37,721 bases of DNA from a virus, in IMG/VR virus record IMGVR_UViG_3300037293_000456, positions 1-37,721 of that record, one strand, 5' to 3'. The translations under genes were made by a program, and so were the position numbers. The notes beneath the pieces are model-generated. The model was not told the origin of the DNA. It searched no databases and saw nothing but the letters and a program-made list of their open reading frames with translations. Each line of letters begins with the position of its first letter. The first letter of the stretch is position 1. Shown one piece after another: positions 1 to 37,721 of this stretch.

Positions 1-297
1 TATCAAGGTCAAGGTGGGGGGGTTGGTGAGAGAATAAACGACGACCCTGCCGCTGTTGGGATCGCGGGTCACATTATCTACGAGCAGCAACGAGGCGTAA
101 TTTTCAGGCATGACGACCGGAACGCCGTCGCTGCGCCCGACCAGCACCAGACTTGGCGGATTGTTCAGGAAACCCACGACAACGCTGCCGTCGAGCGCGC
201 GAAAAACATTGTCGAGCGGCGCGCCTATGCCGATCCGCCGGCGGCCACGCACCCGTTCCAGCGCGCCCCGACCATGCCGCACAAAATGCCTGGTCAT
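1..297 (-). CDS. Phage protein of unknown function, cut by window edge
   Basis: Reading leftward from an ATG at 297, 99 codons stay open to base 1, so only the N-terminal part is present. The ATG overlaps the TGA of the upstream 76-residue gene in an ATGA junction, the pattern used throughout this operon, which supports the start. The visible protein begins MTRHFVRHGRGAL and is rich in basic residues, then changes to a beta-strand-like pattern (VVVGFLNNPP, VVVYSLTNPP). It lies downstream of the lysis genes at the end of the late operon. I do not recognise the family. A minor virion or tail accessory protein is possible, from position only. Confidence 0.6.
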   Translation of the reverse strand, partial: MTRHFVRHGRGALERVRGRRRIGIGAPLDNVFRALDGSVVVGFLNNPPSLVLVGRSDGVPVVMPENYASLLLVDNVTRDPNSGRVVVYSLTNPPTLTLI

Positions 298-524
298 TTG
301 GCTACTCGCGCGATCAAGGCGGTCGTGCCGGAGGCCAGCTGGTAGTAAACTGTTCGGCCCGCGCTGAAGTCCATGCTGTCGCCACCCAGCAGCCGGATGC
401 CCAGCCGTTCGGCCTCGTTGGCGTCAGTATCCAACAGCACTGCGCCGTCGTGGACCTGCCACGTTTCGTTGTCAGCCAGCACCGTTCCGGCGGACCAGGC
501 GGCGGATGCGTTGGTGATTTTCAT
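294..524 (-). CDS. Small phage protein, unknown function
   Basis: A 76-residue protein with a good Shine-Dalgarno (AAAAAGGAGA) about 6 bases before the ATG. It starts after a short gap of about 50 bases below the holin-like gene and ends in an ATGA overlap with the next gene. The sequence looks like a small beta-rich domain (DNETWQVHDGAVLLDTDANE, then GRTVYYQLASGTTALIARVAK). There is no signal peptide or membrane segment and no family I recognise. Its place after the lysis cassette suggests a late virion accessory or decoration role, which is inference only. Confidence 0.6.
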   Translation of the reverse strand: MKITNASAAWSAGTVLADNETWQVHDGAVLLDTDANEAERLGIRLLGGDSMDFSAGRTVYYQLASGTTALIARVAK

Positions 525-575
525 GATGCGTCTCCTTTTTGGTGGGCGGCTCGGGCGGGTGCTGTGGCCGCGAGG

Positions 576-770
576 TTACTTCTTGCCCCAGCGCGCGAAG
601 ATCGCACTGGACAGGCCAAGGCCGCCGACCAACCCGGTCAGCACGGTTTCAAGGTCGATGGTGATGGCGCCGTCGGCATAGCTGATACCCCAGCCGGGGA
701 TCAGCGCCAGAACCATGGCGATCAGTGGCCCCAAGTTGTAGAGCGCAATGCGGACAAAAACGTTCGGCAT
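576..770 (-). CDS. Holin-like small membrane protein
   Basis: A 64-residue protein with two hydrophobic stretches, about residues 6-28 and 40-58, and a short basic tail (ARWGKK). This is the size and topology expected of a small holin, which forms inner-membrane holes that release or activate the endolysin. I chose the ATG at 770 rather than an upstream in-frame ATG at 857. The longer start would read back through the endolysin gene, while 770 lies 2 bases past the endolysin stop with a GAGG Shine-Dalgarno about 7 bases upstream. It directly follows the endolysin, supporting the lysis role. Holin function is inferred from topology and context, not from a signature motif. Confidence 0.65.
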   Translation of the reverse strand: MPNVFVRIALYNLGPLIAMVLALIPGWGISYADGAITIDLETVLTGLVGGLGLSSAIFARWGKK

Positions 771-772
771 GT

Positions 773-1423
773 TCAGACCTCGTTTGTTGTGGTGATGGTC
801 GAGCCGGGCGTCATGCCCGGCAGGTAGATCGGGGCGGCAGGGAATGTGGCAGGCCATTGTGCGGCCAGCAGCCGCTCTTTGCTCAACCTAGCGACTGTGA
901 CTGCGTTCGACTGGTTGCCGCCAAGGACATAGAAGGTGGTCGCGTCCTCTCCGACGGCGAAGCCTACATGCCCGCCGCTGCCGCGGCTGAACACCAGCAC
1001 AGCGCCGTAGGTCGGGGCCGTGGGCTGGCCCAGATAGCGCCAGTTGCGCGCCCAATACGGGTTCTGCCCGAGGGGGCCGGGGAATGGCTCTGTTGGCAAG
1101 GCGAGCCGCAGGCAGGTTTCAACGAAATCGCCGCACCACGGCAGTTGCGCCGGATCGCCCAGCGTCTTGCCGTCCGAGCGCAGCCACTTGCGCAGCCAGC
1201 CGTTGTCGCGCACCTCATGCCGCCCCAGCACGCGTTTGGCCTCAGCCATCCACGGCAGATCGACCTTGCGCGCCTGCGCCGCAGCTTTGGCGGGCTGGCC
1301 CCGCGCGTTCATCCACGCCTGCGCTGCGGCCTTGGTCATCGGCCCAAATTCGCCGTCGATCGCTCCGGGCTTGTAGCCAAGGCTTGTCAGGCCCTCCTGG
1401 ATCAGTTCGTTGCCCCGGCTCAT
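773..1423 (-). CDS. Endolysin, CHAP/NlpC-P60-type cysteine hydrolase with peptidoglycan-binding N-terminus
   Basis: A 216-residue cell-wall hydrolase. Residues 1-45 resemble a peptidoglycan-binding repeat (LGYKPGAIDGEFGPMTKAA). Residues 85-200 form the catalytic part, with a candidate triad Cys97 (LPWCGDFV), His152 (GGHVGFAVG) and Asn170 (GGNQSN). This is the arrangement of small phage and prophage proteins that cleave peptide or amide bonds in murein. There is no signal peptide, so release across the membrane would rely on the neighbouring holin-like protein. Its ATG overlaps the stop of the upstream membrane/coiled-coil protein (ATGA). Family identification is strong; the exact bond cleaved cannot be read from sequence. 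Confidence 0.85.
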   Translation of the reverse strand: MSRGNELIQEGLTSLGYKPGAIDGEFGPMTKAAAQAWMNARGQPAKAAAQARKVDLPWMAEAKRVLGRHEVRDNGWLRKWLRSDGKTLGDPAQLPWCGDFVETCLRLALPTEPFPGPLGQNPYWARNWRYLGQPTAPTYGAVLVFSRGSGGHVGFAVGEDATTFYVLGGNQSNAVTVARLSKERLLAAQWPATFPAAPIYLPGMTPGSTITTTNEV

Positions 1424-1695
1424 GGCTTATCCACTAGCTTTTGCAACTGCGCTTCGATCTTGCCAATCCCCACTTGGATTGTTCGCAAGTCGCTGGTCTG
1501 ACTGGCCTGCGCAATCTCGACCGACCTGAGCCTGACCTCTCTCGCATCAGCGGCGCGGCTGATCGTGACAACCTCAGATGCAAGTTGTGATTGCTGGCCG
1601 CGAAGATCAAAAAATGCGACCATTCCGCCAATCAAAATGACGCCAACAGAAATGACGTGCCCAAGGCTGATCTTGTTGTCGAACTCAAGCGGCAT
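1420..1695 (-). CDS. Membrane-anchored coiled-coil protein, possible inner-membrane spanin or second holin
   Basis: A 91-residue protein with one transmembrane segment at about residues 10-29 (GHVISVGVILIGGMVAFFDL), then a charged heptad-like helix to the C-terminus (residues 33-88). A single N-terminal anchor followed by a periplasmic coiled coil is the layout of inner-membrane spanins, which help disrupt the outer membrane. It lies between tail fibre and endolysin with an ATGA overlap to the endolysin. No outer-membrane partner (a lipoprotein with a lipobox) is visible nearby, so a holin-type or pinholin-type role is equally open. Confidence in the lysis cassette is good; in the exact role, low. 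Confidence 0.6.
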   Translation of the reverse strand: MPLEFDNKISLGHVISVGVILIGGMVAFFDLRGQQSQLASEVVTISRAADAREVRLRSVEIAQASQTSDLRTIQVGIGKIEAQLQKLVDKP

Positions 1696-1697
1696 TT

Positions 1698-3761
1698 TTA
1701 ATCCTTACCATTGATGTTTTGCAGAGCGTCCAGCCGTGACCGCAGGTATTCGGCCCGCACGGCTTCGACCGCGCTGTAGTTCACGCCAAAAAGCTCGTCA
1801 TCGCCCATGCTCACCAAGCCCGCTTTAATTGCACAAAGGCCATGCGTTTTATAAGCAGCGATAATTTTCTGCGCGATGTAGCCGCGCCCCGGATTGCCGT
1901 CCGCTATCAGCACCCATGCTTGCGTCCGCAGTTCGCCCGCCGCCGCCAATTCGGCGTCGCTCAAATCCGCGATGTGGTCTTTGAGCCGCGCATCTGACGA
2001 CACGTCGGGGTTATTGCTCAGGAAAACGTGGCTCCACCGCCGAAGCGGATCCCCAAGCCGTGTGTCGGCGGGCGTCTTGGGAAAGAAACCCTTCGTTGAT
2101 AAAAGGCCAGCCCACGCGATTTCCGTCAGCGCCCCGGTGATCCAAGCGAAAAGCCCCGCACTCCACGATTGACCGCTGAACGAATGGGTCTGGATTGATC
2201 TGATGGCCACCCGCACTACGCCGTCGTAATCGGCAATATCCAAGCCGCCAGCCGTTGCTACCGCCGCTGTGCGCAGCCGCACGCTGCCGACGCCCGTTAT
2301 GGTTCCCGGTCCCGGCAACACTTCCAGCGTAGCCCGCGTCACATTCGAGCCGATCCCTGTCGAGTTTGGAACAACGTTGACAAGAGGTGAGCCGGGATTG
2401 ATGCCAGCCCCGAGAAGACGCGATCCGCCATAGCTGATAAGATACGGGCCGATTGCAACCGATCCGTTACCAAAGGCAATCGCTTCGTCGCCAAACGCTA
2501 CCGCGCCCAAGCCCTCGTCATCGACAGTTGTGCCCCCGATGATAGCGCCGTGGGCGACACTGGACGGTCCTGCGTAAGTCAATCGACCCACGGAGGCCGA
2601 CGCCGTGCCGAAGGCCCGCGACCCGTTGCCGCGCGCAAAACTGTGCATGCCGAATGCGTGGACGTTTTTGCCGTAAGCCTCCGCGCAGTATGCCTTGTCC
2701 GCGTTGTCGGGGTCGTCGGGGTCGCCCGTGCAACTGCCCGCGCCGCCGACGCGCGATGCAACTCCCAAGGCGGCGCAACTGTGACCGTGCCCAGACGAAA
2801 GATACGCGCGGACAAGGTTGCTGCGACCAGTGCTGACAGACCCTATGCCGATGTTTGTCGGGTTAAACTGCCAGCCCGCGACCGACGCCATCGCGCGGAA
2901 AAACCCCATCTCGTCATTCTGGCCAGCCGGAAGATCGTTGATTTCGTACCGGTAGGCCGCGCGGGCGGTGTTGTGCCACAACAGCACCCCATCGCTGGAC
3001 GACACGCCCGCAGCAATCGGCAGGGCCAGCCGCTCACCCGGCCGATAAAGCACCTTGACGCCACCGGCGCTTTGCAGCGTGAAAACCGTGGCACCACTGG
3101 CGACAACAGCGTAGGCCTCGCCGCCGATCAGCACATCGCGCCCGACAGTTACCGTGCCCGGCTGACCCGCAGTGTAGGTCAGCACCGTGTCTGCGCTGTA
3201 AATCGCCTGCGTTCCGAACCCAGGCCTACCGGAAAAAGCCGCTGCCAGATTGGCGCTGATCAATGCCTGCGCCGCATGGGCCTGCGCGTTGGCAATGTCG
3301 ATGGCGTTCGGCCCGGAAATCGGCTGCAGATTGGCGTCGAAGATGATCGCGCGCCCCGCGACCGGCTCGAATGGCCGCAAGGTCGCTGTGGTGCGCAGCG
3401 TCGCCGCCGCGCCGAACTTCAGTTCCTGAATGGCCATGACGGTCTGATCAAGCTGCACTTCGAGGCCCTTTTCGCGCTCGCCCCGGATGCCGACCCAGCC
3501 CTGTTCGGTCAGCGTGTTGCGGGTGATCAACAACTGGGTGCCGACGGCCGATGCGGCGACGGCGGGGGTTAGCGTCAGGTTGCCCGACACAGTGGCGATT
3601 GCGGGGCTGGCGCTGTAGTCCGCGCTGGTCAGCGGCACATACGTGCCCCCGATCAGCAGACTGACGGTCAGGCCGTCTTCCAGATAGGGCCAAAGCAGCG
3701 CATAGGGGCCGGTGCCCGCGACGGTGTATTGCACTTCGGGGGTGACGGTTTCGATGGTCAT
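1698..3761 (-). CDS. Tail fibre/spike with T7-like N-terminus, YadA-like head repeats and S74 chaperone domain
   Basis: A 687-residue receptor-binding protein. Residues 1-120 resemble the T7-type virion-anchoring tail-fibre domain (GPYALLWPYLEDG, RNTLTEQGWVGIRGEREKG). Residues 365-440 contain YadA-head-like repeats (HAFGMHSFARGNGSRAFG, AVAFGDEAIAFGNGSVAIG), the left-handed beta-roll usually seen in trimeric adhesins. Near residues 586-687 there is an intramolecular chaperone of the Peptidase_S74 type with the hallmark SDARLK (Ser589 to Lys594), which trimerises the fibre and then cuts itself off at the Ser. It overlaps the upstream 832-residue ejection protein (ATGA). It would set host-surface specificity. 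Confidence 0.85.
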   Translation of the reverse strand: MTIETVTPEVQYTVAGTGPYALLWPYLEDGLTVSLLIGGTYVPLTSADYSASPAIATVSGNLTLTPAVAASAVGTQLLITRNTLTEQGWVGIRGEREKGLEVQLDQTVMAIQELKFGAAATLRTTATLRPFEPVAGRAIIFDANLQPISGPNAIDIANAQAHAAQALISANLAAAFSGRPGFGTQAIYSADTVLTYTAGQPGTVTVGRDVLIGGEAYAVVASGATVFTLQSAGGVKVLYRPGERLALPIAAGVSSSDGVLLWHNTARAAYRYEINDLPAGQNDEMGFFRAMASVAGWQFNPTNIGIGSVSTGRSNLVRAYLSSGHGHSCAALGVASRVGGAGSCTGDPDDPDNADKAYCAEAYGKNVHAFGMHSFARGNGSRAFGTASASVGRLTYAGPSSVAHGAIIGGTTVDDEGLGAVAFGDEAIAFGNGSVAIGPYLISYGGSRLLGAGINPGSPLVNVVPNSTGIGSNVTRATLEVLPGPGTITGVGSVRLRTAAVATAGGLDIADYDGVVRVAIRSIQTHSFSGQSWSAGLFAWITGALTEIAWAGLLSTKGFFPKTPADTRLGDPLRRWSHVFLSNNPDVSSDARLKDHIADLSDAELAAAGELRTQAWVLIADGNPGRGYIAQKIIAAYKTHGLCAIKAGLVSMGDDELFGVNYSAVEAVRAEYLRSRLDALQNINGKD

Positions 3762-6256
3762 TGGTTTCCTCCGAAGATGTTTGAAAAGTCGGGGGCGCGG
3801 GTTGGGGAACCACTTCCGCGCTGCCCGATGAAGGGCTGCGTTCCGAAATCGCGGTACTGCTTTTGCAGCGCCCGACGCCGTTTCACGTCGGCTTTGGGGT
3901 CCACAAAGCCGCTCAGGTAGTCGATCACCACCCGCGAATAGGCGGTGCGGGCGTACCAGGCGCTGGACAGGAACGGCGTGTTGCGCCGCAGGAAGTTCAC
4001 AGCGTCGCTGCCGACAGCGGTGTCCCTGCCCTGCACCAGGGCGTTGACGTTGGATGCGACCGGGCCGACCACATCGCCGATAAACCCGGCCACCGGCCCC
4101 GCAATCGTTGCAGGGATACCCCCCCCCATGCGGTTGGTTTCGGACGCGAAGAAATCACCGAAGATGCCCAGACCGCCGCCCTGAAACGCCGCAGCCCACC
4201 AGAATTTCATGGTGGTCATCGGGAGCGGGTCGTTACCCTTGGTAAGCGATTTCAACTGCAACGCCACTGCGCCCGTCAAAATCAGCAGCCCGCTGATCAT
4301 CGCGGCGTAATTGACCTTGTCCATCACCGTGGGCAGGTTGATCAAGCGCCGGTACTGGTTCAGCAGCAGCGACATCGCAAAGGATTTATAAGACCCCGAC
4401 GACCGCAGTATTTCTCCGGCAGCCGAACCGGGGGCATTGCCCCGGACCATGAATTCACGGCCTTCGATGTTCGCGGTGGGAATGGCGAATTCAAGCTGTT
4501 CGTGCGTCAGCATCTGCACCCGCATCGCCAGCCCTTCGGCCTCGGCGCGCGGCATGGCGGTCTGGGCTTCCAGCCAATACATCGGCGCGATGAAATCGGC
4601 ACCGTTCGGGGCGACGAACCGGGTGGCGGGGTTGCGCAACGCATCCCAATCGACGGCGGTGATGCCCCGGCTTTCGAACATCCGGCGCAAGGGCGCGTCG
4701 ATCGCGGCAAAATCGCGGGCGGCGTTTTCGGCCATGAACCCTGCGAATTCCATCTGGAACGCGATCTTGCGCATGTCGGTCACAAAGGTCAGGCCGGTGG
4801 CGCGCAGGGTGAACCCGGCCAGCCGGTCGGGGATGCCCGACCCGAACATCTGCCCGAAATACCGCGCCGATCCGCCCCCGGTGTCGGCGATCGTTTCGGC
4901 GACATAGCCCATCCGCGCCGCCGTTTCGCGGGTGGCGTGGCTGAACATCAGCTTGACCGATTTGCCCAGCAGGTTGGCAGGGTTCATTCCCATCATGTGC
5001 GCCGCCATCGACATGGTGGCGACATCGGTCACCGACGATACGACGGCGCTGCCCAGATTGTTTGACACCAGCACCGCGCGGGTGCCGCCGAAAAACCGCG
5101 CGGCGGCGATGCTTTCGGGTCGGTTTGCGGTGCCGTCGATATGCGACAGCATGGTCTTGGTGCGCATTTCCCAATAACGGACCTTGTCTTGCAGCTTGGG
5201 GTCGCGCAGATCGGCCGCACGTTTGCGCGCGACCTGGGCTGCAAAGTTCAGCCCGGCGCGGGGCGACGGCCCCAACACGCGCATCATCGCCACGTCGCGC
5301 GCCATCCCGTTCAGCCCGTTCATCATGGCGGTAAACGGGTCGGCGGTGCCGAATTCGGCGTTGTATTCCAGCCAGGACGTGCCCGATTTGAAATGCAGCA
5401 CGCGGTGATCGGCGCGCTGGTTGTACAACGCCTTGCCGCCCATCGCCATGCTGGGGTCGCGGTCATCCCAGCCTTTGGTGGTGATGCCGTCGTAGACGTC
5501 CTGCAAGAACCGCACGATGTCGGCGCGGGGGGGCATCTGCCCCGGCGCTGCGGCAAACATCTGGCCGGTGGTGAAATCGGGGATGCGGTCCCAGGCAAGG
5601 CGGGTTTCGATATGGGCAGCCCAGGCGTCGAACCCCTTGCTGCGCAGCAAGATGGCGTCATGCGCATGCGGCACGCCGTAATCGGACAGATTGCCGATGT
5701 CGCCGCCATGTGCGTTGAAGGCGCGGCGCAAGTGCTGCTGCTGGCCGCGCACCGCCTTTGCAAACGCGGCGGCAGCGGCGTCGCCGGTCGCCTCGCCGTG
5801 CAGCTCGCGCACCAGCTTGTCCATCAGCACCGGGTTGCGGGTGGATCCGATGATGTTCAGCCCGACCGCTTTCAGCGTGTCGCGCAGGCCCGCAAGGATC
5901 GATGTCTCGTAGGCTGGGGTCAGCGAGGCGACGCTTTCGCCCTTGAAACCCGACCCGTCGGAAAACTCCAGCAGGTTGCGCAGGGCGATCGCCGGATTGG
6001 GGGAGGTCTCGATCAGGTTGCGGATCCGGCGCATCGCCTGCAACTGGTTCAGCACCTTGTGATACCGTTGGGTCTTGCCCTTTTTGGTGGCCTCCTTGAT
6101 GTCCTTGGCCGCACGGGCAGCGGCTTGGCCCGGCGACATGTCGATGCTGTAGCGGGCCAGAAGGGCGTTGTAGTTCGCCAGCGCGTCGGCGGCACGGGCC
6201 GGATCGACCCGGTCGAAACTGACGCCACGCTGAATGCAGTCTGCCATGCTGGTCAT
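3758..6256 (-). CDS. Large internal virion/ejection protein (polyvalent-protein C-terminal-like)
   Basis: An 832-residue, mostly helical protein lying between the 1350-residue ejection protein and the tail fibre, with ATGA overlaps at both ends. Translation could also begin at Met4. Residues 1-60 are helical and basic (KDIKEATKKGKTQRYHK). A conserved-looking segment near 392-420 reads GTRAVLVSNNLGSAVVSSVTD. Two hydrophobic stretches lie at about 650-668 and 688-705. Proteins with this N-G-S-A-rich segment often form the C-terminal portion of large phage polyvalent or ejection proteins; here that part appears as a separate gene. It is likely packed in the capsid and delivered with the DNA. Function is inferred from position and style. 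Confidence 0.6.
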   Translation of the reverse strand: MTSMADCIQRGVSFDRVDPARAADALANYNALLARYSIDMSPGQAAARAAKDIKEATKKGKTQRYHKVLNQLQAMRRIRNLIETSPNPAIALRNLLEFSDGSGFKGESVASLTPAYETSILAGLRDTLKAVGLNIIGSTRNPVLMDKLVRELHGEATGDAAAAAFAKAVRGQQQHLRRAFNAHGGDIGNLSDYGVPHAHDAILLRSKGFDAWAAHIETRLAWDRIPDFTTGQMFAAAPGQMPPRADIVRFLQDVYDGITTKGWDDRDPSMAMGGKALYNQRADHRVLHFKSGTSWLEYNAEFGTADPFTAMMNGLNGMARDVAMMRVLGPSPRAGLNFAAQVARKRAADLRDPKLQDKVRYWEMRTKTMLSHIDGTANRPESIAAARFFGGTRAVLVSNNLGSAVVSSVTDVATMSMAAHMMGMNPANLLGKSVKLMFSHATRETAARMGYVAETIADTGGGSARYFGQMFGSGIPDRLAGFTLRATGLTFVTDMRKIAFQMEFAGFMAENAARDFAAIDAPLRRMFESRGITAVDWDALRNPATRFVAPNGADFIAPMYWLEAQTAMPRAEAEGLAMRVQMLTHEQLEFAIPTANIEGREFMVRGNAPGSAAGEILRSSGSYKSFAMSLLLNQYRRLINLPTVMDKVNYAAMISGLLILTGAVALQLKSLTKGNDPLPMTTMKFWWAAAFQGGGLGIFGDFFASETNRMGGGIPATIAGPVAGFIGDVVGPVASNVNALVQGRDTAVGSDAVNFLRRNTPFLSSAWYARTAYSRVVIDYLSGFVDPKADVKRRRALQKQYRDFGTQPFIGQRGSGSPTRAPDFSNIFGGNQ

Positions 6257-9200
6257 GTGGCACCCCCAAAGATTGCGCAGGACTGGATGAACGCGTCAAA
6301 GCCCGCGTCGTCATCGAGGTCCTGCAAAACCTCGCGCGCGGTGCGGCTGGTGCCGTCGGGCATTTCGATGGGAAGGCTGCCGAATTCCGCGTCGAGGTCT
6401 GCGGCGACCCTTCGCGCGGCGGCGTCGGGGTTGACTGTGCCGATCGCGGCGGTGGTCGCATCGCGAACCCCCTGGGCCACCGGGTTGCGGCGGGTCAGCG
6501 GGGCGTCAGGGGTGGTTGGTGGGGTGTCGGGGGTGGGCTTATCAGGCGCGCCCGGATCGGCGCGCGGGGTCAACCCTTGGCGAGAGCCTTCCGCGCCTTC
6601 CGGCGTTCGAACATCGCTTCCGATATACGATCCTCGATCGCTTCCATTTCCGCCAGCGACATCAGCGGATACTTCGGGGCCACCTTCAAGGATGCCTCGG
6701 GGCTGTCCAAGGGCAGCGTTGTTGTCGATACGGGCATAGCCATCTGCAATTCCTTTCGCTTTCAGTATCTGGTACGTGCGGGGCGCGCCGTCAATGCCGT
6801 CCGCCATGACACCCGGCGGAATGAACCGCCCCGTGGCGACGCCGCGCCCAATCATGCGGTCGATCACAACCCCGGGCGCGGTGACGATTTCGAACAGATC
6901 AACCTCGTAACCGTCCTCTTTCAGCCTGGCGACAAGACGCTCAATGCTGGCCGGACTTCCACCAAGCTTCGGCAACAGAAGATTTGTGCCTTCGTCAATC
7001 AGCCGATCCAGCGCAAAGTTGCTCAGCTCGGCGCTTTCCTCATGCACGGCTGCGGCACCCTCGCCGCGCCCGTATTCCGGAATGACCTTTTTGGCTTCGT
7101 CTGCATCGACGATGGCGGCACCGCGCGCGCGGGCCAGCGGATTTGAAATCACCGACTTTCCGGCAGCGGGCGGCCCGATCAGGATTTTTGCCTTGCGCTC
7201 AGCGCGGATCGTGCCGGGGGAAAGGCCCTCATCGCTCCAACCAAGCGCAAGGGCACGCTTCACAAGATACGTGACGGCGGCATCCCTGCCTAGCAGATCA
7301 CCGCCTTCGGCATCACGATACTTGCGCTGTTGCCAAAAGGCATCGGTGCCATAGCCGTCCAGCATCGTGGTGGGCGCGATTGCCTGCTGTGCCGCAATTG
7401 CCGCACGATAGTCGGGGTTTTCTTCCGCCAGGCGGGCAAGGACAGCCCCCGCATCAAACATTGGCTCAGCCGCCGTTACGGGTGCCGCTCGACCCTCGAT
7501 GTCGGCCCTGATTTCTGCGTCTGCGGCCATGGCCTCGGGGCTGGCGGCTCCCTGATCGAACCCGTCCTCGGCCAGCATGGCGGCGGGGGGGGCAGGGGTT
7601 TGGGTGCTGCGCGGGGTGCCCAGATCTTCGGGCAGGTCGGCAAAGGTCTTGTTGTCGATCGCGCGCAGCACGTCGCGCGGGCCCGGCGCGTCGAACAGCG
7701 CGCCGCTGGCACCTGCGCGGCGGGCATCGTCGGCATACCGGGTGAGGAACCCTGCCACGTCATCGGCGGATGCAACCCGCCCGTTGCGCCAGAACTTGCG
7801 CACCAGCGCCACGGTCAGCGGGGCCACCGGGCCTGCCAGCAGATCGACCTCGTCCAGCATCTCGTCCAGGGCCTTGCCGATCGACAGACCTTCGCGCGAT
7901 GACAGGGCGCGGGCGTTGCCGATCAGCAGCATCGCGTCGATGACATGGCCGGAAATGTCCATCTCGGGCACGACGCGGCCCGCCTCGATGTCGGCGCGCA
8001 GGGCCACCCAGGACGGGGCGGCACGTTCCAGCGCGTCCATCAGGGATTTCAGATCGCCCGCGTCGGTTTCGGTGTAGCGGGTCAGGATGGTGGGGTCAGG
8101 CCAGGCACGGGCAAACAGCGCCTCGCGCAGCTGGCGCTGGCCCTCGCGGTTCAAAAGCCCCTTGTCGTCGAACAGCGCGTTGCGTTCCGACCGCGACAGT
8201 GCCGCCAGCACGGCCCTGACGAACCCGCCATTGGCATCGGCCGTCAGCGGCTGCGTGGGGTCCAGCCGGGCCACCACAGGGGCGGTCATCGCCTGCGATT
8301 GCGCACGGGCCATGTCGGTCGAGGACATTCTGGCCACGCCGCTGTCTTGTGCTGCGACCGTAAAGCGTTGCAGATCGTCGTCCGTCATCGCACTGGTGCG
8401 ACGGGCAATCAGCACGGGGCGTTCGACGCCTTGGGGAACGGCATAGCCTGCGGCCTCGATGGCGGTGCGGTAGGCGGTGGCGCGGTCCGGGGCTTGGGCG
8501 TAAGCGCGTTCGATGGCGGCCACGCGACCGTTGCCGCTTTCGATCATGCCGTTCTGGCCTACAATCGGCGGGCCATGGCTGGCATCGGGCGATGGCAGCA
8601 GCAGCGCCGGATCGAGCCGTGCCGCCGTATCGGCAATCCACGCATCCGATGTGATGCGGCTGCGGTCGCGCGGCTGAAACCTGCCCGACGCGCGGGTGAG
8701 GCTGGACACATCGACCACCTCGTATTGGACATCGATGCGGAATTCGTCGCCCGCACTGACCTGCCCGGTGCCGGTGTAGCCCCGGCTGGTGGTGTAACCG
8801 GAATAGTCGGGCATGTCGGTGCTGGCGTTGGGGTCATAGGCCCGGCGCATCTTGCGCTGCGACCAGCCGCGCAGATCGGCTGCGGTGAAATCGGCGAAAC
8901 TCTTGTTGCCGAACCGGATGCCTTTGTTGGCGGCGATTTCCTTGGGGGTCATCAACTGGGCAATCGGCGTGTCCAGCGGGGCAGACAGCGCACGCACCGC
9001 ACCGCCCGGCCCCATGAAATGCGCAAGGTAAATCTCGCCCGGTCCGGCGGGCAGACCTTTGGCGCGCAGCATGTCGTGGTTTTCGCGGGCATAAAGCCGG
9101 GTCATTTCGGCGTTGATCTGCCCATCGTCGCGCAGGGCCAGCACTTCGTTCGGGGTGCGGCCTTCCATCAGGTCGGGCCGGTGGCGGCGGATCATGTCCA

Positions 9201-10305
9201 TCCAGGTGGTGCTGATGAACTGACCCAACCCGCGCGCGGAACTGGCCGGGTTTTGCGCATTGGCACGGCCGCCGCTTTCGACGCCGATGATCGCGTCAAG
9301 GGTGGCGGCTTCGTTGTAAGACAGCCCATCGGCTCTGGCCAGCGGGGGCAGGCGCGGCGCGGTTGCCTCGCGCACTGTCGGATCGCCGCGCAGGTTGGCT
9401 TCGGCTTCGTCGATGCGGATTTCGTGGTCCAGCGGATCGGCACCCGGCGGGCGGCTGTCGTTGATCCCGGCACGCAGCGATCGGACCAACCGTTGCAGAC
9501 CTAGGATCGCGCCGCCGATGGCACCGCCAGCCACAGCGCCGCCCAAGATGCGGCCCGCCGCATCGGGATCTTGCAAGCCCAGCTCTTCCGCCACCCTGAA
9601 TTCGCGCGGCAGCACGGCGGCTTCGGCGACAGCACCCAGCACCGCCGAGCTGGCAATCACGCGAAATGCGCTGCCGTAGAGCCCGAACGGCAGCAGCGCC
9701 AGACTGGTCTGGTCGGTCATGTAGCGGCCCGACGATCCCAGAAATTCGGCAACGCCGCCGCCGCGCTGGCCGGTAACGGCAACCGCGTCTTCCCATTCGG
9801 CGCGACGCTCGGCGTCGATGCGGCTGTCAAATTGCGCGCGGTCCAGGGGCAGGTTGTCGAACTTGCCGACAGGTGTGGCAGCCCTTTCGATGGCGACTTG
9901 CGCCAGCACCTGATCTTCGAAACTTTGCCATTGGCTGTTCAGATCGCGGTTTTTCATGTCCATGCGGGCGCGCGCCTCGGGCGACAGCAGGTCAAACATT
10001 TCGGTGGCCAGCGCATTGCGCTTGCGGCGGGTATAGTTCCACGCATCGGTCTCGATGGTGGTTTTCCTCCAGCCAGCCCCCATGACATCGGAAAAGTCGG
10101 CATTGCTTGGGCCGGGCGCCACACCCCTTTCCTGCGGGGGCAGTCCGGCGCGGGGGTCGGGCTTTGCCGGTTCTTGCGCAACAGGTTCTGGTGCTGCGGG
10201 ATCCAAGGGCGGCGGGGCCGGTGCCGCCGCCGGGGCATCACGCGCCGGTACCGGGCTGCGGTTGCGCCGGATCAGGGTCAGCTCGTCTTCGATCGTCATG
10301 GTCAT
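6253..10305 (-). CDS. Giant ejection/polyvalent protein: lytic transglycosylase + ParB/DdrB-like + zeta-toxin kinase
   Basis: A 1350-residue protein in the position of T7 gp16. After a Pro/Ala-rich N-terminus (20-60) and a hydrophobic segment (about 200-270), residues 330-460 form an SLT-type lytic transglycosylase with catalytic Glu343 (IIGVESGG) and the GLGQF motif at 359-363. This would open murein for DNA entry. Residues about 520-690 resemble the ParB/DdrB-like domain of phage polyvalent proteins (ESGNGRVAAIERAYA at 589-603). Residues 1036-1175 look like a zeta-toxin kinase: Walker A GPPAAGKS at 1044-1051, VDADE at 1066-1070, then RMIGRG and GRFIPP at 1150-1163. All key positions look intact. 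The tail after 1200 is low complexity. Such multi-enzyme proteins are thought to be injected with the genome; the kinase's target is not readable here. Confidence 0.8.
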   Translation of the reverse strand: MTMTIEDELTLIRRNRSPVPARDAPAAAPAPPPLDPAAPEPVAQEPAKPDPRAGLPPQERGVAPGPSNADFSDVMGAGWRKTTIETDAWNYTRRKRNALATEMFDLLSPEARARMDMKNRDLNSQWQSFEDQVLAQVAIERAATPVGKFDNLPLDRAQFDSRIDAERRAEWEDAVAVTGQRGGGVAEFLGSSGRYMTDQTSLALLPFGLYGSAFRVIASSAVLGAVAEAAVLPREFRVAEELGLQDPDAAGRILGGAVAGGAIGGAILGLQRLVRSLRAGINDSRPPGADPLDHEIRIDEAEANLRGDPTVREATAPRLPPLARADGLSYNEAATLDAIIGVESGGRANAQNPASSARGLGQFISTTWMDMIRRHRPDLMEGRTPNEVLALRDDGQINAEMTRLYARENHDMLRAKGLPAGPGEIYLAHFMGPGGAVRALSAPLDTPIAQLMTPKEIAANKGIRFGNKSFADFTAADLRGWSQRKMRRAYDPNASTDMPDYSGYTTSRGYTGTGQVSAGDEFRIDVQYEVVDVSSLTRASGRFQPRDRSRITSDAWIADTAARLDPALLLPSPDASHGPPIVGQNGMIESGNGRVAAIERAYAQAPDRATAYRTAIEAAGYAVPQGVERPVLIARRTSAMTDDDLQRFTVAAQDSGVARMSSTDMARAQSQAMTAPVVARLDPTQPLTADANGGFVRAVLAALSRSERNALFDDKGLLNREGQRQLREALFARAWPDPTILTRYTETDAGDLKSLMDALERAAPSWVALRADIEAGRVVPEMDISGHVIDAMLLIGNARALSSREGLSIGKALDEMLDEVDLLAGPVAPLTVALVRKFWRNGRVASADDVAGFLTRYADDARRAGASGALFDAPGPRDVLRAIDNKTFADLPEDLGTPRSTQTPAPPAAMLAEDGFDQGAASPEAMAADAEIRADIEGRAAPVTAAEPMFDAGAVLARLAEENPDYRAAIAAQQAIAPTTMLDGYGTDAFWQQRKYRDAEGGDLLGRDAAVTYLVKRALALGWSDEGLSPGTIRAERKAKILIGPPAAGKSVISNPLARARGAAIVDADEAKKVIPEYGRGEGAAAVHEESAELSNFALDRLIDEGTNLLLPKLGGSPASIERLVARLKEDGYEVDLFEIVTAPGVVIDRMIGRGVATGRFIPPGVMADGIDGAPRTYQILKAKGIADGYARIDNNAALGQPRGILEGGPEVSADVAGGNGSDRGSYIGSDVRTPEGAEGSRQGLTPRADPGAPDKPTPDTPPTTPDAPLTRRNPVAQGVRDATTAAIGTVNPDAAARRVAADLDAEFGSLPIEMPDGTSRTAREVLQDLDDDAGFDAFIQSCAIFGGAT

Positions 10306-12428
10306 TGCCCGGCCCCCCGGATCAGATCGGGCAGGCGAAACATGTATGGCTGCCCGTCTGGATCGCCTGCACGGGGCACGTTTACAAGGCGGCCTGTCTG
10401 GTAATCGATATATTGCAGCATGTACACGTCGGTTTCGCCAATGCGCTTCAGCTGGGTGGTGTCCATGAATTTGGCGGGGTCATCGCCCAGATCGGGCAGC
10501 GCGCCGTCGAGGCTGGCCGCAGCCAAGCCGCGCATCGGGTCTGTCGGGGGGGCGTTTGGATCGGGGGCCGATCGCCAGGCATCCAGTCGCGGATCGAACC
10601 ACCGGCCTGTCAGCTGGCGGCCCAGATTGTCCATCGCGGTCTGGACATCCTGCGCGGGTATGCCGAAAGGCAAATCCACAAAGTTTTCGTTGATCTGCTG
10701 AATGCCGCCAATGGACGCCGTGTTGTTTCTGTCGATTGCTCCGCCAGCGACGCGCTGGATGGCGCTGGTCATCAGGTCGACGGCATCGTTGTCATCCATG
10801 CCCGGCACCCAACTGTTGAAGCCGTCCGGGTTTATGCCTGTGGCGTCGCTGGCATACAGCGCCGTGGCGGCGGCCAGCATTTCCGCATGCTGCTTTGGCG
10901 CATCCCTGTAAACGCCGCCGGTCACCGCATCGAAAACATTGAGAATGTTGCGGGCGCTCGGCATGTTGACCGTCTGCTGGGCGATGGCCTGTTGACCGCG
11001 CAACACGCCTTTGACCAGCGCCTGATCTCGGGTGGTCATCAGCAGGCGGGCGGCGCGGGCGGTGGCAGGATCGGCCTCCAGCACGCTTAGAACACGGTCG
11101 GGCATGCCACCGCTGCCCGCAACTATGGCCGCGATCAGGGCCAGCTTGGGGCCTGCGTCCGCCCGTGGGTCCAGCACGGCTTTCAGATCGGCTTTCTGGG
11201 TGTTGTCGAAGATGGCTTGGGTGTTGGTGTACTTTCTGCCGGTCATGTAGGTGTCGTTGGCCAACCGGGCTGGCAGGCCCGCCGCAAAAGCATCCGGGGC
11301 GTCAGGATCGAAGGCGGGCAGGTCAGACACGGCAAAGCCCGCCGTGCGCTGTTGCACAACCGCATCGGCGCTATAGCCTGCCCCCGACTGGTCGCGCCAT
11401 TGGCGCAAGACCTTCAGCCGCTCCATCTGGTATTTGCTGGTCTTGGGCGTGGTTTCCTCGACAACGATTGCCCGGTCCAGTTCTGCCGGGCTCATGCGTT
11501 TCAATCCGGGCATTTCCCCCCGCAATTCTTGCGCGGCCCGCACCTCGGGATAGAGGGGGTGAGCCATGACTTCGGGGTTGGTCAGATCGGCCTCGTCCAC
11601 AAGGAAAGCCCCGTCCAGCATCATGCCGCCCATTTCCGTCAGGCGTTTGCCGATGGCCGCAGTGCGGTCGGACAAGGCCTTGTCGGCATCGCGGAGTTCC
11701 GCTGCGGCGGCTTGGTCGAGAACGTTCTGCGCAGTGACGCGCCGGGCGGCCAGCGTTTGCGCGCCTAGCCCGTCGTAAGTGCCTGCATCTGCATCGGCCA
11801 GAAATCCTGTTGGGTCGCGTTGGATTTGCGCTGTCGCCCGCGCGCCGGAAATGTCCTGGCGCAAGGCCTGCCGTTCGGTTGCAGCCTGATCGGGGCTGAT
11901 CGTGCCCGACGCCAGACGACTGGCGATCGACGCATCGCCCAACTCGATGAATGCCCCCACAGTGTCGGGATCGGCTGTGGAAGCATCCGTCGTGATGGCC
12001 GCGCGCAAATCGATCCAGTCCGCGTCGCGCTGCGACTGACGCAACCCGATGGCGCGGCTGCCAAGGGCAAGGCTGTGGCGGTCGCCCAGTTCGGTGAACG
12101 CCAGATCCAGATCGTCGCGCACCTTCGGGTCCAGATCGTCGGTCAGATACTTTTCGCGCAGACCAGCCATGGCCTGATCCCAGTTCGGGCCAATGGCGTC
12201 AGGGTCGGATGTCTGCTCGATCTCTTGCCGGGCCACACCCGCTTCGCGCGTGATGTCAAGCAAGGTGCGGCGCGACGTTCGGTCTTGCTGCTCGGCTTTT
12301 ATCGCCAGACCTTTCTCCAGCATCTTGTTGCCCAGCTCGGACAGCACGCCGCCAGTATCCGGCGTTGCGATCCGCACATCTGCGCTGCGGCCTGCAATGG
12401 TGCCGCCGCGCGGAACAGTCAGGGTCAT
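10302..12428 (-). CDS. Internal virion protein, gp15-like position
   Basis: A 708-residue, largely helical and acidic protein beginning MTLTVPRGGTIAGRS. I chose the ATG at 12428, which overlaps the stop of the upstream gene (ATGA). A longer frame exists to 13019, but its first 197 codons read as Arg/Cys-rich shadow of two other genes. There are no membrane segments and no enzymatic motifs that I recognise. Its place between a small Gly/Ala-rich hydrophobic protein and the giant transglycosylase protein matches the gp14-gp15-gp16 ejectosome order of T7. It is probably a core or channel component that spans the periplasm during ejection. Assignment is by synteny and style only. Confidence 0.6.
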   Translation of the reverse strand: MTLTVPRGGTIAGRSADVRIATPDTGGVLSELGNKMLEKGLAIKAEQQDRTSRRTLLDITREAGVARQEIEQTSDPDAIGPNWDQAMAGLREKYLTDDLDPKVRDDLDLAFTELGDRHSLALGSRAIGLRQSQRDADWIDLRAAITTDASTADPDTVGAFIELGDASIASRLASGTISPDQAATERQALRQDISGARATAQIQRDPTGFLADADAGTYDGLGAQTLAARRVTAQNVLDQAAAAELRDADKALSDRTAAIGKRLTEMGGMMLDGAFLVDEADLTNPEVMAHPLYPEVRAAQELRGEMPGLKRMSPAELDRAIVVEETTPKTSKYQMERLKVLRQWRDQSGAGYSADAVVQQRTAGFAVSDLPAFDPDAPDAFAAGLPARLANDTYMTGRKYTNTQAIFDNTQKADLKAVLDPRADAGPKLALIAAIVAGSGGMPDRVLSVLEADPATARAARLLMTTRDQALVKGVLRGQQAIAQQTVNMPSARNILNVFDAVTGGVYRDAPKQHAEMLAAATALYASDATGINPDGFNSWVPGMDDNDAVDLMTSAIQRVAGGAIDRNNTASIGGIQQINENFVDLPFGIPAQDVQTAMDNLGRQLTGRWFDPRLDAWRSAPDPNAPPTDPMRGLAAASLDGALPDLGDDPAKFMDTTQLKRIGETDVYMLQYIDYQTGRLVNVPRAGDPDGQPYMFRLPDLIRGAGQ

Positions 12429-12988
12429 GACATCACCCGCCTTTCGGCAGACCTGGCAAAGCCGGGCCACAGATCGGGGGCGGCGGTGATCAGGGTGCCT
12501 GCGGCAGACGCGGTGCCTCGCAGGAACGAAGACAACCCATCCGCCCGCGCCGCGCGCTGCTGGGCGGTCAGTTCCTGCTGCCGGGCCACCCCGCCCGAAC
12601 GGATCGCCTGACTGTCGAACGACAACTCCTGCGCTGCGGTCTGGCCCAGGGCGATGGCAGTGGCACTGTCCAGCGTGACGCCCCGGGTGGCCAGTTCGGC
12701 GCGCTGCTGCGCGATTGCGGTCATCATCTGCGACCGGGTGCGCTGGTCCTGCGTGGCCGTCAGGCGGGCCTCGGTGTCTTTCTGGGCCTGAATGGCGGCA
12801 GATTGCGCTTTTGCTGCCTTCATGCCGGTCACACCTTGCAGCAAGGCCCCGCCGATGCTGACGATGGTGCCAAGTTTGGCAAGGCCAGTCCCTGCGGCGA
12901 CGGCAGTCCCTGCGGCGACGGCAGTCCCTGCGGCGGCGGCTCCGGTCCCGGCCAGCCCAAGGGCTGTCAATGCTGCTGGAAAACACAT
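12425..12988 (-). CDS. Small internal virion protein, gp14-like
   Basis: A 187-residue protein. Residues 4-55 are hydrophobic and Gly/Ala-rich (LGLAGTGAAAAGTAVAAG), with a glycine-zipper-like repeat encoded by three 18-base repeats. The rest is a Gln-rich amphipathic helix (residues 56-150). The ATG at 12988 overlaps the TAA of the upstream tail tubular B gene. Frames extending upstream of this ATG are shadow of that gene. In T7, gp14 is a small ejected protein that makes the outer-membrane pore; a hydrophobic N-terminus followed by helices is compatible. Homology is inferred from gene order and composition. Confidence 0.6.
   Translation of the reverse strand: MCFPAALTALGLAGTGAAAAGTAVAAGTAVAAGTGLAKLGTIVSIGGALLQGVTGMKAAKAQSAAIQAQKDTEARLTATQDQRTRSQMMTAIAQQRAELATRGVTLDSATAIALGQTAAQELSFDSQAIRSGGVARQQELTAQQRAARADGLSSFLRGTASAAGTLITAAPDLWPGFARSAERRVMS
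12887..12940. repeat. Three tandem 18-bp repeats inside the gp14-like gene
   Basis: The unit AGTCCCTGCGGCGACGGC occurs at 12887-12904, 12905-12922 and 12923-12940, the last with one A-to-G change. On the coding (minus) strand this gives repeated Ala-Val-Ala-Ala-Gly-Thr, extending the hydrophobic Gly/Ala segment. The copy number could vary by slippage without shifting the frame. Confidence 0.9.
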
Positions 12989-15216
12989 TAGCGGCCCGCC
13001 TCCTGCACTGGGGGCACAATGGCCGTGATGGTCAGGGGCGCGCCGCTGTACGGCGTGATGCGGATCGACAGCTCGGCTGCATGGCCGGTCGGGGCGGGGA
13101 TAGCGACGACGCCGGAATAGCCGATCGTCAGGTCTGACGCGACCACCTGCGGCACCAGCGTTCGGCGCTGGTTCACGCGCGGCTGCTGGCCAAAGTCGCG
13201 CTCGATGGTCTGGATGTACCCTTGGGCCGTGCGGTGCAGCCCGACGCCGATGCCACTGTGCAACCGCTTTCGGCGCCCCATCGTGTTGCCGTCCTGCGCT
13301 TGCGCCTGCACGTCCAGCGTTTCGGCAAAGTGGGTCTCGTCGAACAACCCGATAACCGCGTGACCAACGGCAATCGGCAGGGTGACGATGCCGGTGTTTG
13401 GGCCGGTGTTTGGCACAGTCAGCGGCCCGAATTCGCCGGTATCGGTCCAAACATGCACAGATGCCCCCACCAGATGCGGCACAAAAAATGTGGCAGTCAG
13501 GTCGTTCGGCGCAAAGATGACGGAACAGAAGAAATGGCAGGCCTCGGCAATCGGTTGCACGCCGGTCAGCACGCCATATGTCACCGCCTGATCTTCGACA
13601 CAGCGGACTGTGGCCCCGTTGATGTCGCGCACCACTGTCAGTGTCAGGATGTCTTTGCCACCACCCGCGTCGGGGCAGACAGCCATGCCGTCGACAAACC
13701 CACCGGCCACAGACAGCGGGGCCCAGCCCAAGACCTCTTCGGACGGATCATGGATCAGCGCGACCAGATCGCCCACGCCGCGCCGCAGCCAGGCGATGGG
13801 CTGCGGCGTGCTTTGCCACACGATCTGTTCAAAGGACAGCGCGCCCAGATGCTGCGCAGGCAGCGACAATTCGCGGCTGGCGTTGGCATCTTGCTGCAAG
13901 TCGTATGCCACCTGCAAGACGCGGCGGCGGTCGCGGCTGATGAAGATCGGATTGCCATCTGGCGCGATCGGGCGCGCCGGGCTGGACCCGATGGCGCTGT
14001 CGGTGTCAAAGACCGCAGTCGTCGGCCCGATGGCCTGGTTGCGGCTTTCCGACCTTGTGCTGTATTCTTCACCCAACGCGAAAATGTGCAGGCCGGTGCG
14101 GCCACGCCGCAGGTTCAGGATGCGGTTGACCGTCGCTTCGCCTGCGACAGTGTAGGCGAACGCATCGTCGGCGTCGGTGCCACCGGCGAAGTCGGCGAAA
14201 TCGCCGATTGTCGAAAACCATACGGTGCGCGGCTCGGCAGGGCTGGCCGCTGCCACCAGCCGTTGATCGAACAACTCGATGGTCGATGGATACCCATAGC
14301 GGGCAGACCAGGCACCTTCGGACCAGCGATGGGTAGGTGCCGCAACGCAGGCCTGCGGCACGGCCTTCAGCACAAGGGCGGTGACGGTGGTGGCGTTGGT
14401 AAAGGCGGTGATGCGCACGACGCCCACGCTGTCGGAGACGAACAGCCAGGTTGTCGGGGCGTTGTCGACCAGCGCCCTGCCGTCCTCATGGATCGGCGGG
14501 TTTTCCCCGGCATTCGATCCGGCAATCAACTCATAGGTGTTTTCGCCGTAGCGGCGGCGGCTCCCCAAGCTGAGCCCTTCGTTTGATGTCCACAGCGGCA
14601 CGGCCGTGTTGTCGGTCGGCTTCAATTCGATCAGGCTGCCGGCGTGATTGGCGGCAAAAAACGCGCCATTCGCGGTCAAGGTGACCGATCCGGTTGCGGC
14701 ACTGGCCCGCAAGGTCATTGCCTTGTCGAGGTTCTGCACCCGGAATGGCCCTTTGTCGAACGCCTGCGCACCAATTGTCCAGTTGTTCAAGGCCAGGCGG
14801 GCCAGCCGCTGGATCGGGCGCTGGCCGTCGCAGATATAAATCACATCGGCAGATTGCACCCATTTCAGATTTGGCAGGCTGTCCGCGCCAAACGGGGTGG
14901 CAAGCTCGAATGGCGATGCCCCGGTCATCACCAGCGCGCCATAGCGCCAGACCCGCATGAACAACGCCGTGAATTCCAGCACGAGGGCGTCATTCGCGGC
15001 AAAGGTGAAGGGGATCAGCACGGCATAGGCATCGCCGCGCGTGCGGCCCCGGTAGATCGTGCCCGGCGCACGGGTGAACCCGCCCTGCGCCAGCGGCAGG
15101 AAACCCTGACAGGCGGCCATGCCGGTTTGAAACCGCTGATAATCGAAACGGCGGTGCAGAAGCGGGTCGATTTCACCACTGGAAAACGCGACCTGCGGTG
15201 GGCTGGTGCGGGTCAT
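12988..15216 (-). CDS. Tail tubular protein B-like / tail nozzle protein
   Basis: A 742-residue, beta-rich protein beginning MTRTSPPQVAFSSGEIDPLL. The opening resembles podovirus tail-nozzle or stabilisation proteins (FSSGEIDPLLHRRFDYQRF, then QGFLPLAQGGFTRAPGT). Later stretches such as RTVWFSTIGDFADFAGG, FALGEEYS and WLRRGVGDLVALIHD are typical of the beta-propeller-like body of gp12-type nozzles. It overlaps the adaptor gene upstream (ATGA) and the gp14-like gene downstream (TAATG). It would form the distal end of the short tail, through which DNA and ejection proteins leave the particle. The match is on sequence style plus synteny. Confidence 0.75.
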   Translation of the reverse strand: MTRTSPPQVAFSSGEIDPLLHRRFDYQRFQTGMAACQGFLPLAQGGFTRAPGTIYRGRTRGDAYAVLIPFTFAANDALVLEFTALFMRVWRYGALVMTGASPFELATPFGADSLPNLKWVQSADVIYICDGQRPIQRLARLALNNWTIGAQAFDKGPFRVQNLDKAMTLRASAATGSVTLTANGAFFAANHAGSLIELKPTDNTAVPLWTSNEGLSLGSRRRYGENTYELIAGSNAGENPPIHEDGRALVDNAPTTWLFVSDSVGVVRITAFTNATTVTALVLKAVPQACVAAPTHRWSEGAWSARYGYPSTIELFDQRLVAAASPAEPRTVWFSTIGDFADFAGGTDADDAFAYTVAGEATVNRILNLRRGRTGLHIFALGEEYSTRSESRNQAIGPTTAVFDTDSAIGSSPARPIAPDGNPIFISRDRRRVLQVAYDLQQDANASRELSLPAQHLGALSFEQIVWQSTPQPIAWLRRGVGDLVALIHDPSEEVLGWAPLSVAGGFVDGMAVCPDAGGGKDILTLTVVRDINGATVRCVEDQAVTYGVLTGVQPIAEACHFFCSVIFAPNDLTATFFVPHLVGASVHVWTDTGEFGPLTVPNTGPNTGIVTLPIAVGHAVIGLFDETHFAETLDVQAQAQDGNTMGRRKRLHSGIGVGLHRTAQGYIQTIERDFGQQPRVNQRRTLVPQVVASDLTIGYSGVVAIPAPTGHAAELSIRITPYSGAPLTITAIVPPVQEAGR

Positions 15217-15803
15217 TGCCGGGCCTCGTGAACCCAGTCGCCCTGATCTGCCAGCCCGTCATAGCGGGCCTCGGATGCCGAACGGGCGGTCTGACGCATG
15301 GCGATTTTCAGCCGGTCCATCGCGTCGCGCTTCAATGCATCCATCTTGCCTTGCGTGCCCAACCAGCGCGGGCCCAGCAGGACCGCCAAGTGCAACGCGA
15401 CGACGGTCCGGAATGCGGCAGGCAGGGCTGCCTCGTTCACGATCCGGCCTGTGTAACGGATGGGCAGCGGTGCGGCCATGTCTGCGCGCAGCACATCGCG
15501 GTCGAGACGCCAACGGGTGTAGCCGTCTCCGACCTCATGAATGCGGACCAGATCGCCCGGCACGTTGTAAAGGAAGGGCAGTGCCGGATCGCCCGCAACC
15601 GCATCGCCGGACACGCGCGCGGGCAGGTTTGCATAGACCGACGCAAAGCCCCAGTCTGCGGCCTCAAGGCACATTTCCAACGCCACGGGATATTGTTCAG
15701 CCGCCGATCGCGCCTCTTCCGTGTCGTCGCCAAAGCTGCTGATCGGCCCCATTTCCATGAAACGGAACGCCTGTGCAGTGATGGTGTTGGCAGATGTGGT
15801 CAT
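15213..15803 (-). CDS. Tail tubular protein A-like head-tail adaptor
   Basis: A 196-residue, mainly helical protein in the position of T7 gp11 (tail tubular protein A, the adaptor between portal and nozzle). Typical elements are the helical start (EEARSAAEQYPVALEMCLEA), the DPALPFLYNVPGDLVRIHEV segment and the C-terminal helices with ALHLAVLLGPRWLG. The length is close to that of T7-like adaptors. It overlaps the nozzle gene (ATGA). Just upstream is a strong hairpin that probably terminates part of the capsid transcript. Confidence 0.75.
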   Translation of the reverse strand: MTTSANTITAQAFRFMEMGPISSFGDDTEEARSAAEQYPVALEMCLEAADWGFASVYANLPARVSGDAVAGDPALPFLYNVPGDLVRIHEVGDGYTRWRLDRDVLRADMAAPLPIRYTGRIVNEAALPAAFRTVVALHLAVLLGPRWLGTQGKMDALKRDAMDRLKIAMRQTARSASEARYDGLADQGDWVHEARQ

Positions 15804-15824
15804 GTGCGCGGCCCGCTGATCTGC

Positions 15825-15850
15825 AAAATCCGGGGCCGTCGCGGCCCCGG
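15825..15850 (-). terminator. Probable Rho-independent terminator after the capsid cluster
   Basis: A perfect 9-bp stem (CCGGGGCCG at 15830-15838 with CGGCCCCGG at 15842-15850, loop of 3) is followed on the minus strand by ATTTTGC. It lies in the 66-base gap between the 151-residue gene and the adaptor gene. The short U-run suggests partial termination that would make capsid transcripts more abundant than tail transcripts. Confidence 0.65.
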
Positions 15851-15869
15851 CATGTGTTGGTCATCCGCG

Positions 15870-16325
15870 TCAGCGGTAGCGGTAGTGGATCTCGAACGGC
15901 ATGTTGCCGTCGCCGGTGGAGTTCGCGATGGCGTGGGCCCACAACCCGATGGGGCGTTCGGGATCGACCGAAAAGCCCAGAACTTCCCACAGCAGCTTGT
16001 TGTGCCGGGCATCGCCGAACACTACAGGGTTGTGTGTCACGCCTGCCGATTTCAGCACCGATACCAGTGCTGCCACGGACGTGCGGGTGCCGATGCGGAT
16101 TGCGGCGAAGCCCCAGTTTTCCACATCGAACGCCGTGCGGCTGTCAAGGATGCAGTCGCTGGGCAGTTCGGCCAGCTGATACCGTGACAGGTTGCTGTCG
16201 GTGGACAGGTTCAGAACGGTGCCGGTGATGCAGATTGGGCGGCCACGGGCGCGCGACGGGTCAACAGCGGCTTCCCCCAGGCGGGGGTCTCGGATGAGGT
16301 CGGATTTGCCGTTCACAACGGGCAT
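15870..16325 (-). CDS. Capsid-adjacent phage protein, unknown function
   Basis: A 151-residue protein starting MPVVNGKSDLIRD, with an AGGAG Shine-Dalgarno about 9 bases upstream. It has an alternating alpha/beta look (ICITGTVLNLSTDSNLSRYQ, ENWGFAAIRIGTRTSVAALV) and no membrane segment. It lies between major capsid and adaptor, flanked by hairpins on both sides, so it may be expressed at capsid-like levels. Head decoration or head completion is plausible from position. I do not recognise a family. Confidence 0.7.
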   Translation of the reverse strand: MPVVNGKSDLIRDPRLGEAAVDPSRARGRPICITGTVLNLSTDSNLSRYQLAELPSDCILDSRTAFDVENWGFAAIRIGTRTSVAALVSVLKSAGVTHNPVVFGDARHNKLLWEVLGFSVDPERPIGLWAHAIANSTGDGNMPFEIHYRYR

Positions 16326-16359
16326 GATGTTTTCTCCTGAAACGGAATGGGGGGAACGG

Positions 16360-16383
16360 CGGCCGGGGGGTCAGTCCCGGCCG
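16360..16383 (-). terminator. Stem-loop between major capsid gene and the next gene
   Basis: An 8-bp GC stem (CGGCCGGG at 16360-16367 with CCCGGCCG at 16376-16383, loop of 8) lies just below the capsid stop. No clear U-run follows on the minus strand, so it may be a weak terminator, or a 3' stabiliser for the capsid message, rather than a full stop. Confidence 0.45.
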
Positions 16384-16389
16384 TCAGGA

Positions 16390-17319
16390 TCATTCAGCGC
16401 ATTCGATGGCGATCACGCCTTTGTCCTCGATGCGGACGGCGTCGATGTAGGCGGACACATAGGCGTACGGCTTGTTCTTGGCCGACGTGTCGTTCCACAT
16501 GTCGCCCTGCACATCTTGCCAGATGCCGACGGCGACGTTTTTCTTGGACCAGACCGGGACCAGCCGGTGGGTGCCTGCCGCGTTCAGCGGCACGCGGTTG
16601 GTCATGACCCAGTTGATCCCCATCAGCATCGTAGGCTTGCCGGTTTGCAGCTGGTCGATGTTGAAGGTGTTCAGGTTCGCACCCGAGGCCGCCGCGATGG
16701 CCAGCAGATTATCCTTCTGGATGGGGTTGATCGCCGCATAAAGCGGATCGTCGTCCTCGATGCCGAAATCGGCCAGTTGCATCGTGCGAACCGCCAGACG
16801 CAACTTGTCCAGCGTCAAGCCGGTGCCGCCATGCGGCATGATCTGGCTTGCGGGCAGACCGACGACGGTGGTGCCGCGCTTGCCTTCGGTGGCGCTGCCC
16901 AGAATGCCGCCGTCTGCGACCACATACTGGTTGTCGATCCGGCGCACGCCCATGGTGCGGTCCTGCTTGCCCCGGATCACACGGGCCGTGTGGACCCGCA
17001 CGATGGCGGATGTGGGATCGGTGGCCGTGGCGAACTTGTCTTCGGTGTCGATGTACTGGCCGCTCTCAATCACCGGCGGGCGCACGACCCAGCGGCGGGT
17101 GCCGGATGCGGGCATTTCCGGGTTGCGGCGGCTGCGGTCCTCGCCGTAAGCGTATTCGCCTGCGTTCAGCAGGTCCGTCACGCTCTGGGCTTCACCCGTG
17201 GCTGAAATTTCGGTCACGGCCGTGGCCAGATAGTTCTTGGTCTGCTGCGTCACCATCTGGACGCTGCTTGCATACATCAGCTTGTGATGCTGTTCGACAT
17301 TCAGTGCATAGTCGGGCAT
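16390..17319 (-). CDS. Major capsid protein
   Basis: A 309-residue protein in the place of a podovirus major capsid protein, downstream of the scaffold. I chose the ATG at 17319 (MPDYALNVEQHHKLMYA) because GGAGGGG lies about 5 bases upstream; an upstream in-frame start would add 19 residues with no good Shine-Dalgarno. Features typical of phage capsid-like proteins are the N-terminal QMVTQQTKNYL helix, the AGEYAYGEDRSRRNPE loop, a strand with RWVVRPPVIESGQYIDTEDK, and a C-terminal region ending YAYVSAYIDAVRIEDKGVI. It has its own leader with promoter and hairpins, as expected for the most abundant virion protein. Confidence 0.85.
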   Translation of the reverse strand: MPDYALNVEQHHKLMYASSVQMVTQQTKNYLATAVTEISATGEAQSVTDLLNAGEYAYGEDRSRRNPEMPASGTRRWVVRPPVIESGQYIDTEDKFATATDPTSAIVRVHTARVIRGKQDRTMGVRRIDNQYVVADGGILGSATEGKRGTTVVGLPASQIMPHGGTGLTLDKLRLAVRTMQLADFGIEDDDPLYAAINPIQKDNLLAIAAASGANLNTFNIDQLQTGKPTMLMGINWVMTNRVPLNAAGTHRLVPVWSKKNVAVGIWQDVQGDMWNDTSAKNKPYAYVSAYIDAVRIEDKGVIAIECAE

Positions 17320-17331
17320 CTGCCCCTCCAT

Positions 17332-17361
17332 GAAAAAACTCAGGTTGCTTTGGGTTTTTTC
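17332..17361 (-). promoter_or_regulatory. 8-bp inverted repeat in capsid leader
   Basis: On the minus strand GAAAAAAC (17361-17354) pairs with GTTTTTTC (17339-17332) across a 14-base loop, immediately before the capsid ribosome-binding site. An A/U stem here could tune translation or mRNA decay. No protein partner is evident. Confidence 0.4.
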
Positions 17362-17474
17362 GGAAGGGGTGCCCACGCGAGGGTGGACCGATCCTGATGA
17401 TCACGCTCATCTCGGGCGGCCGTCTTTCCGGCTGTCGTCTGGACCGAGTGACCTCGGGTGTCCGTCAAGGTATA

Positions 17475-17502
17475 GCGATACAGAAATCCGCAAATGCGTC
17501 AA
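17475..17502 (-). promoter_or_regulatory. Candidate promoter for the major capsid gene
   Basis: In the 267-base non-coding stretch above the capsid gene, the minus strand carries TTGACG (17502-17497), a 16-base spacer and TATCGC (17480-17475). The -35 is good and the -10 weak, as is common in GC-rich alphaproteobacteria. It lies just below a terminator-like hairpin, a stop-and-restart arrangement that would favour capsid expression. Confidence 0.4.
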
Positions 17503-17518
17503 GTGGGGGTAGGGCTCA

Positions 17519-17555
17519 AAATATGCCCCTCACAGCGGGTGCGAGGGGCATATTT
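17519..17555 (-). terminator. 13-bp perfect stem-loop upstream of capsid leader
   Basis: AAATATGCCCCTC (17519-17531) and GAGGGGCATATTT (17543-17555) form a perfect 13-bp stem with an 11-base loop; on the minus strand the 3' arm ends in ATATTTTG. It begins about 30 bases after the stop of the 75-residue gene. It is a likely terminator or RNA processing site separating the scaffold transcript from the capsid transcript. Confidence 0.65.
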
Positions 17556-17586
17556 GCGGTTGACAGGGGTTTTGGTCAGGGGCGCA

Positions 17587-17814
17587 TCACCCCGGCCGGA
17601 CGCAGAAGCCTTCCAAGTCGTCTCGTATTGAAAAATTCATGCCGAGCAGTGTGCCGCTGATCGTGACTTCTCCTGCAATAATCTCAGGAAAGTCGCGGCG
17701 TAAATTCATCCAGAAGTTTCGGCCAATATCGACCCGCAACGGCTCATAGCCGCGCATCTTCATGGCTGCCCGCGCCGCCGCAATCTGCTGGACAGGATCA
17801 GTGGCCACAATCAC
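17587..17814 (-). CDS. Small phage protein, unknown function
   Basis: A 75-residue protein between scaffold and capsid. The start is a GTG that overlaps the scaffold's TGA (GTGA). The sequence (DPVQQIAAARAAMKMRGYEP, then VDIGRNFWMNLRRDFPEIIA) is an N-terminal helix followed by mixed strands. It has no membrane segment and no recognised family. Synteny suggests a head-assembly accessory role; this is inference. Confidence 0.6.
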   Translation of the reverse strand: MIVATDPVQQIAAARAAMKMRGYEPLRVDIGRNFWMNLRRDFPEIIAGEVTISGTLLGMNFSIRDDLEGFCVRPG

Positions 17815-18800
17815 CCCCGCCCGCCGCTTGCGATCTTGGCCAGTTGTTCGCGCCGTCCGCGCAGGGCTGTGACCTGGGCGGCGCTGCCGGATGCCAGCGC
17901 CTTGCCGTATTCGCCGTCGGTGGCCTCAAACCGGGCCAGCTCGGCGCGGGCATCGGCGGGGGTCATCGTCAGGCCGCCGCCCTTGTGCAGCCCAACGGCG
18001 CTGTCTTCGCCCATCATGTCGGCAATCGCGGCCATGAACCGGATCACGCCCGCGTCGCCGGTCTTGGCAGACAGGGTGGCCCCCACGGCATTCAGCGCCT
18101 CGGTCGAAAGCCCCGCCTTTTCGGCAATCAGTTGCGCGCCCTGCCGGGCCTTGGTGATCACGGCGTCGGTCTGTTGCCCGTATTCGCGGGTCAGATCGGC
18201 CAGCATCTGCTGATTTGCGGCTTCGGCTTGGGTTTTCGACAGGGTTTCCAGCGCGGTCATCTTTTCGGCGAACAGGTTGACATAGGCCTGATGCGCCTCG
18301 GGCGACACGCCGCTGTCGAACGCCACCTTGCGCGCCTTGGCCTCCAGATCGGTATCCCAGGCCAGTTCCTTGGGCCAGAAATCCGGCGGGGTGACGGTAT
18401 AGCCGTCTTCCTTTTCGGGCAGGCCAAGGGCTGCGGCGTTGGCGCGCGACCAGTCGGACAGCCGTTGATCCTTGGCCGGGCGGTCGATGATGGCATCAAG
18501 CCCCTTGCCGATGCGCTGTTCTGCGGCGCGGTGGCCTTTGACCAGCTTGGGCATGACCTTGGCCGCGTCGTCGTCGGCCAGCCCGCGCGCGGCCAGCCAT
18601 TGCTGTTCCTCGGCGCTGTAATCCGACCCCTGCCACCAGGCGGCGGTGGTGGTGGTGGCGGCGTTCGTTGCAGCAGTCGTTGCAGCGGCTGCGGTCTGCG
18701 TTGCAGCCGCGGCCGTCTGTGTTGCGCCAGCATTTGCGGCGGCGGCGGCGGTGCCTTCATCGGCGGCGGCAAATACGGGGCCGTGGAAAATCCTAAACAT
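17811..18800 (-). CDS. Capsid scaffold/assembly protein
   Basis: A 329-residue protein in the scaffold position, between portal and capsid. Residues 10-55 are low-complexity Ala/Thr/Gln, followed by a YSAEEQQWLAARGLADDDAAK segment and a long helical, charged remainder rich in Ala, Glu and Lys. Phage scaffolds in T7-like viruses have the same low-complexity N-terminus and helical C-terminus that binds capsid subunits. It overlaps its upstream neighbour by 8 bases and the downstream gene by 4. The protein would be expelled or recycled after the procapsid forms. Confidence 0.75.
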   Translation of the reverse strand: MFRIFHGPVFAAADEGTAAAAANAGATQTAAAATQTAAAATTAATNAATTTTAAWWQGSDYSAEEQQWLAARGLADDDAAKVMPKLVKGHRAAEQRIGKGLDAIIDRPAKDQRLSDWSRANAAALGLPEKEDGYTVTPPDFWPKELAWDTDLEAKARKVAFDSGVSPEAHQAYVNLFAEKMTALETLSKTQAEAANQQMLADLTREYGQQTDAVITKARQGAQLIAEKAGLSTEALNAVGATLSAKTGDAGVIRFMAAIADMMGEDSAVGLHKGGGLTMTPADARAELARFEATDGEYGKALASGSAAQVTALRGRREQLAKIASGGRG

Positions 18801-19101
18801 CGTTGTCCTCCATGAGGGTGTTCATATCGTCGATCGACAGATCCATCAGTGCGAGGATCTGCATGGCGAAATCGCGGCGTCCGGCCTCATAGGCCAGACG
18901 CAGGGGGTCAAGCGGCTCGACCTCGGGGAACCCGTCCACCAGCCGCACGGGCTGCAAGGTCAGCACCCCGCCCATGCGGATCATGTCGGCGGGCAAGGCG
19001 CGGTCCTTGGCGGCAGCCGCACGCCAGCGGCGGGCGACGGGCGTGGCGGCGGCACGGGTCGGGAACAGCGTGCGCAAAATGATGTTGCGATCCCAGATCA
19101 T
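18793..19101 (-). CDS. Bbp19-like phage protein
   Basis: A 102-residue protein. The C-terminal half (LRLAYEAGRRDFAMQILAL, residues about 67-85) matches the short helical motif of the Bbp19-like family of podovirus proteins found between portal and scaffold. The N-terminal half is basic (RRWRAAAAKDRALP). The biochemical role of the family is not established; a head-assembly accessory is the usual guess. It overlaps the scaffold gene by 8 bases and the upstream gene by ATGA. Confidence 0.6.
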   Translation of the reverse strand: MIWDRNIILRTLFPTRAAATPVARRWRAAAAKDRALPADMIRMGGVLTLQPVRLVDGFPEVEPLDPLRLAYEAGRRDFAMQILALMDLSIDDMNTLMEDNDV

Positions 19102-19328
19102 TCGGGCACTGCCGCGACGGCCAACATGACTGGCGGATGCGCCCGGCCCAAAAGGGTCAGATGTATTGGGGCTCCCGCAACAAGATCGGCCAACTCAGCA
19201 ATGGTTGGCTGCCAAGATGTGACCATAGCGGGCATTCCGTCAATCAATTCATCCCGAATTGCCAAGCCCTTGTAGCCCTGCGCCTTTCCGATGCGGCGCG
19301 TGCAGCCCTCTATCGCGTTTGACATCAT
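19098..19328 (-). CDS. Small phage protein, unknown function
   Basis: A 76-residue protein starting with two Met codons (ATGATG). The first ATG overlaps the portal stop (ATGA) and has GGAGGGGG about 7 bases upstream. The sequence (CTRRIGKAQGYKGLAIRDEL, then MVTSWQPTIAELADLVAGA and HLTLLGRAHPPVMLAV) looks like a compact alpha/beta fold. A longer frame running back into the portal gene is Arg-rich shadow. No family is recognised; its place suggests a conserved accessory gene of the head module. Confidence 0.6.
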   Translation of the reverse strand: MMSNAIEGCTRRIGKAQGYKGLAIRDELIDGMPAMVTSWQPTIAELADLVAGAPIHLTLLGRAHPPVMLAVAAVPE

Positions 19329-20977
19329 GCCACCCCCTCCTGCGGCTGCAACGCCTGCGCGGCACCCGCCGCGTCCTTCATGGCCCCTGCCCCGGCTTGT
19401 GCCATCTGCATGGCCTGCATGGCCTGTTCCTGCTGTTGGCGGGCCTGCGCGATGGCGTCGGCGTCTTCGCGCGACCGGATCATCCGGGCGGGTGCGCCGC
19501 GCGCGTCCATCAGCACCTCCAGCAACCCGTCTTCGTCCAGCCGGTCGGCGAGACGCGGCTTGATCTGGATCAGGGGGGCGATGTCCTGAATGATCCGCAG
19601 GGCGGCGTTGCCCTCGACGCTGCGTTGTGCGGCGGCGGCGGCACTTTGGTAATTGACCTGCAGATCGGCCCCGGCCATTTCCGGGGGCGGCGGCGGCAAC
19701 TGGCCCGCGCGCCACAACAGGCTGAACCGGCGCGCGACCTTGGGTGCCAGGAATTCTTCCTGCACCCGGCCCTGGTAGGGTGCGTACAGGCGCTGACGCT
19801 CTTCGGTGATCGTCATCACCTCGGTGGCTGTCATGCCGGTGCGGCCCGCCAGTTGCATCAGGGTATGGTGGAAGGCATCCTTGATTTCTTCCAGCTTGGC
19901 CTGCTTTTCCTGCAAGGTCAGGTTGAAGCCGCCCGACAGTTCCAGCGGGCGCAGCATCTGGTTGCCGTTGGCGGCGATGGCGCCGTAAACCACCGCACCG
20001 GGGCGGATGCGCCCGTTCAGCGGCCAGTCGCCCCGATCGGGGGCAAGAATGGTCGGGTCGGCAGTGCGCTGTGCCATCCGCACGGTGGCCTCGTCCATCC
20101 GGCTGTGCGCGCGGGTGGACGCCAGGGCTACGAACCCCGGCCCGGTGCCGATCACCGCGCCGCTGTCCACATCCCAACGCGGCACAAAGAACGGCATTTC
20201 GTCATAACCGCTCTGGCGCACCAGCGTGCCTTCCATTTCGCAGGTGTAGTTCGACACCCACGCCTTGCCCTTGATGCCCAGCAGGCCCTTGCGCCACCAG
20301 TCGTTCTTGATGATGTGGTGGTAAAAGGCGATCTTGGTCTGGTCGCCCTTTTCGGCCATCTGCTGCAGTTTCGGCGGCAGGCTGCCCCCCCGAAACATGC
20401 TCATCGCAGCGGCGGGTTTCAGGTAAAACCGCCGCACCACCTCGCACACCCGCCCGAAGCCGTCGATGTCCCAGCACACTTCGGCCAGGCTCAGGGTCAC
20501 GTCGAGGATCCTGCGCTCTGCGGGCACCACCTCGTCGTATTGTGCGCCGTTGCCGAATGCCGACAGATCGCTGAAGACTTGCGTCGTGGCCGAATAGAAC
20601 GGGCTGACCGACGGCAGAAAGCTGGCAAGGATCAGGTCGGTCACGGTGTCCAGCCACATCTTGGCCGGGTGCCAGGCGTTCAGCTCGGGGTCGTTGGTTT
20701 TCAACCCGAACCAACGGTTGGCCGGGTTGGTCAGCGTGCCGTAAAGCCCCGCCGCGAAATTCGACTGCGCCATGATCGGGGCCGACGACAAAGGCTTTTC
20801 CAGAACCCGGTCGTTGTGATCGGTCTGGCTGAACCCGCCGCGCTGGGGGCGGATCAGGCGGGCGATGGCTTCCCAGTCCTGTTCGTACTGCGACCGTTCG
20901 GATTTCATTTCGCCCCAGCGGCGCTCGGCCGTCTCATGCGCGGGGTGGCGCGTGGCGATCGGGGAAAGGCTGCTCAT
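19325..20977 (-). CDS. Portal (head-to-tail connecting) protein
   Basis: A 550-residue podovirus portal, the dodecameric ring at the capsid vertex through which DNA is packaged and ejected. Family features are SQYEQDWEAIARLIRPQRGG near the start, NFAAGLYGTLTNPANRWFGL, the FGNGAQYDEVVPAERR segment, PFFVPRWDVDSGAVIGTGPG, and TGMTATEVMTITEERQRLYA followed by the APKVARRFSLLWRAGQLP segment. This matches the T7-type head-tail connector family in order and length. The C-terminal 60 residues are Gln/Ala/Met-rich. It overlaps both neighbours by 4 bases. Confidence 0.9.
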   Translation of the reverse strand: MSSLSPIATRHPAHETAERRWGEMKSERSQYEQDWEAIARLIRPQRGGFSQTDHNDRVLEKPLSSAPIMAQSNFAAGLYGTLTNPANRWFGLKTNDPELNAWHPAKMWLDTVTDLILASFLPSVSPFYSATTQVFSDLSAFGNGAQYDEVVPAERRILDVTLSLAEVCWDIDGFGRVCEVVRRFYLKPAAAMSMFRGGSLPPKLQQMAEKGDQTKIAFYHHIIKNDWWRKGLLGIKGKAWVSNYTCEMEGTLVRQSGYDEMPFFVPRWDVDSGAVIGTGPGFVALASTRAHSRMDEATVRMAQRTADPTILAPDRGDWPLNGRIRPGAVVYGAIAANGNQMLRPLELSGGFNLTLQEKQAKLEEIKDAFHHTLMQLAGRTGMTATEVMTITEERQRLYAPYQGRVQEEFLAPKVARRFSLLWRAGQLPPPPPEMAGADLQVNYQSAAAAAQRSVEGNAALRIIQDIAPLIQIKPRLADRLDEDGLLEVLMDARGAPARMIRSREDADAIAQARQQQEQAMQAMQMAQAGAGAMKDAAGAAQALQPQEGVA

Positions 20978-21159
20978 GCGGCCACCCCGCCCAGCGTCAT
21001 CGTGGCCGGAATGCCGATCGGGCTGGTCAGCACGTTGGCGGCCGCACCTGCGCGGCGCTTGCGCAAGGATGCCTCCAGATCGGCCTGCTGCAGCGCCTCG
21101 GTGTTGTCATAGGCGGCGATCTGAACGGGCTTCGGGGCTTTGGGGGATGGAAAGCACAT
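20974..21159 (-). CDS. Small phage protein between acetyltransferase-like and portal genes
   Basis: A 61-residue protein (MCFPSPKAPKPVQIAAYDNT...). I prefer the ATG at 21159 because AGGAG lies about 7 bases upstream; an upstream ATG at 21195 would read into the neighbour without a good site. The middle is a charged helix (ALQQADLEASLRKRRAG), and the end (LTSPIGIPATMTLGGVAA) is reminiscent of small podovirus proteins found just upstream of portals. Its Met-Cys-Phe-Pro N-terminus resembles that of the gp14-like protein in the same window. Function unknown. Confidence 0.6.
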   Translation of the reverse strand: MCFPSPKAPKPVQIAAYDNTEALQQADLEASLRKRRAGAAANVLTSPIGIPATMTLGGVAA

Positions 21160-21163
21160 GGGG

Positions 21164-21676
21164 TCAGCTCCTGTTTTCGGGGGCAAGCCAGGCAAACTGG
21201 CGAAAGGTTATGGTGCCCGACAGGCCAAATCCTGGCATGTCAGTCTCGTGTTCGAACCCCAACGCGGTCAGCAGGCCAGCGGCGGTGGGGTGGCCCGCCC
21301 AGCTGCGCGCCTCGATCCGCCGGATACCCGAGGCGGCACAGGTGGCGGGCAATTCGGTGCGGATGCGCAGGGCCATTTCGGCCAACGGGCGGCGGAAGGC
21401 TGCATGGTCACGGGCCAGCAGGGCGGCAGATGCCACGCCTGCCTGCCCGGTATGCGCCAGGGCGAACACGGCAAACGGCCGCGCGCCCCGGTCAGGGCCG
21501 GTGATGGCCACAAAGGATGCCAGGCGAAACGCCTGCATCGCGCGCCAATCGGCAAACAGCGCCAGATGGCTTGCAGGCGCGCCCCGCACCAATTCGGCCT
21601 CCATGTGGTCGTGCGCATCCAGTCGCTGCAGCACGGCCATGGCGGTCAGATCGTCGTAGGGGCGCACTTCGATCAT
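21164..21676 (-). CDS. Acetyltransferase-like phage protein (GNAT-like)
   Basis: A 170-residue protein. Its C-terminal half (IRRIEARSWAGHPTAAGLLT, then ALGFEHETDMPGFG) has the look of GNAT motifs B and C, including the typical 'LLTALGFE' turn. The N-terminal part carries a surface-exposed acidic segment (LQRLDAHDHMEAELVRGA). GNAT-like genes at this place, between terminase and portal, are known in podoviruses, where the substrate is unclear. The acetyl-CoA loop (R/Q-x-x-G-x-G/A) is not obvious, so activity is doubtful. It is coupled to the upstream gene by TGATG. Confidence 0.55.
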   Translation of the reverse strand: MIEVRPYDDLTAMAVLQRLDAHDHMEAELVRGAPASHLALFADWRAMQAFRLASFVAITGPDRGARPFAVFALAHTGQAGVASAALLARDHAAFRRPLAEMALRIRTELPATCAASGIRRIEARSWAGHPTAAGLLTALGFEHETDMPGFGLSGTITFRQFAWLAPENRS

Positions 21677-22020
21677 CAGGCGGCTTCCAGATCAAGCAGA
21701 TCGCGCCGCGCGGCCATCAGCCAGTTGGTCATCGCGCCGAACTGGCCCGAGGTCGAGGTGGCCTCTATCCCGGCCAGCTTCACGCGGATGTTGCCATCTC
21801 CCTTGGTGTCCCCGATCCTCATGCGTTCCTCTGCCTTCAGACGATCGACCAACCCCGAAAACAGATGGTGGTGCATCTGGCCTTCGATGTCGCTGACCAG
21901 CCCGCGCAGCTTGACAGCCCGCAAGACCGATGCGTGGGCAGCCTTTGCCTTGGCAGCGGCAGCGGCTTCCTGATCGGCTTGCGCATGCGCGGTGGCAGCT
22001 TCTTGAAGTTTGGATGTCAT
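21676..22020 (-). CDS. Helical phage protein, unknown function
   Basis: A 114-residue protein. Residues 1-35 form an Ala/Gln/Lys-rich coiled-coil-like helix. Residues 45-100 (DIEGQMHHHLFSGLVDRLKA, then FGAMTNWLMAARRDLLDLEA) are also helical, with a pair of short strands (NIRVKLAGIEA) between. It starts 3 bases past the gp49-like gene and ends in a TGATG overlap. There are no membrane segments or recognised motifs. It lies in the packaging/head module. Confidence 0.6.
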   Translation of the reverse strand: MTSKLQEAATAHAQADQEAAAAAKAKAAHASVLRAVKLRGLVSDIEGQMHHHLFSGLVDRLKAEERMRIGDTKGDGNIRVKLAGIEATSTSGQFGAMTNWLMAARRDLLDLEAA

Positions 22021-22023
22021 GTG

Positions 22024-22332
22024 TCAGCCTTCCGCTGCAAGACGGTCACAAAGGGCATAACCCTCCAGCGGCCACATCTGACGCACCGCATCTTCACGCG
22101 CGAATTTCATGCCAAGCTCGGCGTTGAAGTTGGCCGGATCTGCGGGCGCAGCCTTACCGACCAAGGTAAACCCGTTTGACAAAAGCAATGCACAGATCGT
22201 CAGATGCGGCGCGATGTCCAAGTTGATAAAACGTTCAGCCACGATCTTTGCCTCCATGCCAGCAAGTGTCACGCGGTTGGGGGTCTTTTGAACGGCCGCA
22301 GCTTCGGCATCGCTTAGTTCAAGTAAATTCAT
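22024..22332 (-). CDS. Phage gp49/gp66-family protein
   Basis: A 102-residue protein matching the small phage Gp49/66 family. Signature stretches are APHLTICALLLSNGFTLVGK, DPANFNAELGMKFAREDAVR and QMWPLEGYALCDRL, in the usual order and at the usual total length. The family is widespread in tailed phages, often near DNA metabolism or packaging genes, with no established function. It starts 3 bases past the TerL stop, so it is very likely coupled to it. Family recognition is confident; role unknown. Confidence 0.8.
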   Translation of the reverse strand: MNLLELSDAEAAAVQKTPNRVTLAGMEAKIVAERFINLDIAPHLTICALLLSNGFTLVGKAAPADPANFNAELGMKFAREDAVRQMWPLEGYALCDRLAAEG

Positions 22333-22335
22333 CTC

Positions 22336-24132
22336 TTAGCCTCCATAGGGGTTGAACACGTCGAAACCGGTTTGCAGCCCACCGGCAGGCTCGGCGCGGC
22401 CCATCGCTGACCCGCCGTTGCGGCCCGGCAGGGATGCGCCCACGCCGGGAAAGCTGAATTTGGACAGGCCACTGGGCAAACCTTCGGACAGCAGCAGGTA
22501 TTGCCCCGCGTCATGCACGTTGGCTTCGGTCAGGCTCTTGTCGGGCACCTTGCGCTTGTCGCCGCTGGCGTCGATTTCGTCTTTCCAGACATACCGCGCC
22601 TCGAACCCCCGGATCAGAAATTTGCAGCTGGGGTCAATCAGCAGGCCGGGCCGTCCGCCGTGGATGAACTCCAGCGCCGCGCGCACGGCCTCCAGCCGCG
22701 GCTGAATGCGGTTGGTGCCGATCTTCTGCGGCCGCACCCGAAACCCTGCCGCCTGCCCCACCAGCTTGTTCCAGGTGGCGTTTTCATCCGCCGCCTGCGA
22801 TGCGCCATGCTCGCCCGCCATGTCGCCGTATGCCGCCTCGACCTCGATGCCCGGCCAGCGCCGTTCCAGCAGTTCGGCCAGGCGCTGGCCAAAGGTGACG
22901 GCCATCAGCCGTTCCGCAGGAAAATGCAGCTCTCCAAGGATCAGCCAGTGGAACGGGGCCACGAACTGCCCGATCAAGGCAGCCCCCTTGAAGCCCTGAT
23001 CAAGACCGATGCGCAACGGCACGCCCGGCTCAGGCGCAATCGTGCCCTCGGCCACATGGATGCGGCGGTTGTATTCGCGGCGGAACACCGGATCGCCCGC
23101 GCGCAGGTAGACGATCTTGTTCAGGATCAGCCGGTCGATCATGTCGCCGCGCCCGGCCAGCCGCATCGCGGCGATCTGGCGCGGATAATAGGCCGCCGAC
23201 AGGTTGATCAGGTTTTCGCAACCGGGCAGGCCGTAGCCCGGCTGATTGTAGAATTCGATCCGGATGGCGCGGCTGCCAGCGGGCAGCCCGGCAGTCATCG
23301 CCTCCGCCATCCGGCGGCGTTCGTCCGCGTCGTGGAACACCCGGAAAGCCCAGTTGTCCTCGTCCGGCGCGTTGAAGTCGCAGATGATCTGGCCGTAGCC
23401 GCGCAGCTCGGGCGGATAGCCCGCGAAATGGGCCGCACCCGGCCAACGGTCGATCCGCCCGATGCCTGCGGTCAGCACCTCGACCGGCACGGTGTCGGTC
23501 TCGTTCAGCCAGATGTCGGTGGTCTGCACGCCGCGCATGGATGCGATCACGTCATCGCCGAACGCCATGAACTCGACCCGAAACTCGATCGGTCCGTTGC
23601 CGTCTTCGAATTCGATCACATGGGTCACCGGGTCGCCGCGCCCGCCAGACCACTTGCCCAGCGCCTTGGGGTAGACCTCAAGATAGCTGGGGATCGTGGT
23701 GGACCATAGCTGGCGGTACGTCTCGCGCACCACCAGCAGCTTGTAGCGCCGCCAGCCGACCTTGGTGCCATCGGCGCGGGTGTGCAGGTCGATGGTGCTG
23801 CGCGGCATGTCCGTGGCCCGGCGCAGGCGCGATTTCAGGGTGGTGGTGGTCTTGCCGCTGCCGACCGGGCCTTGAATGCCAAGGATGTCGGCGTCCGACC
23901 AATACAGCATTTCGGCAATCGGACCGGGAAAGGTCGGGGCGTCAGGTGGCATCTTGTCAGCGCCACCGCCCGGCGCTAGCGTGGTGACCGCGTCGGCTGC
24001 ATCCATGCCGATCAGCGCGTCGATGGCGTCAGGCTCAACCGGCGCGGCCACACCCCCCCGATCGCCATCCGCCACCGAACGGGAAACCCTGCCCCCCCAA
24101 CCCCATTGCGCAGATTTCAAGATCGCGGTCAT
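22336..24132 (-). CDS. terL: Terminase large subunit (ATPase and nuclease)
   Basis: A 598-residue DNA-packaging motor. I chose the ATG at 24132: it overlaps the stop of the 81-codon frame upstream (ATGA), and residues beyond it in the longer frame are Arg/Pro-rich shadow. The ATPase half has Walker A GPVGSGKT at residues 88-95 and a Walker B-like TTDIWLNETD. The nuclease half has acidic positions in RIGLDQGFKG and AAYGDMAGEHG. The protein would dock on the portal, translocate DNA into the procapsid and cut concatemers. Confidence 0.9.
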   Translation of the reverse strand: MTAILKSAQWGWGGRVSRSVADGDRGGVAAPVEPDAIDALIGMDAADAVTTLAPGGGADKMPPDAPTFPGPIAEMLYWSDADILGIQGPVGSGKTTTTLKSRLRRATDMPRSTIDLHTRADGTKVGWRRYKLLVVRETYRQLWSTTIPSYLEVYPKALGKWSGGRGDPVTHVIEFEDGNGPIEFRVEFMAFGDDVIASMRGVQTTDIWLNETDTVPVEVLTAGIGRIDRWPGAAHFAGYPPELRGYGQIICDFNAPDEDNWAFRVFHDADERRRMAEAMTAGLPAGSRAIRIEFYNQPGYGLPGCENLINLSAAYYPRQIAAMRLAGRGDMIDRLILNKIVYLRAGDPVFRREYNRRIHVAEGTIAPEPGVPLRIGLDQGFKGAALIGQFVAPFHWLILGELHFPAERLMAVTFGQRLAELLERRWPGIEVEAAYGDMAGEHGASQAADENATWNKLVGQAAGFRVRPQKIGTNRIQPRLEAVRAALEFIHGGRPGLLIDPSCKFLIRGFEARYVWKDEIDASGDKRKVPDKSLTEANVHDAGQYLLLSEGLPSGLSKFSFPGVGASLPGRNGGSAMGRAEPAGGLQTGFDVFNPYGG

Positions 24133-24374
24133 ACCCGACCCCCTGTCGGCCTGAAAAGGTGGAATGGGGTCACACAGAGGGGGAGAGAGACTTGCGCGCC
24201 GACGCCCCCCCCGGTGTCGCGTTCCGCGTTCGTTCTGCCTTGTGGCGAAAGGCGGGTGGGGGTGGCGATGCGGACCAGGACGGCAGGCATTGCCCGGCGG
24301 ATCACGGCGCGCGGTTGATTTTTGATCAACCAACCGGACCGGATTTTACCCTGCGATTTCAACACGTTGATCAT
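24129..24374 (-). CDS. Possible small gene between terminase subunits
   Basis: An 81-codon frame (MINVLKSQGKIRSGWLIKNQ...) whose ATG overlaps the TGA of the small-terminase candidate (ATGA) and whose own TGA overlaps the TerL ATG (ATGA). This double coupling, matching the rest of the operon, is the main argument for a real gene. The first half has GC-rich codon ends as expected of local genes; the second half (GGGVGAQVSLPLCVTPFHLF) looks less like normal protein. It could instead be a spacer translated only to keep ribosomes coupled to terL. A 7-bp inverted repeat (24313-24319 with 24325-24331) lies inside it. Confidence 0.4.
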   Translation of the reverse strand: MINVLKSQGKIRSGWLIKNQPRAVIRRAMPAVLVRIATPTRLSPQGRTNAERDTGGGVGAQVSLPLCVTPFHLFRPTGGRV

Positions 24375-25060
24375 TCCGTCCTAACTTCGCCGTCCGAATG
24401 GCAAGATGCGCCTTCGCTAACCTGTTGATTTTCCTGTATTTCCCATGGCATCGGCGGAGGACCGACCCGGCGCGCCGATGGCGTCACATCCCGCGCCACC
24501 GCAGCCCGGTCAACAGCACGATCGACAGCCATCATCGGTGCGGCCGGGCTTGGCATCTGGACGATCTGCGTCACCTGGAGGGACGCGACGTCCGGCGTGA
24601 CCTTGGCCAGCCCATACGGCAACAACGCCTCGACGGCCCGCAGTTGCGCCGTGAACACGAACTGGAACGTCGCCAGCCGCTGCCCGGTGGTGGGCCGGTT
24701 GTCCAGCTCCTTGGTGATCAGAACGCCGTCCTTGATCACCTCGACCACGTCCCGCGCACCCGACTGCGCCCAGATCAGCACCTGCTCGGTGCGCTGCAGC
24801 GCCGTCAGGAACGCATCCGCCCCGCTCGCCATGCCAGCCATCTCGGCCAGCACATCCTCGGGCAGCCGAAACCCCTTGGCGGCCAGCCACTCGCGCATCT
24901 GATTGGTCGCGCGCCCCTTGCCACGCGGCGGACGCCCAGCCTCACCCGCCGTGGCCTCGTCGGGCAGGAATGTCAGCTGCTCGCCCGCCTGCGCCGCCGC
25001 CTCGATCGACACCGCCGCCTGCCGCGCAAGGTCTTCGAACTGGGTTTTCGGGGATGTCAT
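24371..25060 (-). CDS. Probable terminase small subunit / DNA-binding protein
   Basis: A 229-residue protein immediately upstream of the terL unit. The basic segment GRPPRGKGRATNQMREWLAA (residues 42-62) followed by helices (EDVLAEMAGMASGADAFLTA) suggests DNA binding. The central QRTEQVLIWAQSGARDVVEV region is helical and could oligomerise. The C-terminal 50 residues are Pro/Met-rich and flexible, as in small terminases that hand DNA to TerL. Length and position fit the small subunit that recognises the packaging start. No canonical helix-turn-helix is obvious, so the name rests on context. It is the first gene left of the repeat/promoter region. Confidence 0.55.
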   Translation of the reverse strand: MTSPKTQFEDLARQAAVSIEAAAQAGEQLTFLPDEATAGEAGRPPRGKGRATNQMREWLAAKGFRLPEDVLAEMAGMASGADAFLTALQRTEQVLIWAQSGARDVVEVIKDGVLITKELDNRPTTGQRLATFQFVFTAQLRAVEALLPYGLAKVTPDVASLQVTQIVQMPSPAAPMMAVDRAVDRAAVARDVTPSARRVGPPPMPWEIQENQQVSEGASCHSDGEVRTE

Positions 25061-25163
25061 GGCTCAAAAACTACCCTTTTTGAACGATTTCAACAGGTTG
25101 ACCACCCACACACACCACTTCAGGCCCGGTGTGTGGGTCGGTGTGTAGGTCGGTGTGTAGGTC

Positions 25164-25191
25164 TTATTACTAAATATCTCTATCTTTTCAG
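25164..25191 (-). promoter_or_regulatory. Candidate late promoter P1 toward terminase genes
   Basis: On the minus strand CTGAAA (25191-25186), a 16-base spacer and TAATAA (25169-25164) lie in the AT-rich core, about 100 bases upstream of the small-terminase start. One 11-bp repeat sits right at the expected transcription start, so a repeat-binding protein could block or activate it. Confidence 0.4.
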
Positions 25192-25270
25192 GTAGATAGA
25201 CAGACACACACACTGACACACAGGAATAGCGCGCACAGGTGCACGGCTGCGCACACACGCACATGCACAC

Positions 25271-25300
25271 ATATAAGGGGGGCGGTTTTCGGTGTGTCAG
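25271..25300 (-). promoter_or_regulatory. Candidate late promoter P2 toward terminase genes
   Basis: On the minus strand CTGACA (25300-25295), an 18-base spacer and TTATAT (25276-25271). The -35 overlaps a repeat copy (GGTGTGTCAG). Together with P1 it would start the packaging and virion transcript separately from early replication genes. Confidence 0.4.
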
Positions 25301-25527
25301 TGTGTAGGTGTGGGTCAACCCCTTGAGCATGCTGACAAAAGACCCACACACCGCACCTACACACGCACCCACACACCACTGCAGGCCCGGTGTGTGGGGG
25401 TCAGCCCCCGAACCCGTGGCCTGCGACCAGTGCCGCCGCGTCTTAAGGTCTGCAAAACGGGTCCGGGTCCGGGCCGAAAAGTGAGGCGCGGCGGGGGTTT
25501 GGCGTATGATCACAGCGTGGGGGTGCA

Positions 25528-27651
25528 TCAGACAAAGTCCTCCATGCCGTCAGGCAGGGCGACGGACGGTGCCGCGCTGTCAGCAGGTGCCGCGCCTTGA
25601 GCTGATACAGTTGCGGGGAAGTGCAAAAGACCGGGGATCGAGGCGAACGGCACTTCGGTTCCACGGGTCCGGGTGCCGTCGAAATACCGCGCCTCGACAG
25701 CGCGGCCCCCGACGGCACCCTTGATGCGCACCGCAGACTGGCTCCAGACACCGTTGGCCCAGTCCGACCGGGCGAACAGATCCTTCAGACCCTGCAAGGG
25801 CTGGGTGGCGATGAACAGCGTGGCGGACTGGCCGGTGCCGATGATCCGCAACCCGGCCTTGCTCAGCTTGCTGTTGGCCTCTTTGGCGCGGGCGGCGCGG
25901 CCTTCGCGGTCGGTTGAATAGCCGTCCAGCAGCGCACGCGGCGCGCCGGGCAGATCGGCTGCCACCATGATCCACTGCGCGATGTTGAACTGTTCGCCCT
26001 TGCGGTAGATGTCGTAGGGCTGGGTCAGCAGGTGCAGCAGCATCGCGTCGGCGTCGTTGCCGACCTCGTCGGCATCGACCTTGACTTGCGCAGAGATCTT
26101 GCGGGCCCAGCCGGTCATCTCGTCGGCATTGGGCAGGGCAGCCTGGCGCGCCATGCAGGCCATCGCCAGCACGGTCGCCCAGTTGTCGCCGTTGCGCCCA
26201 CCCAGACCTTCGGCGGCGAAGGCGTCGCGCCACAGCGACAGACGCTCTTTCCAGGTGGGCCAGCGGTCGATCAGGATGCGCTTCAGGACGGCCCCGCGCT
26301 TGCGCCACGTTTCGGCACGCAGGGGGCCTGCCTTGGGTGCGTCGTCGCCCCGGTCGTTCAGGCTCATGACGATCAGACGGCTGACGTCCTGCGCCTTCAG
26401 CTTGCCGGGGATCAGGATCGAGCTGAACAGGAACGACGAATAGACGTTGCCGCTGGCGCCCTTCTGGTCTGCCGATCCGCGCACCCACTGGCCGCCGGAA
26501 CTGGCGACACGGGCCAGAACGATAATGTCGGCCTCCTTGTTTGACCCCTCGTTGCCGGGCTCCAGCTCGTCGAGGGCGACGGGCAGCGACGAATGGCCCA
26601 GACGCGCAGTCAGACCGGCCTTGGTGGCATCGTTGGTCTTGATCAGTCCCTTGGGTCCGTGGATATGTTCGATCAGATCGTGAAATCGGCTTTTGCCTGC
26701 GGCCTTGGGGCCGGTCACCCAGAACGTCGGCCGCCAGTCCAGCGCGCCGCCCAGCATCTGCACGCCCAGCATCCCCAGACAGATCATCGGATCTATGTCG
26801 GGGCGCTGCCAGACCCACGTCTCGAATTCGGCGTGGATGGCAGAGATGGCCGTGTCGGCGCGGCCAGCGTCAAAGTCGCCTGCTGCGATTGGGGCGGGGA
26901 TCGGCGGATAGGCCGGGTAGATGCGGCTGTGGTGGGTGCGGGGTTCGGTTATCGCGCCGCCCATCACCAGCCGGTTGCCCAGGTGATAGATCAGCGCGCC
27001 GTCATCGTCCTTCCATGCGCCGACGCCGCGCACAGCGCCTTCGGGGTCAAACACGCCCCGATCGGCGCAGGCGCTGATGATGTCGGACATCGCCCGGCCC
27101 TGGTCAAATGCCATGGGCTTGGGCTTGCGCGACCCCTTGGCAAAGGTCGGATAGCGGTGGTGCAGCTGGTGCTGCAAATTGCCAAACAGGGTGGCGATGG
27201 TCTGGGTATCGACCTTGACCTCGGCGCGCAGCTGGCCGTGCACGTCCAGCAGGTATTGAAGCTTGCCGCTGACACCCAGCGCCTTGACCGGGCAGCCGTC
27301 CCAGATTTCGCCATGCGGGCGCGGCGGGCCTTTGGGCGGCGGCGGGGCGGGTTGGTCGCGGTCTGCATCGGCATCGGGCGGGGCAGGGTTTTTGGGTGCG
27401 TGGTCTTTGGGTGCGGGTCTGCGGGCAGCGGGTGTGGTGCCAGCTTTCGGCGCTGCCACGATCGGCGGGTTGTCGAGCTGGTCTGCAAGTGCATCGACCG
27501 GCGTCAGCGATTTGCGCGCGCGGGGTTTGGGTGCGACCTTTGGCGGTGGCTCGGATACGTTGGCAGGCGCAACCGGATCGCCCACACGGCGGGGCGGCGG
27601 GACGGGGTTGTCAAACCAGTCGTCGGCGCTGTCTGCGTTGTCTGTGGTCAC
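25528..27651 (-). CDS. Replicative P-loop helicase / primase-helicase-like ATPase
   Basis: A 707-residue protein. The start is the GTG at 27651, which overlaps the upstream stop (GTGA); a longer ATG-started frame contains 54 Arg/Pro-rich shadow residues. Residues 15-115 are a disordered Pro/Ala linker. The ATPase core begins near residue 270, with Walker A GPKAAGKS at 314-321 and Walker B-like LPVALDELE at 356-364 (acidic pair Asp361-Glu362). It then runs through VARVASSGGQWVRGSADQKG and FSSILIPGKLKAQDVSRLIV, as in phage or plasmid superfamily-3-like helicases and DUF927-type proteins. It is encoded just after the Toprim primase, so the two probably form the phage replisome loader or unwinding unit. 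The exact family needs a profile search. Confidence 0.75.
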   Translation of the reverse strand: MTTDNADSADDWFDNPVPPPRRVGDPVAPANVSEPPPKVAPKPRARKSLTPVDALADQLDNPPIVAAPKAGTTPAARRPAPKDHAPKNPAPPDADADRDQPAPPPPKGPPRPHGEIWDGCPVKALGVSGKLQYLLDVHGQLRAEVKVDTQTIATLFGNLQHQLHHRYPTFAKGSRKPKPMAFDQGRAMSDIISACADRGVFDPEGAVRGVGAWKDDDGALIYHLGNRLVMGGAITEPRTHHSRIYPAYPPIPAPIAAGDFDAGRADTAISAIHAEFETWVWQRPDIDPMICLGMLGVQMLGGALDWRPTFWVTGPKAAGKSRFHDLIEHIHGPKGLIKTNDATKAGLTARLGHSSLPVALDELEPGNEGSNKEADIIVLARVASSGGQWVRGSADQKGASGNVYSSFLFSSILIPGKLKAQDVSRLIVMSLNDRGDDAPKAGPLRAETWRKRGAVLKRILIDRWPTWKERLSLWRDAFAAEGLGGRNGDNWATVLAMACMARQAALPNADEMTGWARKISAQVKVDADEVGNDADAMLLHLLTQPYDIYRKGEQFNIAQWIMVAADLPGAPRALLDGYSTDREGRAARAKEANSKLSKAGLRIIGTGQSATLFIATQPLQGLKDLFARSDWANGVWSQSAVRIKGAVGGRAVEARYFDGTRTRGTEVPFASIPGLLHFPATVSAQGAAPADSAAPSVALPDGMEDFV

Positions 27652-27923
27652 GCGCGGGCCTCCGGGTGATCGGGGCCGTAGTCGTTCAGGGTGTCCGCCC
27701 GTTCGCCGCGACGGATGCCTCGGGCCAGCTGGGCGATGGCATCGCCGCGCGACAGGAAGCGGCGCTGCGTCAAGGCATCGCTGACCGCCAATACCAAGTG
27801 CTTGCTTGACCATTTGGCGACGCTGTAGTTTGCCAGAAACCGGATCGCCGGGGATGCGCGATCATGCGCCGCAAGATCCTCGGTCCGCGTCGCGAGGTGG
27901 TCGCCATACCCGTTGCCGCTCAT
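27648..27923 (-). CDS. Small protein between micro-ORFs and helicase, unknown function
   Basis: A 91-residue protein starting MSGNGYGDHLATRTEDLAAH. The ATG at 27923 overlaps the TGA of the 38-codon micro-ORF (ATGA), and its stop overlaps the helicase GTG. The core (SPAIRFLANYSVAKWSSKHL, then LAVSDALTQRRFLSRGDAIA) is helical and basic, which could suit DNA or helicase binding. By place it could be a helicase loader or accessory factor, but that is only a guess. Readings extending upstream of 27923 are shadow. Confidence 0.6.
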   Translation of the reverse strand: MSGNGYGDHLATRTEDLAAHDRASPAIRFLANYSVAKWSSKHLVLAVSDALTQRRFLSRGDAIAQLARGIRRGERADTLNDYGPDHPEARA

Positions 27924-28036
27924 AACGCCGCCCCGCGAAACACGCATTGCCAGGTGGCGGCCACGCCCGGATTGGCCGCGACCAGCGTTTGCGACGTGCT
28001 GGCTCCTGCGAGCACGCAGATTTTCCTGGTGATCAT
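27920..28036 (-). CDS. Coupled 38-codon micro-ORF
   Basis: An open frame of 38 codons (MITRKICVLAGASTSQTLVA...). Its ATG directly follows the TAG of the 22-codon micro-ORF (TAGATG) and its TGA overlaps the next gene's ATG (ATGA). The peptide has two Cys residues and a short hydrophobic centre. The unbroken chain of stop-start junctions on both sides suggests it is translated. It may be a functional small protein or a device that keeps ribosomes running from primase to helicase. Confidence 0.45.
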   Translation of the reverse strand: MITRKICVLAGASTSQTLVAANPGVAATWQCVFRGAAL

Positions 28037-28105
28037 CTAACCGGCCTCGATGCGGGCCGTCTGCACTGTCGGGGTCATCAGAAACAGGATCAGCAGCCAG
28101 TCCAT
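28037..28105 (-). CDS. Coupled 22-codon hydrophobic micro-ORF
   Basis: An open frame of 22 codons beginning MDWLLILFLMTPTV. Its ATG overlaps the primase stop (TGATG), and its TAG touches the next ATG. The peptide is a single short hydrophobic segment (WLLILFLM) that could sit in the inner membrane. Being so short, it could be chance, but the double coupling matches the operon's pattern. Confidence 0.4.
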   Translation of the reverse strand: MDWLLILFLMTPTVQTARIEAG

Positions 28106-29280
28106 CAGGCCACTCCCTGCCGCTGTTGCTCACTCGCCAGCGCCGCGCGCAGGCGGTCGTTCAGATCTTCGCCCGGAACGTCCGACTGTACGACCCGCAC
28201 CACACGGCCACGGGCGGCATGCGCCTCGATGACGCCTGCCAGCGTGGCGCGCGCGTCCGGGTGTGCGTCGGCGTCGGCCAGGATCACCACCTCGGCCACA
28301 TTCGCGGGCAGATCGACCGCCCCCATGTTTCCCAGGCTGACCCCGGCCAGCACCCGCAGATCGGGGCGCAGGATGATGGCCGACAGGGCGGTTTCAATCC
28401 CTTCGGCGATGTAGATGCGGGTGCCGGGCGGGCATTCGGCCAGCCTTGCCGCTTTGCCGCCGCGCGGGCCGATGCCCGACGACAGACGCACCGACCCGCC
28501 CCAGAACGACCCGAGGATCTTCTTGGCATCGGGCACCTGCAACTTGCCCCAGCACCCATTCGTGGCGATCGCCAGATAGGTGCGGTGGGTGCCGATATGC
28601 GCCCCCGTGCCATCGGTCACCGCCGCAACCATGGCGGGCAGCCTCAAGGGCGGCAGGCGGCGCGTGGTGACCTCGCCGGTGTCAGTATCGGTCAGCTCTT
28701 CGTCATCACGAAAATACAGGCATTCGGGGTGATAGCGCAGGGCACGCGGCTGCCAGCCGATGCGCGACAGGTCGATGCTACGGTGGCGCAGATAGTGGTC
28801 CACCGGCGTGCCTGCGATTTTTTCCTGCGCCGACAGCCACAGCCCTTGCGCCGCGCGCTGACTTTTCAGCTTGCGGGCCTTTTGCGCCTCGACTGCCGCC
28901 GCGCGGTCGGCTTTGGCACGGGTCGCTGCGGCATCGCGCTGCCGCCTCAGCTCGGGGCTTTCGGTATCAAGGCCCAGAACGGCGCGGGCCTCTTTGATGG
29001 CGTCGGTCAGGCTGACGCCAAGGCTCAGCGCGATCAGATCAAGGATGTCACCGCCCTTGGGGTGGCTGGCAAAATCGACCCAGCGCCCGGCGTCGGGGCC
29101 GGACAGGGTAACGCAGAACGACCCGACGCGGGTGTCGGCGCGGCCGGGGTTCAAGGTGAAATACCGCCCGCCCTTGCTGTAGCTGCCGATGGCAGGCGGG
29201 GCATAGCGGTCAACGACGCTGTCCAGCTGCGCCAGCAGCCGGTCCTTGATGTCGTCGATGCTGACCGTCTGCCGGGTCAT
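28105..29280 (-). CDS. Toprim-domain DNA primase
   Basis: A 391-residue primase-like protein. Residues 25-105 (GRYFTLNPGRADTRVGSFCV, GGDILDLIALSLGVSLTDAI) resemble the N-terminal domain of phage/plasmid primases, but without a classical zinc-ribbon. Residues 110-140 are a charged helix. The Toprim core shows catalytic Glu293 (YIAEGIETALSA) and the acidic pair Asp336/Asp338 (VVILADADAHPDA), needed for metal binding and primer synthesis. It starts 1 base before the end of the upstream gene's stop region and overlaps the micro-ORF below. It is likely to act with the helicase encoded next. Confidence 0.85.
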   Translation of the reverse strand: MTRQTVSIDDIKDRLLAQLDSVVDRYAPPAIGSYSKGGRYFTLNPGRADTRVGSFCVTLSGPDAGRWVDFASHPKGGDILDLIALSLGVSLTDAIKEARAVLGLDTESPELRRQRDAAATRAKADRAAAVEAQKARKLKSQRAAQGLWLSAQEKIAGTPVDHYLRHRSIDLSRIGWQPRALRYHPECLYFRDDEELTDTDTGEVTTRRLPPLRLPAMVAAVTDGTGAHIGTHRTYLAIATNGCWGKLQVPDAKKILGSFWGGSVRLSSGIGPRGGKAARLAECPPGTRIYIAEGIETALSAIILRPDLRVLAGVSLGNMGAVDLPANVAEVVILADADAHPDARATLAGVIEAHAARGRVVRVVQSDVPGEDLNDRLRAALASEQQRQGVA

Positions 29281-29281
29281 G

Positions 29282-30382
29282 TCAGAAGCCCGCCAGCATG
29301 GCCTGCAGGGCGATATTCACCTCGGCCCGCTTGAACCGCTTGCCGTCCAGCAGCACCTCGAACCGCGCCTTGATGTCGCGGTCTGACAGATCCATCTCGA
29401 CCACGATTTCCTGCAACGGCCAGCCCAGACAGGACAGCCGCAGCAGATCGGCGTCGCGCTCCAGCGTCCAGATGAGGCCGCGCGGCACATCGCGCAGGTG
29501 CTGTGCCAGTGATGGGGGCGGTGCGGCGGGCACGGTGGCGGGCACGACAGGAGCTGGCGGAGGCACAACGCCCGGGCAGCTAAACATCATGTTGTGCGTG
29601 TTGCGCAGCGTTGCGCCGGACAGTCGAACAATACCCCCAGAAGGGGCATAAGGCGCGGCCATCTCGGGCGGGTGTGTCACCGGCTCAGGCACCGGATCAA
29701 CCGTCGCAGTCGGGCCTGCCGCGTCCAGGATCGCCGCAACCCGCGCGCCCAGAACATGACGCAGCCGCCATCCGGTGCCCTCGACCGGGCGGTGCAGCGC
29801 AACGGCGGTCAGGTCGCGCGACATCTTCACCGAATGCCCGGCCAGCCGATGCTGGGTGAACACCTCGATCGCCGTAGCGTCCTCTTCGGCGGTCCAGGGC
29901 GACCCCTGCATCGCGCGCACCGACCCCGGTGCCGGATCGACTGGCTTGGCATGCGCGAACATCAGTGGCGCGCCGGAAACGAGCTTGCCGTCGCCGATTT
30001 CATATGGCGCTAAAGCTGGCGGCACGACAGGTGCTGGTACCCCCGCCGTGCCTTCCGTTACCGCCCCGGTGTGCTCGGCGGCTTCGGAATGGGGTTTGTT
30101 CCCCCCGGCATTCGTGACTGCCGGGGGTTGCGCCTTCTCTGCGTCGGGATGGGGGAGGTCCAGCCATGGCGCAGGGGCGGTTGGGGTTGGCAAGGCCGCG
30201 CAGGGCGGCGTGTCAACATCGGGCATCAGCAGATTGCTTTTCAGTGTGACCGGCTGGCCCGGTGTCAGATCGAACTGCACCGTGATGCCGAAATTTGCCA
30301 GCACATCGCCCGCGTTGATGATCGCGCGAAAGTTGGCCGACAACAATTCCAGTTCGGCCAGCGACAGGGTGTTCAACTTCAT
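29282..30382 (-). CDS. Protein with two Myb/SANT-like segments; possible DNA-binding replication or control factor
   Basis: A 366-residue protein. Residues 1-50 are a helix-strand start (LSLAELELLSANFRAIINAG). Residues 55-155 are a disordered Pro/Ala linker. Residues 161-212 resemble a Myb/SANT-type fold (SPWTAEEDATAIEVFTQHRL ... RPVEGTGWRLRHVLG), and residues 303-345 resemble a second one (LIWTLERDADLLRLSCLGWP, then LSDRDIKARFEVLLDG), joined by another Pro-rich linker. Both have the Trp...Glu-Asp start followed by three helices. Such folds bind DNA. It is encoded upstream of the primase, so an origin-binding or regulatory role is possible; this is inference. It overlaps its upstream neighbour by 4 bases. 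Confidence 0.6.
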   Translation of the reverse strand: MKLNTLSLAELELLSANFRAIINAGDVLANFGITVQFDLTPGQPVTLKSNLLMPDVDTPPCAALPTPTAPAPWLDLPHPDAEKAQPPAVTNAGGNKPHSEAAEHTGAVTEGTAGVPAPVVPPALAPYEIGDGKLVSGAPLMFAHAKPVDPAPGSVRAMQGSPWTAEEDATAIEVFTQHRLAGHSVKMSRDLTAVALHRPVEGTGWRLRHVLGARVAAILDAAGPTATVDPVPEPVTHPPEMAAPYAPSGGIVRLSGATLRNTHNMMFSCPGVVPPPAPVVPATVPAAPPPSLAQHLRDVPRGLIWTLERDADLLRLSCLGWPLQEIVVEMDLSDRDIKARFEVLLDGKRFKRAEVNIALQAMLAGF

Positions 30383-30774
30383 GGCGCTGGCCCCTCGATG
30401 ACAGGTTCAGGATCGATGGGCGCATCCACCGGGTGCGGCCAGATCAGCATGTGCAACTGCGCGGCCCGCCAAAAGAAGAAAACCGACAGCACCGCCTCGG
30501 CTTCCAGCATCGCCTTGGTCCAGGCGGTGGCACCGCCGCGCTTGCGGCAGGCAGGCCAGGCGTCCAGCACCGCATCGGCTGCCGCGATCACGTCGCGGGC
30601 ATGGGGCGTGGAATGATCGCGGCACAGCGGCAGGGCAGCGGCCAGCATGTCGATCGCATCGGCGGTCCGGGTCGATCCGGCCAGCTCGCAGGCCACCACG
30701 GCCAGCGCGTTGATCACCAGCTGCTCGGGCGCGGTCATCTTGCGCGGGGTGTCGGATGATCCGCTGTCAGCCAT
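30379..30774 (-). CDS. Helical early phage protein, unknown function
   Basis: A 131-residue protein starting MADSGSSDTPRKMTAPEQLV at the ATG at 30774, within an 8-base overlap with the upstream gene. A longer frame to 30936 is Arg-rich shadow of that gene. The protein is mostly helical (VINALAVVACELAGSTRTAD, DVIAAADAVLDAWPACRKRG), with a hydrophobic patch FFFWRAAQLHML near residue 110. I recognise no family. It belongs to the early leftward operon. Confidence 0.6.
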   Translation of the reverse strand: MADSGSSDTPRKMTAPEQLVINALAVVACELAGSTRTADAIDMLAAALPLCRDHSTPHARDVIAAADAVLDAWPACRKRGGATAWTKAMLEAEAVLSVFFFWRAAQLHMLIWPHPVDAPIDPEPVIEGPAP

Positions 30775-31090
30775 GAATGTCGCTCCGGTCCAGATCGACG
30801 GGGGCAGGCCAGTGCGCGGGGTCCGACAGGGCAGATGCGCCCGACAGCAGCGCGCGCGATACGTCCGCCTCCAGCGCCTCGCCCAAGACCACCACCGCCT
30901 GCGGATCGCGGCGGTGCTGTTCGTACATCGTGGCAAAGGTCAGGATCGCCTGCCGCAGGGTATCGCCCTTGGGCAACAGCTCTTCGGCCTTGGTGCGCAT
31001 GTCGTCCACCGCATGGCCGGTCAGACAGCGGGTGCGGGCCGACAGGGCCACCGACTGCGCGGCAAACAGGGCAGGCATGCGCGCGCTCAT
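30767..31090 (-). CDS. Small early phage protein, unknown function
   Basis: A 107-residue protein starting MSARMPALFAAQSVALSART at the ATG at 31090, which overlaps the stop of the Cro-like gene (ATGA). Residues 25-85 are helical (DDMRTKAEELLPKGDTLRQA, then QAVVVLGEALEADVSRALLS). It has no recognised motif or membrane segment. Position right after the Cro-like regulator suggests an early takeover or replication-accessory gene. Confidence 0.6.
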   Translation of the reverse strand: MSARMPALFAAQSVALSARTRCLTGHAVDDMRTKAEELLPKGDTLRQAILTFATMYEQHRRDPQAVVVLGEALEADVSRALLSGASALSDPAHWPAPVDLDRSDIHG

Positions 31091-31434
31091 GCCGCCACCT
31101 CGCGGGGGTGGGGGAACGGGACGGGGGGTTGCGCGGCGGCGGCTTTGGTCGCGGGGCGGGCCTGCAGGATGGCGGCGATCTCGGCCTCGGGCGCGCCTTG
31201 GATCAGATGCCCGGCGGTCAGGCCCAGGCGGTGGGCGTCGGAATGGGCCAGCAACTGGCGCATGATCGTGGCAGACGGGAAATCGCCCGCCGCGCGCAAC
31301 CCGTTGGCATGACGCCACTGCGGAATGGCCGTGCGGTTATAGCCCAGAATGGCCGCGATGACCGGCGGCGGGCCGATCAGCCGCTCGCAAATCCCGACGG
31401 GCGTAACATGATCTGGTGTGATGTTCTGGCGCAT
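31087..31434 (-). CDS. Cro-like helix-turn-helix regulator
   Basis: A 115-residue protein, first gene of the leftward lytic operon and divergent from the repressor. Residues 22-48 (PPPVIAAILGYNRTAIPQWR followed by HANGLR) look like a helix-turn-helix. A second helical part follows (SATIMRQLLAHSDAHRLGLT). The C-terminal tail is Pro/Ala-rich. It would bind the shared operators and favour lytic growth, as Cro does in lambda. There is no Shine-Dalgarno; a promoter-like -10 lies only 9 bases upstream of the ATG, so the message may be leaderless. Confidence 0.7.
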   Translation of the reverse strand: MRQNITPDHVTPVGICERLIGPPPVIAAILGYNRTAIPQWRHANGLRAAGDFPSATIMRQLLAHSDAHRLGLTAGHLIQGAPEAEIAAILQARPATKAAAAQPPVPFPHPREVAA

Positions 31435-31529
31435 GACGCTAGGTGTAGACGTGCTGCGGATGATTTGGCAACCAACTTTTTAAGTTTCACCATCGTTTAT
31501 GTTGGGTTATATGTTACTACATGTGACCG
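31435..31529. promoter_or_regulatory. Divergent promoter/operator region between Cro-like and repressor genes
   Basis: A 95-base intergenic switch. Leftward: TTGCCA (31471-31466), a 16-base spacer, TCTACA (31449-31444), then 9 bases to the Cro-like ATG. Rightward: a weak GTTTCA (31484-31489), 17 bases, TTATAT (31507-31512), then 17 bases to the repressor ATG. Candidate operators are the palindrome AACTTTTTAAGTT (31474-31486) and the imperfect GTTAC-N5-GTGAC (31513-31527, next to the repressor start). Neither gene has a visible Shine-Dalgarno. Confidence 0.5.
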
Positions 31530-32135
31530 ATGGACGATAAGTGGTTCAAGGCACAACAGAAAAGCGCTGGCGTTACCGCCGACGACATTGCCGCGAAGCG
31601 CGGCAAGAGCCGGGTAAACGTTTCTCACATCCTCACTGGCAGGCAGAAGATGAGCTTGGAGTGGGCGGAAGCGTTTGCTGACGTGCTTAAGGTGGACATT
31701 GCGACTGTGCTTGAGAAGGCAGGTGTGTTCGATCCACAACGCGCACAGCAGATGTCGCCGGGGTTTGCCGACAGCGACGTTTCTGTCTTCAAGCCTGCCG
31801 CACAAAACAGTCGATTGCCCAACGCCATTGGCACGCTGCTTGGACAAAAGCCCGGTGTTGACGTCTGGACCGTCAAAGGTATGGGCATGGCATTGTCCGG
31901 CTACCTGCCTGGCGATTTCATCCTCGTTGACACGTTTCAGTCGGAACGGGTGCGCGCTGGCGACGCGGTCATCGCACAAGTCTATGGACGTGAGAACGTC
32001 CGCACAGTGTTTCGTCGGTTTGAACCGCCGGTGCTTGTTGCAGCCAGCATGGACCCCGATGACGCAAGAGCATTCGTTGTTGATGGGGTCAATGTTGTGA
32101 TCGCAGGCAAGGTCGTCGCTAGCTGGAGGTTGTGA
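31530..32135 (+). CDS. CI/LexA-like prophage repressor with degenerate peptidase domain
   Basis: A 201-residue repressor. Residues 10-50 form an XRE-type helix-turn-helix (GVTADDIAAKRGKSRVNVSH, ILTGRQKMSLEWAEAFADVL). Residues 100-201 align with the S24/LexA C-terminal domain that dimerises the repressor. In LexA the motif is G-M-S-M with nucleophile Ser and later a Lys; here residues 117-120 read G-M-G-M, and the strand at 155-163 (ENVRTVFRR) has no Lys. The catalytic pair therefore seems lost, so RecA-stimulated self-cleavage is unlikely. Its stop overlaps the next gene (TGATG). It should keep the lytic genes off and allow lysogeny. Confidence 0.8.
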   Translation: MDDKWFKAQQKSAGVTADDIAAKRGKSRVNVSHILTGRQKMSLEWAEAFADVLKVDIATVLEKAGVFDPQRAQQMSPGFADSDVSVFKPAAQNSRLPNAIGTLLGQKPGVDVWTVKGMGMALSGYLPGDFILVDTFQSERVRAGDAVIAQVYGRENVRTVFRRFEPPVLVAASMDPDDARAFVVDGVNVVIAGKVVASWRL

Positions 32136-32722
32136 TGCAACGGAAAGAATTTGACGAGGTCTATAGTAGATCGTGCAATGCCGCTTTTTTTGCCATTACA
32201 GCCTGGCCAATCGTCCTTTACTTTTTGACGCCTTGGATTTTTATCAATGATTTGATAGGGATGGGGTTGCTCGCATTAAGTTTTGCCCAATATTTTTGGG
32301 TGCCAGATGCCTTTGCGCGCTGGATGACTAAAGATCTGAAAGTAGATGCACCCGTAGCTTTGGCGGTGCCGGTGATCACGGTCAGGGACGAACCTTGGCT
32401 GTGGTGCCAGAAGATCAGCCTTCCGCTCGATTTCACCCTATGGCTACAACCGGGAACGAGCAGAACATGGGCCAGTCAAAGCGCGGATAGCAGACCGACC
32501 GAGGCCGATCCAGCGGACAGCGCCGTTTACTGGGCCGTGCATACGGCCATCTTGGATGACCCGATTTTCATCGGGCGGACAGGGGCAGCGTTTGAGCGAT
32601 TTCAGATAATCTATATCAAGGCCGTTCTTAACCATCGCCGCGAACGCGAGTTTATCAGGGAATGGCCGGTTCCGTCCATCTTGGTAAGGTTGGAAACACT
32701 CACTAGGCCTGAAAATAAGTAA
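32135..32722 (+). CDS. Membrane protein coupled to the repressor; possible lysogenic cargo or exclusion gene
   Basis: A 195-residue protein. The ATG at 32135 overlaps the repressor stop (TGATG), with GGAGG 5 bases upstream; an alternative GTG lies 3 bases earlier. Residues 15-60 contain two hydrophobic stretches (AAFFAITAWPIVLYFLTPWI, then DLIGMGLLALSFAQYFWVPD), so the N-terminus sits in the membrane, with a soluble domain after residue 70. Its codons look noticeably more AT-rich than those of neighbouring phage genes, which suggests separate acquisition. Co-expression with the repressor in the lysogen suggests superinfection exclusion or another host-benefit function. I know no family. Confidence 0.6.
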   Translation: MQRKEFDEVYSRSCNAAFFAITAWPIVLYFLTPWIFINDLIGMGLLALSFAQYFWVPDAFARWMTKDLKVDAPVALAVPVITVRDEPWLWCQKISLPLDFTLWLQPGTSRTWASQSADSRPTEADPADSAVYWAVHTAILDDPIFIGRTGAAFERFQIIYIKAVLNHRREREFIREWPVPSILVRLETLTRPENK

Positions 32723-32732
32723 GCTATACTTA
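32716..32732. promoter_or_regulatory. Small palindrome upstream of integrase-cluster promoter
   Basis: TAAGTA (32716-32721) and TACTTA (32727-32732) form a 6-bp inverted repeat around AGCTA, just after the stop region of the membrane protein gene and about 10 bases before a good -35. It could be an operator or the stem of a weak terminator. Confidence 0.35.
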
Positions 32733-32741
32733 AATTGATGG

Positions 32742-32771
32742 TTGACAGCCACACGCCACAACTCCTAACTC
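32742..32771 (+). promoter_or_regulatory. Candidate promoter for the integration cluster
   Basis: TTGACA (32742-32747), an 18-base spacer and TAACTC (32766-32771). The -35 is perfect and the -10 weak. It precedes the first gene of the rightward cluster, whose Shine-Dalgarno (AGGAGA at 32791-32796) is strong. It would drive the excisionase and integrase genes separately from the repressor. Confidence 0.5.
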
Positions 32772-32802
32772 TTGTGCAACGCCAACGCACAGGAGATCGC
32801 AC

Positions 32803-33039
32803 ATGTCCCCCGCACTGTCTTACGCCCGCACACAGCCGCTGGGGGATCGCCAGTTGGCGACCTTGCGGCGCATCGCGCATGACGCGCCCCACTCGCTGGC
32901 ATCCGAGGCCGAGGCAGAATACCTGCTGGCCGCCGTCGGCCCGCTGCTTGACGAGCTGGCCGCGCGCCGGTCGTGGATGGCGGTTCACGCCACGGCGATC
33001 GACCTGACCAACGTCATCGTTTTGCCTGCGGTGCGCTGA
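32803..33039 (+). CDS. Small phage protein, unknown function
   Basis: A 78-residue protein with a strong Shine-Dalgarno (AGGAGA, 6 bases before the ATG). It is helical in the centre (LASEAEAEYLLAAVGPLLDE) and ends with a hydrophobic strand (TAIDLTNVIVLPAV). It is the first gene after the candidate promoter. The next gene begins immediately after its stop. I recognise no family. Confidence 0.65.
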   Translation: MSPALSYARTQPLGDRQLATLRRIAHDAPHSLASEAEAEYLLAAVGPLLDELAARRSWMAVHATAIDLTNVIVLPAVR

Positions 33040-33282
33040 GTGAGCCGCGCGCTGCTGCCCGCCGACCGCGACCTGACGCCCGACGAGGCGCACGGGTTTC
33101 GCATCGCCTGCGCCTGCTTCGAGACTTTCGGTCGGCAACTGGCGGGCGCGCCGGTGTCGGTGGCAGGCCCCACGCGGGCCGTGCCGCGCGACCGGATGCA
33201 GGATGCGGGTCAGGTGATGATCGGCATCGCCCGTGCCATGGATTTGACGCTGGGCCGCCCCGACAGGCGCGCCAGTCGCTGA
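33040..33282 (+). CDS. Small phage protein, unknown function
   Basis: An 80-residue protein with a GTG start that directly follows the stop of the previous gene. The sequence (LTPDEAHGFRIACACFETFG, then DRMQDAGQVMIGIARAMDLT) is mostly helical with no membrane segment. There is no known domain. It is followed by 105 bases without a convincing gene, holding only a loose GTTGCTG/CAGCAAC inverted repeat. Confidence 0.55.
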   Translation: MSRALLPADRDLTPDEAHGFRIACACFETFGRQLAGAPVSVAGPTRAVPRDRMQDAGQVMIGIARAMDLTLGRPDRRASR

Positions 33283-33387
33283 CACTGCCACCGGGGCCGC
33301 CTTGGGTGTTGCTGCTCGCCCACCCCCCGGACACAGCAACGCCCCGTCGCAGGCGGCAGACTGGGCCAATCAACAGGCAGGACTGAC

Positions 33388-33579
33388 ATGACGACCTTTG
33401 CTTTCGTGGCTGCGATCATCGCGGCGCTGATGATCGGGGCCACGCTCGGGATCGGGATCATGACGATCTTCATCGTCGGATCGCGCGGTGACGGGCCACC
33501 AGCCCAGGACAGCGAGTTTGATGCCTCGATCAACGAATGGGGCTACATCGGCGAACGCCGCGGATCGGGGGATTTGTGA
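33388..33579 (+). CDS. Small membrane protein
   Basis: A 63-residue protein with one long hydrophobic N-terminal segment (residues 3-31: FAFVAAIIAALMIGATLGIG ...) and a soluble acidic tail (QDSEFDASINEWGYIGERRG). A single-pass inner-membrane protein is likely. Its stop overlaps the excisionase start (TGATG). Function is unknown. Confidence 0.6.
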   Translation: MTTFAFVAAIIAALMIGATLGIGIMTIFIVGSRGDGPPAQDSEFDASINEWGYIGERRGSGDL

Positions 33580-33854
33580 TGACCGCCGCTACGTCCCCCG
33601 CCCGCATGTTCCTGATCAGCGCCGAAGTGGCGGGCCTGCTCGATCTGACCCGGCACACCTTTTTGCTGCGCCGCGAAACCCTGATCGACCAGCACGGATT
33701 TCCCGAACCGATGCCGCATTCCGCCTCGCCGTTGCGCTGGCGGCGCGATCAGGTCGAGGCATGGATTGCCCAGGCGGGCATGCCCCGTGCGGTGCCTGCC
33801 GAACGCCCACGCGGCCCCAACGTGTATCTGATGGAAGAGGCGCGCCGCGCATGA
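33579..33854 (+). CDS. AlpA/MerR-type excisionase-like DNA-binding protein
   Basis: A 91-residue protein. Residues 10-65 match the winged-helix pattern of AlpA-like excisionases: FLISAEVAGLLDLTRHTFLL, then the P-E-P-M-P substrate turn, then SPLRWRRDQVEAWIA. The ATG at 33579 overlaps the previous stop (TGATG); an earlier in-frame ATG would read into that gene. Its stop overlaps the integrase start (ATGA). It should direct integrase toward excision and may also regulate this cluster. Confidence 0.75.
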   Translation: MTAATSPARMFLISAEVAGLLDLTRHTFLLRRETLIDQHGFPEPMPHSASPLRWRRDQVEAWIAQAGMPRAVPAERPRGPNVYLMEEARRA

Positions 33855-35041
33855 CCCGCAAACCGCAGGAACCCGTGTTCAACCCACCGATCCGCCTGCG
33901 GCAGCGCCTGCGGGCCACCGGCACATGGCGGGTCTGGTGGGAACCCCGGCCCGAAGATCGCATCCTCGGGTTTGACGCCGTGGATCTTGACGCCAGCCGT
34001 CCCGACTGGTGCAGGCGGGAAGCTAACCGGCTGAACGCCGAAGTGACCCGCGCCGCCAAGGCCGGTTCGCGCAGCGGCGCACCCGGGCGGGGCCGCAAGA
34101 TCGAGGATCTGATCCGGCTTTACAAATCGGGCACCGCCTGGTCGCGGCTGGCCATCAAGACGCATGACAGCTACGGCAAGCTGCTGACCATCATTCAGGA
34201 CAAATGGGGCCAGTCCAGCGTCGCGGAATTCGACAAGCCGGTGATGCACACCTGGAATGAGACGCTGGTGACCGCGCGGGGCGGCACGATGGCGGTGCGG
34301 CTGATCCGCATGATGTCGATCCTGTTCAGCCAGGCCGAGTTGAACGGATGGCGGCCGGAAAACAGCAACCCTTGCTTTCGGCTGAAACTGCAAACCCCGG
34401 CACCGCGCAGCCGTCAGGCCGACTGGGCCGAATTCGACGCGCTGGTGGCGGCGGCGGAACATCTGGGGTTTCACGCGGCGGCGCTGGCAATCAGGCTCGC
34501 GTGGTTTCAGGGGCCGCGCCAGACCGATGTGCTGCAGGCGCGGCGTGGCGCCTTTGCACTGCGGGCGATCGAACAGGGTGCCGCCCCGGAATGGGTCTGG
34601 ACGTTTGTGCGGTCCAAGCGCGGCAATTTGGGCGTGATGCCCATTCACGCCGAACTCGTGCCGCACCTGCGCCGTGCGCTGCTCGATGCGGGCACGGCAG
34701 ACCGGCCGCGCGGGCCGGATGATCCGCTGATCCTCGACGACGCGGTCGGGCGGATGTACGACGAACACCTGTTCGCCAAACGCTTTGCCACCATCCGCGC
34801 GACGGCGGCAAAGCAGCTGCCCGCGATCGCCAGCCTGCAATTTCGCGATCTGCGCCGGTCGTTCGGGGTGCAGGCCCGGCGCGGCGGGGCATCCGACAAC
34901 GACGTGGGTGATGTCTTGGGCAACTCGGTCGCCCGCAACGCCCTGCTGCAAGAAACCTACGTGCCCCCCAGCTTTTACACCGCCGCCCGCGCCGTCCACG
35001 CCGTGACGCGCCCGGCCTCAACGAAAGGCAGCACTTCGTGA
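33851..35041 (+). CDS. int: Tyrosine recombinase / phage integrase with altered active site
   Basis: A 396-residue integrase. Residues about 85-185 form the SAM-like core-binding domain, and residues 190-380 the catalytic domain. Catalytic candidates are Arg223 (GPRQTDVLQ), Lys256 (VRSKRGNLG), Arg335 (FRDLRRSFG) and the nucleophile Tyr370 (LLQETYVP). The usual His of H-x-x-R is Arg332, and the usual second His (LGHS) is Asn358 (LGNS). Both substitutions lie at positions that tolerate some change in this family, so the enzyme is probably still active. I chose the ATG that overlaps the excisionase stop; upstream codons in the same frame belong to other genes. It is expected to recombine the phage with the tRNA-Asn site 1.2 kb away. 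Confidence 0.85.
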   Translation: MTRKPQEPVFNPPIRLRQRLRATGTWRVWWEPRPEDRILGFDAVDLDASRPDWCRREANRLNAEVTRAAKAGSRSGAPGRGRKIEDLIRLYKSGTAWSRLAIKTHDSYGKLLTIIQDKWGQSSVAEFDKPVMHTWNETLVTARGGTMAVRLIRMMSILFSQAELNGWRPENSNPCFRLKLQTPAPRSRQADWAEFDALVAAAEHLGFHAAALAIRLAWFQGPRQTDVLQARRGAFALRAIEQGAAPEWVWTFVRSKRGNLGVMPIHAELVPHLRRALLDAGTADRPRGPDDPLILDDAVGRMYDEHLFAKRFATIRATAAKQLPAIASLQFRDLRRSFGVQARRGGASDNDVGDVLGNSVARNALLQETYVPPSFYTAARAVHAVTRPASTKGSTS

Positions 35042-35334
35042 TCAACCATCCCAATCCGCTCCAAGAACAGTTTGCACACTCAACTGACGAGTTCGCTCTG
35101 CTGAACGAACTGGCCCGTCTGATTGCACACCGCACCGGCAACCCCGAAATCAGACCGTTCTCGATTGCCGTGATTTTCTGCCAGGCTGAACGCGACGATG
35201 ACGCAGCCCTGTGCAGCGTCGCGGTGTCAGGCGAAAAGACCCCGGAAATTCTGGTGATGATGATCGAACAACTGGCGAGCAGTTTTGGCGCGACAGTCGA
35301 GGCCACCGAGATGAAGATCGAGGCGCTGCACTGA
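35038..35334 (+). CDS. Small phage protein downstream of integrase, unknown function
   Basis: A 98-residue protein with a GTG start overlapping the integrase stop (GTGA). The N-terminal half is helical (QFAHSTDEFALLNELARLIA), followed by a strand-helix unit (IRPFSIAVIFCQAERDDDAA, then TPEILVMMIEQLASSFGATV). It has no membrane segment and no recognised family. Coupled on both sides, it is part of the integration cluster. Confidence 0.6.
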   Translation: MINHPNPLQEQFAHSTDEFALLNELARLIAHRTGNPEIRPFSIAVIFCQAERDDDAALCSVAVSGEKTPEILVMMIEQLASSFGATVEATEMKIEALH

Positions 35335-35612
35335 TGCCCGCCGCCAACACACCCGGCCGTCATGACCGCGACACCCACATGCGTCCATCCGTCCGCCGCA
35401 TGCATTCGGGCGATTTTGACGTGTGCGGCGTGCGCGATCTGGCACCGCCGATGCGCACCCGCAAGGCAGCAGAGACTTGGCTGGCATGCTATTTGCAAAC
35501 CCTGCCCACCAATCGCCGCCCCGCCCTGCGCATCTGCCTCAACTGCAACACCGACTTCGACAGCGCCGGTGCTCACAACCGTTTGTGCGACGGGTGCAGG
35601 GGGCAGGAATGA
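35334..35612 (+). CDS. Small zinc-ribbon-like protein
   Basis: A 92-residue protein starting at the ATG of a TGATG junction. The C-terminal 25 residues hold two Cys pairs (CLNCNTDF and LCDGC), a typical small zinc-ribbon or treble-clef layout. The N-terminus is basic and Pro/Arg-rich, followed by MRTRKAAETWLACYLQTLPT. It probably binds nucleic acid or a protein partner. It is coupled to the HNH gene below. Exact role unknown. Confidence 0.65.
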   Translation: MPAANTPGRHDRDTHMRPSVRRMHSGDFDVCGVRDLAPPMRTRKAAETWLACYLQTLPTNRRPALRICLNCNTDFDSAGAHNRLCDGCRGQE

Positions 35613-36073
35613 TGCCGATCCGCGCTGAAAACAGAACGCGCTATCCGGCCGATTGGCATGAAATTTCACAGCGCATCCGCGACAAGGCCAACAACCACTG
35701 CGAACAATGCGGTGTTCGAAATCACGCGCTAATCTATCGCGGCAGGCACGGGACCGACCCGGCATGGCGCTACCTGAATGATAGGGTGTTTGAATGCAGC
35801 CGCTGCGCCACGACCAGCGCGGACCTGCCGGGAACGTGCTGGGATGATTTCGACCGGCAGGGTGGTCCGGTCAAGGTGGTCTTGACCGTCGCCCACCTTG
35901 ATCACCAGCCGGAAAACATCGCGGACGAAAACCTGCGCGCGTGGTGCCAGCGATGCCATAATGCCTACGATGCGCCGACGCGCGCTGCGGGCATTGCTGA
36001 TCGCAAGCACCAAGGCAAGGCCGTCGCTGATATGTTTGCTGACTTAAAACTCGAAGATCCCCGCAAGGGGTAG
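35609..36073 (+). CDS. HNH-fold endonuclease-like protein
   Basis: A 154-residue protein. The ATG overlaps the previous stop (ATGA). The N-terminus RYPADWHEISQRIRDKANNH leads to a first zinc pair (Cys31, Cys34 in CEQCG). The core VLTVAHLDHQ (His96, His99), then ENLRAWC (Asn108) and CQRCHNAYD (Cys113, Cys116, His117) gives the H-N-H pattern with a second zinc pair. The order and spacing fit small HNH nucleases. Phage HNH proteins at genome ends often assist packaging or cleave DNA, but this one is with the integration genes. It is the last gene before the terminator. Confidence 0.75.
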   Translation: MMPIRAENRTRYPADWHEISQRIRDKANNHCEQCGVRNHALIYRGRHGTDPAWRYLNDRVFECSRCATTSADLPGTCWDDFDRQGGPVKVVLTVAHLDHQPENIADENLRAWCQRCHNAYDAPTRAAGIADRKHQGKAVADMFADLKLEDPRKG

Positions 36074-36116
36074 CCTGGACGGCGCGCCCTCCCTCGCGTC
36101 GTCACTGCCTGACTGG

Positions 36117-36142
36117 CCCGGATCGAAAGGTCCGGGTTTTTT
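36117..36142 (+). terminator. Rho-independent terminator ending the integration cluster
   Basis: CCCGGATC (36117-36124), a GAAA tetraloop and GGTCCGGG (36129-36136), then six T (36137-36142). The stem is 8 bp with one G-U pair. It cleanly closes the rightward phage transcript, keeping it away from the tRNA and the chromosomal genes. Confidence 0.9.
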
Positions 36143-36161
36143 CATGGCAGCCCGTCCGCAA

Positions 36162-36198
36162 ACCGTCCGAGTCGGACGCATTCGGACGGTCGGACGGT
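36162..36198. repeat. CGGACG-type repeat cluster near the prophage end
   Basis: ACCGTCCGA (36162-36170) is inverted against TCGGACGGT (36182-36190). Further copies GTCGGACG (36171-36178) and CGGACGGT (36191-36198) make four CGGACG-like units in 37 bases. It lies between the phage terminator and the tRNA, where integrase or excisionase arm sites would be expected. Function is inferred from place only. Confidence 0.55.
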
Positions 36199-36241
36199 AT
36201 GCGGATGGATGCCCAAATTATCGCGTAATTTCAAGGACTTT

Positions 36242-36280
36242 TGGCTCCGGCGGTAGGGATCGAACCTACGACCAATTGAT
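36242..36280 (-). other. Predicted attachment site (att) in 3' part of tRNA-Asn
   Basis: No direct repeat can be shown because the other prophage end lies outside the window. The prediction rests on the tRNA 3' end facing the prophage and the nearby integrase. The core is expected within the T arm and acceptor 3' strand, possibly extending to the anticodon loop. The exact boundaries here are a guess. Confidence 0.4.
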
Positions 36281-36316
36281 TAACAGTCAACTGCTCTACC
36301 GCTGAGCTACGCCGGA
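36242..36316 (-). tRNA. tRNA-Asn (anticodon GTT), likely prophage attachment gene
   Basis: A 75-nt tRNA including encoded CCA. Acceptor stem TCCGGCG pairs with CGCCGGA, with discriminator G and CCA. The D arm is GCTC..GAGC, the anticodon stem GTTGA/TCAAT around CTGTTAA (anticodon GTT), and the T arm GTAGG-TTCGATC-CCTAC. All stems pair perfectly. The 3' end (36242) faces the prophage and the integrase lies 1.2 kb away, the usual arrangement when phages integrate into the 3' part of a tRNA gene and restore it. Confidence 0.95.
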
Positions 36317-36647
36317 GCGGTTAGGGCCGTATAGCAAGGGTATCTGGGGGCGTAAAGAGGGCGCGCATGGAAAACAGTCGGAACTTTTGCGGGCGGGGCC
36401 GGTTGCGATTTGCGGCCCGAGGCGTTCCGGAACAAACTGGCGCGCGGGTCCGCATCAGCAAGCCGGCGTGCAATCGTGGAGGCGCAAGACCGTCAGGGGC
36501 GGCAATCGGGAGATGTTTGCGCCAACATGCTGCAAAACCATGCACAAATCGCTTACGTCTTCGGCGCAGGCGGGGCATCTTTATTCCGGATGGACCGGCG
36601 AACCCGGTCCGCGCTTTGCCCGTAACCATGACGAAAAGGTTTGACCG
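36317..36647. other. Intergenic region between tRNA-Asn and fba
   Basis: These 331 bases hold the tRNA promoter and no convincing gene; the open frames in it lack Shine-Dalgarno sites and look Arg/Gly-rich by chance. One 7-bp GC stem-loop (GGACCGG at 36592-36598 with CCGGTCC at 36604-36610) lies about 40 bases before the fba start and may affect the fba leader. I cannot point to a clear fba promoter. Confidence 0.6.
36328..36356 (-). promoter_or_regulatory. Promoter of tRNA-Asn
   Basis: On the minus strand TTTACG (36356-36351), a 17-base spacer and TATACG (36333-36328), ending 11 bases before the first base of the mature tRNA. Spacing and sequence fit a housekeeping sigma promoter. As the promoter lies on the chromosomal side, the tRNA should still be expressed in the lysogen. 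Confidence 0.7.
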
Positions 36648-37721
36648 ATGGCCCTCATCACCCTTCGCCAACTTCTCGACCACGCCGCCGAATATGGCTA
36701 CGGCGTGCCTGCCTTCAACATCAACAACATGGAACAGGGCCTTGCGATCATGGAGGCCGCCAAGGCCACCGATGCCCCGGTGATCATCCAAGCCAGCCGA
36801 GGCGCGCGCGCCTATGCCAACGATATCATGCTGGCCAAGATGATCGAGGCGCTGGCCCAGATCTATCCGGACGTTCCGCTGTGCATGCATCAGGACCACG
36901 GCAACAACGAGGCGACCTGCCTGTCAGCGATCAAACACGGCTTTACCAGCGTGATGATGGACGGCAGCCTGATGGGCGACGGCAAGACCCCCGCCGACTA
37001 TGACTACAACGTGGACATCACCGAACGCGTCAGCACGATGGCCCACATGGTCGGCGCCTCGGTCGAAGGCGAGTTGGGCGTGCTCGGCAGTCTGGAGACC
37101 GGCGAATCCGAGGCCGAGGACGGCCACGGTGCGACGGGCAAGCTCGATCATTCGATGCTGCTGACCGACCCCGATCAGGCCGTCGATTTCGTGGCCCGGA
37201 CCAAGGTCGACGCCTTGGCCATCGCCTGCGGCACCAGCCACGGTGCCTACAAGTTTTCGCGCAAACCGACCGGCGACATCCTTGCGATGGGCGTGATCGA
37301 GGCGATCCACAAGAAACTGCCGAACACCCATCTGGTGATGCACGGCTCGTCGTCAGTGCCGCAGAACCTGCAAGACATCATCAACGAATTCGGCGGGGCA
37401 ATGCCGCAGACCTTTGGCGTGCCGGTCGAAGAAATCGTGCGTGGCATCAAGATGGGCGTGCGCAAGGTCAACATCGACACCGACTGCCGCATGGCGATGA
37501 CAGGCCAGTTCCGCAAGATCGCAACGCAAAACCCGGCAGAATTCGACCCGCGCAAGTTCCTGAAACCAGCGATGGATGCGATGCGCGAGGTCTGCAAACT
37601 GCGGCTTGAGGCCTTCGGCACTGCGGGGCAGGCTGGCAAGATCAAGGTCATCGCGATGGAAGACATGGCGAAACGCTATGCCAACGGGTCCATGAACCCG
37701 ACGGTTTCCGCCGCAGGCTGA
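36648..37721 (+). CDS. fba: Class II fructose-bisphosphate aldolase (chromosomal)
   Basis: A 357-residue, full-length enzyme ending at the last base of the window. It splits fructose-1,6-bisphosphate into DHAP and glyceraldehyde-3-phosphate, or joins them in gluconeogenesis and the Calvin cycle. Class II features are [12 protein letters not shown] near the start, the metal/catalytic [29 protein letters not shown], the His in [10 protein letters not shown], and the phosphate loop with [10 protein letters not shown]. The length and the long C-terminus match the Calvin-cycle-type (CbbA/FbaA) subfamily common in alphaproteobacteria. AAAAGG lies about 8 bases before the ATG. It is host, not phage, and marks the chromosomal side of the insertion. 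Confidence 0.95.

Follow-up and report, generated by a model that had tools for sequence, protein, structure and literature searches.

A putative phage replication origin whose iterons co-vary with the C-terminal domain of an adjacent Cch/SaPI Rep-like helicase

Results

The virus record IMGVR_UViG_3300037293_000456 (37,721 nt), analysed here at full length and hereafter called the window, contains a repeat array at 25104-25399 that occupies the noncoding interval from a helicase gene to a presumed small terminase gene (terS). The surrounding genes lie on the minus strand. A fast-evolving early protein with weak Myb/HTH-like matches in relatives (29282-30382) is followed by a toprim primase (28105-29280; DUF7146 + Toprim_3), a 761-aa open reading frame assigned to phrog_21086/phage primase (25528-27813), the array, a 229-aa protein (24371-25060) and the large terminase (22336-24333; phrog_2). 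The 761-aa frame, whose real start is probably near 27650, encodes a Cch/SaPI-Rep-like AAA+ helicase, which we propose as the initiator. The 229-aa gene was presumed to be terS by position only, because it is located before the large terminase gene, and no family match backing this identity was found for its product. Upstream of the primase gene, the early protein occurs in two barely alike versions (window, L036, L040, L046, L063 and L064), and a C-terminal W-T-x-x-x-D-x-x-L motif is conserved in relatives.

Given that the right end carries a tRNA-Asn (36242-36316) and a class II fructose-bisphosphate aldolase gene of host type (36648-37721), and that an integrase-like gene is present (33488-35041), we interpret the record as an integrated prophage, the tRNA-Asn and aldolase region near the integrase end being the probable host flank and integration site. 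The record has its own large terminase, and in the loci of relatives a gene in portal position and other late genes follow the large terminase; the element is not a satellite devoid of structural genes in the SaPI sense.

The initial annotation had described a clustered 11-bp repeat in both orientations, which motif counts bear out. Allowing up to one mismatch, GGTGTGTRGGT has ten matches in the window, nine of them within 25104-25399 (0.81 expected), while all eight exact matches of GTGTGTNGGT in the window lie inside the array (0.23 expected; eight reached in 0 of 100 shuffles). In helicase orientation, the elements are ordered as follows: +, − − −, IHF-like site, + + (+), alternating purine/pyrimidine (R/Y) tract, − −, AT-rich tract, + + +, −. 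The iteron on the helicase side (25389-25399, plus strand) carries one mismatch and is followed by a far cluster of three minus-strand iterons at 12-13 bp steps (25342-25377; individually 25342-25352, 25355-25365 and 25367-25377). An IHF-like site on the minus strand (25316-25328; GCTCAAGGGGTTG, two mismatches to WATCAANNNNTTR) stands where relatives carry a better one. Beyond it lie a plus-strand iteron at 25299-25309 between degenerate copies (25291-25316), the R/Y tract of 28 bp (25248-25275) and two degenerate minus-strand iterons (25202-25221) at the place where relatives have a tandem cluster with 8-bp spacing. The AT-rich tract (25161-25201), a candidate DNA unwinding element, contains TATCTACCTGAAAAGATAGA (25179-25198), resembling the tract of relatives. 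Its terS side is occupied by three plus-strand GGTGTGTRGGT iterons (25128-25162), and the site closest to terS is an inverted iteron with one mismatch (25104-25114, minus strand).

The exact 12-bp steps of these three copies (25128, 25140 and 25152) had been noted before and are real, as is the AT-rich stretch of 38 bases, since the 38-mer starting at 25161 has 26% GC and ties for the lowest GC content of any 38-mer in the 37.7-kb window. The two reported stem-loops were also recovered, as perfect 10-nt inverted pairs (25104-25113/25129-25138 and 25368-25377/25389-25398), but are simply neighbouring sites in opposite orientation, and the label "telomere-like" describes a surface resemblance only. 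On the helicase side, a left-boundary region on the minus strand (25406-25464) holds the element GGGTTCGGGG at 25406-25415 and a degenerate copy of a promoter-like ACCC-N-GCCANNAT element at 25438-25464. No sigma-70-like site reached the scan threshold at the two leftward promoters that had been proposed.

An Rfam search gave no match, and no DNA similarity to plasmids was found. Searching the collection with the window's own repeat returned low-complexity coding repeats and unrelated arrays but no homologous origin, and thus the site sequence itself is not conserved. In two unrelated viral contigs, GGTGTGTCGGTA or GGTGTGTAGGTA recurs in tandem every 12 bp, in one case as an array that looks coding or iteron-like (L013, 7790-7960) and in the other at a contig end (L011, 1-85).

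Relatives were collected via the helicase (L005, L006 and L036-L065) and via the presumed TerS (L066-L133), and more than 50 related phages have an array at the same location with a fixed plan of about twelve sites in alternating orientation. In most of them, one 8-mer is repeated many times in both orientations downstream of the helicase gene, with a median of 12 sites per 760 bp compared to 0.67 in shuffles. This 8-bp site is phage-specific yet uniform within each phage, with 27 spellings in 46 non-redundant phages, for example CCACAACG, CCACGACG, CCACTACG and CTACAACG, and further CCATACCG, CCGCTACA, GCAAAACA and CTGAAACC. What stays constant is the geometry. In helicase orientation, a plus pair spaced by 8 bp, a minus pair spaced by 12 bp, an IHF-like site and a second plus pair at 8 bp make up the first half, and the R/Y tract, two to three minus sites at 8 bp, the AT-rich tract, a plus pair and a minus pair, both at 12 bp, and finally terS make up the second. 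Accordingly, successive same-strand spacings are dominated by 8 bp (112 cases) and 11-12 bp (112 cases). The IHF-like site is present in 41 of 47 phages (5.9 expected), and the alternating purine/pyrimidine run has a median length of 25 bp compared to 8 in shuffles. Taken over all phages, the AT-rich tract stands out less clearly: only 36% of them fall below the 5% level of shuffles drawn from the same GC-poor region.

The window array keeps the element order of its relatives, albeit with a 12-bp period, and its own site spelling is atypical. Its nearest-type relative, L136, has sites of the kind GTACACAC/ACACACCG at both 8- and 12-bp steps. Where the initial annotation had proposed to look for the repeats and their phasing in related prophages, the outcome was therefore divided: the exact GTGTGTRGG is absent from most relatives, whereas order and phasing are conserved, and a layout kept while the sequence differs is the expectation for a co-evolving initiator/iteron pair. 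A GC-skew inflection, likewise suggested, was found in the window as a local minimum at 25388 within 15-33 kb; among relatives, minima at the array were weakly enriched (8 of 37, 4.4 expected), for which reason GC skew was not used as evidence.

The array lies directly downstream of the helicase gene except in four relatives (L119, L121, L124 and L127), in which apparent cargo genes of 0.6-2.1 kb intervene and the array remains beside terS, away from the helicase gene, a placement that speaks against an origin tied to the helicase; no cargo genes were seen in the array-terS interval of these four. The helicase accompanies every TerS locus for which sufficient sequence is available upstream; the remaining loci begin at contig ends. 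Downstream of a distant helicase relative (31% identity) in the human gut phage MT835534.1 (L034), an array of AGAACC-type repeats was observed at about 6960-7240.

A structure model of the window helicase (pLDDT 84.6) gave SCCmec Cch (5dgk) as the best fold match, with a Z score of 16.8 over 415 residues, followed by SaPI5 Rep with 15.1. At the sequence level, 10 of 29 relatives gave weak DUF927 matches (best E 1.5e-4) and the window helicase itself gave none, and a PDB sequence search yielded no useful match; an AAA+ core of the DUF927/D5-like kind is supported for the window helicase by its fold match to Cch and SaPI5 Rep. The C-terminal domain (residues 584-745; 25579-26064, minus strand) is predicted to be winged-helix-like, and we propose that it binds the iterons. 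Modelled alone (pLDDT 88.9), it showed no strong fold match, all Z scores being under 4, and the best of these weak matches were residues 451-567 of SaPIbov1 Rep (Z 3.7) and oriT-bound TcpK (Z 3.6).

As a single protein that binds all sites should have a binding domain that diverges together with the sites, we compared the divergence of proteins and sites by Mantel tests of distances that controlled for the helicase core (residues 166-560); the iteron registers of divergent phages, the window included, were assigned by hand, which limits this comparison. Helicase residues 561-761 correlated with the sites with a partial r of 0.42 (p 0.002, n=28) and showed a sliding peak at 670-740. In 46 thinned phages, the value for residues 651-735 was 0.28 (p 0.002), and residues 690-735 gave 0.35 (p 0.0005, n=48). 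The covariation was weaker when canonical iterons only were used (690-735, partial 0.18, p 0.01; 651-735, p 0.10). Primase, portal and TerL reached 0.17-0.25 without significance (p 0.05-0.13), and no correlation with the sites was found for the HTH-containing early protein or for f14, f15, f25 and f31. Among the proteins compared, the helicase C-terminal domain is thus the only part whose divergence follows that of the sites, with a peak at residues 690-735, which supports this domain as the determinant of iteron recognition.

Individual phage pairs illustrate the same relationship. L040 and L049 share 96% identity in TerS, 99% in TerL and 98% in the primase but 89% in the helicase, with differences mostly in the last ~200 residues, and their sites changed from CCACGACG to CCACTACG at nearly all aligned array positions. 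Conversely, L037 and L038 have identical sites and helicases that are 96% identical, with TerS just 68% identical. Between L063 and L078, position 3 of the site changed from A to G in 10 of 12 sites together with a change of helicase residue 710 from T to K.

Residue 710 belongs to the first strand of the predicted wing hairpin, or beta-wing. A basic residue occupies this place in 13 of the 14 phages whose sites have G at position 3, compared to 2 of the 40 others. A tree of the helicase core yields seven independent pairs with different bases at position 3, and residue 710 changed in the same way in 5.8 and in the opposite way in 0.0 of these (p 0.03), ranking first among 956 column tests. 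Four of five newly fetched prophages fit this rule, one of them (L138) being close to a phage already used; L136 (Lys with A), L109 and L056 are exceptions, and for the window, whose helicase has Tyr at this position, the rule is not established. A simple residue-to-base code elsewhere was rejected: mutual-information hits were scattered over the protein, and only the pair of residue 710 and base 3 survived the tree-based test.

Discussion

From sequence comparison and predicted structure, we consider it highly probable that the array is the replication origin of the phage and that its iterons are read by the adjacent self-loading initiator helicase of the Cch/SaPI Rep kind. The iteron-origin reading of the initial annotation is thereby strengthened, with the same place and conserved geometry in more than 50 relatives and sites that co-vary with the C-terminal domain of the neighbouring helicase. 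As a self-loading initiator of this kind, the helicase (25528-27813) would recognize the iterons by its winged-helix-like C-terminal domain, whose beta-wing carries residue 710. The mechanism that we infer, from physical binding through IHF binding and melting to origin activity, is as follows: helicase hexamers would assemble on both sides of the AT-rich tract while IHF bends the DNA, the helicase would melt the tract, and the adjacent toprim primase would then prime synthesis. Across related phages, all site copies drift in concert within a fixed layout, and the C-terminal domain of the helicase changes alongside. As the promoter-like element and GGGTCNGGG mark the helicase-side border of the array, origin activation or late expression may be aided by transcription that enters it.

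It is rather unlikely that the array instead represents a packaging start site of the cosB or pac type, at which the small terminase and IHF bind the repeats and packaging begins. Such a site would fit the location of the array directly upstream of the presumed terS in all relatives, which is retained despite insertions on the other side, and the IHF-like sites; lambda cosB likewise has repeats and IHF beside terS, its R sites being bound by gpNu1. However, the divergence of the presumed TerS shows no correlation with that of the sites (partial r −0.08, p 0.72-0.84), as is also apparent from L040/L049, in which sites differ next to nearly identical TerS proteins, and from L037/L038, in which the reverse holds. 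In addition, about twelve sites with an AT-rich core are unusual for cosB, and the 229-aa protein is a TerS by position only.

We regard as improbable that the array serves mainly as a late-gene switch, meaning an operator array that is bound by a phage regulator and controls the terS/structural operon. Its position between early and late genes would suit this role, as would a promoter-like element (ACCC-N7-10-GCCA-NN-AT) that points to terS, occurs in its strict form in 23 of 44 relatives (0.0 expected) and stands mostly 36 bp before the first site. This element is reminiscent of an extended -10. A GGGTCNGGG-like element, which bounds the array on the helicase side, is found in 40 of 44 relatives. 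In the window, in contrast, the copy of the promoter-like element is degenerate and no consensus promoter passed the scan, the early HTH protein shows no site covariation, and the sole co-varying domain found belongs to the helicase. Of the switch that had been suggested as an alternative or additional role for the array, the conserved element before the array in relatives remains in favour, and a secondary role may exist, for example repression of late transcription by bound helicase.

A lambda O-like origin, in which iteron recognition and helicase loading would fall to the HTH-containing early protein (29282-30382), is the least probable alternative: the protein is encoded in the replication gene cluster, evolves fast and has the weak Myb/HTH matches mentioned above, but in the same 20 phages its divergence gave a partial correlation of −0.37 with the sites compared to 0.51 for helicase residues 690-735, its HTH segments are nearly the same in L040 and L049 despite the different sites of these phages, its two non-alike gene versions co-occur with the same sites, and the array is noncoding and separate from the HTH gene, not inside the initiator gene as for lambda O. 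The Myb/HTH early protein was consequently rejected as the iteron reader.

For a putative origin read by the helicase, a more far-reaching proposal is that these phages form a replicon family with a fixed chassis of about twelve sites that all change together, in at least 27 spellings matched by the wing of the C-terminal domain. We see the chances of this proposal as evenly balanced. If true, orthogonal origins would be specified by a naturally occurring recognition code, and competition with co-infecting phages, satellites or origin-directed nucleases may have driven it. A natural series of initiators and origins that differ by single bases and residues would allow a direct test of how specificity changes jointly across about twelve dispersed sites, and offers a sequence-only route to locating origins and to sorting phages into replication compatibility groups. 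It would also extend the self-loading-helicase replication plan of SaPI and SCC elements to complete temperate phages of Alphaproteobacteria.

Among known systems, the SaPIs come close. Their origins have iterons flanking both sides of an AT-rich tract, as in this array, and SaPIbov1/SaPI5 Rep is an AAA+ helicase from the superfamily of the helicase described here, likewise with the C-terminal domain as proposed iteron reader and the origin directly downstream. In phage P4 (alpha protein with ori and crr), the initiator is similarly a helicase that binds DNA through a C-terminal domain, and short iterons form two clusters, but alpha has an AEP primase in the same chain and the two repeat regions are kilobases apart. 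SaPI Rep is reported to bind, via its C-terminal domain, the iteron origin directly downstream of its gene, and Cch2 binds direct repeats downstream of its operon via the same domain (PMC7581432), while TcpK reads tandem 9-mers with a beta-wing (PMC6137059); we use SaPI Rep and TcpK as analogies for what this helicase may do. In contrast to the SaPIs, the present arrays are carried by complete temperate alphaproteobacterial phages (with organism names available for just two loci) and not by satellites, a separate toprim primase takes the place of the AEP primase, and a fixed alternating plan of about twelve sites, an IHF-like site and an R/Y tract are combined with a spelling that varies in concert from phage to phage. 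The window helicase has its best structural match in SCCmec Cch (DUF927), at very low sequence identity, and Cch2 differs in having merely three 5-nt iterons. Unlike what a cosB reading would entail, the sites do not co-vary with TerS. In PLE satellites of Vibrio, the DNA-binding domain of the initiator RepA and the iterons swap together (PMC8263062); RepA is, however, a RepA_N initiator with three ~30-bp semi-palindromic iterons, whereas single-base drift across about twelve 8-bp sites is seen here. Thus, precedents exist both for the covariation of domain and iterons, in PLE satellites (PMC8263062), and for the helicase/iteron plan, in SaPI and SCC elements, while the complete-phage setting, a fixed chassis with many sites, the number of spellings and a candidate residue for specificity are new with respect to the open-access literature searched.
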